Assembly: GCA_013373375.1 (NCBI GenBank)
Contig: JABXHY010000024.1
Coordinates: 124,001 to 188,000 of the forward strand
Direction of reading: 5' to 3'
Source: Gammaproteobacteria bacterium
GTDB lineage: Bacteria; Pseudomonadota; Gammaproteobacteria; Enterobacterales; Kangiellaceae
DNA length: 64,000 nt
In this document: positions 1-64,000 of the stretch, one piece after another
How positions within the stretch are numbered: the first letter of the stretch is position 1
How the letters are laid out: the number at the start of each line of letters is the position of its first letter
Program-made: the position numbers and the translations under genes
The notes under the pieces: generated by a model
What the model was told of the DNA's origin: nothing
The model's database searches: none
Seen by the model: the letters and a program-made list of their open reading frames with translations, nothing else

Positions 1-1
1 A

Positions 2-112
2 CACAAAGCGAATATCAACCTTTCTGAAAATTGGCGAGTGCAACCAACCGATGATCTTATTTATCATCTTGAAGGTATTCCGGGATGTGAGAAGGTATCA
101 TTAGAATACTAG
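2..112 (+). CDS. C-terminal fragment of a CDS entering from upstream (HKANINLSENWRVQPTDDLIYHLEGIPGCEKVSLEY*)
   Basis: Open frame from window edge to a TAG at 110-112; no recognisable family from 36 residues. Confidence 0.5.
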   Translation, partial: HKANINLSENWRVQPTDDLIYHLEGIPGCEKVSLEY

Positions 113-254
113 CAGTAATTGTTGGTAAAAAACTCTGCAATATTTACTTTGCTATTAAATTGACTCACCCGTTAAGACTTAACTAGTATTAATTTATCAA
201 GGAAGATAAATGAAGATTCTGTTTTAAGGAGTAACTAATTCTTAGGGGGTAGTT

Positions 255-1547
255 ATGCGATTATTAACTTTGACGTTAACGTTAATTTGTTCTGTTACTT
301 GGTCTAATGATCTTTCTGATAAGTTTCGTTTTGACATTCAAGAGCAAACCGTTAAAGGATATTCTTTTACAAGTTACTATGATCGTCTCAATGCTATCGG
401 GAAAGATTATGAATTTAGATTTGGTACTCTAAATCATTTTGAAAAAACACAATCACCAAACTTTCTTAGAATTGAAAACAATAAGGGTGAAATAGTTTTC
501 GAAAATTCAACACCTTATTTTAATCGATTTTTTGTGGTGGATAATTATTTGATCGCGGTGGAGAGACTCGAGAGTAGAAGTAACCAGATTTGGTTTTTTG
601 ATGCTAATGGGAAAATTGTCTTTCAGGGGTTAGCCAAAGGTAACGATCAATTACAATCAATAAAAGCCTCTGAGGAGGAGGCTGATATGTCCGAAAAGGT
701 GGTAATTATCTATTGTGGCCCAAGTGATTGGATCACTGATGTAACGAAGTTAATATACGATAGGTTTGGCCGGCTTGAAGGGTTCTTTTATCTTAAAGGT
801 AAAGAATTACATGCCTATTATTTTAGTGATTATCAGACTTATCAAAACAAACTGACAACATTCGCAAGTCAGACGAGTTTCAAAAATACGTTAGAGTGCA
901 CTCCTGGTTACAATCACACTTATCGCTATACTGGTCAGTATGTCAGTCGATGGTGTGAGAAAAATAATGGTATTAAACAAGGCGTATTTGAACGCTGGAT
1001 GATGAACGAAGCCTTTTTCGATGGGGAATATTTAGTTGAAGAGTTGCCAGTAGTTGACGGTCAGTTGATAAAGGTCGTTGAAGGTTATTATCAGAATAAT
1101 CTTCGGGAAGGTGACTGGTGGTTGTTCTATCCGGAACCCAAAGATTCAGTTCACTGCCAGTTCAAGGCGGGGCAACTGAGCGGCGAATGCGTACAAAGTG
1201 GGCGCGATTTTAAAGAAATTTCTCTATTTCAAGACGGTGTTGTTCACGGAGTTTTGAAGTGGTTTGATAGTGATGTGCTTGAGGAAGAGTGCGAATACAA
1301 AAATGGTGTGATGGATGGTCGTTGCACATATTTCAATAATAAAATCGTTTCAACTTTTTGCCATTACTCGGGACTCTACGGCTCAGGTGTTTGTAAGGAC
1401 TATGATAAAAACGGTAATCTTGAAATGGAATGCCAGCTAAAAGGTCAGGTTCAGCACGGAGAGTGCGTTAATTATAAAAACGGTGAAGTAATTGAGATCG
1501 ATTACTATGATGCTGGAGAGTGGTTAATACCAGATGAGTATAATTGA
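255..1547 (+). CDS. Secreted protein with MORN/YwqK-like repeats
   Basis: Signal peptide-like N-terminus; C-terminal repeats (EGYYQNNLREGDWWLFYPE, FKAGQLSGECVQSG, YKNGVMDGRCTYFNN) typical of MORN/YwqK antitoxin-like repeat proteins. Confidence 0.7.
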   Translation: MRLLTLTLTLICSVTWSNDLSDKFRFDIQEQTVKGYSFTSYYDRLNAIGKDYEFRFGTLNHFEKTQSPNFLRIENNKGEIVFENSTPYFNRFFVVDNYLIAVERLESRSNQIWFFDANGKIVFQGLAKGNDQLQSIKASEEEADMSEKVVIIYCGPSDWITDVTKLIYDRFGRLEGFFYLKGKELHAYYFSDYQTYQNKLTTFASQTSFKNTLECTPGYNHTYRYTGQYVSRWCEKNNGIKQGVFERWMMNEAFFDGEYLVEELPVVDGQLIKVVEGYYQNNLREGDWWLFYPEPKDSVHCQFKAGQLSGECVQSGRDFKEISLFQDGVVHGVLKWFDSDVLEEECEYKNGVMDGRCTYFNNKIVSTFCHYSGLYGSGVCKDYDKNGNLEMECQLKGQVQHGECVNYKNGEVIEIDYYDAGEWLIPDEYN

Positions 1548-1549
1548 CG

Positions 1550-1576
1550 AAAAAGCCCTTCTCAAAAGGGCTTTTT
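1550..1576. terminator. Bidirectional Rho-independent terminator between convergent genes
   Basis: AAAAAGCCCTT-CTCAA-AAGGGCTTTTT, perfect 11-bp arms, U/A tracts on both sides. Confidence 0.85.
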
Positions 1577-1598
1577 ATTATCAGGAAAATTTATATGC

Positions 1599-3155
1599 TT
1601 ATTTCGCCAAATATTTTCCTGCAAGTGCAATCAAAGGTGCGGCGGTTGGCTTATCGTGTTGCCAGTCACCTGATTCAACTCCGCTGCCTGCAATGTCAAT
1701 ATGACAATAAGGAATTGGTTGGTCGGAATATTGACCGTGATCGTCAAGGCCAGCTGCCAGGCTTAAAAACGCCATCGGGAATTGATGACCCCTTGCAACA
1801 GAAACCGATGGTCCATTATTTGAAGATAAAACATCGTCGGCTTCACTGCGGTTTTTGATAATGTTCCAATCTTCTTTTCTTGAGCGGCTAGTTTCTCCAC
1901 AATCGCCCCAAAGATCACCTACCTCTGCAAGCACAGCGCCTGTTCTATTTTGTCGTGATGGCCCATTATCAACATAGAGAGTGTAGGGACCAGCGGTTAA
2001 CGCAGCGTGTCCAGTTAAAGTGGCAACTGTAAATAGTTGAGGGTTGGTTTCATTTTTTGCATTAGCTCGCATGTGTGATAAAAGGTCGCACATAACCAGT
2101 CGACCCTCTGCGTCGGTATTGCCTATTCTGACTCGTTTACCAGAATGAGCCGTGATAATTTCATCGGCAACATAAGCATCAGCACCGATGCTATTACGCA
2201 CAGCGCCAATTCCGGCGACAACTTTTATACCTTTCGGTTGCAACTTAGCGAGGGTCTGCATAAAGCCTGCAACGGCTGCCGCACCGCCTTTATCTCGGCT
2301 CATGCCGGCCATGTGTCCACCGACTTTCAAATCTGCACCGCCGGTGTCGTAAGTAACCGCTTTTCCAACTAACATAACGGTTTGCTCGATTGGACCCTCA
2401 CCTTCGTAAGTTAAATGGATAACTCGTGGTTGATGTCGAGTGACACTCTGAGAAGCTCTTGCGACGGCCGCTAGAAGAGGGTATTCATTTTCTAACGTGT
2501 CTTTTGATGATTCTACTGTTACCGAAACTTTAGAGCCTTCAAAAGCTTGCTCACAATATTCGGCAAATTTTGGTGGTGCCATTCTCTCGGGTTCGGTTCC
2601 ACACAGATCTCTCGCGAGTCGCCGACCTGACTCCAGCGCGGTCAGATATTGGCAGTCAACTTTATCGTCTACATCAACTAACCCAATTTGTTTGATAGGC
2701 TCTAATTTACTTTCTCCGATTACTTCTCGCGCTTCTAAAGGTTTCCAAAGAGCTTGGCAGGAAGACAGGTAAGCAACACTTAATGCGTTTTGGTACTCCG
2801 GTAATTGAGGTGCGCCTTCTAACAAGATTGCGGGTTTGATTGAGCCTGCATTTTTTGCAACTTCGATTGCCTTTTTTGCAGCATCACCAAAGTTACGAAC
2901 ATCTGCGAAGTCTTTTGATAAATCCCCTGCTGGAGACAAAATTAAACGCCCACCGGGTGCATCGTTACAATGAAGATAAACGATTTCAGCACCAATTCGC
3001 AGATCGGTTTTTGCAAACTCTTTAATTTGCTTATCCAGCTGGTCGTTATACTGACAGCCGATATTTGTTGAAACAATAATGAGTGAGTCGAACTCTTCCA
3101 TTTGCGCTGCAGTCGTGACTGCAACTGGAACCGGGAAAGCCATACTGTTCTCCAA
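1599..3155 (-). CDS. M17 family leucyl aminopeptidase
   Basis: NTDAEGRLVMCDLL signature and VGKAVTYDTGGADLK metal-binding segment of M17 peptidases. Confidence 0.9.
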   Translation of the reverse strand: MENSMAFPVPVAVTTAAQMEEFDSLIIVSTNIGCQYNDQLDKQIKEFAKTDLRIGAEIVYLHCNDAPGGRLILSPAGDLSKDFADVRNFGDAAKKAIEVAKNAGSIKPAILLEGAPQLPEYQNALSVAYLSSCQALWKPLEAREVIGESKLEPIKQIGLVDVDDKVDCQYLTALESGRRLARDLCGTEPERMAPPKFAEYCEQAFEGSKVSVTVESSKDTLENEYPLLAAVARASQSVTRHQPRVIHLTYEGEGPIEQTVMLVGKAVTYDTGGADLKVGGHMAGMSRDKGGAAAVAGFMQTLAKLQPKGIKVVAGIGAVRNSIGADAYVADEIITAHSGKRVRIGNTDAEGRLVMCDLLSHMRANAKNETNPQLFTVATLTGHAALTAGPYTLYVDNGPSRQNRTGAVLAEVGDLWGDCGETSRSRKEDWNIIKNRSEADDVLSSNNGPSVSVARGHQFPMAFLSLAAGLDDHGQYSDQPIPYCHIDIAGSGVESGDWQHDKPTAAPLIALAGKYLAK

Positions 3156-3738
3156 TATTTAAAGTTAAAACGAATCGCAACAAGAAACCTTTTATTTTTG
3201 CACTTTACGACAACCGACCTTTTCAGCTCTCTATTTTGTAAGTGTCTTGAATTGCGAAAATGTTTAAAAATAAGCTGTTAGCAGAAAAGACGAAAGGATT
3301 CTCTGCTGGAAAAGATTAAATTTGAGTAAAGTTATTATGCTGGGAAGTAAATTACAACCGTTAGAGTCAAAAGGTTTCTCGTGATTAATTATCAGTACGA
3401 GATACACATTTGTTAACAAATTAAGCTAATCCAACCATGGGTGTTTGAGCGTCTATTATTACATAGACAACTTTTCGTCTAATTGACGAAACTTGTTATC
3501 GTAAAAAACAAACTTTAATAATAAAATTCTATTGAAAACAGTTAGATACAGATTTGGCAAGGTTAATGCAGTTATCTTCGGACGTAGCAATATTAACGAT
3601 GACCTTTGCATTAACTGGTTACATTTGTGAAATTGCTATTTAGTGATTTGGTGTTATGCTTTAGTATAACAGTGGTTGGGTAACCTCAGTTTTAAACGAT
3701 ACTTGTATTACATACGATATTTATAGAGTGGTGAAAAC

Positions 3739-4842
3739 ATGAAAGGAAAACTTGGTTTTACGGAAGTTGCAATTGGATTTGCTGCATTATTCCTGGTTGC
3801 CTGCTCAGATGGTGGTGGCGCTTCAAGCCCTACTGAATCGGCTGAAAAGAAAGCGGAAGTAGTTGCTGTTCCAGTAGAGGTAGCTCAGGTTCAGAGAGGT
3901 GATATTAGTGCTGTTTACTCGAGTACTACCTCTTTAGAGGCGGAGCAAGAAGCCGTGGTTGTCGCAAAATCTAGCGAAATTATCACTCAAATTTTGGTTG
4001 AAGAAGGAGATAAAGTCGAAAAAGGACAAGTTTTGGCGCGCCTCAACACCCAAAAATTAGAGTTAGAGCTTAAACGCAGTGAAGCCAATCTTGCTCGATT
4101 GAAAGCAGAGCTTGACCGTAACCGAAAAATTTTCGAAAAGAAAATGGTCAGCTCAGATACTTATGAGCGATTAAAGTTTGACTATCAGGCTCAAAAAGCA
4201 GCTTACGATCTTGCTAAATTAGAACTGGCATATGGCGAGATCAAAGCGCCGATTGAAGGTGTCGTATCAGAACGTATGGTTAAAGTTGGTAATATGGTTC
4301 AGTTAAACCAATCGCTGTTTAGAATTACTGACTTTGAACCTTTGCTAGCGGTTATTCATGTTCCCGAAAATGAACTGTTTAAATTGCAAAAAAATCAGCT
4401 CGCGAGAATAAGCATCGATGCTAATAAACAGACGCTTTATAATGGTCATGTTTTACGCATAAGCCCTGTGGTTGACTCGAGCAGTGGTACCTTCAAAGTA
4501 ACAGTAGAAGTTAACGATCCCGAAAACACGCTTAGACCAGGCATGTTTGGTCGAGTAGGCGTTATTTATGCCAGTCATAAAGACACCTTGTTAGTGCATA
4601 AGAATGCATTACTAGCCGAAGAAGATAAACCATCGGTTTATCGGATTGATGGCGATGTTGCGGTGAAAGAGCAAATCGCAATTGGTTTTGAGAACGGTGA
4701 ATTCATAGAAGTTATTGAAGGACTTAAGTTGGGTGATAAAGTGGTTACGGCTGGGCAAAATAGTCTGAAAAACTTGAGTAAAGTCGATGTTTTAAATGAG
4801 CCTCTTTCACAAACCGAATACGCAAAGTTAACGGAGCGATAG
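3739..4842 (+). CDS. RND efflux periplasmic adaptor subunit (MFP/HlyD-like lipoprotein)
   Basis: Lipoprotein signal (LFLVACSDGG), coiled-coil plus lipoyl-like domain, barrel segment GMFGRVGVIY; upstream of two RND permeases. Confidence 0.9.
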   Translation: MKGKLGFTEVAIGFAALFLVACSDGGGASSPTESAEKKAEVVAVPVEVAQVQRGDISAVYSSTTSLEAEQEAVVVAKSSEIITQILVEEGDKVEKGQVLARLNTQKLELELKRSEANLARLKAELDRNRKIFEKKMVSSDTYERLKFDYQAQKAAYDLAKLELAYGEIKAPIEGVVSERMVKVGNMVQLNQSLFRITDFEPLLAVIHVPENELFKLQKNQLARISIDANKQTLYNGHVLRISPVVDSSSGTFKVTVEVNDPENTLRPGMFGRVGVIYASHKDTLLVHKNALLAEEDKPSVYRIDGDVAVKEQIAIGFENGEFIEVIEGLKLGDKVVTAGQNSLKNLSKVDVLNEPLSQTEYAKLTER

Positions 4843-4972
4843 TTTTACTAATTGGTATTTGCAAGTAGGCAAGAGGTTTCACTGAAAGATACCTCACAAT
4901 CAAGATTCTTTTTAGTAAAAAATACATAAGGATGACAGCGTTCTGGCTGTCATTTTCTAAGCGGGGAAATTT

Positions 4973-7900
4973 ATGAGCATTAATGCTTCTATCGTTGACA
5001 TTTCAACGAGACGGCCGGTCACTGTCTCAATGTTTACCATAGCGTTGTTAGTTTTTGGAATGGTGTTATTGGGTCGTTTGGGCCTGACATTACTCCCTGA
5101 CCTTTCTTATCCGACCTTAACCGTTAGAACGGATTACACAGGTGCAGCACCCGCTGAAATCGAAAACTTAATCACAAAGCCGATCGAAGAGTCGCTTGGT
5201 GTGGTCAAAAATCTCAGGCAAATTCGTTCCGTATCTAAAGCGGGCCAGTCAGATGTGTTACTTGAATTTAACTGGGGAACAGACATGGGGCTTGCGGGAC
5301 TGGATGTCCGTGAGAAACTCGATATTGTACAGCTTCCGTTAGATGTAAAAAGACCAAGTTTGTTAAGGTTCAATCCTTCATTAGCGCCCATTGTTCGTTT
5401 ATCAGTGACGCCAGTAAAGGAGAATCAGAATAGAGAAATACAAAATTCTGATATTCGAAATTCTGAAGTTCAAAACCTAGCTGACTCAGAATCCACCAAT
5501 ATGGAGGATTCTTTTTCAAGACTGGATGATTCAAAGCTGGTTGAATTAAGACGTCTAGCAGAAGAGGAAGTTAAAAGAAGGCTTGAGTCGATTGAAGGAG
5601 TTGCTGCAGTAAAAGTAAGTGGTGGACTGGAAGATGAAGTTCAGGTTCTAGTCGATCAGGAAAAGTTGAGTCAAATTAACTTATCAATTGAACAAGTTGC
5701 GTCAAGACTAAAAGCGGAAAACGTAAATCTTTCGGGCGGGCGTTTAGAGGAAGGCGCACAACAATATTTAGTTCGCACAATTAATCAATACCAATCCATT
5801 GATGAGATCGCGAACTCAATTATTACAACCATCGACAACAAACCCATTTATTTAAAAGATATTGCGACGGTTCAACAAAAATATAAGGAGCGAGAGGCCA
5901 TTACGCGTCTCGACGGAATCGAAGCGGTTGAAATTGCAGTTTATAAAGAAGGCGATGCAAACACAGTAGCTGTTGCAAAGCGATTAACCAATCGCATTGA
6001 GCGTATAGCTAAATCACTGGGCAATGAGGTTGAGTTAAAAGAAATCTATAATCAAGCGAGCTTTATTGAACAAGCAATTGATGAAGTGCTACTCAATGCA
6101 TTTGTTGGTGGATTGTTAGCGATGCTTGTTTTGTACCTATTTTTAGGCAATTTTAAATCAACTATTATTATTTCCCTGGCGATTCCTATTTCAGTGATCA
6201 TTAGTTTCAATTTGATGTACGGTTTTGGCATTACCATGAATATTATGTCACTGGGTGGATTGGCATTAGCTGTTGGGTTGTTAGTCGACAATGCAATTGT
6301 GGTACTTGAAAATATTGCAAAGAAAAAAGAAGAAGGGTTTTCTGAGCTAGATGCTGCCCGACAGGGCGCAAAGGAAGTCTCTGGTGCCATTTTGGCTGCA
6401 ACGCTAACGACTATTGCTGTGTTTCTCCCTTTGGTATTTGTGCAAGGTATTGCAGGTCAACTATTTAGCGATCAAGCTTTGACCGTAACATTTGCATTAC
6501 TAGTGTCACTCATTATGGCTCTAACTTTTATTCCTATGGTGAGTGCTTCAGGTGCGAAAAAGTCGGACAGTGAATCGGTGTATTACCCTGATCGTAGTGG
6601 CGAGTCAAAATTAAAAACGGTTTTATTGTTTCCATTTCGCACTCTATTTCAAACATTTCCTCTTTTCCTTATTACATCAACGCGAATCATCTCAGGTGCA
6701 GTAGGAAAGTTTATGCATCACGCGATGAAGCTCTTAGTGATCCCCTTTAATATTTTTTATCGGGCACTTTCAGATGCTTACTCTCGTCTTTTACCTTGGG
6801 CGTTGAAAAATCAAGTGATGGTATTACTGATAGCGCTAGCAAGTTTTGTTTCAAGTATTTGGTTGGTTAATCGAATAGGTATTGAGTTAATTCCATCGTT
6901 ATCACAGGGGGAACTGGTAGTTGAAATTAAGGCGCCCTCTGGTACACCTTTGGATAAAACCGATGAGATTGTTTTACTAGCTCAGAAGCTAGCAAATCAA
7001 GTTCCAAATATAGCGAGAACTTATTCCGTTGCAGGAACCGGAAATCGATTGGACTCGAGTCCTGAAAAAGGTGGTGAAAATCGTGGTGAACTTAATGTCG
7101 TGCTTAGTTCGCCAGTTGATGAAGAAAAAGAAGCGCAAGTTATTCGAGATCTACGGTCGGCATTATCAGAGATACCTGAAGTTGAAATTAAGATTGAAAA
7201 ACCTGCTTTATTTACTTTCAAAACGCCATTGGAAGTTGAAGTTCAAGGCTTTAATTTAGAAAAACTAAAGCAACAGAATGATCGAATAGTAACGTTAATG
7301 TTACAAGACGATAGATTTAGTGACATCAAGTCGACGATTCAACAAGGTCATCCAGAAGTACAAATTCGATTTGATCATGAAAAAGCCGCTTACCTGGGAT
7401 TAAACGTACCAGATGTTGCTAACCGAGTTGTTACTCAGTTAAGAGGTGATGTCGCCACTAAGTATGCCTTTCGAGATCGAAAAATTGATGTTCTGGTTCG
7501 TGTTCAGGAAGACGATAGAAGTTCTGTAGCCGATATTGGAAAACTGATCGTTAATCCAGAGTCGAGTCGACCGATTACCCTAAACGCGATTGCGGATATT
7601 GATGTCAATATTGGGCCAAGTGAAATTAACCGAATTTCTCAAGAGCGAGTCGCTATCATTAGTGCCAATTTAGCATATGGTGATTTAGGAGAAGGCGCTC
7701 AAAGATTACAGGCTATTCTTGAGCAGCTACCCGATATCAAAGGTATTGAGGTATCGATTGGAGGACAAAATGAAGAAATGGAAATGTCGTTTAACTCTTT
7801 GAAGTTGGCATTGGCACTCGCAATATTTCTTGTTTATCTTGTGATGGCATCGCAATTTGAGTCATTACTCCATCCGTTCGTTATTCTGTTCAGTGTTCCG

Positions 7901-8281
7901 CTTGCTCTCGTTGGAGCTGTTTATGCATTGTATGTTACGAATTCGACTATAAGTGTCGTCGTGTTCATTGGATTAATAATGTTGGCAGGAATTGTCGTAA
8001 ATAATGCAATTGTCTTAATTGATAAAATTAATCAAATTCGACAAGAGGGCATCGATAAATTGAGCGCCGTAATTGAAGCTGGAAAAGCGAGACTTCGGCC
8101 TATCATAATGACGACTTTAACAACAACCCTGGGGATGTTGCCTTTGGCGTTGGGGATTGGAGAAGGTGCAGAAATTCGAGCGCCAATGGCAATAACCGTC
8201 ATCGGAGGGCTATTAGTTTCGACAGCTCTGACACTTATCGTCATTCCTGTGCTTTATTGTGTTATGGACCGAAAGCAGTAA
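4973..8281 (+). CDS. RND (HAE1/AcrB-type) efflux permease
   Basis: 1102 aa; RRPVTVSMFTIALLVFGMVLLG start, TM4 GLLVDNAIVVLENI and GIVVNNAIVLIDKI motifs. Confidence 0.95.
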   Translation: MSINASIVDISTRRPVTVSMFTIALLVFGMVLLGRLGLTLLPDLSYPTLTVRTDYTGAAPAEIENLITKPIEESLGVVKNLRQIRSVSKAGQSDVLLEFNWGTDMGLAGLDVREKLDIVQLPLDVKRPSLLRFNPSLAPIVRLSVTPVKENQNREIQNSDIRNSEVQNLADSESTNMEDSFSRLDDSKLVELRRLAEEEVKRRLESIEGVAAVKVSGGLEDEVQVLVDQEKLSQINLSIEQVASRLKAENVNLSGGRLEEGAQQYLVRTINQYQSIDEIANSIITTIDNKPIYLKDIATVQQKYKEREAITRLDGIEAVEIAVYKEGDANTVAVAKRLTNRIERIAKSLGNEVELKEIYNQASFIEQAIDEVLLNAFVGGLLAMLVLYLFLGNFKSTIIISLAIPISVIISFNLMYGFGITMNIMSLGGLALAVGLLVDNAIVVLENIAKKKEEGFSELDAARQGAKEVSGAILAATLTTIAVFLPLVFVQGIAGQLFSDQALTVTFALLVSLIMALTFIPMVSASGAKKSDSESVYYPDRSGESKLKTVLLFPFRTLFQTFPLFLITSTRIISGAVGKFMHHAMKLLVIPFNIFYRALSDAYSRLLPWALKNQVMVLLIALASFVSSIWLVNRIGIELIPSLSQGELVVEIKAPSGTPLDKTDEIVLLAQKLANQVPNIARTYSVAGTGNRLDSSPEKGGENRGELNVVLSSPVDEEKEAQVIRDLRSALSEIPEVEIKIEKPALFTFKTPLEVEVQGFNLEKLKQQNDRIVTLMLQDDRFSDIKSTIQQGHPEVQIRFDHEKAAYLGLNVPDVANRVVTQLRGDVATKYAFRDRKIDVLVRVQEDDRSSVADIGKLIVNPESSRPITLNAIADIDVNIGPSEINRISQERVAIISANLAYGDLGEGAQRLQAILEQLPDIKGIEVSIGGQNEEMEMSFNSLKLALALAIFLVYLVMASQFESLLHPFVILFSVPLALVGAVYALYVTNSTISVVVFIGLIMLAGIVVNNAIVLIDKINQIRQEGIDKLSAVIEAGKARLRPIIMTTLTTTLGMLPLALGIGEGAEIRAPMAITVIGGLLVSTALTLIVIPVLYCVMDRKQ
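5435..5479 (+). repeat. In-frame 15-bp imperfect tandem repeat (EIQNS DIRNS EVQNL) inside RND permease
   Basis: GAAATACAAAATTCT / GATATTCGAAATTCT / GAAGTTCAAAACCTA, read directly. Confidence 0.7.
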
Positions 8282-8291
8282 GGGGAAATTT

Positions 8292-11200
8292 ATGAAGCTC
8301 ACTAAGCTAGCTATGCGTCGCCCTGTTACAACGATGATGTTCTTTTTATGCTTTCTCGTCACAGGAGCAATGACATCAAAATTGTTGCCCTTGGAATATT
8401 TTCCGGCGATAAGTTTTCCCGGCATTTTCATTCAAGTGCCTTATCCGAATTCATCTGCTGAAGAAATCGAAGAGACAATTACTCGGCCAATGGAAGAAGT
8501 ATTGGCGACGATGAGTTCAATTAAGACGTTATACTCCACAACGACTGATAATAATGCACAAATTTTTCTTCAGTTTGACTGGGAGCAAAACGCCAGAATC
8601 AAAGGCGTTGAAGCGCGAGAGAAAATTGATGCTATTCGTGGTGAGTTACCACAAGATATGCAGCGATATTTTGTTTTTACTGGCGGAACAGGAGACATGC
8701 CGGTATTGCAGTTGAGGATTTCGTCGCAAAGAGATTTATCAAACGCTTATGATTTACTCGATCGAAAATTAAAACGACCCATTGAAAGAATCGATGGCGT
8801 ATCAAAAGTTGATTTGTACGGCGTGGATAAACGTCAAATAAAAATTCAACTAAATGCTGATCGAATAACGGCTCATAATATTGACTTGAATGATCTCAAT
8901 CGTCGTCTCCAGCAAGAGAACTTTTCTCTTTCAGCTGGATTAATAACAGATGGTAATTTTCGGTATCGGGTTAAGCCTCAAGGGGAGTACGCAAGTATTG
9001 AGGACATCGAAAACTTGGTCATCAACCAACAAGGACTTCGATTGTCGGATATTGCCGAAATTGTGAGAGAGCAGCCAATAGCATTTGAAGGACGTCATTT
9101 AGATGGCGATTATGCTATAGGGATGAGTGTTACCCGTGAAGCTAATGCAAATTTAGTTGAAGTTGCGACACAAGTGATAGCCGCGATCGAAGCTGCCGAG
9201 AGTGATCCTGCTTTTGAGGGAATAAAGCTTTTCACAATGGATAATCAAGCAGAAGGGGTTACCAGTTCATTAAGAGATATTAGTTACTCAGGTATTATCG
9301 GATTTGTTTTATCCATTGTCGTCTTGTACTTCTTTCTTCGAGAAATAACGTCAACTTTAATAGTCGCATTAGCCGTTCCTTTTTCATTGACTATCACATT
9401 GGCGTTTATGTTTTTCTTAGATGTTTCATTGAATATACTCTCCATGATGGGATTGATGTTGGCAATTGGTATGTTAGTCGATAATGCGGTGGTCGTGACT
9501 GAGTCAATTTTTCGATATCAAGAAAAGTACCCTGATGATAACCAAAAGGCGATAAGTCTTGGGGTCAAAGAAGTTGGTACTGCTGTGTTTGCTGGAACCA
9601 TTACTACTGCGATTGTATTTCTACCGAATATCGTCGGTGAGAAAGTAGACGTGACAGTATTTTTAAGTCATGTTGCAACAACCATCGTCATTGCTCTGGG
9701 CGCATCTCTTTTTATTGCGTTAACGGTTATTCCGTTATTGTTGTCAAAGTTCAAAATTAAAAACTTGGAAAAATCTAGCCCATTCATCAATCGATTAACG
9801 ATAAGGTATGAGAAGTTTTTACGATGGTCTTTGTCGAGGCCTAAACTATCAGGTCTCATGGCTCTTTTGATAGTTTGTAGCGTAGCTATCCCTGCTCAAT
9901 TTGTGACAAAAGATAATTATGTCGACGATACTAAGAGAAGGTTATTTTTGCCGTACAACATTGACAGTCAATATACGATAGAGCGAGTCGAAAAAGCCGT
10001 CGATACTATTGAAGGCTTTTTGTATTCTCATCAAGATGAGCTTGATATTGATACTGTCTACAGTTATTACCGTAGTGATTTAGCACAGTCGACAATTCTA
10101 TTGAAAGAGAAAGAAGGGGCAACAAAATCGGTTACTGAAATTCGAGACTTTATTGAGAAAAACCTTCCTAAAATTGCTATTGGCAATCCTACGTTTGAAC
10201 GAAATCGTGGACAGCAAGAAGGCGTGAAAATATATGTATCTGGAGACTCAACTGAAGTGTTGCGTGACTTAAGTAATGAAGTTGCTCGAGTGATTAATAC
10301 CGTTGATGGCGTTTATGACGCGAGATCAGAGGCGACATCGAAAGATAGAGAAGTGCAGGTAATCGTGAATCGTGTGAAAGCGCAAACTGTGGGACTTGAT
10401 CCTTCACAGGTAGCGTCAATGATTGCAATTGCAATGCGCGGTCAACCGTTACGTTCTTATCGCGGTAATGACCGTGAAGTTGACATGATACTTGAATTTG
10501 GAAAGCAGGACAGACAGTCTTTAGGCGACTTAAAGCATTTAATGATCCCGCGTCCTGGTCAAGATGCCGTTCCACTTTCAAGCATTGCAGAATTTAATAT
10601 CAAACAGGCTTCAAATACGATTCAGAGGAGAGATCGAAGAACCAGTATCGGCATCGTTGCCAATTTAGATGAGGGCATTACTCTCGATCAGGCAAAAGAA
10701 AAAATCAAAGAAGTAATGAAAACGGTTTCATTACCCAGTGGCTATCAATGGAATTTAGGGCAGGCGTTTCAGCGTGAGCAAGATGCAGATAACGTTATGC
10801 TGTGGAATATGCTTTTGGCTATTTTAATGATTTTCGTGGTGATGGCCGCATTGTTTGAGTCGATTTTATTTCCACTTGCTGTGATCAGTTCTATTCTCTA
10901 TGCAGTTGTAGGAGTGTTTTGGTTTTTCTTTTTAACCGGAACTCAGTTTTCCGTTATGGCTATGATTGGTATTTTAGTGCTGATGGGCGTTGTCGTTAAT
11001 AATGGTATTGTTTTAGTTGATCATATTAACCATTTGAGAAGCACAGGTTTTGCACGTCACGATGCCATTGTGCAAGCGGGGAAAGATCGAATTCGACCAA
11101 TATTGATGACCGTTGCGACGACTATCTTAGGACTCATTCCGCTAAGTGTTGGTGATACTACTATTGGTGGTGATTCAAATTCACCGCCTTATTATCCAAT

Positions 11201-11354
11201 GGCTAGGGCTGTCATAGGTGGATTAGCATTTTCAACTATTGTGAGCTTATTGATATTACCGACCATCTATATAGGGTTGGATAATCTCAGCCGTTGGGGA
11301 CAAAATTCATGGCGAAGTGCAGGTGTGGTTAGACGACGTTTTATCAAAGAATAG
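8292..11354 (+). CDS. RND (HAE1/AcrB-type) efflux permease, second copy
   Basis: MKLTKLAMRRPVTTMMFF start preceded by GGGGAAA RBS; GMLVDNAVVVTESI and GVVVNNGIVLVDHI motifs; the track start at 8259 overlaps the previous gene and is less likely. Confidence 0.92.
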   Translation: MKLTKLAMRRPVTTMMFFLCFLVTGAMTSKLLPLEYFPAISFPGIFIQVPYPNSSAEEIEETITRPMEEVLATMSSIKTLYSTTTDNNAQIFLQFDWEQNARIKGVEAREKIDAIRGELPQDMQRYFVFTGGTGDMPVLQLRISSQRDLSNAYDLLDRKLKRPIERIDGVSKVDLYGVDKRQIKIQLNADRITAHNIDLNDLNRRLQQENFSLSAGLITDGNFRYRVKPQGEYASIEDIENLVINQQGLRLSDIAEIVREQPIAFEGRHLDGDYAIGMSVTREANANLVEVATQVIAAIEAAESDPAFEGIKLFTMDNQAEGVTSSLRDISYSGIIGFVLSIVVLYFFLREITSTLIVALAVPFSLTITLAFMFFLDVSLNILSMMGLMLAIGMLVDNAVVVTESIFRYQEKYPDDNQKAISLGVKEVGTAVFAGTITTAIVFLPNIVGEKVDVTVFLSHVATTIVIALGASLFIALTVIPLLLSKFKIKNLEKSSPFINRLTIRYEKFLRWSLSRPKLSGLMALLIVCSVAIPAQFVTKDNYVDDTKRRLFLPYNIDSQYTIERVEKAVDTIEGFLYSHQDELDIDTVYSYYRSDLAQSTILLKEKEGATKSVTEIRDFIEKNLPKIAIGNPTFERNRGQQEGVKIYVSGDSTEVLRDLSNEVARVINTVDGVYDARSEATSKDREVQVIVNRVKAQTVGLDPSQVASMIAIAMRGQPLRSYRGNDREVDMILEFGKQDRQSLGDLKHLMIPRPGQDAVPLSSIAEFNIKQASNTIQRRDRRTSIGIVANLDEGITLDQAKEKIKEVMKTVSLPSGYQWNLGQAFQREQDADNVMLWNMLLAILMIFVVMAALFESILFPLAVISSILYAVVGVFWFFFLTGTQFSVMAMIGILVLMGVVVNNGIVLVDHINHLRSTGFARHDAIVQAGKDRIRPILMTVATTILGLIPLSVGDTTIGGDSNSPPYYPMARAVIGGLAFSTIVSLLILPTIYIGLDNLSRWGQNSWRSAGVVRRRFIKE

Positions 11355-11366
11355 ACATCAACTGTG

Positions 11367-12206
11367 TTATCGAAATTGAGCTACGTAATCGGCTATCAGT
11401 TGGTGTTTTTCAGGATCTTCATCCATTAGAGTGATGGACAGTTGAATCAGTGCACAGTCGGGTTTATTTTCGGTTGCCTTTATTGAGTGAATAAACCCAT
11501 TGATTCTCATTACCTGCGATTGATTGTCCTGCTTGAACTCAATATCGAGAGATACATGCTCCAGTAACCCTGGTACGTAATCATCTCGCTTAAAAATCCC
11601 TTCGCAATTACTTTTATCTAGGTTTTTAATAGCACATCGAACACTACCTTCAGGTGTGCGCACAATTGCAACGCCTTTTGGTAGTGGTTGTTTTGAGCTT
11701 GTCGCTTGCTTTGAGCTTTTAGACAGATTTTGCGTCGATGTATTCGACGTAGATTTACTACCCGTTAACACTTCTAAAGATGAAGACGCGGCTCTTTCAG
11801 GTTTTGCCATTCGACCACTTATGCCATGCCTCTTAAGCGCCTTTTCTACTTTTTCTGAAAACTGCTGTCGGTTAAAAGGTTTTACTAAATAGTCACTTAC
11901 TCCAGCTTGAATGGCTTCCATGACATACTCTTTGTCGCCCCTGCTAGTGACCATAACAAAGGGGAGGTTTTTATATCTTTCTTCACCTCTAATCCATTCC
12001 AGAAGCTCTAATCCATTCATTTCTGGCATTTCCCAATCGCAAAGCACTAAATCTATTTCTTGGTGAAGCAATACTGATTTCCCAGACTGGCCATTATGAG
12101 CATCGAAAAGCTTGGCTCCCGGAAAGTAATCTCTGACGAATTTCTTTATGAGGTCTCGTATCATACTGGCATCATCGATCACCAGAATGTTAAATGATTT
12201 CATCAT
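11367..12206 (-). CDS. Response regulator: CheY-like receiver with C-terminal PilZ-like domain
   Basis: Receiver: VIDDASMIRD, LVLCDWEMPEMNGLEL, MVTSRGDKEYVMEAIQAGVSDYLVKPF; C-terminal basic beta-rich domain resembling PilZ. Confidence 0.8.
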   Translation of the reverse strand: MMKSFNILVIDDASMIRDLIKKFVRDYFPGAKLFDAHNGQSGKSVLLHQEIDLVLCDWEMPEMNGLELLEWIRGEERYKNLPFVMVTSRGDKEYVMEAIQAGVSDYLVKPFNRQQFSEKVEKALKRHGISGRMAKPERAASSSLEVLTGSKSTSNTSTQNLSKSSKQATSSKQPLPKGVAIVRTPEGSVRCAIKNLDKSNCEGIFKRDDYVPGLLEHVSLDIEFKQDNQSQVMRINGFIHSIKATENKPDCALIQLSITLMDEDPEKHQLIADYVAQFR

Positions 12207-12270
12207 CTTGCCTTTTTAAAGGAGGATCAATTAAGTGTAGACGAAATCCCTACAATTATTGCCCGGTTAA

Positions 12271-12777
12271 TCAGGCAATCAGTGTGATTGGTCGCTGCAT
12301 TATGTAATCGTCCATGACATAGCCTGCTCCTATATCAAAAACAGCTTCATCTGTTACGGTGAACCCAAGTTTTTTATAAGCAGCTATTGAGCTAGAGTTG
12401 TATTTGTTGACGGTGAGCTCGATCACATTGCAGTGATGCTTAACTCCCCAATCGCTGATGAATTCTAGGGCATTGTGAGCGAAACCTTTTCCACGACAAG
12501 CTTTATCGATATAAAGTTTACTAAGAAAAAGAGTTTGTTCATTTTGTTTAAATGATAGATAACCAATTAATTGACTAGCAGTTAAGATGGAATAATAACG
12601 ATAGTTTTCACGAGCAATTTGTTCCTGCATTGCGCTTATTGTTTGGAAGTTACTTAGCATATACTGAACTTGTTCGGGTCCAATGATGGGTGTGTAATGT
12701 TCTTCCCAAATTTTAGCCGCTAATTTTTCAATCGCGGTAAGCTGTTCGATAGAATTGGCTATTTCAATTTGTATCAT
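12271..12777 (-). CDS. GNAT family N-acetyltransferase
   Basis: LYIDKACRGKGFAHNALEFI acetyl-CoA binding motif, SIAAYKKLGF; start chosen at MIQIEIANS (RBS AAGGA) rather than track start 12816. Confidence 0.85.
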   Translation of the reverse strand: MIQIEIANSIEQLTAIEKLAAKIWEEHYTPIIGPEQVQYMLSNFQTISAMQEQIARENYRYYSILTASQLIGYLSFKQNEQTLFLSKLYIDKACRGKGFAHNALEFISDWGVKHHCNVIELTVNKYNSSSIAAYKKLGFTVTDEAVFDIGAGYVMDDYIMQRPITLIA

Positions 12778-12999
12778 AGGTAAAATCCTTGCAGTACTTC
12801 TAAACGAATTTTTCATTAAATGAATCAGAAAGCTACTTGTATAAGTAGTTATCTGTTGTTACACTGTAATCGGTTGCTTAACTCCAGATTAGGCAATTCA
12901 TTGATATGAGTGAAAAAAGATCGCCTTAGTATAGGGTGGAAGCATAACGGTATTTTCAGAAATAATCCCGCTCTAGTATCAATCCTCTTCTAGAGAATT

Positions 13000-13080
13000 A
13001 TGTCAAAACGGATTTTGCTTAATTTGCTGAAAAAATATACTGAGTTGCGTTCAAGTAGTGGTAAAAACCTCGATATTTGA
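13000..13080 (+). CDS. Possible 26-aa mini-ORF/leader peptide MSKRILLNLLKKYTELRSSSGKNLDI
   Basis: ATG preceded by AGAG; stop codon lies in the loop of the downstream terminator hairpin; tentative. Confidence 0.25.
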   Translation: MSKRILLNLLKKYTELRSSSGKNLDI

Positions 13081-13094
13081 TTATCGAGGTTTTT
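13063..13094 (+). terminator. Strong Rho-independent terminator not assignable to an annotated gene
   Basis: AAAAACCTCGATA-(6 nt)-TATCGAGGTTTTT, perfect 13-bp arms followed by ATTTTT. Confidence 0.85.
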
Positions 13095-13181
13095 ATTTTT
13101 CTCAGGATTCGCATCCAAATACCTTTCAAGATGTCTCTAATAAGAAGACCTACTATTTAAAAGAGAGAAGAGAGAGCAGTT

Positions 13182-13544
13182 ATGGATTCTGGTATATTAA
13201 TTCCAATTACACTATTCATCACCGTTGCGGCAGTTTTGATCGTAGCAATAGTGCTTGGCCACAAATCAAAAGCATCTGTGCAAGAGACCATTCGACAGTC
13301 AATCGAGCAAGGCCACCAGATAACGCCTGAATTATTGGCTAAACTTGGTAGTACCCACTCCCCAAAAGTGAAAGACTTACGTCGCGGCATTGTTATTTTT
13401 TCTTTAGGTCTCGCTGCAATGGCGGCAGGGCTTATTGTTAATGATCCAGATGCGACAGTTGGGATTATGATGATTGGAGTATTTCCATTGTTTATTGGAG
13501 CAGGCTTTCTGCTGGTTTGGAAACTTAATCGTTATAATGATTAA
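13182..13544 (+). CDS. Small membrane protein, DUF6249-like
   Basis: Three hydrophobic segments; SIEQGHQITPELLAKL segment as in DUF6249 proteins encoded beside sigma factors. Confidence 0.65.
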   Translation: MDSGILIPITLFITVAAVLIVAIVLGHKSKASVQETIRQSIEQGHQITPELLAKLGSTHSPKVKDLRRGIVIFSLGLAAMAAGLIVNDPDATVGIMMIGVFPLFIGAGFLLVWKLNRYND

Positions 13545-13609
13545 GAGAGTAATCATAGTGCACGAGTTAACTGATATTGAAATGATGAGCCAATTAAGTT
13601 TCCTCAAAT

Positions 13610-14143
13610 ATGCAGACAGATGAACAATTAATCAGCCTCGTTGTATCGATTGACGATCGCGAGGCATTTAGCGTTTTAGTGAAACGTCATCAGTCGGCAT
13701 TAAGACAATTTCTCCGACGAGTTTCTGGCGGTGATTACGCTCTGTCCGATGATATTGCGCAAGACAGTTTTATATTGGCGTACGAAAAGTTAGCTCAATT
13801 TTCGAATCAGGGGAGTTTTGCCGCATGGCTTAGAACTTTGGCATATCGCCGGTTTTTAAGAGTGGTACAAACCGGAGCTAGCCGATTTGAGTGTTCTTCA
13901 GATATGGCAGATCTTTCGTTAAAACACGATGATGCCGTTGAAGCCGATATAGCTGCGGAAAAGCTAATGCAACAGTTAATAGTTGAGCACAGGGTAGCAC
14001 TTACTTTAAGTTATAGTGAGGGAATGAGCCATCCTGAAATCTCGCAAATTACAGGATGGCCGCTGGGAACGGTCAAATCCCATATAGCGAGAGCAAAACA
14101 GGAGTTAAAGCGATATTTGGAAAGGCCACAGCAGGTGGCGTAA
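13610..14143 (+). CDS. ECF-type RNA polymerase sigma factor
   Basis: Sigma-70 region 2 (DDIAQDSFILAYEKLAQF) and region 4 (LSYSEGMSHPEISQITGWPLGTVKSHIARAKQEL). Confidence 0.9.
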   Translation: MQTDEQLISLVVSIDDREAFSVLVKRHQSALRQFLRRVSGGDYALSDDIAQDSFILAYEKLAQFSNQGSFAAWLRTLAYRRFLRVVQTGASRFECSSDMADLSLKHDDAVEADIAAEKLMQQLIVEHRVALTLSYSEGMSHPEISQITGWPLGTVKSHIARAKQELKRYLERPQQVA

Positions 14144-14193
14144 GCATTTTGAAAAGTTTTTACCTTAATTTGTACCTAGATATAGGAGGCAAG

Positions 14194-14487
14194 ATGATTC
14201 AGTCAATTAATTCTTTACTTCAGTACCATCAGAGTCTTGTATCTAATGAGTTTGTTTCTCGTGTACTAGAGTCCGTCGCTCACCGACAGTTGCGTAGATC
14301 TATCATATTATCGATTTTTACCTTTTTGGGAATGTTGTCCGCTGCAGTTGGATTAACTTTATTTATGGATAGTTTGTTGCTCAGTTTACCAAGTTACTTC
14401 AATTTTAGTCCTATAATGATTAGTGTAATGGTGATAGGCCTAGCAGCGATTTTTTGGGATGGAATTGTAGAGTTAATGGCGGCTTGA
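14194..14487 (+). CDS. Small two-TM membrane protein, possible anti-sigma-like partner
   Basis: Start ATG with AGGAGG RBS immediately downstream of the sigma factor; two hydrophobic helices. Confidence 0.6.
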   Translation: MIQSINSLLQYHQSLVSNEFVSRVLESVAHRQLRRSIILSIFTFLGMLSAAVGLTLFMDSLLLSLPSYFNFSPIMISVMVIGLAAIFWDGIVELMAA

Positions 14488-14712
14488 TATCTCATAATTG
14501 GATTGTGAAAATTCACACTGGAGGTGAATTGTCTGCTTGTCACCTATTATCATTAGGCTTGTAGGAACTTTTCAATTATCCTACGAGATAAGATTTAATA
14601 CTGTTCCACATCAATGCTAGAATAAAACTCTTAGGTTGTATCTCCTTGAAAACAATAAAAAAAACTGAAGAATTTGGATTCTATTGCTTATCGAGATTGA
14701 GTGTTCTAGATA

Positions 14713-16827
14713 ATGAGTGAGTGGCCAACTGAAAACACTGAACTTATTGACGAGCAAGAGCTCTACGATGATTGGGTGTCACACCCTATTCGTATTGGCG
14801 ATTATTTAATCAATTTTAACGATAAAACTGTCACGACTCCTACCAAAGAAGTCCGAAATATAACACCGAACTCCATTCGTTTACTTTTGTTGTTGCTGCA
14901 CAATGCGAATACCTATGTGTCATTGCAGGACATCCATAAATTTATTTATGGCAATCAGTACAAAGACGATTCATCTACGCGTAAGCAGGTCACCGCACTT
15001 AGAAAGTTATTTGATGACACCGATAAAGAAAAACGATTTATCGAAAACAAGTTAGGACATGGATATCGCTTAGTTGCGCCAGTAGACTTTATTGAAGACG
15101 AAAAACAAAGGCGCTCAAGAGATAAGTATTATTGGGCGGCTGGTGCTGCTTTGTTTTCACTAGGTGTCGCTGTCGTGCTTGGATGGTGGTGGACGGCTAA
15201 ACAGCTGGCCTCGCAAAACTATATTGAACAAAGTGATGACTACGCTCGTCCCGTTCCCGTGAGTCACTTTAAAGGAATTGAAAATTATCCTTCGATTTCA
15301 GATGACCAGCGCTGGCTTTTATTCAACCATAAACCCGAAGGAAAAGATCTCTGGCAAATTTATGTTAGAGACATGGTGAGCGGCGAGTTGACGCAACTTA
15401 GCATTGATAGTAGCTACGAAAGAATTCCCAAGTGGTCTTATGGCCACACATTTGTATTTTCACGGTTTGATGGCAATGACTGTCATTTTTACGCTGCTGA
15501 CTTTTCGCCTTTAACCAAAAAAGTAAGTAATGAGCGAAAATTGGTGGAGTGCAGTAAAAAATCTCCCAATGCACAAGGCCACATGTGGGAAGATGGAACC
15601 GGCATGTATTTCAATCGAGCTAATTCAGTCAACGATCCTTTTGTCATTTATTCATATTCATTCGCCACTCAAAAAAGCTGGCCGATTGCTTCACCACCAC
15701 CGAGTGGCAAAGGCGATTACTTTTTCTCAGTTAGTGAGAACGGAAAATACTTAGCGGTTCTGCGAAACAAAAACTGGTCGCAAACGGAAGTTTGGATGTA
15801 TGACACTACAACGTGGGAAACTGAGCTAATCGATACGGTGAATGCGGTTCTGCATACGGTAGAGTGGGTGGTCAACCAAAGTATTGTTTATCGAAATGAT
15901 TTCAACGAGATAATGAAGTACGATTTGAAAGATCGAAAACGTAATGTAGTGTTGCGACCAGCTTTACCTGTTTATGCGCCACTGCTCTTGAAGTCGGAAG
16001 ATATTATTTATACATCAGGTTCTTACTTCAAAAGCGACCTGGTTAAACACGACTTGCAACATTCCAAAGTTACAAAAGTAGAAAGTTCTTCATATGATGA
16101 TTTTCTTCCCGCAGTTAGTAGAGATGGTCAATCCCTCGCCTGGGTTTCGAATCGTACTGGGGTATTTCAAATCTGGTTTAAATCAGAAGGAAAAAAAGCG
16201 TTACCTCTTACAAATTTAAAGCGAAACTTAAAATTCACTGATTTATCGATTTCACCCAACGGACAGTTCGTTGGAGGAACCACAAATGGGAAGTGGTTCA
16301 TTATTGAAATAAACAGTCGGGAAATTTTGTGGAGTGATTCAGAACTTTACTATAAGAACTTTCAATGGCGTCATGACAGCCAGTCGGCTTACCTTGCAGT
16401 AAAACATATGGAGCAGTGGAAGCAAGTAATTGTAGATATTAACGGACAGTATTCTGAGCCAAAAAATCTACCTACAGATGCTTTTATTGTTGCTGAAGTA
16501 TCGGAGTCTCTGCATTACGTTGCTTCTTTTCAAACCAATGGTTTCTGGAGAGTTAAAGCAGACAATGGCAAAGAGCAAAGTTTCTTTGAAACGGATCAAA
16601 CCATCAATAAAACGGGTAGATGGTGTGTTACTGATAAAGCTATTTATTATATTCAAGGCGATAAAGTCTTAAGACTTGGTCATGAAGAGCAGGAACCCAT
16701 TGAAATTGAAAATAAACTGGTGGGATCCCGTATTACTTTACCGAATGATGAGTCATGGTTTATCAGTACACAGACGATCGAAGGAGAAGTGGACCTGATT
16801 GAACAGGTTAAAATTCGTTCAAATTAA
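14713..16827 (+). CDS. CadC-like transmembrane winged-helix regulator with TolB/WD40-like C-terminal beta-propeller
   Basis: OmpR-type wHTH (SSTRKQVTALRKLFDD..RFIENKLGHGYRLVAPV), single TM (YYWAAGAALFSLGVAVVLGWWW), PD40-like repeats (FLPAVSRDGQSLAWVSNRTGVFQIW). Confidence 0.88.
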   Translation: MSEWPTENTELIDEQELYDDWVSHPIRIGDYLINFNDKTVTTPTKEVRNITPNSIRLLLLLLHNANTYVSLQDIHKFIYGNQYKDDSSTRKQVTALRKLFDDTDKEKRFIENKLGHGYRLVAPVDFIEDEKQRRSRDKYYWAAGAALFSLGVAVVLGWWWTAKQLASQNYIEQSDDYARPVPVSHFKGIENYPSISDDQRWLLFNHKPEGKDLWQIYVRDMVSGELTQLSIDSSYERIPKWSYGHTFVFSRFDGNDCHFYAADFSPLTKKVSNERKLVECSKKSPNAQGHMWEDGTGMYFNRANSVNDPFVIYSYSFATQKSWPIASPPPSGKGDYFFSVSENGKYLAVLRNKNWSQTEVWMYDTTTWETELIDTVNAVLHTVEWVVNQSIVYRNDFNEIMKYDLKDRKRNVVLRPALPVYAPLLLKSEDIIYTSGSYFKSDLVKHDLQHSKVTKVESSSYDDFLPAVSRDGQSLAWVSNRTGVFQIWFKSEGKKALPLTNLKRNLKFTDLSISPNGQFVGGTTNGKWFIIEINSREILWSDSELYYKNFQWRHDSQSAYLAVKHMEQWKQVIVDINGQYSEPKNLPTDAFIVAEVSESLHYVASFQTNGFWRVKADNGKEQSFFETDQTINKTGRWCVTDKAIYYIQGDKVLRLGHEEQEPIEIENKLVGSRITLPNDESWFISTQTIEGEVDLIEQVKIRSN

Positions 16828-16976
16828 GATTTTAGAACAAAAATGGCGATTTTTTAATCAAGAATATCTCAAAATTCACATAATTTTCCCGACATTTGCA
16901 CAGCTATTTTTTTTCATTTCACGTAATTTGTTAATCATGTTTTCTTATCTTATGTAATCCATCGAGGCTGTTTATC

Positions 16977-17159
16977 ATGATTAATTTAAATATTTTTGTA
17001 GTTTTATTATCTCTTATGCAAGGCGACGCTAACTTGGGAGCTGGTGGACAAGCCGAACCTATGTTTGATGAGCCACAAATTGTTGGGCCAAAGAATCCTG
17101 AACCAGTTATTCAAGAGTGCGTTGAGTGGCCAATATGTCCACCTGATCAAACGAACTAA
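16977..17159 (+). CDS. Short peptide copy 1 (60 aa) MINLNIFVVLLSLMQGDANLGAGGQAEPMFDEPQIVGPKNPEPVIQECVEWPICPPDQTN
   Basis: Conserved with copy 2 in protein sequence while synonymous sites differ; conserved GAGGCTGT upstream. Confidence 0.75.
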   Translation: MINLNIFVVLLSLMQGDANLGAGGQAEPMFDEPQIVGPKNPEPVIQECVEWPICPPDQTN

Positions 17160-17285
17160 GAGCGCTATTGCAATAAGAGCAATCAAGTTTTATGCAGTGT
17201 GTTTTTTGCACAAATTGTGTAAAACCAAGAAGTTACAAATATTTCACTAGTGGAATTGAAGCTGGCACAATGAGGCTGTACTAAT

Positions 17286-17465
17286 ATGATCAATTTAAAT
17301 ATTTTTGTTGTTTTACTAACTCTTCTTCAAGGTGATGTAGCCGTAGGCGCTGGAGCTCAAGAAGAACCAGTATTTGACGAAGCTGCAATTAGCGCTCCTG
17401 GTAACAGAAATCCGAAGACTACCGAATGTGTTGAGTGGCCGATTTGCCCTCCAGATCAAAAGTAA
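17286..17465 (+). CDS. Short peptide copy 2 (59 aa) MINLNIFVVLLTLLQGDVAVGAGAQEEPVFDEAAISAPGNRNPKTTECVEWPICPPDQK
   Basis: Translated by hand; absent from the ORF track (59 aa); paralogous to 16977-17159. Confidence 0.75.
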   Translation: MINLNIFVVLLTLLQGDVAVGAGAQEEPVFDEAAISAPGNRNPKTTECVEWPICPPDQK

Positions 17466-17548
17466 GATAAAAGTCTTAAAGGGTTAAACAACGGGCTAGG
17501 GATTGGATTTCTAGCCAAACCTTATCGAGTTGAATCGAACTCGAGTTG

Positions 17549-17587
17549 AACCGGAGAAGTTGCACCGACATGCTATCTCCGGTTTTT
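17549..17587 (+). terminator. Rho-independent terminator after the short-peptide pair
   Basis: AACCGGAGA...TCTCCGGTT followed by T-rich TTTCAT. Confidence 0.7.
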
Positions 17588-17641
17588 CATTTGTGTTTCG
17601 AAGTATTTTTGAGCATCGAATTTTGAACGAGGATTTCAACT

Positions 17642-18181
17642 ATGTTCTTGTCTCCAATGCAGTATCTAGACTCAGAAGGTTTGCAATATCAGGTTTTGCA
17701 TCACCCTCACGCAGAGAGTATTAAAGAGACTGCGATTCTCGCGCAGCTGCCCGAAGCCGCCATCGCAAGAGTTATCATTGTAAGTTTGGTGAGCAAAACA
17801 GATGTTCTTAGTGTGTCTGAAGCTATAGTGTTGGTTCCTGGGGATACCGAACTTGATTTAGTTGCTTTGCGCAATGAGTTAAATGTGAGAGATGTTCATA
17901 TTGTCTCGAATACTCAGCGGGAAGGATTATTCACTGGGTTCGACCTGGGCTCAGAAGCGCCTTTTGGCCATTTGTATGGAATGAGGGTATTCATAGCTAA
18001 AGAGCTATTTAACCGCTTTGATATTACGTTTAAAGCAGGTAATCATGAAACGCTAATTCGGATGAGTACGGTCGACTTTTGTAATCTTACCCAAGTTCAA
18101 ACAATTGAAAATGGTTACTCCAATTCTAATGCAGCCGAGTTTTACTCAGAGCAGACGACCAAGCCATGGCGTTGGGTTTAA
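17642..18181 (+). CDS. YbaK/EbsC-type aminoacyl-tRNA deacylase domain protein
   Basis: LHHPHAESIKETA... and P.EAIVLVPGD.ELDL.ALR pattern, PFGHLYG; YbaK-like fold pattern. Confidence 0.75.
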   Translation: MFLSPMQYLDSEGLQYQVLHHPHAESIKETAILAQLPEAAIARVIIVSLVSKTDVLSVSEAIVLVPGDTELDLVALRNELNVRDVHIVSNTQREGLFTGFDLGSEAPFGHLYGMRVFIAKELFNRFDITFKAGNHETLIRMSTVDFCNLTQVQTIENGYSNSNAAEFYSEQTTKPWRWV

Positions 18182-18221
18182 ACTTAAGTGTAAGTTAGTA
18201 AGTTAAACGCTTGGTCTCAAT

Positions 18222-18284
18222 TAGAGAATCTAGAGGATCTAGAGGATCTAGAGGATCTAGAGGATCTAGAGTATTTAGAGAATC
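18222..18284. repeat. Tandem repeat, 9-bp unit, 7 copies (TAGAGAATC, 4x TAGAGGATC, TAGAGTATT, TAGAGAATC)
   Basis: Read directly; units contiguous, edges symmetric (TAGAGAATC at both ends). Confidence 0.95.
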
Positions 18285-18519
18285 AATATTTGAAAAAATT
18301 TTGAGTCCTAACAGGCAATCATAACAGTAATTAATACCTACCAGCCTCCTTACCGAGAACTGATTTTATCCAGAACCTGAAACAACAATGGCGAGCAGTA
18401 AGATCGAATAAGTATCATCTAACTGCTCGCTTTGCTGCTCGCCTAACTTTTGAAAATCTAAATTCCTATAACCTAAGAATTACAGATCCGCTTGAGCGAC
18501 TCTCTGATAATTTCTGTGC

Positions 18520-18825
18520 TTATTGGTTAGCTGCCATTGATGTGACATTGGAATTATCGTCGTCCTTTTCGCTAGAGCTAGTCGTTTCTGATAATAAAAG
18601 TTCAGGCTTACCTTTAATTGCTTTTGCTAGTAAATCCTTATTAGTAGCGACTAACATTCCGAGCGCTTCAGTTTGAGACTCACTGAGATCGTCTATGTTT
18701 TGTTCGACCCAAGCACTGACATTTTCAGCCAGTTCGAGCATCTTGTCATATTCATCAGCCGACTTTTTATCTGTAAACGTTTTTGAATCATCTCTATCAG
18801 ACATATATAGGGTTACCACTGCCAT
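18520..18825 (-). CDS. yebG: YebG family protein (DNA-damage-inducible in E. coli)
   Basis: MAVVTLYMSDRDDSKTFTDKKSADEYDKMLELAENVSAWVEQN... resembles YebG (MAVEVKYVV..F.SKKEADAYDKML); start chosen at MAVV with GGAG RBS. Confidence 0.75.
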   Translation of the reverse strand: MAVVTLYMSDRDDSKTFTDKKSADEYDKMLELAENVSAWVEQNIDDLSESQTEALGMLVATNKDLLAKAIKGKPELLLSETTSSSEKDDDNSNVTSMAANQ

Positions 18826-19016
18826 ATTGGGAAGCTCCAATAGTTTGTTATTGATTAGTTTGGATTGTTAAATATCTACTTGAATCAATACTATCTGTAT
18901 AAGTAGTTTTTCGCAACTAATTTAAAAAAAGAATTTCAGCATTTATTATGAGATGCTCTTTTTTGCTATTGTATCGTCCCGTCGTCTATTGATGTACCAG
19001 TAAATAAGGTGTTGAT

Positions 19017-20507
19017 ATGAGAATCGCTTATTTTGTGATCATTTTGTTCTTAAGTTGCCTAGCGAAATCAAGTTTCGCAGAAGAAAGCGACAAGCAAGTT
19101 GATCCTTTTCCAGAGGAAGTAACATCGGTTACTGAGCACGAGTTGGAAGTTGGTGATACAACTTTAGATTATACGGCGACGGCTGGAACCTCTTTTGTTT
19201 TCAATAAAGAACACAAAAAAATAGGCAATATTTTTTACGTTGCATATACCAAAAAGCAGGGTGGTAAAAATCGTCCCATTACATTTGCCTACAATGGTGG
19301 ACCTGGTTCTGCGTCAGTTTGGTTACATATGGGAGCACTTGGGCCTAAGAGGGTGGTAATGGACAAAGACGGCTTTATGCCAAAGCCACCTTATCAAGCT
19401 GTCGACAACGCTTACTCTATTTTAGATCTCACTGATATTGTATTTATTGATCCAGTTGGTACTGGTTATAGTCGTGCAGCAGCAGAGGGCAGTAACCAAG
19501 ACTTTCATGGGACTTGGGAAGATATTGAAACAGTTTCAGAATTTATTCGGCTTTACCTTACTCGAAATAATCGATGGAGCTCGCCTAAATATCTTGCTGG
19601 CGAATCCTATGGAACACTTAGGTCTGCTGGTATTGCTTACCATATGGGACAGAATTTAGGCGTCAACTTTAATGGCATCATTTTAATCTCATCCATTTTG
19701 AATTACACGCTTGATGAGTTTGACCAAGGCGTGAACATTCAGGCTCCCATAATGCTTCTACCCACCTATACCGCTACGGCTTTCTATCATGGCAAACTTG
19801 GAACTAAGTTCAAAACTGTCGAAGAGGCGATAGCATCTGCAAAACAATTCGCAATGTCTGACTACGCTATAGCTTTATTACAAGGCGATTTAATCGATCT
19901 TGATAAAAAGCGCACAATTGCACGTCAGCTAGCAGACCTTACAGGGTTACCTGTTGAGCAAATTTTTCGACGTAATTTAATCATCGACATGTCAACATTT
20001 TTACATTTTCTGCGACGAGATGAAGGATTGACGTTAGGAAGGCTTGATAGTCGGTTTACAACGCCAGAAATTGATGCGATGGAGCAGCCTGGATATCGAG
20101 ATCCAAGTTACATGGCGATTCATGGGCCTTACACCGAAACTTTAATGAATTATATTCGAAGTGATTTAAAGTTTAATACAGATTTGGTTTATCATATTTT
20201 GGGTGGTGGTGTAAGCAGTTGGAAGACAGAAAAGTTTTCAAAAGACGCTTTTGATATGAGTCGAAAACTTCGTCACGCCATGTTGCGCAATCCAGATATG
20301 AAAGTATTTGTTGCTAATGGGTATTACGATATGGCAACGCCATTTTTTGCGACGGAATATAACTTTTCTCATATGGGACTACCAAAAGAGTTTAGAGACA
20401 ATATTATGATGACCTACTACCAGTCTGGTCACATGATGTACATACGAAAACCTGACTTGATAAAACTTAAAAAAGACTTAAACAACTTTTATCTTTTCTC
20501 CAAGTAA
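19017..20507 (+). CDS. S10 family serine carboxypeptidase-like peptidase
   Basis: TFAYNGGPGSASVWLHMG, FIDPVGTGYSRA, LAGESYGTLR catalytic Ser motif, NGYYDMATPF, GHMMY. Confidence 0.9.
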   Translation: MRIAYFVIILFLSCLAKSSFAEESDKQVDPFPEEVTSVTEHELEVGDTTLDYTATAGTSFVFNKEHKKIGNIFYVAYTKKQGGKNRPITFAYNGGPGSASVWLHMGALGPKRVVMDKDGFMPKPPYQAVDNAYSILDLTDIVFIDPVGTGYSRAAAEGSNQDFHGTWEDIETVSEFIRLYLTRNNRWSSPKYLAGESYGTLRSAGIAYHMGQNLGVNFNGIILISSILNYTLDEFDQGVNIQAPIMLLPTYTATAFYHGKLGTKFKTVEEAIASAKQFAMSDYAIALLQGDLIDLDKKRTIARQLADLTGLPVEQIFRRNLIIDMSTFLHFLRRDEGLTLGRLDSRFTTPEIDAMEQPGYRDPSYMAIHGPYTETLMNYIRSDLKFNTDLVYHILGGGVSSWKTEKFSKDAFDMSRKLRHAMLRNPDMKVFVANGYYDMATPFFATEYNFSHMGLPKEFRDNIMMTYYQSGHMMYIRKPDLIKLKKDLNNFYLFSK

Positions 20508-20513
20508 AGTTGC

Positions 20514-21026
20514 TTGTTTAATATGAGAGAGAAGATTGATGATATCTTGTTCACACTTGGCTGCAATATCGAGCGCTATCAGCACCCTCCATTGCCCACG
20601 AGTGATGCAGCAAAAGAGCTATGCATTGAAAGAAGTGGTGTTCAAATAAAAAACCTTTTTCTAAATGATAATTATCGGAAACGACATTTTTTGTTGTTGA
20701 CTACGCCTGAAAAAAAGATTGATTTAAAGGTATTATCTAAGCAACTGAAGGTGTCTCGCTTAGGATTCGCATCGTCGAGACGGTTGAATCACTATCTTAA
20801 TGGTCAGCCCGGTCATGTTAGCTTTTTACTATTGGTAAATGATCAAGAGAAAAATGTTGAGTTATTAATTGATCAAGATATTTGGCAGGCAGAGAGTTTA
20901 CAAGCGCATCCTGGTATTAACACTGAAACTTATGTCTTATCAAAAGTAGATGTTGTGAAGTTTCTAAAATATACAGGGCATGAATCGAAAATTGTATATG
21001 TACCAATAGCGAATTCCGAAGAGTGA
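20514..21026 (+). CDS. ProX/YbaK-type prolyl-tRNA deacylase-like protein
   Basis: Pattern KNLFLNDN..KRHFLLLTTPEKKIDLK.L.KQLKVSRLGFAS, PGHVSFLLLVND as in PrdX/ProX proteins; likely start MREK (20523). Confidence 0.8.
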   Translation: MFNMREKIDDILFTLGCNIERYQHPPLPTSDAAKELCIERSGVQIKNLFLNDNYRKRHFLLLTTPEKKIDLKVLSKQLKVSRLGFASSRRLNHYLNGQPGHVSFLLLVNDQEKNVELLIDQDIWQAESLQAHPGINTETYVLSKVDVVKFLKYTGHESKIVYVPIANSEE

Positions 21027-21030
21027 ATAA

Positions 21031-21606
21031 ATGAAAGAAAATATTGAAATATTGAGCTCAGTGCGGAATTGGTTAGAGAAAATAGTTATTGGTGAAAATT
21101 TCTGTCCTTTCGCCAAAAATCCTTTTGAAGCTAATTCGATTGTATTTAAAGTTTTTCGTGCCTTGGAAAATAAAAATGAACCTAGTGCTTCAATTGAAAA
21201 ATTATTGATGGAAACCTTGAGTGCTATTGTAGAGTGTTGTGAAGAACTGGATAACAACCAAAACATCGAGACTACACTGCTTATTTTGGATAACTCTTGG
21301 TTAAACTTTAACGATTTCTTGGTTTTAATAGAGGCTGCAGATGAAATTCTCGACCAGTGCGATTACAGAGGCACTTACCAAGTAGCTCATTTTCATCCTG
21401 ACTATCAGTTTGCTGGAGTAGCGAAGACTGCTGCTCAAAATTTCACTAATCGTTCACCAGTTCCCATCATTCATATATTACGAGAGAAGTCGATTTCGAA
21501 CGCCTTAATGTCTGTGAAAAATCCAGAGAAAATTCCAACGAGGAACGTTTTGCATGCTGAGAAAAAAGGTGCTGCTTATTTTATCGAAATACTAAATGAC
21601 CTTTAA
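21031..21606 (+). CDS. DUF1415 family protein
   Basis: VRNWLEKIVIGENFCPFAKNPF...YQVAHFHPDYQFAG... typical of DUF1415. Confidence 0.85.
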   Translation: MKENIEILSSVRNWLEKIVIGENFCPFAKNPFEANSIVFKVFRALENKNEPSASIEKLLMETLSAIVECCEELDNNQNIETTLLILDNSWLNFNDFLVLIEAADEILDQCDYRGTYQVAHFHPDYQFAGVAKTAAQNFTNRSPVPIIHILREKSISNALMSVKNPEKIPTRNVLHAEKKGAAYFIEILNDL

Positions 21607-21678
21607 TAAGTTGGAACTGTAAACTTTTTATTCGACTTATTTAAAAATCCAATGAATAAAAAACCTTGAGAAATCATT

Positions 21679-22200
21679 ATGAATAAAATCATGTATAGAA
21701 AATCGATGACCTGTATTATTGCACTTTTCGCTAATGCATTAATCTTCTCATTGAGCCATGCAAGTGAATCGCCATCGAATTCAATGGCAAACGAGAAAAC
21801 TAAGATTGCTAAAACACTTGATAGCTTGCATCGCTACGCAGCATCAGCTGAAGGCGAAAAATATTTTAGTCTATTCACCGAAAATGCATTGTATATTGGA
21901 ACTGATGTTTCTGAAACTTGGTCAATTGATGAGTTTAAGCAATTTGCAGCCCCTTATTTTAATCAAGGAAAAGGCTGGCTTTACACCGTGAAAAGTCGGA
22001 CGATTACATTGTCACAAAATCAAGGTTATGCTTGGTTCGTAGAGGTTCTTGACAACGAAAAATACGGAGTCTCTAGAGGTACTGGTGTATTAGTGAATTC
22101 ACATGGTAAGTGGAGAATTGCGCAATATCATCTGACATTTCCAATACCTAACAGTTTAGCAGAGAGCATTACTCAACAAATTAAATCAGCCGCTAAGTAG
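21679..22200 (+). CDS. Secreted SnoaL/NTF2-like (DUF4440-like) protein
   Basis: Signal peptide; KYFSLFTENALYIGTDVSETWSIDEFKQFAAPYF... GKWRIAQYHLTFPIPN. Confidence 0.75.
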   Translation: MNKIMYRKSMTCIIALFANALIFSLSHASESPSNSMANEKTKIAKTLDSLHRYAASAEGEKYFSLFTENALYIGTDVSETWSIDEFKQFAAPYFNQGKGWLYTVKSRTITLSQNQGYAWFVEVLDNEKYGVSRGTGVLVNSHGKWRIAQYHLTFPIPNSLAESITQQIKSAAK

Positions 22201-22275
22201 GTTAAAATATTGTATATCGTCGCCAGTTAAAGAGCGGCGAAAGGATTTCGTTACATATAACATTGGTAAAAATAA

Positions 22276-23172
22276 ATGTGGTTTAAAAATATTCACTTAT
22301 ATCGTTTTAATGAGTCGATTCCCTTCGATCAAATAGAGTTAGAAGAAAAGTTAAAAGAACAAAAGTTTCAACCTTGCGCTCGTCAATCCAAAGAGTCCAT
22401 GGGATGGATATCTCCTTTATCCAGAGACGGCGACGACTTGGTTTACGAAGCTAACAAATGTTTTCTTTTTGCCATGCGAAGAGAGCAGAAAGTGATCCCT
22501 CCTTCCATGGTGAACGAGCTGCTGGAAGAAAGAATAGCTGAGATAGAAATGGAACAAGGCAGGAAAGTATTTCGCAAAGAGCGTCAGCAATTTAAAGAAG
22601 ATATTTTAGCATTGTTGTTACCCAAAGCCTTTACTCGGTCAACGCATACTCATGCGTATTTTGATACCCAGGCAAATATACTGGCAGTGAATGCAGCGAG
22701 TTCAGCTTTGGCTGATACATTTATTAGCTTATTAATAGAATCCTTAGGAACACTTGGAGCGGTAAAGTTAGACAGCGAACCTTCTCCAAGTTTAACGATG
22801 AATGGTTGGTTAACAGAACAACTCCCCGAGAACTTAGAATTAACTGGGGAATATGAGCTTAAAGATCCTCAAGATGAGAGAACTGCTCGTTTTAAAGATA
22901 CAGAGTCCTCTAACGACATAATTGTCGATTTGATAGCAGATGGATTTTGGACAACAAAACTCGGTGTGCAGTTTGAAGATATTTTTAAGTGTAATATAAC
23001 GGATAAACTTCAAATAAAATCAATTAAGTACACGGAGCAACTTCTTAACCAAAATGATGAATTGGATCTCGAGGATGCCACGGCAAAGTTTGATGCAGAC
23101 TTCGTTTTAATGAGTTCTTCCATTCGTGCGTTCTATCAACAACTCAAAGTATGGTTTCCTATGCCTGAGTAA
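22276..23172 (+). CDS. rdgC: Recombination-associated protein RdgC
   Basis: MWFKNIHLYRF...GWISPL...LLPKAFTRSTHTHAYFD; highly characteristic. Confidence 0.95.
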   Translation: MWFKNIHLYRFNESIPFDQIELEEKLKEQKFQPCARQSKESMGWISPLSRDGDDLVYEANKCFLFAMRREQKVIPPSMVNELLEERIAEIEMEQGRKVFRKERQQFKEDILALLLPKAFTRSTHTHAYFDTQANILAVNAASSALADTFISLLIESLGTLGAVKLDSEPSPSLTMNGWLTEQLPENLELTGEYELKDPQDERTARFKDTESSNDIIVDLIADGFWTTKLGVQFEDIFKCNITDKLQIKSIKYTEQLLNQNDELDLEDATAKFDADFVLMSSSIRAFYQQLKVWFPMPE

Positions 23173-23238
23173 AGGTATTTTTGTCATACGAAATTAGTAT
23201 TTTTTTCGCAATAAATTATGGGGAATTGGAGTTGAATT

Positions 23239-24534
23239 ATGTGCAAGTCAAAAATCAGTCTTTCAATTGCTTTATTGGCACTTAGTTTAAATGTCTCTGC
23301 TTCGAGTTGGAATGAAATACGAAAGCAACGCATTTCTCAGTTGTTGCCTAAAGCTATGGCGTCTGCCAACGTCGACGCTTGGATCAGTATCTGCCGAGAA
23401 AACAACAATGACCCCCTTGCAGAGCATATCGGTTGTGAAAATGCAGGAGCACCTGCGGCCGTCATTTTTTATCGCTCAAAATCTAAGTTTAACTCGATTG
23501 TTTTTTCTCCAGTAGGTGAGGCAACTGCACTTAAGGAAATGGAGCTGCATGATAAGGTGGTTCCTGTTCCTAGAGGAAGTTCGGCAGTAGCAATGGCTGC
23601 AGAGCTATTAAACTCTTTAGATTTAAAGACAATAGCGATAAACAGTTCAGTTAATAATGCGCAAGCTGACGGATTATCTTATTCACAATATTTGACGTTG
23701 TCTGAACTATTGGGGGCAACTAAAGCTAACGCTTTAGTTTCATCTGAAGAGCTGGTTTATCAGTGGCTCTCGATAAAGTTGCCAACAGAAATTTCTATCA
23801 TGGCTGAAGCTGCGAGAATTACTGCACAATGGCAAGAAGAAGCTTACCGTCAAGTCATACCAGGCAAAACAACTGATGCTGAACTAGCTGCCTTTTTAAA
23901 ATCAAAGATGAAGCAACTTGGTGTTACTGATGCTTGGGCACCGGATCAAAATCCGAATGTTAACTCGGGTTCCGATCGGGGGCATTCACACGCGACAGAT
24001 AAAGTGATTATGCCTGGTGATATCATACAAATCGACTTTGGGATAAAAGTAGAGGATCGCTGGGTAACGGATATTCAACGCTTCGCCTATGTATTAAAGC
24101 CTGATGAATTAGAGCCACCAGACAATATCGCCCATTATTGGAACAGTGCAAAAGCTGGCAGTCGAGCCGCATTTGCAGCAATGAAACCAGGCGCTAGAGG
24201 TGTTGATGTAGATGAGGCTCAACGAAAGGTTATGGAAAGTCAGGGGTCTTTACCAGTGATGTGGAGTACCGGCCACCCGGTTGGTTACGTTGCGCACGAT
24301 ACTGGGCCTAACTTGGGTGGTTCTCGAGGTGCGACAGTAAGACCTGCTTCAAAAAGAAAGCTTCAATCAGGTATGGTATTCGCTTTTGATGGCTTTTATA
24401 GTTGGACGCTTCCATCTGGAGGGGTAAAAACTATTTCAGTGGAGGAAATGGTAGAGATTACAGAAGATGGAGCCAAATTTCTGACTTCGCCACAGGAAGA
24501 ATTGATACTTATCCGCTCTAAAAAATATGAGTAA
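23239..24534 (+). CDS. Secreted M24 family metallopeptidase (Xaa-Pro aminopeptidase-like)
   Basis: Signal peptide; pita-bread motifs GDIIQIDFGIKVEDRWVTDIQRF, TGHPVGYVAHDTGP. Confidence 0.88.
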   Translation: MCKSKISLSIALLALSLNVSASSWNEIRKQRISQLLPKAMASANVDAWISICRENNNDPLAEHIGCENAGAPAAVIFYRSKSKFNSIVFSPVGEATALKEMELHDKVVPVPRGSSAVAMAAELLNSLDLKTIAINSSVNNAQADGLSYSQYLTLSELLGATKANALVSSEELVYQWLSIKLPTEISIMAEAARITAQWQEEAYRQVIPGKTTDAELAAFLKSKMKQLGVTDAWAPDQNPNVNSGSDRGHSHATDKVIMPGDIIQIDFGIKVEDRWVTDIQRFAYVLKPDELEPPDNIAHYWNSAKAGSRAAFAAMKPGARGVDVDEAQRKVMESQGSLPVMWSTGHPVGYVAHDTGPNLGGSRGATVRPASKRKLQSGMVFAFDGFYSWTLPSGGVKTISVEEMVEITEDGAKFLTSPQEELILIRSKKYE

Positions 24535-24535
24535 G

Positions 24536-26803
24536 TTACGCAAGTGAATCGGATATTCGATTACGGTCGGATATCCAGCTAATCAAATCTTCTTTTGGCA
24601 TAGGTTTCGCGAAATAGTAACCTTGTACAGAAGACACGTATTTCTGTTTTAAAATTGAGAACTGCTCTTCTGTTTCGACACCTTCGGCAATAACTTTGAT
24701 ATCAAGATTGAAAGCAAGGGAAATGATTGCATTTATGATTGCATTTCCGGATTTTGACGTTACCATTTTATCGATGAAGCTTTTATCTATTTTTAATTCG
24801 TTGATTGGAAAAGTATGCAAATAATTTAAAGAAGAATATCCAGTACCAAAGTCATCAATAGATAGTTTAAATCCCTGTTCTTTTAATTGTTCCATTTGAT
24901 TAATCGATTGTTCTACTTTATCTACTAGCATTGATTCTGTGATTTCAAGTTTAAAAAAGCTAGGTAATAATTGATACTTGTTCACAATGGATACTAAACG
25001 AGTGGCTAAATTAGCCGATTTGAATTCGCCCGCACTTAAATTTACAGCAATTGAAAAGTTGGTGGTTGTCAGTTCTTTTGCCATGAGCTCCAACAATAGT
25101 TGGCAGGACTGCTCAAAAACTTGATGCTCAATTTTTTGAATTAATCCAAATTGTTCTGCAACAGACAAAAACAGATAAGGTGATAAAATACCTTTAACAG
25201 GATGCGCCCATCGCACTAGAGCTTCAACGCCAATTAGGTCTCCGCTCATGCTGACTTGAGGTTGAAAATAAGCAATAAATTGCTGTTCAGTAATTGCCGA
25301 AATTATGTCGCGTTCTATTTCAATTTGCTGATCAATAATGCTTTGTAAATTAGGATCGAAAAAGCTGAACTCATTTCCGCTTTGTTTTTTACTTCGATAC
25401 ATAGCTGCATCGGCCTGTTTTAAAACATCATCAATTCCTGCATACGTATCATTAAATATCGCAATGCCAATACTACAACATAATTGAAAACTTGAGTGTC
25501 CTGCGTGCATAGGATCTTTAAAGGCAGAAAGTAGTTTTTTAGCAATCACGGTGACTTCTTCGGTAATAGCATCGACGGTAGCTTCTGTATTTTCAATCAG
25601 AATAATAAACTCATCACCACCGAGCCTTGCTAATGTGTCTGTACTGCGAATAATTGGTTTTAATCGGTGTGCAGTTTGCTGAAGTAATTTGTCTCCGATG
25701 CTATGACCAAGTGAATCATTGATTCTTTTAAAATTATCCAAATCTAAAAAAAGCACGGCTCCGTATGATTTTTCTCGCTTAACTTTTTCTAATAATTTTT
25801 TTAGTCGATTGGTTACCAAACGTCTATTTGGTAAGTCGGTTAACGGATCGTAGAATGCAAGTCGCTCTGCTTCAATTTGAGCTTGTTTTTTGTCGGTTAT
25901 ATCTCTAACTATAGATAGTACGTAACGCTTTGCTTGGTCATCCGGATTGTATTGTGTTAATTCCGCCATGCGGGCTTCAAAAAAACGACGACCAATCGCC
26001 ACGTCTAATTCATATTCTATTTGCTGCGATTCTCCAGATTGAAATAATTTGTCTATTGCATCAGCAACCAATGAGGCAATTTCTTTGGGGAGTGTTTCTT
26101 GAATTGTTTTATGATGAAAAGAGCGATTTGGATAAATAAGTAGCTCTTTATTGCCGCCAAAAGATTCAACAAAAACTCCATGCTCATCGGTAATAAAACC
26201 CAAGTCCGGTAATACAGAAGTAAATACTTTTAATTGTTGATTGACTCGAGTTATTTCTTTGAGGGTCTGCTTAAGATCTTGAGCCTCTTTGGTGCGAACC
26301 AGAGCTACCTTGATAAGTTCGCTAAGTTTATCGATAAGTTGTATATCCGATGAATCTGGCATCTTAGGTTCATCAAAGTATATATTTAAGCTCCCTACAG
26401 CACATTCACTGTTATCAAATACCGGTGTTGCCCAACAGGAATATAAACTGTAATCGGTAATTAAATGTTGAAAGTTTACAAGTAAAGGATCTTTGGTGGT
26501 GTCCTTGATAATGACATGTGTCCCACTGTGTATAGCCGAGCTACAGGGCGAAACAGTTGGTCCAATATCTAATCCAATCAGAGCATCAAAGTAGGGTTGT
26601 GGCAACGTTGCGCTAAATCCTTTCGCGAGTTTATTATTTTCAGCGAGTAAGATAGAACTTTTGACATTGTTCTTTCCAAGAAACAAATCTATAAGTTCAC
26701 ATACTTTCGAAAGAATGGTTGTTAAGTCACTATCGGTCGCAATTAAACGTAAGACTTCTTGTTGCGCGTCGAGGAATTCTGTGACACTTGAAATCGTTTT
26801 CAA
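24536..26803 (-). CDS. GAF-PAS-GGDEF-EAL c-di-GMP turnover protein
   Basis: RLGGDEFIIL and IGVEALVRW / DDFGTGYSSL motifs, both intact; N-terminal GAF-like and central PAS-like regions. Confidence 0.92.
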   Translation of the reverse strand: MKTISSVTEFLDAQQEVLRLIATDSDLTTILSKVCELIDLFLGKNNVKSSILLAENNKLAKGFSATLPQPYFDALIGLDIGPTVSPCSSAIHSGTHVIIKDTTKDPLLVNFQHLITDYSLYSCWATPVFDNSECAVGSLNIYFDEPKMPDSSDIQLIDKLSELIKVALVRTKEAQDLKQTLKEITRVNQQLKVFTSVLPDLGFITDEHGVFVESFGGNKELLIYPNRSFHHKTIQETLPKEIASLVADAIDKLFQSGESQQIEYELDVAIGRRFFEARMAELTQYNPDDQAKRYVLSIVRDITDKKQAQIEAERLAFYDPLTDLPNRRLVTNRLKKLLEKVKREKSYGAVLFLDLDNFKRINDSLGHSIGDKLLQQTAHRLKPIIRSTDTLARLGGDEFIILIENTEATVDAITEEVTVIAKKLLSAFKDPMHAGHSSFQLCCSIGIAIFNDTYAGIDDVLKQADAAMYRSKKQSGNEFSFFDPNLQSIIDQQIEIERDIISAITEQQFIAYFQPQVSMSGDLIGVEALVRWAHPVKGILSPYLFLSVAEQFGLIQKIEHQVFEQSCQLLLELMAKELTTTNFSIAVNLSAGEFKSANLATRLVSIVNKYQLLPSFFKLEITESMLVDKVEQSINQMEQLKEQGFKLSIDDFGTGYSSLNYLHTFPINELKIDKSFIDKMVTSKSGNAIINAIISLAFNLDIKVIAEGVETEEQFSILKQKYVSSVQGYYFAKPMPKEDLISWISDRNRISDSLA

Positions 26804-27006
26804 AAAGCCCTGCCTATTTTTATATCTTTATGAGATTGCTTGAGCCGTACGTCTATTGATGCGCTCTACACACCTTTATTAACCGTAGTATTGAGTAATA
26901 TGAATGTCAATTTGAGCTGTTATGGCTGTCTTGCTTTTCAGAACTGGTGATTTTTATATTTCATAATTCAGTGAGTGCTATTTAAGGCAGATTTAAGAGG
27001 AAAAAT

Positions 27007-27546
27007 ATGAATCAATTTAATGCTATTGCTCTCGGTCTTGTTACGTTAATTCTCAGTGGTTGTATGACGAATTACCCAAACCAAGATATTATCGGGAAGA
27101 CATTTCCTTCCGTTGTAGGAGAGTCACTGGAAAAAGAGCAGGTTGTGTTGCCAGAGAAATTCAATGAACAACGCTCAGTGCTGTTAATTGGTTATGTGCA
27201 AAATTCCCAGTTCGATATCGACCGGTGGCTTATTGGACTGGATATGACCAATACGAGTGTTCCGGTATATGAGTTGCCAACCATCGCAGGAATGTTTCCA
27301 CAATTTTTTGAAACTCAAATAAATAATGGTATGCGAAAAGGGATACCAAAGGAGTTGTGGAAAGGTGTTATTACAATATACGAAGATGGTGAAACTGTTC
27401 AGGCATTTACGGGGAATCAAAATCCAAATAATGCAAGAGCCATTGTTATTGATGATTCTGGTACGATTTTATTTTTTCATGATCGAGGGTTCTCAGTTGA
27501 TGCCCTTAAACAGTTACGAGCGGCCATATCGACGAGTAATCAATAG
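27007..27546 (+). CDS. Lipoprotein of unknown function
   Basis: Lipobox ILSGCMTN. Confidence 0.7.
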   Translation: MNQFNAIALGLVTLILSGCMTNYPNQDIIGKTFPSVVGESLEKEQVVLPEKFNEQRSVLLIGYVQNSQFDIDRWLIGLDMTNTSVPVYELPTIAGMFPQFFETQINNGMRKGIPKELWKGVITIYEDGETVQAFTGNQNPNNARAIVIDDSGTILFFHDRGFSVDALKQLRAAISTSNQ

Positions 27547-27554
27547 CCAACAAC

Positions 27555-28271
27555 GTGAACCTTAGTAACCAAGCAATTTTTACCATGCTTTTAAAGTGTC
27601 TGATGGGGTTAGTGTTACATTGTCTTATAATTCAAGAAGCGTATGCTTTGAGCAATATTGCCAAAAAGGGAGATAAAGATCACAACAATTTTATGTCAGG
27701 ATCGCTTATTCAACTAAGTGAACAGACAAGTGAAAATGCAATTAATAAAGATAAGGATTATAAAAAAGTGCAGAAGCGGCTGCCGCTAAAGTCTGAGTGG
27801 TTAATCGTTAATGATTCCGTTATGGGGGGCGTATCGGAAAGCCATTTAGTGTTCGATGATAAAATTCAAGCTCTAATATTTTCCGGAAAACTTTCTTTGG
27901 ATAATAATGGCGGTTTTGTAAGCGTGCGCCGCGAAGTTCCCAACAATTTTTTTAGTTTATCTACTTATATTTGCGTGGGCTTTGAATTAAATGCGCGCCG
28001 AACATTACAAATACGTCTTCGTAATAATTCGACCTTCGATGGAGTAGCCTATGTGTCCGAGGTTTCTGGAACCGGTGAGCTCAGTTACGTCAAGTTGCCG
28101 ATCGAACAGTTTAGACCTCGATTCAGAGGCTGGGATTTGTCTAATGATCCAAGAGTTTCAACAGTCATTAATTCTTTAGATATCGCTCAGTTTGGGTTTT
28201 TAATTGGCGATAAAAACACATCGCCATTTCAGTTAAAAATTCACTCTATATTAGCTTGCGATCACGATTAA
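27555..28271 (+). CDS. CIA30 family protein
   Basis: W.IVNDSVMGGVSES....I.FSGKLSLDNNGGFVSVR is the CIA30 signature. Confidence 0.85.
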   Translation: MNLSNQAIFTMLLKCLMGLVLHCLIIQEAYALSNIAKKGDKDHNNFMSGSLIQLSEQTSENAINKDKDYKKVQKRLPLKSEWLIVNDSVMGGVSESHLVFDDKIQALIFSGKLSLDNNGGFVSVRREVPNNFFSLSTYICVGFELNARRTLQIRLRNNSTFDGVAYVSEVSGTGELSYVKLPIEQFRPRFRGWDLSNDPRVSTVINSLDIAQFGFLIGDKNTSPFQLKIHSILACDHD

Positions 28272-28309
28272 TCACTAGCGTCTTGCCAACAATAATAAGG
28301 CTTTGTTTC

Positions 28310-28864
28310 TTACTGTGTAACTTTTTCCATTTTAAAAGCTAGAGTGAATCTAGAAAATTGGCTGACGATTGACGGAGGTCTACCTGAGTGCATTATTCGG
28401 CTGTCAAAAACTACTAAACGTCCCGGTTTGGGTGTGCATGCGAACCCAATTTCATTTTGTTGATTGAAAAATAAGGTTTCTCCAGCCCAATCAATATGCC
28501 ATTTAGGGACGATATACCATAGGCAGGTAAGTTCATGGTTGGTGGCATCAACATGTGAAAACATGGGATCTGTAAAGCTACCGTAATTCACATAGGATCT
28601 GTAGGGTTTAAAAGAGTTGGCTCCTAAGTAGTTATTTACAAAGTTAACAGTGTGTTTCCATATGGGTTGTGCGTCTAACTCTTTGATATCTAACTCATGA
28701 GCCCAATGTGGAAAGGCTGCTGTATCGGGTCTCCCAACTTCGTTTTTGACGAAAGGGGCGTTGTAGAAGCGTCTCACCAGACCGTCGAGATAGTCGTGTT
28801 GCAGTATATTATCGGCCACTAACAGGCGTTTGCCGTCAATTTCAAGATTATGCGTCAAGGTCAT
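28310..28864 (-). CDS. 2OG-Fe(II) oxygenase family protein
   Basis: MFSHVDATNHELT (HxD), WAGETLFF, KPGRLVVFDSRIMHSGRPP. Confidence 0.82.
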   Translation of the reverse strand: MTLTHNLEIDGKRLLVADNILQHDYLDGLVRRFYNAPFVKNEVGRPDTAAFPHWAHELDIKELDAQPIWKHTVNFVNNYLGANSFKPYRSYVNYGSFTDPMFSHVDATNHELTCLWYIVPKWHIDWAGETLFFNQQNEIGFACTPKPGRLVVFDSRIMHSGRPPSIVSQFSRFTLAFKMEKVTQ

Positions 28865-29034
28865 GTGATTAAGTAGTGTTAATGAATATTTGGAAAGATA
28901 TTAGCGATTCGCTTCGCCAATGTAAATCTGTGCGCAAAATCTCCTTCTGTCGTAAATAATTACACAATTACCCAGTGACAAGGGTTGTATATTTGATAGA
29001 ATTGAGATTCTTAGTCGTAAATAAGGAAGTAATT

Positions 29035-29271
29035 ATGTATAAATCACTAGTTATCGCAGCTGTAGTTGCAATCACTGCTGGGTGTTCATCGGTTGGAGAT
29101 GGAACTCAAGTAGCGAGCTTGTCAGATTCTGATTTGGTATGTAAAAAAGTCAAAAAGACTGGCACTAATATCCCTACAAGAATGTGCGCGAGCAAAGAAG
29201 AATGGGATCGTCAAGCAGAAGAAGCACAAGCTGAAATGCAGAGAATGCAGACCAAAACTATGGGTCAATAA
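29035..29271 (+). CDS. Small lipoprotein (~78 aa)
   Basis: MYKSLVIAAVVAITAGCSSVG lipobox; RBS AAGGAAG; two Cys in VCKKVKKTGTNIPTRMC. Confidence 0.75.
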   Translation: MYKSLVIAAVVAITAGCSSVGDGTQVASLSDSDLVCKKVKKTGTNIPTRMCASKEEWDRQAEEAQAEMQRMQTKTMGQ

Positions 29272-29311
29272 ATTCTTCAAAATGGTTAACCTCTGCTCTT
29301 ATGTTAACCAT

Positions 29312-30163
29312 TCACCCAAAAATCACATCAGTTTGTCGACTTAATAAAATCAACTCTCCACTTTCAGACCAAATATTTGCTTGGGTATGTGAATATCCAT
29401 CAGTCGCTTGCAGCGTTTTTGCTTGATAACCGATCCACTGACTTGGTGGTAATTTTATTTCCGGTTGCAGGACGTCGACTTGCCAACTTAACGTACTGGC
29501 GGGTTTTGGCCACTTCAGCATCTGCAACACGGTCGGAGGCCACGCGTCAGCTAGTGCTACTATATGTGCGAGACTGATATTGGTAGGCACTTCTTTGAAT
29601 TTCATCCAACCATCAATATGGGAGTGTTTGCTTCCTGTAAATGGAAGTTTTCCGCTCTGGAAATCCAGTGTTATGTGTTTCAAAAACTTGGGTGTCACTC
29701 CTGGGATAATCGGTAAAAAGTTGCCTTTGCTTGCCGATTTGAGTGAGCATTGCTGATCACTTAATCGATTGATTTTAGAATCGCGACTTTTACCGTAACA
29801 AGCTTGTACCTGAACACAGGTCTGATTGTCTTGGGTTAAGCGGCCTTGTAATTGAGTAACGTTTTGACCATCTCTTAAATGCTCGATAGTAATTCGGCAA
29901 GGTTTTTCGATCTTCAAAGGCGCAATGAAATTCACATGTAATACTCTGAGAGGTCGCGGAGATTCGAGCTCAAAGTCCATGGCTCGCAAAATTGCTGCAG
30001 CACTTACACCACCAAATACCGTTCTACCTTGTGACCAAGATTTATCGAATGTCATATCTGCGTTATGACGACAGAGCTCGAAAATTTTATCGATGGAATT
30101 CATATCATTACTCGACGGAGTGAATCTTCTTCTTTCAATTAATGCCGCTTTTTGCTTTTCCAA
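29312..30163 (-). CDS. Acyl-CoA thioesterase (hotdog/TesB-like)
   Basis: SQGRTVFGGVSAAAILRAM, ADAWPPTVLQML, LSWQVDVLQPE, LLSRQTDVIFG; start may be MNSIDK (30103). Confidence 0.82.
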   Translation of the reverse strand: MEKQKAALIERRRFTPSSNDMNSIDKIFELCRHNADMTFDKSWSQGRTVFGGVSAAAILRAMDFELESPRPLRVLHVNFIAPLKIEKPCRITIEHLRDGQNVTQLQGRLTQDNQTCVQVQACYGKSRDSKINRLSDQQCSLKSASKGNFLPIIPGVTPKFLKHITLDFQSGKLPFTGSKHSHIDGWMKFKEVPTNISLAHIVALADAWPPTVLQMLKWPKPASTLSWQVDVLQPEIKLPPSQWIGYQAKTLQATDGYSHTQANIWSESGELILLSRQTDVIFG

Positions 30164-30327
30164 GTTCCACCGTACTGGTAGAAAGGCTCCTGTTTAAGTT
30201 TAAGCTGACAGCCCTTACAAACGAACATCCAACGTTTTCTTTGTTGAACAGATACTCTATATAATACCAAACAATTTGTTTCGCAGTGCTCACAATTTTT
30301 TTGACGAATTCTTTTTGTTGTATCCAT
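30139..30327 (-). CDS. Small zinc-finger-like conserved protein
   Basis: 62 aa; CEHC...C..C (CxxC pairs), basic C-terminus ending GGTWKSKKRH. Confidence 0.65.
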   Translation of the reverse strand: MDTTKRIRQKNCEHCETNCLVLYRVSVQQRKRWMFVCKGCQLKLKQEPFYQYGGTWKSKKRH

Positions 30328-30439
30328 TTAAATCAATTCATTTAAATTTATCTTTTAATAATTCGAGAAAGATTAATCGGCTGTTGTGCTTTACAAGTAC
30401 AAAGACAATTAAAAAGAATACTAAATGCAATGTATAAAA

Positions 30440-30748
30440 TTAATCTAAATAATTATCTTTGAGAGGAACTTCCATAAAGTTTTGGTGAGTTTTTTTGTTA
30501 GTGAGGCCAATCATTTCATCGTAAGCACTTTCATGGCGAAGCACCATTTGCTTATATTTAAAACCTCGAAACAATTTTTGCAGTTCTATGATGTTGAACG
30601 CTCTAATTAACTTGCCTTTATTATCAGCGATATAGAATTGCTCACCAGCGACTTCGACAGATGCTTGATACAAACTAATATCAATTGAGTGGATGACGAC
30701 TTTGTCGAATGGTTGTAAGTGAAAGAGTTGGGATGCTTGTAATAACAT
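30440..30748 (-). CDS. DUF6482-like small protein
   Basis: Pattern VHSIDISLYQASVEVAGEQFYIADNKGKLIRAFNI. Confidence 0.55.
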   Translation of the reverse strand: MLLQASQLFHLQPFDKVVIHSIDISLYQASVEVAGEQFYIADNKGKLIRAFNIIELQKLFRGFKYKQMVLRHESAYDEMIGLTNKKTHQNFMEVPLKDNYLD

Positions 30749-30797
30749 AATAATCTCCGTATTGGCTAAATACGCTAAGAATTATTATTTAGAGCGT

Positions 30798-31430
30798 TCA
30801 CTGACCCAATGCGAGCCAAACCCCAACGACTACCATGAGTGTTCCTGCAATGCGATTGACCCACTTTACATTACTTGAGTTCTTCAGAAGTTCGCGCAGC
30901 CATCGTCCACCAGATGCGTATAGCATTAAACAAATAAATTCACATAACAACATGATCAAAACAAGAACCGCGAGTTGCGGTGGCAAAGGCAGTTCGGAGT
31001 TAATAAAAGGCGGAAGGAGAGCCATTGTAAACGCCCAACCTTTAGGGTTGGCAATAGCCGTAATGAAGCCATGAGAGGCAAGCTTCAGGGAGCTTGTAGT
31101 CGAAAGATGACTCTCCTTAGATTGAAGAGAAAGATTCGTTTGCTTTCGCCACATTTGTATCCCTAAGTAAACTAAGAAAAGCCCTCCTGCCCATTTGAAT
31201 ACATTAAATAGGGTCGGGTAATTTAACATTACACTTGCAACGCCTACTACTGCTAACACGGCAACCAAACCCACACCAATAAGCTCCCCCCACATCATAG
31301 GCATTGTTCGTTTCACGCCAATGCTCATACCGAGAGACAGTGCTAGCGTCATACACATACCAGGGGTTGCCGAAACAAGGAAAAAAGTGGGTATAAAAAT
31401 CGAGATTAATGTCAGATCTATCATAGGCAC
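30798..31430 (-). CDS. LysE family translocator
   Basis: SATPGMCMTLALSLGMSIGVKRT, NPKGWAFTMALLPPFI, typical LysE/RhtB. Confidence 0.9.
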   Translation of the reverse strand: MPMIDLTLISIFIPTFFLVSATPGMCMTLALSLGMSIGVKRTMPMMWGELIGVGLVAVLAVVGVASVMLNYPTLFNVFKWAGGLFLVYLGIQMWRKQTNLSLQSKESHLSTTSSLKLASHGFITAIANPKGWAFTMALLPPFINSELPLPPQLAVLVLIMLLCEFICLMLYASGGRWLRELLKNSSNVKWVNRIAGTLMVVVGVWLALGQ

Positions 31431-31482
31431 TCCAATAAGAGTGCGCGACTATACCACAGTTGAAGGCTTCGATTTTAGAAAA

Positions 31483-32178
31483 TCAGTTTTGCTCTTTCTT
31501 TTTTTTGTCGATATTTTGTTGAGGCTTTTTCTCAGAGTTTTGGGGGGAAATTTGTTGTTGCTCTTTATTTTCGTTAGGGAGTGAATCTGAAGCTTTTGTC
31601 GCTATGGAAGGCTTAGTGCTAATAGCATCAAGAATGGAAAGTTGTGTTTGTAACAAAGGGAGCAGGTCTATCCAGTTTTCTTCGCCAGCCGAACCAGAAC
31701 TTACGGGAGCGACACGCAGATCGAGCAGCTCAAGGTAGCGAGTATGAGCTGGTAATGGCAATCTAAGTGCAAAATCAAACGGCTTTGCTGACTGCAAAAT
31801 ATCGTTGGCAATAGGTTTGACGTACATGCTGCTTAATAGAATTTTATTAGCGTCAATAAAATTAATTTTGAGAGCTTGTTCTTTTGGAGAATAATTCTCG
31901 AACTTAAAGCTTGCCTCAATGACCTGAGCCTTCAGTATTGAAATTAATGAATTGTTTTGTTGTATGTGGAGCACCAGAGTTTTTGGCTTGCCGGGTTGTT
32001 CTTTTGATTCTGCAGATGCGCTATCTGGTTGAGTTGTTCCAACAGAAGCTTGATTTTGTGTTTTTTGTTGAGCACTAGCTGTCTGATTCGAATAAAAGCT
32101 ACTAAGAACTAATATAAACACCAGAGAGTGCTTAGTAATTAAAAGTCGGGCTTTAGTTAGTGCAGTCATTAATTCCAT
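31483..32178 (-). CDS. Hypothetical secreted/anchored protein with Q/K-rich tail
   Basis: N-terminal hydrophobic segment; C-terminal NENKEQQQISPQNSEKKPQQNIDKKKKEQN. Confidence 0.5.
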   Translation of the reverse strand: MELMTALTKARLLITKHSLVFILVLSSFYSNQTASAQQKTQNQASVGTTQPDSASAESKEQPGKPKTLVLHIQQNNSLISILKAQVIEASFKFENYSPKEQALKINFIDANKILLSSMYVKPIANDILQSAKPFDFALRLPLPAHTRYLELLDLRVAPVSSGSAGEENWIDLLPLLQTQLSILDAISTKPSIATKASDSLPNENKEQQQISPQNSEKKPQQNIDKKKKEQN

Positions 32179-32415
32179 ATCTTAATTCTTTTTCGATGTC
32201 CCCACATACCTTCTGTTCAGCGAGTACGCAAAAGTTAAAAGGCTACAGACTGTGATGATGGAGGGCTTCTGAATAAACAAAGTGTAGCCCAACTCATCAT
32301 GAATTTGTGTGAATAAGGCACATTTCTGGATATTTTAACTCTTCCATTTACTGCCATGACCTGAATTTAGCTACACAGATAGTTGGGAGATTTAAAACTG
32401 TCATGGCTAGCACCA

Positions 32416-33387
32416 TTACAAAGTCTGAGCACGCGAGAGCCTATCAATTACGTCAAACCACTCGGGAATTTCTGGTGGTCGCTCAACCCAAATCTCACTG
32501 ACCGAGGCTTGCTCTAACTCGTAAAGTGCCCGATAAAATTCGCGGGCGTACTCGGATTTCACATTGGACAGTTTAATAATTTTTGTAATGTCGCAATGCA
32601 TTAAGTTTGAAACGCTGGAGTAATGGAGTAAGCCAATGTTTTTACTGGAACTTGGTGCTACAAAGTTTTTATTGTTAAATAATCGAACAGGTACATTTGG
32701 CTGATAGTGTACTTTTTTATTACCCGATACAGACTCTAAGTGATGTACTGGCTGAAGAATCGGCTGATTAAAATAAGGCTGCAATTCAATGGCAGATATT
32801 GGGCCACTTCGAAGAATAGTACACTGCTGCTCATCAATTCGAATGATAGTTGATTCAAGCCCGACAGCACACCGGCCTGCATCCAATATTGCGTCGATGT
32901 TACCGTCCAGGCCAGCAACAACTTGTTGTGCTGTTGTTGGGCTTAACTTTTGATAAGGATTTGCCGAGGGAGCCGCTACTGCGATTTGTGAAGATGCGAG
33001 AAGTTTGAGTAATTGAGGTTGCTTCGGGATTCGAATGCCAATGGTACTAAGTCCACCAGTTATTACACCCGACACTTGATGGTGTTTGTTAAAAAGTATT
33101 GTAAGAGGACCTGGCCAGAATGCTTCTGCCAAACGATAAGCGACCGGGGAAATATCAGTTGCCCAGTATTCAAGGTGATTAATATCGCTGATGTGGGTGA
33201 TTAGAGGATGATTGGCTGGACGACCTTTTGCTTTAAAAATATTGCTGACTGCCGTCGGGTTGCTGGCATCAGCTGCAAGGCCGTAAACAGTTTCGGTGGG
33301 TACTGCGACTAATTTTCCTTGCTTCAATAAATTCCCGGCCAATTCAATATCGTTTTGGTCATTTGCGTTGAGTCTTAGGGTTTTCAT
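32416..33387 (-). CDS. sua5: L-threonylcarbamoyladenylate synthase (Sua5/YrdC)
   Basis: GKLVAVPTETVYGLAADASNPTAVSNIFKAKGRPANHPLI; APSANPYQKLSPTTAQQV; two-domain length (323 aa). Confidence 0.93.
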   Translation of the reverse strand: MKTLRLNANDQNDIELAGNLLKQGKLVAVPTETVYGLAADASNPTAVSNIFKAKGRPANHPLITHISDINHLEYWATDISPVAYRLAEAFWPGPLTILFNKHHQVSGVITGGLSTIGIRIPKQPQLLKLLASSQIAVAAPSANPYQKLSPTTAQQVVAGLDGNIDAILDAGRCAVGLESTIIRIDEQQCTILRSGPISAIELQPYFNQPILQPVHHLESVSGNKKVHYQPNVPVRLFNNKNFVAPSSSKNIGLLHYSSVSNLMHCDITKIIKLSNVKSEYAREFYRALYELEQASVSEIWVERPPEIPEWFDVIDRLSRAQTL

Positions 33388-33469
33388 CTTTTACACCGCG
33401 CTTACACTGTTTCTTTGGGACTGTGGTTTATTTGTTTTGGATAAGTAAAATTGTTTTAATGAAAAAAGC

Positions 33470-34321
33470 TTATGGATTGCACCATTGGCATAATTCCGCT
33501 TTTGCTCGTTGTTCTTGATTAATATTCACCGCCACATGACCACATTCATCACAGGAAACTTCGTAACTTTGCGCAACACTGGTGGGCATTTCACAAATCT
33601 CGCATGGTAAACCTGGCTGAGGTTTTCCTTGCCAAAAATTAGGCCAGTTACATTCTGGGCAACGAGTCTTTAAACGCTCGACCATTTGCTCGGCAGCTTT
33701 TTCGATAGAGGCTTGTCGTTCTGGACAGTGCATGGCTCTGAAATCTGGCTCTATTGTAATTGATTTCAAAAGAGTACCCGATGACAGTAAAGTTGAGAGC
33801 TGGTGATGTAAATCTTCAGCGCCGACTATACCTTTTAATACGGCTTTTGGTGATTTTATAATCCAGCCTTGATTAGAGTCATAGTGTGCGAGTTCACTTT
33901 CCAATGCATTGATGCTTTCGAGTTTTGCTGGATCAATTGCTCTAATCGCAACGCTAGTTTCATACTTTGCTATTATTTCGAGTTGGCTTGGCGCATGGTG
34001 CAGTACCAGGTGTTCTGTGTTCCAATTGACGATACCCGGAAGAGGACCTCCACCAAAAGAACCTTCGCTGCCCAGACCGTAATCGGCTCCTGATAATTCA
34101 CAGGCGAGTTTGGCTTTTTTTCTTGCGCATTCGACAGGTGATAGAGTCCTTTCAATTTCTCCTGAAAAAGTGCCCAGCAAATCAGTGTCGTAACCTTCGA
34201 TTTCGATGACTTTTAAATTCAATGCTGCAAATTTTGGCGCGATAATCGTTCCTTTTGCATGCTTGGTCAGCAACGCAACTGTTGTTTTTTGTGTCGTGTC
34301 GAAATGAAACGCTTTACTCAC
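33470..34321 (-). CDS. DUF6671-like protein with C-terminal zinc ribbons
   Basis: GTFSGEIERTLSPVECARKKAKLACELSGADYGLGSEGSFGG; CPEC..C..C/CDEC..CQWC. Confidence 0.7.
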   Translation of the reverse strand: MSKAFHFDTTQKTTVALLTKHAKGTIIAPKFAALNLKVIEIEGYDTDLLGTFSGEIERTLSPVECARKKAKLACELSGADYGLGSEGSFGGGPLPGIVNWNTEHLVLHHAPSQLEIIAKYETSVAIRAIDPAKLESINALESELAHYDSNQGWIIKSPKAVLKGIVGAEDLHHQLSTLLSSGTLLKSITIEPDFRAMHCPERQASIEKAAEQMVERLKTRCPECNWPNFWQGKPQPGLPCEICEMPTSVAQSYEVSCDECGHVAVNINQEQRAKAELCQWCNP

Positions 34322-34342
34322 TTAAAAACCACTTTATCCAAA

Positions 34343-36814
34343 TCAATCATTTATTAATTGCCAACCAGACTTTATTTTTTTGTGTAAGTTTCCGGTTTCA
34401 TCTAACGCGAATAAAAACAACCATTGATTATAAACGAGATCTTGTACGACTTGATGTTGGTCGATAATTGCCGATATGGCATCAAGTGGTGCTTGTACAT
34501 AAACACTTAGTCTTAAAGGTCGGTGCATCCATTGCTTTCCATCGTGCAAACTTTGCATTGGCAAGCCAATTCTAAGGTCACCTCCATTGCCTTCGAATAC
34601 GCCTATATGCCCACCGACAACATTATGCAGCACCTTGTTACCAGATCCGTAGTGGCGATTGTCGGTTACAGATGCATTGTATTGCATATTAATCCAGTTC
34701 GTCACCAGCATAGGCGCCGTTAAAATTAATTCGAGTACTTTAAAATCGGTGTCTTTTTTCCAATAGTAATCGTGCAGAAACGTTCTTCCTGACAAGTCGA
34801 TATTTTTTGTTAAGTCTCGTGGCGCGACAATAAAGCTAGCATTATTGGCCAGTCCCCACTCTGGACGAATTTGCGACCAGTCGCGAGTTCGCTCTTCGAA
34901 AGCCTTGCTCCGTTGCTTGGCTGCAATATTAGCCTCGATACCAATATTTTGAGCTCGCTCTTGTTGAGCTTGTTGTTGCGCGGCTTCAAGCCAACTTTTG
35001 ATTTCATTGTCGACGTCTGCATCAGAAATGATTTCTATGCTGTCTTTGGTTGTGTTGTGCAGAGCAGGTAGAAAAGTTACTGACGCTAAATCGAGTCCTT
35101 CGGTCGCAAGAATTGATTGAACTTCGGGGTGATTTAATATTTGTGCTAAAACTTGGACATTAATCGAACCATTTTGTCCTCCACAAGCACCGCAATCTAA
35201 CCCGCAAGCATGAGGATTGTTTTGAGTTTGGCTGCCATGGCCAACTAATAAAACTGTGTCGGCAAAATGGGAAATACCCATTGCTCCTAAAATATTTTTA
35301 GCCAGTTCGGCTTGTTGCTTAATTGAAACTTGTTCGCCATTTTGAAACAGTTCCCACTGTTGGTGAGGGCGAGTGATATTTAAAGGATTAAAGTAATGAT
35401 GACCGATAAAGGTTTTTTTAACTAAGTCCCATGCCTTATAAAACCCTAATGCTTCGACCATACTAAAAGCAGAAGCGTCGCCTTGACTCCAGTTTTTAAA
35501 TCTGGCGGATTTTTCAAATTTGAAAGCAATCTTTTTATCGTCTTTCACAATATGCTTTGGCTTTTCTCTGACGGTTATTTTTGCCGGCAATAAACCGGGC
35601 AGCTGAGGACGTGAAAACTGCGAGCCAACTGGACGATACTCAATTGGTAGACCAAAAAATCCGGCGAAGCCAAAGGTTTCTATTGCTTGACTCTGAGCTT
35701 CAAGTGCTCTTCTGATAACTTCTGAACGGACATCAATACAAAACACTGCTTGAAGTGTAGGAGTAGACATTTCAGAAGCCTTAGTACTTATTGAAGACTC
35801 TGTGTTTACTGATGAGTCACCAGCTGAAATGCTTTTGTTAAATGACTGAAATGAATTTTTTAATTGTTGATTTAGATTCGATTGGTAGTGGAGCTCTACC
35901 GCACTCTGGCAAATGACAGCGGGTTCAATGGCTTTCAAATGTTGATTAAACAGCTGTTTGTAGTTTTTAAGTTGATCGCAAAAAGCGAAATGCATTTTTT
36001 TGAAGTTAGAGAATTTATTTTTATAGTGACGAAATAAAATAAGTTCCCATGCTAATCTTATCGCCAATATTTCTGTCATCTGACTAAGTGACTCACCTTT
36101 TAAGTTGGCTTGCCACTCACAATAAGCGATCCACGAAGCCCAGCCATTAACATGTAATAAAAGCGAGTGGCAATAAGCTTGAGTAACTTGGTTTGGTATA
36201 TCCATTTCGGTTAATGCAAGCAGGATAAGTTCTGAAGGGTCGTCTGGTAATTGCTGTACTTCGTTTAGCAATCCAGAATGGGACATTATGATCTCTATGC
36301 CCCTATCATGCTTTATCACTTCACGCCATTCTGTATATAAGTGCTCGCTGGTTAAATGATGATCTTTTTGAAAAAAGGCAGCACAAAATTGACTCACCTG
36401 GTGGGTGATTTCGTCACGCCATAATATACGGTTATTATGAACATCAAAATCGTCAATCCAGTCGCTGAAATTCTTCCAGAAATTAATTTGTTTAGTCGAG
36501 GTATTGAGCCAACCTTTAATATCGTCAAGGGTCCATGAACTGTTCTGATTTTTGATAGCGAGCGCAATGTCAGATTCATTAAATTTATTTTGTCTAAAAT
36601 CTTCCAGGTAGTCCGATCGTTTTCTTAAGCAGGAAATATTATAAATACTTTTAAGATAAGCCGCTGTTTCATGAAAAGACATCTGTCGCATTTGCCAAAA
36701 TGGGTTGACGGCAATCAACTGATCAAGTGGCCAGGTGGGTGCTATTTTATTGCAGGCATTTTCAACTTCGCGCATTACATGCGTTGTATCTTGTATGGAT
36801 TGTGCTGCGTTCAT
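34343..36814 (-). CDS. dabA: DabA (DUF2309/UPF0753), inorganic carbon uptake subunit
   Basis: VFCIDVRSEVIRRALE and GHGSQTQNNPHACGLDCGACGG zinc-site motifs; start MNAAQS with GGGAG RBS. Confidence 0.92.
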   Translation of the reverse strand: MNAAQSIQDTTHVMREVENACNKIAPTWPLDQLIAVNPFWQMRQMSFHETAAYLKSIYNISCLRKRSDYLEDFRQNKFNESDIALAIKNQNSSWTLDDIKGWLNTSTKQINFWKNFSDWIDDFDVHNNRILWRDEITHQVSQFCAAFFQKDHHLTSEHLYTEWREVIKHDRGIEIIMSHSGLLNEVQQLPDDPSELILLALTEMDIPNQVTQAYCHSLLLHVNGWASWIAYCEWQANLKGESLSQMTEILAIRLAWELILFRHYKNKFSNFKKMHFAFCDQLKNYKQLFNQHLKAIEPAVICQSAVELHYQSNLNQQLKNSFQSFNKSISAGDSSVNTESSISTKASEMSTPTLQAVFCIDVRSEVIRRALEAQSQAIETFGFAGFFGLPIEYRPVGSQFSRPQLPGLLPAKITVREKPKHIVKDDKKIAFKFEKSARFKNWSQGDASAFSMVEALGFYKAWDLVKKTFIGHHYFNPLNITRPHQQWELFQNGEQVSIKQQAELAKNILGAMGISHFADTVLLVGHGSQTQNNPHACGLDCGACGGQNGSINVQVLAQILNHPEVQSILATEGLDLASVTFLPALHNTTKDSIEIISDADVDNEIKSWLEAAQQQAQQERAQNIGIEANIAAKQRSKAFEERTRDWSQIRPEWGLANNASFIVAPRDLTKNIDLSGRTFLHDYYWKKDTDFKVLELILTAPMLVTNWINMQYNASVTDNRHYGSGNKVLHNVVGGHIGVFEGNGGDLRIGLPMQSLHDGKQWMHRPLRLSVYVQAPLDAISAIIDQHQVVQDLVYNQWLFLFALDETGNLHKKIKSGWQLIND

Positions 36815-36830
36815 TTGTTTTCTCCCAACC

Positions 36831-38342
36831 TTAATTATTTTCAACAGTGACTGATTTAGGTAATTGCACTGGGAAAAATTTTAGAGTCAACTTCGAGACC
36901 CACTCATCGAGATAAAATCCTGCATAAAGCTGTCCGTAAAGAACTTTAATCCATTTGCTGTCGCGTCGATATTTTAATAGCCAGCCAAATGTAAACAATA
37001 TAATAAATAGAATGCTCATCCATATATCAAGCCAGAGTGCTGGCTGTGTCGCAGGCAAAATCCAGTCTGCAGCAATATGTTTCAGAGTTAGATAACTCAC
37101 GACAACGGTAATCAGTAGTAGCCCACTGTGCCGCACTCGCCTAATTGTCCAAATGGGTTGTTGTTCCGCTAATAAAAATGTGAGGGCTCCAACCATAAGT
37201 ACCCAAGGGCTAATCCCAATCATAACGTCTGTTAAAAGTGCCGCCGAGACACAGGTAATCGCAGCAATTAAAAAGGCCAGGATCCACTGATATGTTTTGG
37301 GCGCGCGAAGAGGGGCGAGCTGCTGGTAAATATTATCGATAACGGCATTGCCGGAATTTAAAAACGCATGTGCTTTATACAGCGAATGAGCAATCAGGTG
37401 AAGGATGGCGAGTTGATAAAGTCCCAGAGCTACTTCAACTAACATTAGTCCCATTTGAGCCATTGTCGACCAGGCCAGGCGGACTTTAATACTTACCCGA
37501 GTGGTCATAATAAGCGCGGCTATAATTGTCGTGGTTCCTGCAAAAACGCCAATCATTATTTCTGCAATGGTCGACTTTTCTATGAGTGGCGCAAAGTTAA
37601 GTAATAGAAACCCGCCTAAATTGACAATTCCTGCGTGTAAAAGAGCTGATACTGGTGTAGGTGCCTCGACCACTTGAATCAACCAGCCATGTACCGGCAT
37701 TTGTGCGCATTTGGTGATGGCGGTAATGGTTAGTAGGCAAGCCGCAATCTGGTCGAACTGGCTTATTGGTCCGTTATCCAGATCAGTCAGAATAGCGGTG
37801 ATTAACCAGCTGTCATGCTCGAGCCAAAGGAGAACCGCTGCACTTAACAGCGCTGTTTCGGCAACTCGTGCAAACAGGAATTTCTTATGAGCGGCTAATG
37901 CTGCGCGAGGTCGATCGGGGTAAAACTTCAGTAGCCTATGGAGTGTAATACTGATGGTCATCCAGGCGGCAATCAAAAGTAACATGTGATTACTCATTAT
38001 CACGACGCTTATTGCTGCCAGAGCCGTAAGAATAAGGCTGTAAAACTGCTGAAGGTTTTTCTCTCCGGCCATGTAATGGCGCGAAAAGCGAACCACAATA
38101 ATGCCGACCAAGCCGCTTAGGCAAAGCATTGTGAATACCAGTGGGGATAATCTTAGCCAGGTATGCTGATGGTTCAGGTTATCAGTCATCCATAAGCCAG
38201 TGGCAGTTAGTAGAACCAATAGCACCAGTGACATAGTGAAAGAGGCAATCTGTGTATAACGCCGATCCCTGTTGGTAAGCCAGCGGATAGAGATCGCGCC
38301 CAGCAGCAGTAAACAGGGTATTGCCAACAGGATGAGTGTCAT
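36831..38342 (-). CDS. dabB: DabB (NuoL-like proton-conducting subunit)
   Basis: NuoL/MrpA-like (MPVHGWLIQVVEAPTPVSALLHAGIVNLGGFLLLNFAPL) directly upstream of dabA. Confidence 0.92.
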   Translation of the reverse strand: MTLILLAIPCLLLLGAISIRWLTNRDRRYTQIASFTMSLVLLVLLTATGLWMTDNLNHQHTWLRLSPLVFTMLCLSGLVGIIVVRFSRHYMAGEKNLQQFYSLILTALAAISVVIMSNHMLLLIAAWMTISITLHRLLKFYPDRPRAALAAHKKFLFARVAETALLSAAVLLWLEHDSWLITAILTDLDNGPISQFDQIAACLLTITAITKCAQMPVHGWLIQVVEAPTPVSALLHAGIVNLGGFLLLNFAPLIEKSTIAEIMIGVFAGTTTIIAALIMTTRVSIKVRLAWSTMAQMGLMLVEVALGLYQLAILHLIAHSLYKAHAFLNSGNAVIDNIYQQLAPLRAPKTYQWILAFLIAAITCVSAALLTDVMIGISPWVLMVGALTFLLAEQQPIWTIRRVRHSGLLLITVVVSYLTLKHIAADWILPATQPALWLDIWMSILFIILFTFGWLLKYRRDSKWIKVLYGQLYAGFYLDEWVSKLTLKFFPVQLPKSVTVENN

Positions 38343-38423
38343 CTTTTACGCCCTTGATTCTTTAGTCAGACCGATTATTATTCAATTGAACCGGTAAGTA
38401 AAATATAATAAATTTAATAAAAC

Positions 38424-38440
38424 GTTCAGTATTAGTGAAC
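38424..38440 (+). promoter_or_regulatory. Candidate LysR-type operator (T-N11-A dyad) GTTCA-GTATTAG-TGAAC
   Basis: Perfect 5-bp arms with TCA-N7-TGA core in the dabB/lysR divergent intergenic region. Confidence 0.4.
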
Positions 38441-38448
38441 AATTAAAG

Positions 38449-39342
38449 ATGCCAAGACTTAATTATCATCACCTGTACTATTTCTGGCGCGTTGCGAGAG
38501 AAGGCAACCTAACGGCTGTTGCTAAGTCACTGCACCTGTCGCAATCGGCGTTATCGATGCAAATAAAGCAATTGGAGGAAAGCTGCGGTTTTGCTTTATT
38601 CGAACGCGTTGGCCGCAGACTGGAGCTGACGGATAAAGGTCAGCAACTGTTGCGTCATGCTACGGATATTTTTGTGAAAGGAGAGCAGCTCGAAACGCTT
38701 ATAAAATCAGGTATGGCATCGACTCACCCCCAGCTAAAAGTAGGTGTTGTTTCGACCATGTCGCGAAACTTTATTGATGAGTTTGTTGCACCATTACTTA
38801 ACCTTCCAGATCGCAAATTATCACTCGTTGCTGGTAGTCACGATTACTTACTGGCGGAGCTGGCGGAGCATCGACTGGATTTACTGTTAAGTAACACAGG
38901 TATAATACATGAGGCCATGGGCGCTGACTGGCAAGTTCAGCTTTTATCACGTCAGCCGGTCACTATAGTGGGACCTGTAACTCATCAATTAAACCGATCT
39001 TTTCCTGATGGGTTTGAACATTGGCGTTGGGTTTTGCCTGGCCCTAATACCGAAATTCGAAAATCCTTTAATGCATTTTGTGCCATGCACAGTTTTGAGC
39101 CGAATATTATTGCAGAGTCAGATGACATGGCGATGTTACGATTGCTTGCACGGGACAGCCACGGTCTAGCTGTGGTGCCTAGAATCGTTGTTATTGACGA
39201 AATAAAACAGCAGCAATTGGCGGAAGTAGCGCCATTGCCCAATGTTTTTGAATATTTTTATGCGGTATCGATTAAAGATTGGGTCGCGCCGGAAACACTT
39301 GCATTCCTGTACGATCGTCCGCAGTATAAACAAACCTTTTAA
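38449..39342 (+). CDS. LysR family transcriptional regulator, divergent from dabBA
   Basis: MPRLNYHHLYYFWRVAREGNLTAVAKSLHLSQSALSMQIKQLEESCGFALFERVGRRLELTDKG. Confidence 0.93.
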   Translation: MPRLNYHHLYYFWRVAREGNLTAVAKSLHLSQSALSMQIKQLEESCGFALFERVGRRLELTDKGQQLLRHATDIFVKGEQLETLIKSGMASTHPQLKVGVVSTMSRNFIDEFVAPLLNLPDRKLSLVAGSHDYLLAELAEHRLDLLLSNTGIIHEAMGADWQVQLLSRQPVTIVGPVTHQLNRSFPDGFEHWRWVLPGPNTEIRKSFNAFCAMHSFEPNIIAESDDMAMLRLLARDSHGLAVVPRIVVIDEIKQQQLAEVAPLPNVFEYFYAVSIKDWVAPETLAFLYDRPQYKQTF

Positions 39343-39416
39343 TGGTGTTTATCGGCCATTTGAACCTTTCACACACTGTTATTTAAATATGATGTAAATC
39401 GGAGAGTCGATTTTTT

Positions 39417-40001
39417 ATGAGCAGTCATTTTTTTGCTTACATAAGCAAAATTCGTTGGTTACAACGCTGGGGATTAAAGCGAAATACCGTTACTGAAAAT
39501 GTAATGGAACATTCTTGGGAAGTGGCCACTATCACCCATGTCTTAGCGTTAGTTCGAAATCGTAAATTTAATGGTAATGTGGATGTTAACGCTGCTGTCG
39601 TCGCTGCGCTTTATCACGATGTTGGCGAAGTCATTACTGGCGACATGCCTTCCCCGGTCAAATATCACTCAAGTAATATTACTAACGCCTATAAAGCTAT
39701 TGAACATCAAGCAGAGCAAGAGCTATTTCAACTGATTCCTAAGGAGCTTCAAGACGATTTTCAGTCGGTATTGATTGAGAAAAATGTAGATCCTGAGCAT
39801 CATGAGTTAATTAAAGCGGCTGACACAATCGCAGCTTACTTGAAGTGCCAAATGGAAGTCGGAGCTGGCAATAAAGAGTTCATTGCTGCTGAGGTTGATA
39901 TCAAAAATAAATTGAAAGCAATGAAGCTACCAGAAGTGGATTACTTTTTGGATGTGTTTGCAGAAAGCTACACTTTAACACTGGATGAGCTTTTAAAATA
40001 A
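39417..40001 (+). CDS. yfbR: 5'-deoxynucleotidase YfbR-like HD-domain protein
   Basis: ENVMEHSWEVATITHVLA...ALYHDVGEVITGDMPSPVKY. Confidence 0.92.
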   Translation: MSSHFFAYISKIRWLQRWGLKRNTVTENVMEHSWEVATITHVLALVRNRKFNGNVDVNAAVVAALYHDVGEVITGDMPSPVKYHSSNITNAYKAIEHQAEQELFQLIPKELQDDFQSVLIEKNVDPEHHELIKAADTIAAYLKCQMEVGAGNKEFIAAEVDIKNKLKAMKLPEVDYFLDVFAESYTLTLDELLK

Positions 40002-40048
40002 CCTGCGTTTATTTTTCAAAAGACAGTAATAAAGATCTTTGAAGAATT

Positions 40049-40615
40049 TTACTGACTTTCTTTTTTGTATTCCCAGATAAAGGCTGGTGGAATATTTCTA
40101 ATGATAAATTTTTTCCGTTGGCCTTTTATATTTAAGCTTTCCGATAATCTTTTACTTATTGGCGGAAGAGGTGAATAGGTAAATTGAATAAAGTTACCGT
40201 CGTTTTTCAAAATACTTAATACGTTTTTTAATATACGGAATCGGGATACTAAAGGGATATTGAGTAATGGAAGACTGGAAACAATACTGGCCACCTGATC
40301 GACTCCGGAAGCTTTCAGTAACCCACTACTTTTTGTCGCGTCGCCGCATAAAATATTAAGATTATCAAAAGTGGATCGCAAACGTTGCGCCATGTGCGCG
40401 TCTTTTTCCAGTAAAAATAAATGTTCAGGCTTTACTCCATGAGCGAGTAATGCTTTTGTTATAACGCCTGTCCCTGGTCCCAATTCTAGTACGTAGGAAT
40501 TTTTATTGACCACCTGCTCAGCCATAGCCGTTGCTAGAGCATGACCACTGGGGACAATCGCGCCAATTTGTCTTGGATTACGAACCAAAGCTGCTAAAAA
40601 TTCATTCGACGACAA
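40049..40615 (-). CDS. SAM-dependent methyltransferase (PmtA/phospholipid methyltransferase-like)
   Basis: VRNPRQIGAIVPSGHALATAMA, VLELGPGTGVITKALL. Confidence 0.82.
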   Translation of the reverse strand: MSSNEFLAALVRNPRQIGAIVPSGHALATAMAEQVVNKNSYVLELGPGTGVITKALLAHGVKPEHLFLLEKDAHMAQRLRSTFDNLNILCGDATKSSGLLKASGVDQVASIVSSLPLLNIPLVSRFRILKNVLSILKNDGNFIQFTYSPLPPISKRLSESLNIKGQRKKFIIRNIPPAFIWEYKKESQ

Positions 40616-40866
40616 TGTAACTATCTCCTTGACGGCCTAAGCCGGTAAAATCAGTGTACCTGAATTAATCTGAAATAGAATCCCTTATTATTTCCGAAGT
40701 ACTCAATATTATTTCAGAAGTACTCGATAACGGCTCTGATAACGATGACCATTGTGTTGAGTAGATTTTAAGCGTATCCATTTTTGCCTCAAGGTAATGC
40801 GACCAAGTTAGCAATATATGGAGATGTTCCTGTTTTCATTATCACAACACCGGTATAATCAGAACC

Positions 40867-41280
40867 ATGATAAAATTTTCTAACAATGTCTCCATTCCCG
40901 AACAGGAAATCGAATTCCATGCGATTCGATCTCAGGGCGCTGGCGGTCAAAACGTTAACAAAGTGGCCTCGGCAATTCATCTTCGATTCGATATTAACAA
41001 CTCGTCGTTACCTGATTTTTACAAAGAGCGTTTACTCGCCTTATCCGACTCAAGGCTTACCACGGATGGCATTTTAATAATTAAAGCGCAAACCCATCGA
41101 ACTCAGGAAAAAAATAAAGAAGACGCCATTAAACGGCTGATCAATATCGTGAAAGACGCGGTTAAAGTGCAAAAGAAACGAAAGAAAACACGGCCGAGCA
41201 AAGCTTCACAGCAGAAGCGAATGGATCGAAAGACCAAACACGGAAAAACCAAACAGTTGCGCGGCAAGGTCGATATTTAA
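40867..41280 (+). CDS. arfB: Alternative ribosome-rescue factor ArfB (YaeJ)
   Basis: GGQ motif QGAGGQNVNKVASAIHLRFDI; basic tail KKRKKTRPSKASQQKRMDRKTKHGKTKQLRGKV. Confidence 0.93.
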   Translation: MIKFSNNVSIPEQEIEFHAIRSQGAGGQNVNKVASAIHLRFDINNSSLPDFYKERLLALSDSRLTTDGILIIKAQTHRTQEKNKEDAIKRLINIVKDAVKVQKKRKKTRPSKASQQKRMDRKTKHGKTKQLRGKVDI

Positions 41281-41310
41281 CGATTCATTAAATAAGAAAT
41301 GAGAACACTG

Positions 41311-42246
41311 CTACACAGAGTCGGAAGCGGTTTTGATTTTGTTCTCAGCTGAATCGACGTTCGGTTTTCCAAGGCTGACCACGAAAATACCACCAATAAT
41401 GAAAATCGTTGCCAAAATTAACTGCAGCGATAATGACTCGCCGACGAGCCAAACTCCACCGACCGCAGCAATCAGTGGAACACTAAGTTGAGATACAGCA
41501 GCTGATGCCATTGAAAGTCGAGGCAGTGCCAGATACCAAAGTGCGTAGCCGACTCCTGAAGCGAAAGCCCCTGATATAACCGCAAGTCCAACACCTTTCC
41601 AGCTTAACTCGGCAAACCACACAGTGATCACCATTAATCCCAACACCATGGGTATGCTGCCAATAAAGTTTTCTGCAGTATCTCTCAAGGGCGTTTCCGA
41701 CTGTTTGCCTTCTATTGTGTAAATCGCCCATGCGATACCGGAGCCAATCATTAATAATAATCCAATGATGGAAGGGCGCTGTGCAGTCGGCAAAAGCAAT
41801 ACTAAAAATCCGAATAGAGCAATAATTAACCCAAACCATTCAAATCCAGTTAACGAGTTACCCTTATACACTTGATAAGCCACCATGGTTATCTGAACGG
41901 TAACAAAAAGGACTAATGCTCCTGTTGCGGTTGTTAACTCAAGGTACGCGAATGAAAATAAAACAGCGTACATAAACAACATTAAAGGAGCGATCCATAA
42001 TCGTTTTTGCTTTAACGGACGTAGCGTAAGATGTTGAGGTTTTTCAGGTTTGTTTAAAAATTGAACCATTAAAAATAAAATGGCAGCACCTGAAAGAAGT
42101 CGAATGATGGTAAAGCTAGCGGCATCAATGTTATCTTCTCCCAGTGCCATGCGACACAGCACAGAGTTGGCTGCAAACGCAAACAAAGCAAACAATAGTG
42201 CTAACAGTTTGATTATCGAAACCAGATAATTGGGGGTGTGATGCAT
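41311..42246 (-). CDS. EamA/DMT family transporter
   Basis: Ten hydrophobic segments, EamA-type repeats. Confidence 0.85.
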   Translation of the reverse strand: MHHTPNYLVSIIKLLALLFALFAFAANSVLCRMALGEDNIDAASFTIIRLLSGAAILFLMVQFLNKPEKPQHLTLRPLKQKRLWIAPLMLFMYAVLFSFAYLELTTATGALVLFVTVQITMVAYQVYKGNSLTGFEWFGLIIALFGFLVLLLPTAQRPSIIGLLLMIGSGIAWAIYTIEGKQSETPLRDTAENFIGSIPMVLGLMVITVWFAELSWKGVGLAVISGAFASGVGYALWYLALPRLSMASAAVSQLSVPLIAAVGGVWLVGESLSLQLILATIFIIGGIFVVSLGKPNVDSAENKIKTASDSV

Positions 42247-42402
42247 ATTTAAAGTAGCCCCTGTTTTAACTTTGTTCTTCGATTGAGGTCAAGCAAGCAT
42301 AGCATGAAATGATGGATTTAAAACCATCCGGATAGATTCGAAGTTAATAAAGGCATCAAAAGAAGGTTTACAAAAAAGGTTTTTAAAAGAGAGCTCTCAA
42401 CT

Positions 42403-43518
42403 ATGACAGATAAATCAAAACGACCTGCCACTAAACTTATACATGCTGGTCTGGCAAAACCGAAAAACGGTGAAGCTTTTATGTCGGGACCAAGCTTTGC
42501 GAGCACTTTTCATTTGTCTGGGGATATAGATAACGCTAACTACCAATACGGACGATTTCATAATCCAACATGGACTGCACTGGAGACCGCACTAGAAGAG
42601 CTTGATGGTGGTAAAAGTTTAGTGTTTCCATCTGGAATGGCCGCAGTCGCAGCTGTTTTAACCAGTTGTGTCGAACAAGGCGACACGATTTTGTTACAGA
42701 ACGATGGCTATTATGCAACTCGTGCCTATGCCGAAGAATTTTTATCCAAGTTTGGCGTTACCGTCATTACTTGTTCCACTAAACAATTACTTGAGCAAGA
42801 TTTTAATGACATCACGCTTACGTTTATTGAGACTCCCAGCAATCCATTATTGGATGTCGTCGATATAAGATTACTCGCTAAAAAGATTCATGCATGCAAT
42901 GGTATTTTGGCGATTGATAACACGACATTGACACCGCTCGGACAACAGCCGTTAGCGCTTGGTGCGGATATCGTTATGTGTTCAGGTACCAAAGCCTTAA
43001 ACGGACACAGTGATGTGTTGTTTGGATATGTTGCGAGTAAAAATGAGCAGATGATTGAAAAAATTCAACAGTGGCGTAAGTTAGCCGGCAATATTCCTGG
43101 GCCAATGGAAACCTGGTTAGTCCATCGTGGATTAACGAGTCTTGATATGCGTTTGGAACGGATGACTGCAAATGCACAAGTGATTGCTGAGTACTTGTTA
43201 AATCATAGTGCGGTCAAAGAGGTTCGTTATCCTGGTTTGGTTAACGATCCTTCTTACAAGACGGCATCAGAACAGCAGTCAAACTTTGGATTTATTATCA
43301 GCTTCGACTTAGTCACTCAAGCCAATGCCCACCAATTTCTGGCCAATGCAGACCTGATTTTCGAGGCTACTAGCTTCGGAGGAATGCACACTATGGCGGA
43401 AAGACGTGCAAGATGGGGGACGGATGATGTTTCTCCTGGATTAATTCGATTGAGTGTCGGTTGTGAAAGCATTGACGATTTAATAGCCGATATTGAGTCC
43501 GCACTTAACCAAAAATAG
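42403..43518 (+). CDS. PLP-dependent Cys/Met metabolism (trans-sulfuration) enzyme
   Basis: YQYGRFHNPTWTALETALEELDGG, SGMAAVAAVL, MCSGTKALNGHSDVLFG (PLP Lys). Confidence 0.9.
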   Translation: MTDKSKRPATKLIHAGLAKPKNGEAFMSGPSFASTFHLSGDIDNANYQYGRFHNPTWTALETALEELDGGKSLVFPSGMAAVAAVLTSCVEQGDTILLQNDGYYATRAYAEEFLSKFGVTVITCSTKQLLEQDFNDITLTFIETPSNPLLDVVDIRLLAKKIHACNGILAIDNTTLTPLGQQPLALGADIVMCSGTKALNGHSDVLFGYVASKNEQMIEKIQQWRKLAGNIPGPMETWLVHRGLTSLDMRLERMTANAQVIAEYLLNHSAVKEVRYPGLVNDPSYKTASEQQSNFGFIISFDLVTQANAHQFLANADLIFEATSFGGMHTMAERRARWGTDDVSPGLIRLSVGCESIDDLIADIESALNQK

Positions 43519-43830
43519 TTATTTAAAAGTATCCATCGGTCATAAATTTCCGTTGGATACTTACGCTGTTTTGATTAAAAGCTAAAATTTCGAAGGTAAA
43601 TATTAACTATAAATATTTAACATTCCGTTAATATTAATATTGCACGTCTGAAAAGCCAGCTTTTTTTCTTTTTAAATTTTAAATCCTCGATTCACATCCT
43701 GTAATTATATCTCTTTGTAAAATATTGAATTTTTTAAGATGCCATTATCTTTAACAAGCGCATTTAAAATTAAAGTAATCCAACTGATTATTTTTCCTAA
43801 TCCAAACTCTCAAAACAGCTATGGTTTGTA

Positions 43831-43844
43831 TTGATTGAGATCAA
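43831..43844 (+). promoter_or_regulatory. Candidate FNR/Anr-type box TTGAT-TGAG-ATCAA
   Basis: Exact match to TTGATNNNNATCAA, 77 bp upstream of astacin-family ATG. Confidence 0.5.
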
Positions 43845-43920
43845 TTCACATTGTCACACTCTGGCTTTATTATCGCGCCAAAATTTCGCGATTAATCTTT
43901 AAAAACATAGGAAGTAGACA

Positions 43921-46074
43921 GTGAAAAATATAAAAATTATTTTTTCAGTGAGTTTGATTTTGTTTTTGTGTACTAATGCGTTTTCGATGAATAAATCATC
44001 ACAACAGCAAACAATTACTAATTCAAAAAATATTGTCAGTATTGACGGTCGGCAGTACTCCAAAGTCGGCGATATGTTAATTTTAAACGAGCAGAAAAAT
44101 AGTAAGTTCGACCTCAACAAGCCAACTTGGGTTGACGGAAAAGTATTTTATGAATTTGACTCTAATGTCACTGAATTGAATCGTCAGAGATTTATCGAAG
44201 CCTACCAAGTGTGGGAGTCGGTTGCGGATTTAGAGTTTATAGAAAGAACCAATCAAGCAAATTATATTTACGTTCAAAATGATAACCGAAATTACGCAAT
44301 TGTCGGAATGGTAGGTGGCCGACAAATACTTTCAATGATTAGTTGGCAATCAAAATATATCATCGTCCACGAGATTGGACACAGTCTTGGCATGTGGCAC
44401 GAGCATATGCGAAGTGATCGAGACGACTATGTTACTATTTTGAATGAGAACATTAAGTCAGATGAAATGTATAACTTCACTCTTAAGTCGACTACTGACC
44501 ATAGTGATTATGATTTTCTATCCATTATGCATTACACGCTAAACTCATACACAATCAATGGTTTACCGACCATTCGTCCTCATGCAGAGTTTGAAGAAAT
44601 TGCCAAGTTCGCTGGTCAACGTGATTACATCAGTGGTGGCGATCAATTGGAGGTGGCAGCAGTCTACGGACCAAAGCCCATAGTATTTAGCGATGCAAAT
44701 TTTCAAGCGTTCATGGTTGCAAACTATGATTTAAATGGCGATGGGAATATTGATACATTGGAAGCTGTTAAGATTAAAGAGCTAACTCTACCGGGCAATG
44801 GAACTATTTCGTCACTTGATGGGATTGAGCATTTTCGTTATCTGGAATACCTTAATGCTTCAAATGAAAACTTAATCGATTTGCCATCACTGCCGTCACG
44901 ATTAAAAACAATCATAGTAAGCAACAATCAATTTGAACAAGTCGATTTTAATTGGCGACACCCACCAATGTTAGAGCTACTGGATCTGTCTGGTAATGTA
45001 TTTGACGTCTACGATTGTGACGAGTTAAAGGCATTAGAAAACGCACTTCCAGAAGGTAAGGTTTCATATTCTCCTGCTGCTAACGGTTCAGATTTTGTAT
45101 GTGACGACACAGCAAGAATGACGTTAGTGAATAACAAACCAAGAAACGACTTACGTAGTAAAAGTCCAGCAAACTTTTTTATTGATGTTCCAGAAGGTCA
45201 GACAAACTTAACTTTCAAAACTGAACGATATGGAGATCTCGATGGCGGATTGATGGATGTGTACGTTGCCTACGGAAAGGAAGCAAGTGTTACCAACTAT
45301 CAATATTCATCAACTAATGAAAAGAATGATGAGTTAGTTACTATATCAAATCCGCAGCCCGGCAGATGGTACGTTGCTCTAATTCCAAATGAACGTTCAT
45401 TTGAAAACGTTTCGTTAACTGCGTCTTATACCAATGCTCCTGTAATAGCGGGGTTATTGGAAAATGGGGTCGCAATAACAGCGATAACTGGAGATAGAGA
45501 AGAAGAGCTGGATTTCTATATTGATATTCCGGCGAATGCAAAGGACTTAAACATCACGATTAATGGTGGTGACGGTGATGCGGATCTTTATGTAAAAGCT
45601 GGACAAAAACCCACAAAAACAAATTTTGATTGCCGACCCTACCGCAAGGGTAATAAAGAAAGCTGTAGCTTCCAGTCGCCAACCAACACTCGTTATTATA
45701 TTAAGTTGGTCGGTTATTCTCAATTTAGCGATGTAACTTTAGTGGCAGAGTTTAAAGAACGTGATGTGACTCCAGGAGGTTCAGTAACGCGAAGCAACAT
45801 TAGTGGTACGGCTGGCTCTTGGCAATACTTTACACTCGACATCCCTCAAGGAATGACTCAGCTTAAAATAGCAATGTCTGGCGTTAGTGGTGATGCCGAT
45901 CTTTATGTCAGTGATGCTGGTCGACCGAGTTCGAGTCGGTATGTTTGTCGTCCTTATCTTGATGGTAATGATGAGACCTGTGAACTATTAAATCCAAAAG
46001 CAGGTACTTGGTTCATAGGCGTTCGCGGTTACACTGATTTTCAAGATATAACCTTAAACGCTGATTGGCGATAA
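43921..46074 (+). CDS. Secreted M12A (astacin-type) zinc metalloprotease with EF-hand, LRR-like and C-terminal PPC domains
   Basis: HEIGHSLGMWHEHMRSDRDDYV astacin signature; YDLNGDGNIDTLEAVKI EF-hand; DADLYVKAGQKPT..CRPY and DADLYVSDAGRPS..CRPY PPC motifs; start here reads as GTG at 43921. Confidence 0.9.
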   Translation: MKNIKIIFSVSLILFLCTNAFSMNKSSQQQTITNSKNIVSIDGRQYSKVGDMLILNEQKNSKFDLNKPTWVDGKVFYEFDSNVTELNRQRFIEAYQVWESVADLEFIERTNQANYIYVQNDNRNYAIVGMVGGRQILSMISWQSKYIIVHEIGHSLGMWHEHMRSDRDDYVTILNENIKSDEMYNFTLKSTTDHSDYDFLSIMHYTLNSYTINGLPTIRPHAEFEEIAKFAGQRDYISGGDQLEVAAVYGPKPIVFSDANFQAFMVANYDLNGDGNIDTLEAVKIKELTLPGNGTISSLDGIEHFRYLEYLNASNENLIDLPSLPSRLKTIIVSNNQFEQVDFNWRHPPMLELLDLSGNVFDVYDCDELKALENALPEGKVSYSPAANGSDFVCDDTARMTLVNNKPRNDLRSKSPANFFIDVPEGQTNLTFKTERYGDLDGGLMDVYVAYGKEASVTNYQYSSTNEKNDELVTISNPQPGRWYVALIPNERSFENVSLTASYTNAPVIAGLLENGVAITAITGDREEELDFYIDIPANAKDLNITINGGDGDADLYVKAGQKPTKTNFDCRPYRKGNKESCSFQSPTNTRYYIKLVGYSQFSDVTLVAEFKERDVTPGGSVTRSNISGTAGSWQYFTLDIPQGMTQLKIAMSGVSGDADLYVSDAGRPSSSRYVCRPYLDGNDETCELLNPKAGTWFIGVRGYTDFQDITLNADWR

Positions 46075-46095
46075 TCTCAGTTCCACTGTAGATAT

Positions 46096-46131
46096 AAAAA
46101 GCCAGACATCTGACGATTGTCTGGCTTTTTT
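46096..46131 (+). terminator. Rho-independent terminator after astacin gene
   Basis: AAAAAGCCAGACA...TGTCTGGCTTTTTT. Confidence 0.85.
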
Positions 46132-46209
46132 ATTAAGTTCACTTAAATTGGCAACTTGTTTGAAAAACAGTTAGCATTTCTTAAAGGAAGCCATAATAAA
46201 TCGAACTTT

Positions 46210-46998
46210 ATGAAATTACTCTTTCTGATCAATCACGATATCGCAAGTTTTTACGCATTGAAGCTTCTACTACCCAAGCTTTCTGTAAATCACTCGATTT
46301 GGGTTTGGCGCTCTTCACAAGTGGGAAAGGGGAAAAATGGCATTTCACCAGACCTAGAAAAACTAAAGTCTTACGAACAATGCATTATTGAAGACAGCGA
46401 AGCGAAACTGTCGGATAAATCTTCCGATATTTTAGAGTTTTTAAATTCATTCTGCATGGAGCCAGGTAAAGTTGAAAATAATATAAATGATGCTTCCGCT
46501 ATTTCAGAGTTGAAGAAACTTGAAATTGAGCTTGTGGTAAGTATTCGCTACGGAAAAATATTAAAGAACGATTTTATCGGGATGCCTAAACATGGCATTA
46601 TTAATTTACACTCAGGTATTTTGCCTAATTATCGAGGTGTCATGGCGACCTTTTGGTCCATGTTAAATCAAGAGTCAGAAATTGGTACTACCTTACATTA
46701 TATCGATGATGCTTCGATAGATACTGGACCTATCATTAAAATATCTAAGCAATTTTTAAATCTTTCGAACTGTTATCTTTCAAATGTTCTGAAGCTATAT
46801 GAAACCGGTACGAGAGATGTATTAGATGCGATTAACTCAATACAGCAAGCAAAGGATATCGATTCAACGGCAGTGACAACTAAAGGTGATTACTACACCT
46901 TTCCATCCCAGCAAGATATCAATGACTTTAAAAAGTTAGGTGGTGAATTAGTTAACGAAGCGAGATTTTTGCAATTCTTCTCTACTTTTAATAACTAA
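46210..46998 (+). CDS. Formyltransferase family protein
   Basis: GMPKHGIINLHSGILPNYRGVMATFWSM..IGTTLHYIDDASIDTGPII; start MKLLFLINHD chosen. Confidence 0.85.
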   Translation: MKLLFLINHDIASFYALKLLLPKLSVNHSIWVWRSSQVGKGKNGISPDLEKLKSYEQCIIEDSEAKLSDKSSDILEFLNSFCMEPGKVENNINDASAISELKKLEIELVVSIRYGKILKNDFIGMPKHGIINLHSGILPNYRGVMATFWSMLNQESEIGTTLHYIDDASIDTGPIIKISKQFLNLSNCYLSNVLKLYETGTRDVLDAINSIQQAKDIDSTAVTTKGDYYTFPSQQDINDFKKLGGELVNEARFLQFFSTFNN

Positions 46999-47362
46999 AG
47001 CAAAATAATAATCGACACTAAGTTCGCTGATTGAAAATCAATGAGAAAGTAGCTTTCTATCTTCATTCCATCACAATAGTTCCTGCAATATTAGGTTTAC
47101 CTCAGACACAGTTAATGTCCCGGTGAGATTTAACTGTGTGAATTTTTCACATATTAATGTTTTCAATCTTAGTAATGTTGATTTGAACTAGGCCTCGCAA
47201 AACACTTTTTGGCTTGTGCTGAATTATTTCATGTGAAAATGAATAACATTTCTTAACAATACATTGGAATTTACTGACAAACGGTTTTTGTAGAATTCCG
47301 CTAGATTCAAACAAGCTTGTAAAGTGCGCACACATAAAAACACAATCAAAGGAGCTTTGAAG

Positions 47363-49606
47363 ATGAAACAATGTTTGAATATAGGGATTGTCTTGTTCAT
47401 ACAACTACTACTGTCGGCTACCGCAGTGGCGGGAGAGAAAGTAAATCAATCAGTTGATTTAGCTGGGAGCCGACAGGCAACTTGGTATCTTCCCGATGAA
47501 CCGGCAGAAGGTTGGATTTTGTTACAGCATGGTTTTCAAAGAAATAAAAATAACCTTGATCATCTTGCAACAACATTTATGAATAACGGTATTATGGTAC
47601 TAACTATCAACAGCAACTCTACCGGAGGTAACCCATCTCTGGCTAGAGAAATTGCTGATGACTTAATTGACGCGACACTTACTCCTCCCAGTGGTTTTTC
47701 TTTGCCAGAAAAATTGATTCTCAGTGGTCACTCAGCTGGTGCGTTAATGATGAGTTATATGGCAGGACGTTTAGTTGAGAGAAATTATCAATCGTTTAGC
47801 GGACTTATTATGTTGGATCCGGTTGATAAAGATAATGGAATGCAACCTAACAATCAGTCGGTAATTGATTACGGACGAAAAGTATTATCGGTGCTGGCAA
47901 ATTCTAGTTCGTGCAACTCAAGTAATAATGCATTAGCTCCGCTGCAAGCATTAACCGATAGTTATGTTGGAATTAAACTCACTAATAATTCGAAACACAC
48001 AGATGCAGAAGGAGATTCATCTGGCGGTATTATTACATGGGTATGTGGCAGTCCTGTTGATCAGAATGTTAATTACTTGCAAGACTTTGCTGTTAACTGG
48101 GCGCTCGATATGATTTCTGGCGAACAAACTGACGATTACTATCCTGGCGGCAATTTGCTAAGTGACATGATCGGTTTAGGTGACGCTCAAATTATTGAAG
48201 GAACACCGCCTCCGACAGAGGTCGATTTTCTTTACAGCGCAGATGAGTTAACCCTATCTTTTGTTGATAATTCTAATTATGGTGATATAGAAATTATCGC
48301 CTGGAATTGGTGGTTTGGTGATGGTTCGAGTTCTGTCGAGCAAAATCCGATTCATACTTATAGTTCGGCAGGTGATTTTAATGTTCTTCTTTCTGTGACT
48401 GATGAGTATGGCAACACCAATTCGGTCCGCAAAGTTGTTACCGTTAATCCAACACCAAATCTACCAACGGCTAGTTTTAGTTACACAATGAATCATGACA
48501 TTGTCACTTTTACTGATACGAGTACCGATGCTGATGGCTCTATCGTCGAGCGTTTCTGGGACTTCGGCGATGGTAGCTCTTCAACTAATGCAAACCCAGT
48601 ACATAGGTTTGAGCTAGGCAAAGAATACAAAGTGATTTTAGAAGTGACGGATAACGATGGTAATAAAGATCTTGAGGTTAAATACATTTATATAATGGGC
48701 AGGCCAGTATGTCCGCCAGAAGAATCTTGTCTCGGTAATCACGATACTCGTGCTCAGTTAGAAGCAGAAAGAGGTGGTGAGCTGTTTTACTATCTTGATG
48801 TTCCAGAGAACGCAGAGAATTTAGAGTTTAGTATATCGGGTGGAACTGGCGATGCGGATATCTATATTAAAAGAGGCTCAGTTCCAACTACGACAGACTA
48901 CGATTATCGTCCTTATTTAAATGGGAACAACGAACGTGTGTTCATCCCGAATCCAGAAGCCGGCACTTGGAATATTATCATCCGAGGTTATCAAAGTTTC
49001 TCTGACGTAACACTTTACGCTGGTTATGACGAAGTTTGGGAAGATATACCTGTTGCTGATTTTAGCTTTGGTAACGACGGACTTAAGATTTACTTTGAAG
49101 ATAAAAGCTCCGACGGTAATGGTGAAATTATTCAACACGCTTGGGATTTTGGTGATGGTAGCACTTCAATAGAAGAAAATCCTGTTCATGAATACGCAAA
49201 GCCAGGAATCTATACTGTAACGCTTATCGTTGAAGATAATGACGGTAATACCGATAAAGTCAGTAAAAACATTGAGGTCAATGATTGGATAACTACGATA
49301 TTAAATGATGTTCCAGTCAATAACCTGTCTGGTGACGAGCAGTCAGCGCAGTATTTTTATTTCGATATCACAGAGTATACACAGTCGGTTAGTTTCGATA
49401 TTTCCGGAGGTGATGGTGATGCTGATATTTATATACGATATGGTGAGGCACCAACCACAAGTCTATATGATTACCGACCGTATAAAAGTGGCAATAATGA
49501 ATCGGTGACTATAGAAAATCCGCAGCAGGGTGGTTGGTATATTATGATTCGTGGATACACAAACTATTCTGGAGTAACGCTTCGTGCGAGTTATTTTCCA
49601 GAGTAG
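47363..49606 (+). CDS. Secreted alpha/beta hydrolase with PKD and PPC domains
   Basis: GHSAG nucleophile elbow; three PKD (WWFGDGSSSVEQNPIHTYSSAGDF, FWDFGDGSSSTNANPVHRF, AWDFGDGSTSIEENPVHEY); two PPC (GDADIYIKRGSVPTTTDYDYRPY, GDADIYIRYGEAPTTSLYDYRPY); GGAG RBS. Confidence 0.88.
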   Translation: MKQCLNIGIVLFIQLLLSATAVAGEKVNQSVDLAGSRQATWYLPDEPAEGWILLQHGFQRNKNNLDHLATTFMNNGIMVLTINSNSTGGNPSLAREIADDLIDATLTPPSGFSLPEKLILSGHSAGALMMSYMAGRLVERNYQSFSGLIMLDPVDKDNGMQPNNQSVIDYGRKVLSVLANSSSCNSSNNALAPLQALTDSYVGIKLTNNSKHTDAEGDSSGGIITWVCGSPVDQNVNYLQDFAVNWALDMISGEQTDDYYPGGNLLSDMIGLGDAQIIEGTPPPTEVDFLYSADELTLSFVDNSNYGDIEIIAWNWWFGDGSSSVEQNPIHTYSSAGDFNVLLSVTDEYGNTNSVRKVVTVNPTPNLPTASFSYTMNHDIVTFTDTSTDADGSIVERFWDFGDGSSSTNANPVHRFELGKEYKVILEVTDNDGNKDLEVKYIYIMGRPVCPPEESCLGNHDTRAQLEAERGGELFYYLDVPENAENLEFSISGGTGDADIYIKRGSVPTTTDYDYRPYLNGNNERVFIPNPEAGTWNIIIRGYQSFSDVTLYAGYDEVWEDIPVADFSFGNDGLKIYFEDKSSDGNGEIIQHAWDFGDGSTSIEENPVHEYAKPGIYTVTLIVEDNDGNTDKVSKNIEVNDWITTILNDVPVNNLSGDEQSAQYFYFDITEYTQSVSFDISGGDGDADIYIRYGEAPTTSLYDYRPYKSGNNESVTIENPQQGGWYIMIRGYTNYSGVTLRASYFPE

Positions 49607-49646
49607 AAACTTTGAATAGTATATCTATCCGTTAATCCTCAACTAT

Positions 49647-49677
49647 AAAAGTCCGACTCTTCAATCGGACTTTTTTT
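49647..49677. terminator. Bidirectional terminator between convergent genes
   Basis: AAAAGTCCGA...TCGGACTTTT + T-tract. Confidence 0.85.
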
Positions 49678-49708
49678 ATTTGCATTGAGCTAACCAACGA
49701 TTAGCTGT

Positions 49709-51178
49709 TTAATCAAATTTGATATAATCTCGTGGATCAACTTGCTCTCCACCTTTACGAACTTCAAAGTGAACATGAGGTCCTGTTGTTTTTCCGGTAA
49801 CACCGACTTTACCAATTAACTGTCCTTGCTTCACAAGATCTCCCTCGACAACATTCATCGAGTCTAAATGCGAGTAAACCGTATGCGTCTCATTGCCATG
49901 GTCAATGATAATGATGGTGCCGTAGTTTTTTGCTTTGTCCAGCTTGGTCGTTGCGATGATAACTTTACCAGCACCTGCTGCGACAACAGGTGAATGCATT
50001 TCTGCTGCTAAATCTATGCCTTTATGAAACTTATGGAATTTATTTTTAACACCAAAGTTTGAGCTAACTTTCGCTTGCTTTACAGGATTCTCCATATTTG
50101 TACCAGCTCTGCTAGTGTCTTTTCCGTCGGTTGGATAAAAACTGTAAGCCATTGAGCTAAAACTCAATGCAAACATTGAGAGACCTATAGCTTTAATAGC
50201 ACTATTGACTCTTACATCGGAAGGTTTCATTATATGCTTTATTCTCATTGTGATACTCCTATGTGTTTTCGGTGAGAAGGCTGCAACCGCATGATTGGCG
50301 TCTTCGGTTGCAGATCCGCGGAGGATTTTTAGCATTGCTTGTGCGTAAATCCTCCGCAAATTCTTTTTGTTCTTTAGCACTTGTCTATCGCAACTACTTT
50401 CTATTGCCCAGTTTAATGAATGGTGAATACTTCGTAAAAATGGGTTAAACCAAAAAATGCAAAGCAAAAACTGAGTGAGTAAAGTTGCAAGACCATCGTA
50501 TCGTCTTAGGTGAGTTAGCTCATGTTGAATTAAAAGTTTTAATTCTTTGCTGGATAAAGACTGAATGGCGCTTTCTGTTAGTACTAATGTTGGTTCAGTC
50601 CACTGCACAATAAAAGGCGATATTTTCTTATTGCTGACCAATATTGTTACGTACTTTTGTCGGGCCAGTCGGTTAATACTGCTGATCATGTTTGATTGTT
50701 GAGTAAACTCGAACGGATTAAGTTCGAACTGTTTAATGTTGGTAGAAGCAGTAACAATTTGCCTGACAGATACTATTTGGTGAATAAAGAGTTTTAAATT
50801 ATAGAGCGCACCGGTGACACATATTAAAAACCAGCTGAACTTTAACCAGCTTGCTAAATCTAGTTGTGCAAATACAGACGAGCTTATGTCACTGAAAGTT
50901 GCTTGGCTTTGGCTTGAAAACAAAGGCCCGAAGTAAAAATCGTTCAATATGTTTACATTTGAATTGGTTTGATTGGCGGGAACTAATTCAATAAATGAAG
51001 TCGCAACACAGCATACAAATACCACTAACCAAAAGTTCTTCCACTGATTTATCCAATATAATCGTCGAGATAGGATACTCGCGATTACATAAGCTAAAGC
51101 AGACGCAGCTATGCTATAGATTGATACTCGCGCAAAGATATCAAGAAAATTAATGAAACTATCCATTGTTGCTGTCAC
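49709..51178 (-). CDS. BlaR1-like M56 metallopeptidase fused to C-terminal M23 (LytM) peptidase
   Basis: HELTHLRRYDGLATLL (M56 HExxH), later TM, then VSSNFGVKNKFHKFHKGIDLAA...GPHVHFEV (M23 HxxxD and HxH). Confidence 0.9.
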   Translation of the reverse strand: MTATMDSFINFLDIFARVSIYSIAASALAYVIASILSRRLYWINQWKNFWLVVFVCCVATSFIELVPANQTNSNVNILNDFYFGPLFSSQSQATFSDISSSVFAQLDLASWLKFSWFLICVTGALYNLKLFIHQIVSVRQIVTASTNIKQFELNPFEFTQQSNMISSINRLARQKYVTILVSNKKISPFIVQWTEPTLVLTESAIQSLSSKELKLLIQHELTHLRRYDGLATLLTQFLLCIFWFNPFLRSIHHSLNWAIESSCDRQVLKNKKNLRRIYAQAMLKILRGSATEDANHAVAAFSPKTHRSITMRIKHIMKPSDVRVNSAIKAIGLSMFALSFSSMAYSFYPTDGKDTSRAGTNMENPVKQAKVSSNFGVKNKFHKFHKGIDLAAEMHSPVVAAGAGKVIIATTKLDKAKNYGTIIIIDHGNETHTVYSHLDSMNVVEGDLVKQGQLIGKVGVTGKTTGPHVHFEVRKGGEQVDPRDYIKFD

Positions 51179-51551
51179 TGTCTTTGAGTAATTTCTCTAA
51201 TTCTTTGAGCTCTTGTTTATCCAGTAATTTACTGTCGGCAAACATTGAAATAGGCAGAGCACTGTCAACTTCCAATACGCTACGCGTGAAGTCCTTTATG
51301 TAACTTGCTAAGGTTTTGATTTTTCCCAGAGTCGGTGAGAATACGCGAATGCCATGAACCTCTGTCACATCAAGAAACTCTTTTGCGGTCATTCTATCGA
51401 GCGTTTTGCGTGTTGAAGAATATGACCAGTCTAATTGTTCTACCGCTTGATCATGTATCTCTCGCGCACCCAGTGGTGACTTTTTCCAAAGTGTTTTAAG
51501 TATGACCAACTCTTTCGGAGAAGGCTTTGTAGACTCTTGATGCTTAGGCAT
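51159..51551 (-). CDS. BlaI/MecI/CopY family transcriptional regulator
   Basis: ELVILKTLWKKSPLGAREIHDQAVEQLDWSYSSTRKTLDRMTAKEFL; overlaps M56-M23 gene start. Confidence 0.9.
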   Translation of the reverse strand: MPKHQESTKPSPKELVILKTLWKKSPLGAREIHDQAVEQLDWSYSSTRKTLDRMTAKEFLDVTEVHGIRVFSPTLGKIKTLASYIKDFTRSVLEVDSALPISMFADSKLLDKQELKELEKLLKDSDSNNG

Positions 51552-51587
51552 TTCTTTGAACCCTGTAAATTCACTGGATGACCTTTA

Positions 51588-51614
51588 TGTCGCGAGTATG
51601 CGACAAGTGTCGCG
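51588..51614 (-). promoter_or_regulatory. Candidate BlaI operator: TGTCGC-GAGTAT-GCGACA plus adjacent TGTCGCG half-site
   Basis: Perfect 6-bp inverted repeat 37 bp upstream of the blaI-like start. Confidence 0.45.
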
Positions 51615-51827
51615 CAATGTCAAATGGAATGATCGTCTGGAAATAACAACTGGTGCCTAGAGATAAAAGATTAAAGATACAATTTAATTTGAGGGTTACT
51701 TTATTTATCAGGCTCTTAATGAATTGTGTAGTGGAGCAGGAGACAAAAGCAGATAGTTTTACTAACTTATCTGCATTTTGATTTATATCGGTCACTTATA
51801 GATCAGAGTATAAAGTTGAGTGTTCGC

Positions 51828-52241
51828 TTAGCGGACTTTATTTTCCACATGCTTTTTGAAGTTATTTAATATACTTTGCCAACCTTGTTTCTGCATTTCA
51901 GCAGAGTTTTCATCTTCGGCTTCGAACTCTTCAATTACTTTCACACTCTTGTCCTGCTCGATAAATTCAACTGTTACTAGTCGGCCATCTTCAATTTTAT
52001 AGTGAATTGCTCGCTTGGGATTGATATGAATAAAGGTTCCGTTAAAATCAAAACCCATAGAGCCATCTTTGGCTTCCATCCGGTAGCAAAAGTTACCGTC
52101 TTTTTTAAGGTCTAATTCTGCGCTTGGACAAGCCCAGTCATCAGACGCAAAATTCCACCCGATAATATCTTCGGGAGTGGTCCATGCTGACCATACTGCG
52201 TCAAGCGAGGCATTAACTTGCGTTTCAATGATTATCTTCAT
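51828..52241 (-). CDS. SRPBCC/AHSA1-type domain protein
   Basis: VWSAWTTPEDIIGWNFASDDWACPSAELDLKKDGNFCYRMEAKDGSMGFDFNGTF. Confidence 0.88.
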   Translation of the reverse strand: MKIIIETQVNASLDAVWSAWTTPEDIIGWNFASDDWACPSAELDLKKDGNFCYRMEAKDGSMGFDFNGTFIHINPKRAIHYKIEDGRLVTVEFIEQDKSVKVIEEFEAEDENSAEMQKQGWQSILNNFKKHVENKVR

Positions 52242-52280
52242 TTTATAGCCTTTTAAATAAGCGGTAGTCTTTTAACAATC

Positions 52281-52652
52281 TTATGCCGTTTGGTGTGAGT
52301 CTGTAAACTCTCGGATTTGAATATGGTTTCCATCACAATCAGTAATATTAGAAACTTTAAACAACGGATTTGCCCATTCACCTTCAAACGACTGACCTCC
52401 TAGATTGATAGCTGCATTTTTAGTTTCATTTATATTGTCTACGGTGAAGAATAGTTTTACTCGACTGAACGCTTCCTCTGGCATTCGAAAAGGAGGTGTA
52501 TGAATTACAAGATTAAACCCATTTCGATCCAGACTTATCAAATCATCTGTTTCCCTCAGCACTTTCATATCAAAAAGGCTTTGATAAAACCTTGCCAGAT
52601 TCATTATATTGTTTGAATAAATGAGAGCTCCATTTTGTGCTGGACCTGCCAT
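52281..52652 (-). CDS. VOC (glyoxalase/bleomycin resistance) family protein
   Basis: LARFYQSLFDMKVLRETDDLISLDRNGFNLVIH...VSNITDCDGNHIQIREF. Confidence 0.88.
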   Translation of the reverse strand: MAGPAQNGALIYSNNIMNLARFYQSLFDMKVLRETDDLISLDRNGFNLVIHTPPFRMPEEAFSRVKLFFTVDNINETKNAAINLGGQSFEGEWANPLFKVSNITDCDGNHIQIREFTDSHQTA

Positions 52653-52743
52653 TAAAACTCCTATTTTGTTATAGAACTCTAAGCGCTTTTACATTCATAT
52701 TGCATTGTATAAGTTTTATGCGTTGATAATGAAAATTACCGGA

Positions 52744-55347
52744 TCATTCATCAAACCTAAATACACCATCGTCTGTCCATAATAACGACTCCGAAAGATA
52801 ACAAGTATCGCTATAATAAGGATCTGAATACCATGTTCGTCCATTATTAAAGGTCATCAGGCCACCATATTCGGAAACAAGCAACGTCCACCGCTTGAGA
52901 GGATCAGAGCATATTTTTACTTTAGAACCATGAGAAGCTGTACGTATTTTTTCGAAAGTAAGGCCATTATCCTGTGAAATCTGGATGAGGTCATCTGAAA
53001 TTAGATAGAGCTTTGAAAACACAGGATCATACTCAATATCATTAAACCAGTCTTCAGTTTCCTGAATCTCTTCCCAATGTTCACCGCCATCCTTGCTTTG
53101 CCAAAACTGTCGCTGGTCAATTATCCATCCGATGTTATCGTCAGGATGCCATATTAATTCCCGATACTCTTTGTACTCATCAACGTCAGAATCTTCATTA
53201 TCAAAATCAATGGAGCCAATAGAGTCCGCGACTAATTTGGTTTGCTGAATATCGAACTTAAATAAAGAGTTTTCGAGTGTTGCCCAACAAGTCAAATCAC
53301 AAACGACATAATCAAACTTGAAGTCGTGCAACACTTGCCAAGTTTGACCATAATCCAATGAGTAGCTTAATTGAAGGTTATGATCAATATGCGTGATGAG
53401 ATCAAGGTTCTTAGTTGACCGCATATAGCTGGAATCAGCTTCCTCATTACTAAAACTCTTAATGAGTTGGTTAATACCTTGCTTATGCGAGAATAGATTC
53501 TCTCCATCCCAAAAGTAAAATGTTTGCTCAATTTCTCCTAAATAATCGAGTCCGTAACAACTTTGCTTAAAATCAACAATATTGCTTTGCCATGTTTCTC
53601 CAAAGTTTTTTGTGTTGAAAATAACGCAACCCGCTTCAGCAATAGCAAAACCCATATCGTCAGCGTACAAAATTTGAGAGGAGCTTTCATTGATGGACAG
53701 ATTGATAGTATGCCAATTTTGTCCATTGTCGTCGGTGTATCGGAGATTATCGCTTATAAGCCACAACCGATTAAATTCTGCATCCCAAATAATATGATTA
53801 TCATCTGTCTCAAGTAATGTGAGCAATTCGGGATCGAATGAACTTTTTTCTTCGATAGCATTGAATAAAAGCTCTCTTTGTTGTTCCTTAAGTTTTAGGG
53901 CTTCTGTTAGGCGTTCTTCTTTTGGTAATACATTGCGTGTCTTTTCACAATCTTTATGTTTCTTTTCCTCTTCCTTTGCTGACCACTCATAATAAATACA
54001 GAATAGTTGCGAATTTCTATTTGGGTCTTTGGTTAGCCAAAATCCAGACTTTTTCTTCCAGTCGTCGTAGTCAACTTCTATCCAGGTCAATTTTCCATCA
54101 CGGTAAAAATAGTCGCGAACACATTGTTTATCGATATCAATTGGTGGAGTGACGTTGATCCAAGAGTGGAGATTATTGTCCATCTGCCAAAGCTGACAGT
54201 TTGCAATAAGGTGCGCTGTCGAGAGATCGTCGGAAAAGGTAATTGAATTAAAACTATGATAATCATCCCATAACTGAGCGCCGGATAGACTATAGAAATC
54301 AAATGCCTCCCAAGTGACGCCATTATCTTTTGAATAGCCAAGTTCACCAGAGTTGCTAAATGCGACTGCATCATTATTCTTCCCATGTTTTAAATATACG
54401 ATGGGGTCCTTTAAAGGGAGTTCATTGAACTGAAATGTTTCGCCTCTATCGTTAGATTTTATTAGATAGTACTGGCTGGTCATGAGAATGTCGTCACCAC
54501 GAATGGACCGAGTCATTGTTGTATCGGAAAGCGCCATACTCACTGGGGTGAACATCTGTTTGAAAACTCGTTGACTGGGTACTTCAGGCTCTTCGTCTGA
54601 AAAATCAAACTCTACTTTTTCTCTTCCCCAATTCCAGTGTTCGAAGATTGATTCTCCATCGCTTGGTATTGTGTAGAGATACGCAACGTTTCCCACGGCT
54701 AAAGCAATAGTGATTGCAACACAACTCCAAATATGTGAGCGCTTAAACGATTCTAGTGGTGCTGCTGAAAGTTGGCTATGACCAACACGCCAAAATAGTA
54801 ATGCGATGTATAAGGTACTTAGCCAAATCGCGATAAAAGAAATTTCACTAAAAAATAAACTCAGCGACAAAACGCCAAACCAGAAAAATGAGTACCGAAT
54901 CGGTTCGCGTAGCCCTAGCAAGTCGTTTGAGCATTGTGCTAATTTTACGCCTAGCACTATGGTCATTATGATGACAAATAAATAGACGACAAAGATAACC
55001 AGACAGGCAAGTAGAATAGCCATAAAGCCAGAAATCGAATTCTGCGCATACAGTAACCACAATAAGCCCAAAGAGCCAAAACTTAAAACGTTTGACCACG
55101 TATACAAATGAATATGAATATTGGCACCCTGAAAATCAGCAAACTCATTCAGTAACCTTTTAAAACCAAGCATTAGATAAACGAAGGAAACGAATAACAA
55201 AAGGTTGCTCGCGGTAAACAACCACTTTTTAAACTCGGAATACTCAGCGATAAGACTGAAAAGTAGCGGAAAATAGGTGACGTTCAATACAAAATGAACG
55301 ATTGAAATGTAACTACAGCGTCGAGCAAAAGATGATAGATCAGACAT
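52744..55347 (-). CDS. Membrane protein with BNR/sortilin-type beta-propeller repeats
   Basis: N-terminal ~6 TM segments, then Asp-box-like repeats (SNDRGETFQFN, SKDNGVTWEAF, TDDNGQNWHTI, SLDYGQTWQVL, SKDGGEHWEEI, SQDNGLTFEKI). Confidence 0.8.
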   Translation of the reverse strand: MSDLSSFARRCSYISIVHFVLNVTYFPLLFSLIAEYSEFKKWLFTASNLLLFVSFVYLMLGFKRLLNEFADFQGANIHIHLYTWSNVLSFGSLGLLWLLYAQNSISGFMAILLACLVIFVVYLFVIIMTIVLGVKLAQCSNDLLGLREPIRYSFFWFGVLSLSLFFSEISFIAIWLSTLYIALLFWRVGHSQLSAAPLESFKRSHIWSCVAITIALAVGNVAYLYTIPSDGESIFEHWNWGREKVEFDFSDEEPEVPSQRVFKQMFTPVSMALSDTTMTRSIRGDDILMTSQYYLIKSNDRGETFQFNELPLKDPIVYLKHGKNNDAVAFSNSGELGYSKDNGVTWEAFDFYSLSGAQLWDDYHSFNSITFSDDLSTAHLIANCQLWQMDNNLHSWINVTPPIDIDKQCVRDYFYRDGKLTWIEVDYDDWKKKSGFWLTKDPNRNSQLFCIYYEWSAKEEEKKHKDCEKTRNVLPKEERLTEALKLKEQQRELLFNAIEEKSSFDPELLTLLETDDNHIIWDAEFNRLWLISDNLRYTDDNGQNWHTINLSINESSSQILYADDMGFAIAEAGCVIFNTKNFGETWQSNIVDFKQSCYGLDYLGEIEQTFYFWDGENLFSHKQGINQLIKSFSNEEADSSYMRSTKNLDLITHIDHNLQLSYSLDYGQTWQVLHDFKFDYVVCDLTCWATLENSLFKFDIQQTKLVADSIGSIDFDNEDSDVDEYKEYRELIWHPDDNIGWIIDQRQFWQSKDGGEHWEEIQETEDWFNDIEYDPVFSKLYLISDDLIQISQDNGLTFEKIRTASHGSKVKICSDPLKRWTLLVSEYGGLMTFNNGRTWYSDPYYSDTCYLSESLLWTDDGVFRFDE

Positions 55348-55487
55348 AAAATTCCGTTTCTTATATGAGTCAATAGTTAACTAACTGAACTTTAAAGTGT
55401 CGGTGATGTTAAGTACAGCGTCAAGTAAGAATCTTGAAAGAAGAGCGGATGAAATCGTCTTTTAATAAACTGTCCAGCCTATGTACG

Positions 55488-55547
55488 GGATAAATCGGTA
55501 CTGGATAACTCGGTATTGGATAACTCGGTATTGGATAAGTCATTATG
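55488..55547. repeat. Tandem repeat, 15-bp unit, 4 copies (consensus GGATAACTCGGTATT), last copy degenerate
   Basis: GGATAAATCGGTACT / GGATAACTCGGTATT / GGATAACTCGGTATT / GGATAAGTCATTATG, read directly. Confidence 0.9.
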
Positions 55548-55603
55548 CACTGCTAATACTTTTCAGATTCACTAATATAGCTATTTATTAGTGTAGTAAA
55601 TTA

Positions 55604-56080
55604 TTAATTTCTTAATATTTTTTGTGCCTGTGGATTTCCGTTTCTGGCAGCTCTTTTAATCCAATACTCTGCTTTTTTTATATCTTTTTCTACGCTTTGA
55701 CCGCTGTTATACATGACAAATAACATAAACTGAGCGTGATTATGGTCTTTACCTGCGGCTTTTTTATAGTAAGTAAAGGCTTTATCATAATCTCGTTTAA
55801 CGTATTGACCTAAATAATACATTTCTGCCAGTAGCGTTAATGAGCTGCTCTGCCCGGTAAGCGCAGACTTTTCACACCACTTAAAAGCCGTTTCGTAGTT
55901 CTTCTGAGCACCGTCTTCTCCATATAAATATCTGTAGCATAGAGCATGCATTGCGTTAGAGTCTCCTTCTTCAGCCAGAGGCAATACATCTGATACTGGC
56001 ATATTGATAATGGCTCTTTCACTTGGCCTTGAGGCGCACCCAACCAGCAAAACTAAAAGTATTAGCCAGCTATACCGCAT
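55604..56080 (-). CDS. Sel1-repeat lipoprotein
   Basis: Lipobox LVGCAS; repeats AMHALCYRYLYGEDGAQKNYETAFKWCEKSA, AEMYYLGQYVKRDYDKAFTYYKKAA. Confidence 0.85.
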   Translation of the reverse strand: MRYSWLILLVLLVGCASRPSERAIINMPVSDVLPLAEEGDSNAMHALCYRYLYGEDGAQKNYETAFKWCEKSALTGQSSSLTLLAEMYYLGQYVKRDYDKAFTYYKKAAGKDHNHAQFMLFVMYNSGQSVEKDIKKAEYWIKRAARNGNPQAQKILRN

Positions 56081-56727
56081 TATTTCACCGTTGATTTCTT
56101 GTCGTTTTTAAGCCTTCTCAGTGTAGTCGATTACTTTTCTTTGTTGAAGTAAGTTTGTCCGAAAGGATGTTGCGGTGTTTTTATCCAGTTTCGTGATGGT
56201 TAAAATTAACAAATGACGATTATTCTCATTATTAAAATAGAAAATATTTCTAGTGATTATCTTTTCTTATCTACTCGATTATGAATATTAATTGTATACC
56301 TTGTTTCATTTAAATTTGGGATTTAAAGATAGTATTAAGAAAGTTACTTATACAAGTTCCTAACAATAGAGCATACATGCGTGATGTAAATATGCTAATT
56401 TATAGGCTCCCTTACCTAGAATATCCATCCATTAAAACAATCAAAACTAAATTTAATTCTATACAACCTATGCTTTTAATATGTGATGAAAGATTTTTCG
56501 TTTTTTCTTGTCTTTCAGTCAGAGAGCTCTCACTTAAAAGAATAAAAAAATATCAAGTATTCAATGTGATTATTAACTAAATAGTCTGTCGTTATTTACT
56601 AGATAAAACTAATGATGACGTTAAAGTGTGCGCCCCTCGAAGCTTGTGGTTCTTCGTGATAGTCATTTTTAAATTTATTAATCTCGCTGTTGTCGAGGTT
56701 AAGCGAAACTCTAAGGAATAATCATTA

Positions 56728-58041
56728 ATGTTAAATCAAGTATTCACTAGTGGATTAATTAAACGAGCCATCGCATCATTATCAATAGCTTGTTTTGGGC
56801 TTACTGCTTTTGCTGATGACGACACCAATACAATTGTGGAACCATTAATTACCACAACTTGGAGTCAAAGTGGTGGTTACAATCCTAACTTTACCTATAA
56901 CAGCAAAACGCCTTTATTTGGAAATAAGCGAGCTCCTGTTGGCTGTATCGCAGTTGCTTTCGGTCAGGTATTAAATTACTACGGATATCCAAAAAAAGGT
57001 ATTGGTGCGAACCAATACTGTAATGGCGGCGGTTCAGTTTACAGTTGTACCGATGTGATTGAAGCCAACTTTTATTTAGCTCGTTATAACTGGAATGCAA
57101 TGCCGAATGCATTAAATTATTCAAGTTCGCAAGAGAGTATTGATGCAGTGTCAACATTGTTATTTCATATTGGAGCAGCAGTAAATGTAACTTATGGCAA
57201 AGAAGGGTCGGCTGCAAAATTGGGTAACCCTGCAGTTATTTATAATTTCCGTCGCCATTTTAATATGCCAGAACTCGAGTCAAAGTATCGCCGTGATTAC
57301 TCTTCAAATGATTGGTATCAATTGATTGTTAACGAGCTACAAAACGGTCGACCGGTTGTTCTAGTCGGGTTTAATTCGCAGGTTGACGCAGGTCACGCCT
57401 ATATTATCGATGGTGTGAATGCTGAAGGACAGGTTCATGTTAATTGGGGATGGGGTGGCTATCTTAATGGTTACTTTGACCTTGAAACACTTAAAACACC
57501 ACACGGTAGTTTTACCGAAGATCTTTTCGCTCTGATTAATTTCACGCCTTACACTCAAGCAGAAGGAATGTCGTGTAACGGTAATGTAGGATCTCGATGT
57601 TCAAATGGTTTGCAATGTGTGTCTAATCAATCGGGAAATACTATTCTAGATTTTGTTAACAACGATGATTATGGCACTTGTTTGGTGGTTGATATTGAAG
57701 AACCGACCGAACCTGAAGAACCGGTCGAGCCAATCGAAATGGTAGAAGTTGAGTATCAAGAATCAGGCTCTGTTAGCGCCGGGCAGTGGTTGCATTTTGG
57801 ACCATACCAAACATTAGACGATATTAAAATTGTTATGTCGGGTGATAATGACGCTGATCTATACGTTCGCAAAAGCGCTCAGCCAACGGCACAATCATAC
57901 GACTGTCGTCCTTATCGAGCACACAGTAACGAGGCATGTGAGTTTGAAGAAGCAGGGGAATACTATGTTTCTATTAATGGATATCGACAGTCAGCTTTTT
58001 CCTTAAGCATAATCACTAAGGAACAAATGACGGTCGAATAA
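56728..58041 (+). CDS. C10 (streptopain-like) cysteine peptidase with Cys-rich segment, Glu/Pro linker and PPC domain
   Basis: APVGCIAVAFGQVLNYYGYP (catalytic Cys), DAGHAYIIDGV (catalytic His), VNWGWGGYLNGYF; C-terminal DADLYVRKSAQPTAQSYDCRPY. Confidence 0.88.
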   Translation: MLNQVFTSGLIKRAIASLSIACFGLTAFADDDTNTIVEPLITTTWSQSGGYNPNFTYNSKTPLFGNKRAPVGCIAVAFGQVLNYYGYPKKGIGANQYCNGGGSVYSCTDVIEANFYLARYNWNAMPNALNYSSSQESIDAVSTLLFHIGAAVNVTYGKEGSAAKLGNPAVIYNFRRHFNMPELESKYRRDYSSNDWYQLIVNELQNGRPVVLVGFNSQVDAGHAYIIDGVNAEGQVHVNWGWGGYLNGYFDLETLKTPHGSFTEDLFALINFTPYTQAEGMSCNGNVGSRCSNGLQCVSNQSGNTILDFVNNDDYGTCLVVDIEEPTEPEEPVEPIEMVEVEYQESGSVSAGQWLHFGPYQTLDDIKIVMSGDNDADLYVRKSAQPTAQSYDCRPYRAHSNEACEFEEAGEYYVSINGYRQSAFSLSIITKEQMTVE

Positions 58042-58123
58042 GAAACTTGATTGAGCGATCGTTAGCGCGGTTGAAAGGAGTCGAAAACCGCGCTTACTTT
58101 TTCTAATGGATTTACTTAATTGT

Positions 58124-58660
58124 CTAAGAGTTAATTGCAAGAGTTGATGTAATCAGTTGAAAGCAAGGTTGGTCAATTTCCTGTCGAATTAAAATTTTAT
58201 TTGGTAGATCAGTTATTAGCACGTCATAATGGTTAGGCAAATACTCTGAAACTCTAAGATTCTCATCCGTTCTCTTTATTTTGAATGTACCTGTAATTAA
58301 TGGCGACACTGTGGGCTGTTTTGATTTTGAATCATAAGAAATAGAATCAGAGATAATCGTTTCGCTTGTTAATTGATTATTTCTAAATTGCTGTATAACC
58401 ACACCTTCAACGGATTTTGTACATGTAGAACTGTAATTGATTTTAGGTGTTTGATCTTGATGATGGGTAAAACGTGTTAGGCGGTGAACATTAATTACTA
58501 AACCGATTAAACCAAGGATAATAACCAACAGTATTTTCCCACCCAATTTATTCGACTTTGATCTAACGTTATGTTCGTTCACTTGTTGTAATCTTTCAAT
58601 TATCCGCTCAATTGAGTCACTATCACTGTTTTTAGAGTCGACGTTGTTCTTTTTTTTCAT
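58124..58660 (-). CDS. Hypothetical single-TM protein
   Basis: 178 aa; basic N-terminus, one TM (GGKILLVIILGLIGLVINV). Confidence 0.5.
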   Translation of the reverse strand: MKKKNNVDSKNSDSDSIERIIERLQQVNEHNVRSKSNKLGGKILLVIILGLIGLVINVHRLTRFTHHQDQTPKINYSSTCTKSVEGVVIQQFRNNQLTSETIISDSISYDSKSKQPTVSPLITGTFKIKRTDENLRVSEYLPNHYDVLITDLPNKILIRQEIDQPCFQLITSTLAINS

Positions 58661-58820
58661 AGTTGCAATGGTTATCTTAACTGATTATTAACGCGATTAT
58701 TAATTGATCGCGAGAATTCTTTCCGGGAGAGCTACTCTAACTCCATTCGCCAATTAGTGGGAAATATTATACCCTGAGTGGGCGAAATACTAACAATAGA
58801 TAATACGGATGAGGCCTACT

Positions 58821-60671
58821 ATGGATTTTTTTAGCAAGCTGACGCATTTCTTATTAGGCATTTTAAAGCTTCTTGATGCAGAAATTCGACAATCAACCTG
58901 CAATAGAATTAAGTTGTTATTGTTGACAGCATTGATTTGGGGAGCAACTGCCCAAGCCGTATGCCCGATCCTGCCCACTGGACCAACACCTCCAGGTGCC
59001 TGGGATGCTCATATGAACGAAATTGTGAATATGGGAGAGCTTCAAGTTGTCGACTTTCAGATTGGCGATCAAAAAATATATCGCATGCGCAAGCGAGAAC
59101 ATCAAGGAACTCGCGATCGAATGTTGGAGCGTTTACAAGCCATTGCACCAAAAATTAAAGAGCTGCAGAATTTTTTTGATACTCCACCAAACCGTCCCGT
59201 CTTATTAGTTGAGAGCGAACTGGATGTTCTCGGAACTACATTAGCCTTTACTCAATGTGCGCGAAGAGATCGATTACATGACCTGACAAATTATGTCTCC
59301 GAAGGGGAAGATTTACGAGTAAAGCTGCCAAAAGGTTTATGTTTGGTGGTGGTGCGTACTCACACAATTGACGATGAGCGTTCGAAAAAATTTGCACTGG
59401 CGCATGAGTGGATGCATACCATGCAAAATGATGCGTATCGGCAGTCTATGAGAGAGCTTTGGTGGGTCGAAGGGTCTGCTGAATGGGCTGCACATAAAAT
59501 AGTAGAAGGAATGACGGGTCGTGATCACAAGATAGAACAGTTTTTTGAACGACAAAAAGACTGTGCTCTGACCAAGCACACTTATGATGCTCAGCCATTT
59601 TTTTTCTGGGGCGATCAAACCTTTGATACTAGCTGGGGAATTTCATTGGGAATGGGAGGGCGTCAGTATCTAAAATACCCGCGTCGTGCCGCTGAATTAT
59701 TACCACCAGAACGTTGGCTTGATTGGGCAATTGCGCAGGCAAAGCAAACGATCACAATGCCCGACGGTCGTCCGTTACCCCATCATCCGCAATTTGAGTC
59801 TTTGGAGTTAACCGACTCCTGCGGAAGTTATATTGATGGACCGCCGTTATCGGTTCAATTAAGAGAATTACGTTTGCCAGTTGGTGCCGCAGGACCAATA
59901 ACCATTAAAGCTGGAAATGCTCAAGTTGCTTATCAAAACGCCGCGGGTGAGTGGGTAAGAGTGACGGGAACCGTTGAGGTTGCGTCTGCAGCATCACCCA
60001 TGCTGCTTGTTGCCATTATGCCATCTGGTGACAATTTAAATGTCGAAGTTTTAAGGAGCGGTGAGCGCGACGTATCCTGTGCCTGTCATATTGGAAGTTG
60101 GAAAGAGCAGGCGACAGCTGATTCCGATGCACAAGACAGTATGAAAGGTGCGCTTGAAGCCATGGAGAAAGTTAGAGGCATGATACCGCCGGATCAGTTG
60201 GAAAATTTAGAAAAAGCTAAACGGATGATTCAATCAGCCGATACGAAAGACAGGTTTCGATTTAGAAGTGCGACCAAGCAAATTTTTGAAATGGACGGTG
60301 GAAATGTTAACTATCAACATTCCGGTCCGATGGTTACCTTCAGAGCGGATGGAAAATTTATAATTGACGATCCACATTCAATTGAGGGTGAAAAAACGCG
60401 GGTGAACTATCGCACTTATACACACTCGGGTCAGTGGAAAAACGAAAACGGTATTTTAAAAATTGATATCGAGAATATTTATTTGGTCGGTACAGTTGAA
60501 GGGCCAAACTCAGATGGTCCACAAGAGATTATGGACACGAGTCGAAACCCGTCTTACGTTGGCGGTGGTGGTGACTGGGTGGTGAACTGTGAAGATTTCG
60601 GTGTTAAATTATTGCCTGCTGACCCGAAAGAGCGGGGGGCAGGTAAAGATGCGGTACTTAAGCCTTATTAA
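58821..60671 (+). CDS. Gluzincin-like (peptidase-MA-like) secreted protein
   Basis: HEWMHTMQNDAYRQSMRELWWVEGSAEWAA (HExxH plus downstream E); start MDFFSK chosen. Confidence 0.65.
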   Translation: MDFFSKLTHFLLGILKLLDAEIRQSTCNRIKLLLLTALIWGATAQAVCPILPTGPTPPGAWDAHMNEIVNMGELQVVDFQIGDQKIYRMRKREHQGTRDRMLERLQAIAPKIKELQNFFDTPPNRPVLLVESELDVLGTTLAFTQCARRDRLHDLTNYVSEGEDLRVKLPKGLCLVVVRTHTIDDERSKKFALAHEWMHTMQNDAYRQSMRELWWVEGSAEWAAHKIVEGMTGRDHKIEQFFERQKDCALTKHTYDAQPFFFWGDQTFDTSWGISLGMGGRQYLKYPRRAAELLPPERWLDWAIAQAKQTITMPDGRPLPHHPQFESLELTDSCGSYIDGPPLSVQLRELRLPVGAAGPITIKAGNAQVAYQNAAGEWVRVTGTVEVASAASPMLLVAIMPSGDNLNVEVLRSGERDVSCACHIGSWKEQATADSDAQDSMKGALEAMEKVRGMIPPDQLENLEKAKRMIQSADTKDRFRFRSATKQIFEMDGGNVNYQHSGPMVTFRADGKFIIDDPHSIEGEKTRVNYRTYTHSGQWKNENGILKIDIENIYLVGTVEGPNSDGPQEIMDTSRNPSYVGGGGDWVVNCEDFGVKLLPADPKERGAGKDAVLKPY

Positions 60672-60763
60672 GTATAGCGAAATTCAACGTAATCAAGTTG
60701 GGCTTGCATAAATATTAGAAAAGTTTAGTGTGGGTATATTGAGATAATTAAATACACACACTT

Positions 60764-62566
60764 ATGCAAGTTCTAAAAGTTATTGTTTTAATAATATTTT
60801 TAATGGTCATTATTGCGTGCGGGGAAGGTTCATCTTCTTCTAATCAAGATGACACTCAGCCGCCGCAAACTGACTCGACTGCTTTGAGCCCACCCAGTGC
60901 CCAGAGGGACTGGCTTACTTATGAACATTTAATGAGTTCAAGCTATCCGCACTACAGTCCAATTCACAATGAATACTTTATGCCAGTTGGAAATAGCAGT
61001 TCGGCATTACATCCTTTCTCTGGAACAATCGACATTAATACGCGTCGATTGATAGGTGCCTTTGAAGAGTTTTATATTGCTCGAGACGAGTCATTTAAAA
61101 ACTTTCCTGATGTTGATTTGAGTTTCGTTAGTGATGGAGATGCACTTATTCCACTTAATCGAAATCGTCAAATTAGTTTAAATGACAATAGCTATTGGGG
61201 AGTAATTCTTGAGCCAGGAAAAATTTGGTCAGAAATTGACGATCAAGGATGGTCGAGAGCGAGCTTTCCTTTCACGTTTATTTCTGCTCGGCGTAATCAG
61301 GGTCATAATGGACTTGCCACATTTTTATTTAACGATACTCAAATCAGTCATTTAAGAATTCAAATTGTACAAGAAACCGCTTCTTGGTTTAAACAGGATA
61401 TATATGCCCAGCTAAGTGTTAGTTACATTCCGAAAGAATTTGTTAACACAACGAGAGTAAAAGAAGCTTATCAAAGTGAGATCGATAATACAGTTGAACT
61501 ACGCGCTTGGGACAAATTAGACATAATCGGTTCGAGTCAGTTGCAATTTAACAGCTCACTTAATACTTCTTCGATAAGTCAAACCGGATTGATAAAAGAT
61601 AATGTGGTTTTTCTGCAACCTTGTTACACGCGTTATGGAGAATATCCTTATTGTCGGTGGATGAGAAACGGCGCATATTCGATTACAAAGTCACTCGGTG
61701 CCTCAATTGCGATGATGAGATTGGCACAACTCTATGGAGAGCAGGTTTATGATTTAAAAATCGTCGACTACCTTAATGTTACTTCGACTCACGATGGCTG
61801 GGAGGGCGTAACGTTTGGTGATACGTTGAACATGGCTGCGGGTATTGGTGATGAAGGTACCGTACAGGGTTCGGGAAATATTTTTGCGGATGAAAATGGC
61901 CCGAAAATGGAAACGTGGCTGGGGCAACACAGTGAAATTGCAAAACTCAATGTTTCATTCAGTTACGGCAATTATAGTTGGGGGCCGGGACAGGTGGTTC
62001 GTTATAATTCGGCGACTACCTTTGTGTTAGCTGCAGCGCTGGATAATTATTATAAGTCAGTAGCCGGACTTGAAGCTCACCTTTGGGAAATGATTACAAC
62101 AGATGTATACAACGCGATTGGTATTCAACATGTTCCCATGCTCGAAACAAATGAACCAGGCGGAATTCGTGGTATTGCAGAACTCTTCCATGGCCTTTAC
62201 CCAAATGTCGATGATATCGCAAAGTTAACTTTACTACTACAAAATGACGGTATACACGACGGTGTCCAAATTTTGCATCCGCAAAAAGTACGAGAGTCTT
62301 TGTTTAAAACTTCCAATGATGGTTTACACGGTTGGTGGGAAGACAATCAATATGGCGAGTCCAAATATCTGAATGGTTTTTGGTCCTCTCCGTTTAGAAG
62401 TACAACAGGTTGCTTTTTGCAGGTTCCTTATATGAGTGGATTTGGTGGTAATATTTTTGCGGTTTTTCCCAATGGAGCAGCTGCATTCCGCTTTGCTGAC
62501 GCAGGAAGTTATAGTCCAGGCAACATGATCGTACAGAGTGATAGAGAAAGACCTATTTGCGAGTAG
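60764..62566 (+). CDS. Lipoprotein serine hydrolase (beta-lactamase/PBP-like fold)
   Basis: Lipobox MVIIACGEG; SITKSLGASIA (SxxK), RYNSATTFVLA; class C beta-lactamase-like layout. Confidence 0.7.
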   Translation: MQVLKVIVLIIFLMVIIACGEGSSSSNQDDTQPPQTDSTALSPPSAQRDWLTYEHLMSSSYPHYSPIHNEYFMPVGNSSSALHPFSGTIDINTRRLIGAFEEFYIARDESFKNFPDVDLSFVSDGDALIPLNRNRQISLNDNSYWGVILEPGKIWSEIDDQGWSRASFPFTFISARRNQGHNGLATFLFNDTQISHLRIQIVQETASWFKQDIYAQLSVSYIPKEFVNTTRVKEAYQSEIDNTVELRAWDKLDIIGSSQLQFNSSLNTSSISQTGLIKDNVVFLQPCYTRYGEYPYCRWMRNGAYSITKSLGASIAMMRLAQLYGEQVYDLKIVDYLNVTSTHDGWEGVTFGDTLNMAAGIGDEGTVQGSGNIFADENGPKMETWLGQHSEIAKLNVSFSYGNYSWGPGQVVRYNSATTFVLAAALDNYYKSVAGLEAHLWEMITTDVYNAIGIQHVPMLETNEPGGIRGIAELFHGLYPNVDDIAKLTLLLQNDGIHDGVQILHPQKVRESLFKTSNDGLHGWWEDNQYGESKYLNGFWSSPFRSTTGCFLQVPYMSGFGGNIFAVFPNGAAAFRFADAGSYSPGNMIVQSDRERPICE

Positions 62567-62793
62567 CTGTGTTGTTCAATAAATATTTAACCTGTTTAAT
62601 CTAGCGACTAGAGCTGAATAAGAAGATAATATCTAAATCAGAAGACAACATATAAGTAAAAAGTGTGACAAACGTTGTTGCATTTTAAGGAAGTAAATCT
62701 AGTATTACTCACGATTAAGTAAATTGTTGTCAGCGATTATCTCATTTGGGAGTCTCGACTGGTGTCATATCGTTTTAATTGAGGATACGTAAT

Positions 62794-63087
62794 ATGAAGA
62801 ATATTTTTATTATCATTGGTTTAATACTAACATCGACCTCCTTGTTTGCTTCCGATGTTGATTGTAAAAAGGCCGTAGAAAATGGCATTAATATTATGAA
62901 AGAAAGAATGGCAAAGAAAAATCCTGATAAATCAAATGCCTTTCTTAAAGTAATGAGTAGTCCAGAGAAAATTAAAAAAGGTGTTGCTCGATGTGAACAA
63001 GAGATAAAAACACCTGAAGGAAAAGCAGAGTGGTCTTGCCAGCAAACGGCTTCAACATTTGAAGAATTTAAGGCGTGTGGAAAATAA
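62794..63087 (+). CDS. Small secreted protein of unknown function
   Basis: MKNIFIIIGLILTSTSLFASDVDC signal peptide; four Cys; start chosen at MKNIF. Confidence 0.65.
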   Translation: MKNIFIIIGLILTSTSLFASDVDCKKAVENGINIMKERMAKKNPDKSNAFLKVMSSPEKIKKGVARCEQEIKTPEGKAEWSCQQTASTFEEFKACGK

Positions 63088-63419
63088 ACGCGAATCAAAA
63101 GTAATGATTACTCATATCTTATTGAGCGCTCAATCTATTTGTGCGCTCAATGTCCGAACAATAATCTTAGATTATGCACTGCTCCAATAAAGTGGTATTG
63201 GTAGATTTGGCAATATTCTAGTGCAATAACATGTCGCTTTTATCATTGAACAGATCATCATTTGTCGCTGTAAACTATTAACCGAATACTTTTCGCAATC
63301 ACCTTTAATCAAGAATTAAAATTAATATTTGAATGATTCTCCGGGTGTTATCTTAAAAATAATATCGATCCTGACTTTTGCGACTCGAAGTCAAAAAGTC
63401 GATACTTGATGCTCATTAA

Positions 63420-63590
63420 TTGGGCATTGAAGAAGCATATGAACAGAGCTTTCGAGCAGGCATGAATAAAAAGCCTTATCGTTCACCGCCTTTTAAAGAT
63501 GATGTTCTGGCGGCGAGTTGGGAGTCGGGTTGGGCGGATGGTTGCGAAGAACAGTCGGCATCGCTAGACAATGCTAAAGCCTCGTTATAG
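63420..63590 (+). CDS. Rmf/CrpP-like small protein (TTG start), not in ORF track
   Basis: Hand translation LGIEEAYEQSFRAGMNKKPYRSPPFKDDVLAASWESGWADGCEEQSASLDNAKASL*; AY..G..AG....P.......SWE.GW..G resembles ribosome modulation factor family. Confidence 0.5.
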   Translation: MGIEEAYEQSFRAGMNKKPYRSPPFKDDVLAASWESGWADGCEEQSASLDNAKASL

Positions 63591-63797
63591 TTTCCGGTTT
63601 TTTTATCGTATTTTTGTTATAAACAATGTGATTTATTTCAATCTCATGGCAGGGCTAATTAAATCGATCTCGTGTCACGGTTCCGCTAATAAAGAGTCAT
63701 CTCAGTTTTGTAATTGAATCTAAACATTCTGCCTTCTAGTGTTTAATACACCAATCTAATTTCTGCAAGTCAAATTCCGTTAACAGTGGAGCTTGTC

Positions 63798-64000
63798 ATG
63801 ATTATTTTTTCTAAAAGAATTGTCGTTTTATTCGCTTTAACTATTTTAAATATTAATGTTTCGTATTCTGCCCCTCCGTTTGGAGGAACGGTTTGGTTTA
63901 GTAAAGACATTATTACCGATGCTGATCCTAGTGCGTTTATCGATTTGAATTATAAGGGACAAGAAAATCGAACAATGTTTGATCGACGTACCGGACGATT
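63798..64000 (+). CDS. N-terminal fragment of a secreted protein running off the window
   Basis: MIIFSKRIVVLFALTILNINVSYSAPPFGGTVWFSKDIITDADPSAFIDLNYKGQENRTMFDRRTGR...; signal peptide, open to window end. Confidence 0.7.
   Translation, partial: MIIFSKRIVVLFALTILNINVSYSAPPFGGTVWFSKDIITDADPSAFIDLNYKGQENRTMFDRRTGR

Follow-up and report, generated by a model that had tools for sequence, protein, structure and literature searches.

Small cysteine-loop peptides encoded beside a predicted membrane-anchored propeller regulator in Pleionea and related bacteria

Main finding

Two tandem genes for small cysteine-containing peptides, located in the window (the whole 64,000-nucleotide stretch of DNA that was analysed), lie directly downstream of a regulator gene, and comparison with related loci makes it almost certain that regulator and peptide form a conserved two-gene cassette. 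On balance, and by a judgement only just better than even, the peptides are exported, regulated private partners of the adjacent regulator, most likely feeding back on its propeller.

Locus features

The genome that contains the window groups in one genus with Pleionea mediterranea and P. sediminis. The features of the locus are as follows.

14713..16827, + strand: cognate regulator (Pfam Trans_reg_C and PD40; AlphaFold2; PDB fold search; position kept in relatives)
16875..16930, + strand: predicted regulator site in the regulator-peptide gap, TTCACATAATT, TTCCCGACATT, TGCACAGCTAT, TTTTTTTCATT and TCACGTAATTT in 11-bp register
16964..16967, + strand: Shine-Dalgarno GAGG of peptide gene 1 (an equivalent GAGG precedes peptide 2)
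16977..17159, + strand: peptide gene 1, 60 aa, with a hydrophobic N-terminus, an acidic variable middle and a CVEWPIC loop; orthologues in all 5 genus genomes
17286..17465, + strand: peptide gene 2, 59 aa, a tandem paralogue in this genome only
17548..17590, + strand: terminator-like hairpin (ACCGGAGA ... TCTCCGG TTTTT) 3' of peptide 2, from folding (region z -3.2)

Peptide genes

As the earlier note had described, the two adjacent ORFs of 60 and 59 aa lie on the same strand and end in an identical tail, ECVEWPICPPDQ; the two peptides are 68% identical. The Cys-X6-Cys spacing given for this tail was wrong, the cysteines being C48 and C54 and the spacing C-x5-C. Selection on the peptides, which had also been proposed, is borne out by the comparison of copy 1 with copy 2, in which synonymous sites over all codons are saturated (pS 0.77) at a Ka of 0.26, the differences in the 12-residue tail are all synonymous (7, against 0 non-synonymous), and the middle is the fast-changing part (Ka 0.58). 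This pattern indicates that both ORFs are real and that purifying selection is strong. The AlphaFold2 model of the window peptide, one helix followed by disorder, is uninformative (pLDDT 58).

The hairpin at 17548..17590 suggests the end of the peptide transcript upstream of ybaK. A consensus scan gave no short-loop terminator after peptide 2, and this hairpin went unreported by the scan because of its long loop. The gap before peptide 2 (17160-17285) has no 11-bp array of the kind found before peptide 1, and copy 2 may therefore depend on read-through from copy 1, or its expression may depend on another factor. The same gap contains a near-palindrome, TTTTGCACAAATTGTGTAAAA.

An orthologue of the peptide gene occurs at the same place, in single copy, in 4/4 of the other genus genomes, the tandem duplication being limited to the window genome. 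The earlier note had held that a lack of homologues with a preserved reading frame in related genomes would speak against the peptides; since the frame is open and both termini are conserved in these four orthologues, that objection falls away. In the genus orthologues the N-terminus is hydrophobic, in most cases M[TI]xINIFLxxLGL, and is followed by a variable part and then a CxxxPxC loop. The gene order DUF6249, ECF sigma factor, small membrane protein, regulator, peptide and ybaK is shared with L007 and L008, the two relatives within the genus whose full neighbourhoods were read. A DUF2158 gene follows the peptide gene in 4/4 relatives and is absent from that spot in the window genome.

Directly 5' of the regulator, positions 13182-14487 of the window encode the DUF6249 protein, the ECF sigma factor and the small membrane protein (a possible anti-sigma factor). 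Between ybaK and yebG (18222-18284) the 9-mer TAGAGGATC is present seven times in tandem, and two YbaK-type aminoacyl-tRNA editing proteins are encoded within 3 kb (17642-18181 and 20514-21026).

Regulator

The survey of genomic context that the earlier note had proposed showed that the peptide is no orphan, the regulator gene directly upstream having been overlooked in that note; an orphan peptide thus becomes half of a recurrent two-gene cassette. Pfam identifies a Trans_reg_C winged helix at residues 49-120 and PD40 repeats, and the AlphaFold2 model (mean pLDDT 86.5) comprises the winged helix, a long helix (136-169) with a transmembrane segment, and an all-beta part of ~530 residues. The best matches in a PDB fold search were mostly two-propeller proteins (WD40 proteins, LRP6) at low global TM-scores, so the double propeller is a prediction. 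The protein is predicted to be a membrane-anchored one-component regulator with a periplasmic double beta-propeller, and has the Trans_reg_C domain, transmembrane helix and extracytoplasmic sensor of transmembrane OmpR/CadC-type one-component regulators. The propeller loops hold conserved residues (KGxE, GxGDY, SSS), and certain propeller positions, e.g. W214, Y336, E359 and L380, are specific to peptide-class regulators. Many of the same propeller residues are kept in peptide-less cousins, and such residues are therefore no proof of peptide binding. No relative of the regulator was found in the viral contigs searched.

Distribution of the cassette among relatives

The DNA downstream of homologous regulators was sampled in other genera and families (67 distinct regulators), and a same-strand small Cys-loop ORF follows 28 of the 67. 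These ORFs encode 53-113 aa, usually start 60-330 nt after the regulator, and have a hydrophobic N-terminus, a variable middle and the Cys loop. The gap between the genes means that the cassette need not be one operon. In part of the survey 4 candidates per genome were scored, and the true number of cassettes is therefore probably higher than 28. A contig search with an 11-row alignment found loci in Pleionea and Aliikangiella; a single-protein query matched none. A maximum-likelihood tree places 24 of the 28 peptide-bearing regulators in one 25-member clade, the subfamily of the window regulator, and the peptide label changes 5 times, versus 21 with shuffled labels (counted with L025, whose peptide has a GTG start codon, scored as peptide-less). 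The lone peptide-less clade member, the 575-aa homologue L029, lacks the DNA-binding (wHTH) domain.

ORFs of this type arose by chance in 10 of 7600 randomised downstream segments (0.13%), and the motif matches just one other mechanical ORF in the 64-kb window; the cassette loci share ancestry and thus do not count as independent trials. A Shine-Dalgarno-like site accompanies 22/28 peptide ORFs versus 11/94 mechanical ORFs. Chance ORFs are ruled out by the orthologues, Ka/Ks, the Shine-Dalgarno statistics and the randomisation.

Identity among the peptides has fallen to about 20%, and only M1, two cysteines and one proline are invariant. Nearly all clade peptides have a Cxx[FYW]PxC loop. The Cys loops of the 28 ORFs include CEPYPAC, CTPYPEC, CVPFPSC, CDTFPEC, CKPYPEC, CEPFPDC, CGDWPYC and CDSNRWPSC, and that of L011 is degenerate (CREAPKC). 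One genome (G018, Pleionea sp. CnH1-48) has four regulator-peptide pairs, three of them adjacent, with a private peptide for each paralogue. At G018:C11:120027-127858 three cassettes (L019, L026, L023) stand in direct tandem, each with a TCAC repeat array, and the tandem peptides have longer Cys loops (CPTGGKYPYC, CDSNRWPSC, CHPHSEDYPLC). At L013, L020 and L021 a further unnamed small-protein family is encoded 3' of the peptides (GEHEVH ... C..LP ... LG.F..C..A ... GC..C...C), whose L020 copy has no Pfam match.

The window peptides have no significant Pfam or NCBIfam match, and no match is consistent across the 29 members; the small ORFs are therefore probably under-annotated. Weak single-member matches to Motilin_ghrelin, Gpos_C8_like, TrsH and CpxP look accidental. 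The literature searched yielded no description of the regulator-peptide pairing, and no described family was found for these fast-evolving peptides.

Predicted regulator sites

The site at 16875..16930 is conserved in four orthologous gaps. Taken together, the regulator-peptide gaps have an excess of 11-bp self-similarity, with a Stouffer z of 8.0 at lag 11 (7.8 with one member per close group) and 3.5 at lag 22, weaker values at lags 9-10 and none at 12-13; the signal is collective, with p<0.05 in only about one third of single regions. The repeats read TTTTACGTAAA-TTTCACGTGAA-TTTTACGCAAA at L013, TCACAGGACTA-TCACGTTCGTA-TCACAT at L026 and TTTTCATAACT-TCTTCAACACT-TTTTCAAAACT at L021. The DNA 5' of the same regulators has no 11-bp excess (Stouffer z 1.0). 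Peptide-less cousins with a divergent neighbour have the excess upstream (8.1) and not downstream (1.1), so the site tends toward the promoter of the adjacent target, which in the peptide class is the peptide. These predicted sites make it likely that the peptide gene is a direct target of the adjacent regulator.

The divergent neighbours of the peptide-less cousins, assigned by reading their sequences, are mostly genes for exported proteins, namely large Cys-rich secreted proteins (genus g6, the small-genome sister genus), esterase-like lipoproteins and a subtilase-like protein, and in a plasmid search plasmid-borne cousins were found to adjoin TonB-dependent receptors, not peptides. L129 and its relatives in genus g6, and L130 in G018, face a divergent Cys-rich secreted protein of ~730-750 aa. 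At its N-terminus this protein has IEPC...DDC and a Gly-rich linker (repeated in L129), which may be a Cys-loop tag of the same kind joined to a larger protein.

In Pleionea, the element conserved upstream of the five peptide genes, used as a pattern, matches exactly at the peptide gene in 5/5 genomes, and has two more matches in P. sediminis, about 90-100 nt upstream of DUF2158 genes.

The DUF2158 loci considered include L122, L125, L134, L138 and L143 of P. sediminis.

Of the five DUF2158 (YodC-like) paralogues in P. sediminis, the four that stand alone have TTGCACAGC upstream, as does the peptide gene. Where the upstream DNA could be read, T[TG]CACAGC was found 68-116 nt before the start of 7/7 stand-alone DUF2158 genes, against a background of 0.8% of random 260-nt pieces. 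The elements agree near letter for letter, e.g. ATTTTCCCGACATTTGCACAGCT before the window peptide and ATTTTCCCAACATTTGCACAGCT before a DUF2158 gene of genome G001. Two-mismatch matches at L123 and L124 look like background, a reversed-pattern control giving equally many. The shared element, and the DUF2158 gene after the peptide in 4 relatives, make it probable that peptide and DUF2158 genes are co-regulated. That the same regulator acts on the DUF2158 genes is what we infer; the element could belong to another regulator.

Export

A strongly hydrophobic N-terminus is present in 76% of the peptides versus 18% of control ORFs, the remainder of the peptide is mostly acidic (pI near 4), and most members have exactly two cysteines. 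Many relatives have textbook signal peptides (e.g. ...LILSSILAFSTATFA/QEGE and ...LGSVTSFA/DS), with basic N-terminal residues and a cleavage-site-like A-x-A. The statement of the earlier note that basic N-terminal residues are missing is correct for this genus but does not extend to these same-motif relatives. The Pleionea peptides, including the window copies, lack both a basic start and a clear cleavage site and do not fit the classical Sec pattern, so they may stay anchored. From these features export of the peptides is considered very likely.

Proposed mechanism and alternative explanations

In the proposed mechanism a periplasmic cue would be sensed by the propeller, and the membrane-tethered winged helix would bind the repeats by the promoter and activate the peptide gene or genes, and in Pleionea also DUF2158 genes. 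The peptide would travel through Sec; in Pleionea its hydrophobic end would stay uncleaved and act as a tether, in relatives it would be cleaved, and a disulfide would close across C-x-x-[FYW]-P-x-C. The loop would then dock on the propeller of its own regulator and adjust it, a feedback that is perhaps redox-gated and MgrB/PhoQ-like. The feedback step taken alone is plausible at somewhat less than an even chance; it is suggested indirectly by the strict one-to-one pairing, the private peptide of each paralogue, the missing peptide where the DNA-binding domain is missing, the reduction of the peptide to an anchor and a loop, and the conserved propeller-loop residues, some of them class-specific. 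Since the cousins use the same position for very different exported proteins, the peptide may be only an output. A wider reading, in which marine gammaproteobacteria hold a large, so far unrecognised set of private pairs and each propeller regulator induces, and is controlled by, its own exported disulfide-loop peptide, with the loop docked on the propeller face, is more tentative; if true, two genes would suffice for an autoregulatory circuit that senses a peptide, a minimal design spreading through gene duplication.

Peptide-less cousins appear to control TonB-dependent receptors, esterase-like lipoproteins and large Cys-rich secreted proteins, and these differing exported targets at the same position mean that an adjacent target need not be a ligand. 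The peptide could accordingly serve as an output alone, as an exported effector with an envelope, adhesion, antimicrobial or metal/redox role that does not act back, but the peptides share little beyond a short Cys loop, hardly the basis for an enzyme-like function common to all, and each paralogous regulator has retained a peptide version of its own, so that this explanation is rated rather unlikely. The signal peptides, the small size, a fixed loop within an otherwise variable sequence, the private pairs and the possible positive-loop layout would also suit a secreted cell-to-cell signal that the propellers of nearby cells perceive, a Gram-negative counterpart to quorum sensing by peptides. 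This is improbable, as no outer-membrane exporter was seen beside the cassette, and the Pleionea hydrophobic end, which has no obvious cleavage site, suggests tethering. A small, fast-evolving extracytoplasmic partner encoded after the regulator also recalls a constitutive co-component (stabiliser or co-sensor) such as ToxS, VtrC or TcpH; the known partners, however, are lipocalin-like and their genes mostly overlap the regulator gene (PMC9214523), whereas in the present cassettes the two genes stand about 60-330 nt apart, the gap has repeats of its own and the partner is too short for a lipocalin-like fold, which leaves this option very improbable.

The earlier note had offered a secreted disulfide or signalling peptide and a RiPP-like precursor as possible functions. 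The former gains from the classical signal peptides and single Cys pair of the relatives. A RiPP precursor or leader peptide would be short, with a variable middle and conserved ends, as these peptides are; the note was nevertheless right that no modification enzyme is evident nearby, none being present in any neighbourhood examined (window and relatives), and because of this, and because the neighbour across genera is a transcription regulator, a RiPP is unsupported. The conserved part is, moreover, the Cys loop, and relatives have Sec signal peptides, so the chance of a RiPP is rated as negligible.

The cassette provides a testable rule, namely that regulators of this class have one target gene next to their own, in most cases for an exported protein, with 11-bp repeats as the mark. 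If the peptide is also a ligand, the cassettes would be among the simplest Gram-negative peptide-receptor circuits, and the pairs, which occur naturally and may be orthogonal (one genome has four), would lend themselves to the study of how such pairs diverge.

Comparison with known systems

PhoP induces mgrB, which is unlinked to phoPQ. MgrB, of enterobacteria, is a small membrane protein that acts on PhoQ and needs its periplasmic Cys pair for function, and its two essential cysteines have been proposed to form a redox-sensitive disulfide (PMC10576120). The present peptides resemble it as very small membrane or periplasmic proteins (here periplasmic by prediction) with a hydrophobic N-terminus and a Cys pair. 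MgrB acts on a histidine kinase via transmembrane/linker regions, whereas the candidate partner here is an adjacent one-component winged-helix/propeller regulator, and no sequence relation to MgrB was found, the members sharing no Pfam or NCBIfam family.

In ToxR/ToxS, VtrA/VtrC, TcpP/TcpH and PsaE/PsaF, a membrane-tethered winged-helix regulator is encoded beside a fast-evolving extracytoplasmic partner (PMC9214523), and the peptide is likewise encoded beside a membrane-tethered wHTH regulator. A lipocalin-like partner and gene overlap are usual in those systems, whereas here the partner is a single-loop peptide of 53-113 residues with its own repeat-bearing upstream region, and the predicted sensor is a double propeller of ~530 residues. 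No lipocalin-like beta-barrel is indicated for the 60-aa peptide (AlphaFold2 pLDDT 58, no shared family). As the peptide shares no family with them, shows no lipocalin-like fold and has its own upstream region with repeats, the pair is assigned to neither the MgrB nor the co-component systems, although the peptide may work like MgrB.

The regulator resembles CadC/ToxR-like regulators in its N-terminal Trans_reg_C winged helix, single transmembrane helix and periplasmic sensor, and differs in that the sensor is a predicted periplasmic TolB/PD40-type propeller; PD40, TolB and propellers go unmentioned in one survey of transmembrane regulators (PMC10269533). The predicted sites resemble the boxes bound by OmpR/PhoB-type winged helices, which are direct repeats with an 11-bp pitch; those of mycobacterial PhoP consist of 7-bp motifs with a 4-bp spacer (PMC4832192). 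They differ from these in having at least 3 repeats at some loci and half-site letters that vary between regulator subgroups.
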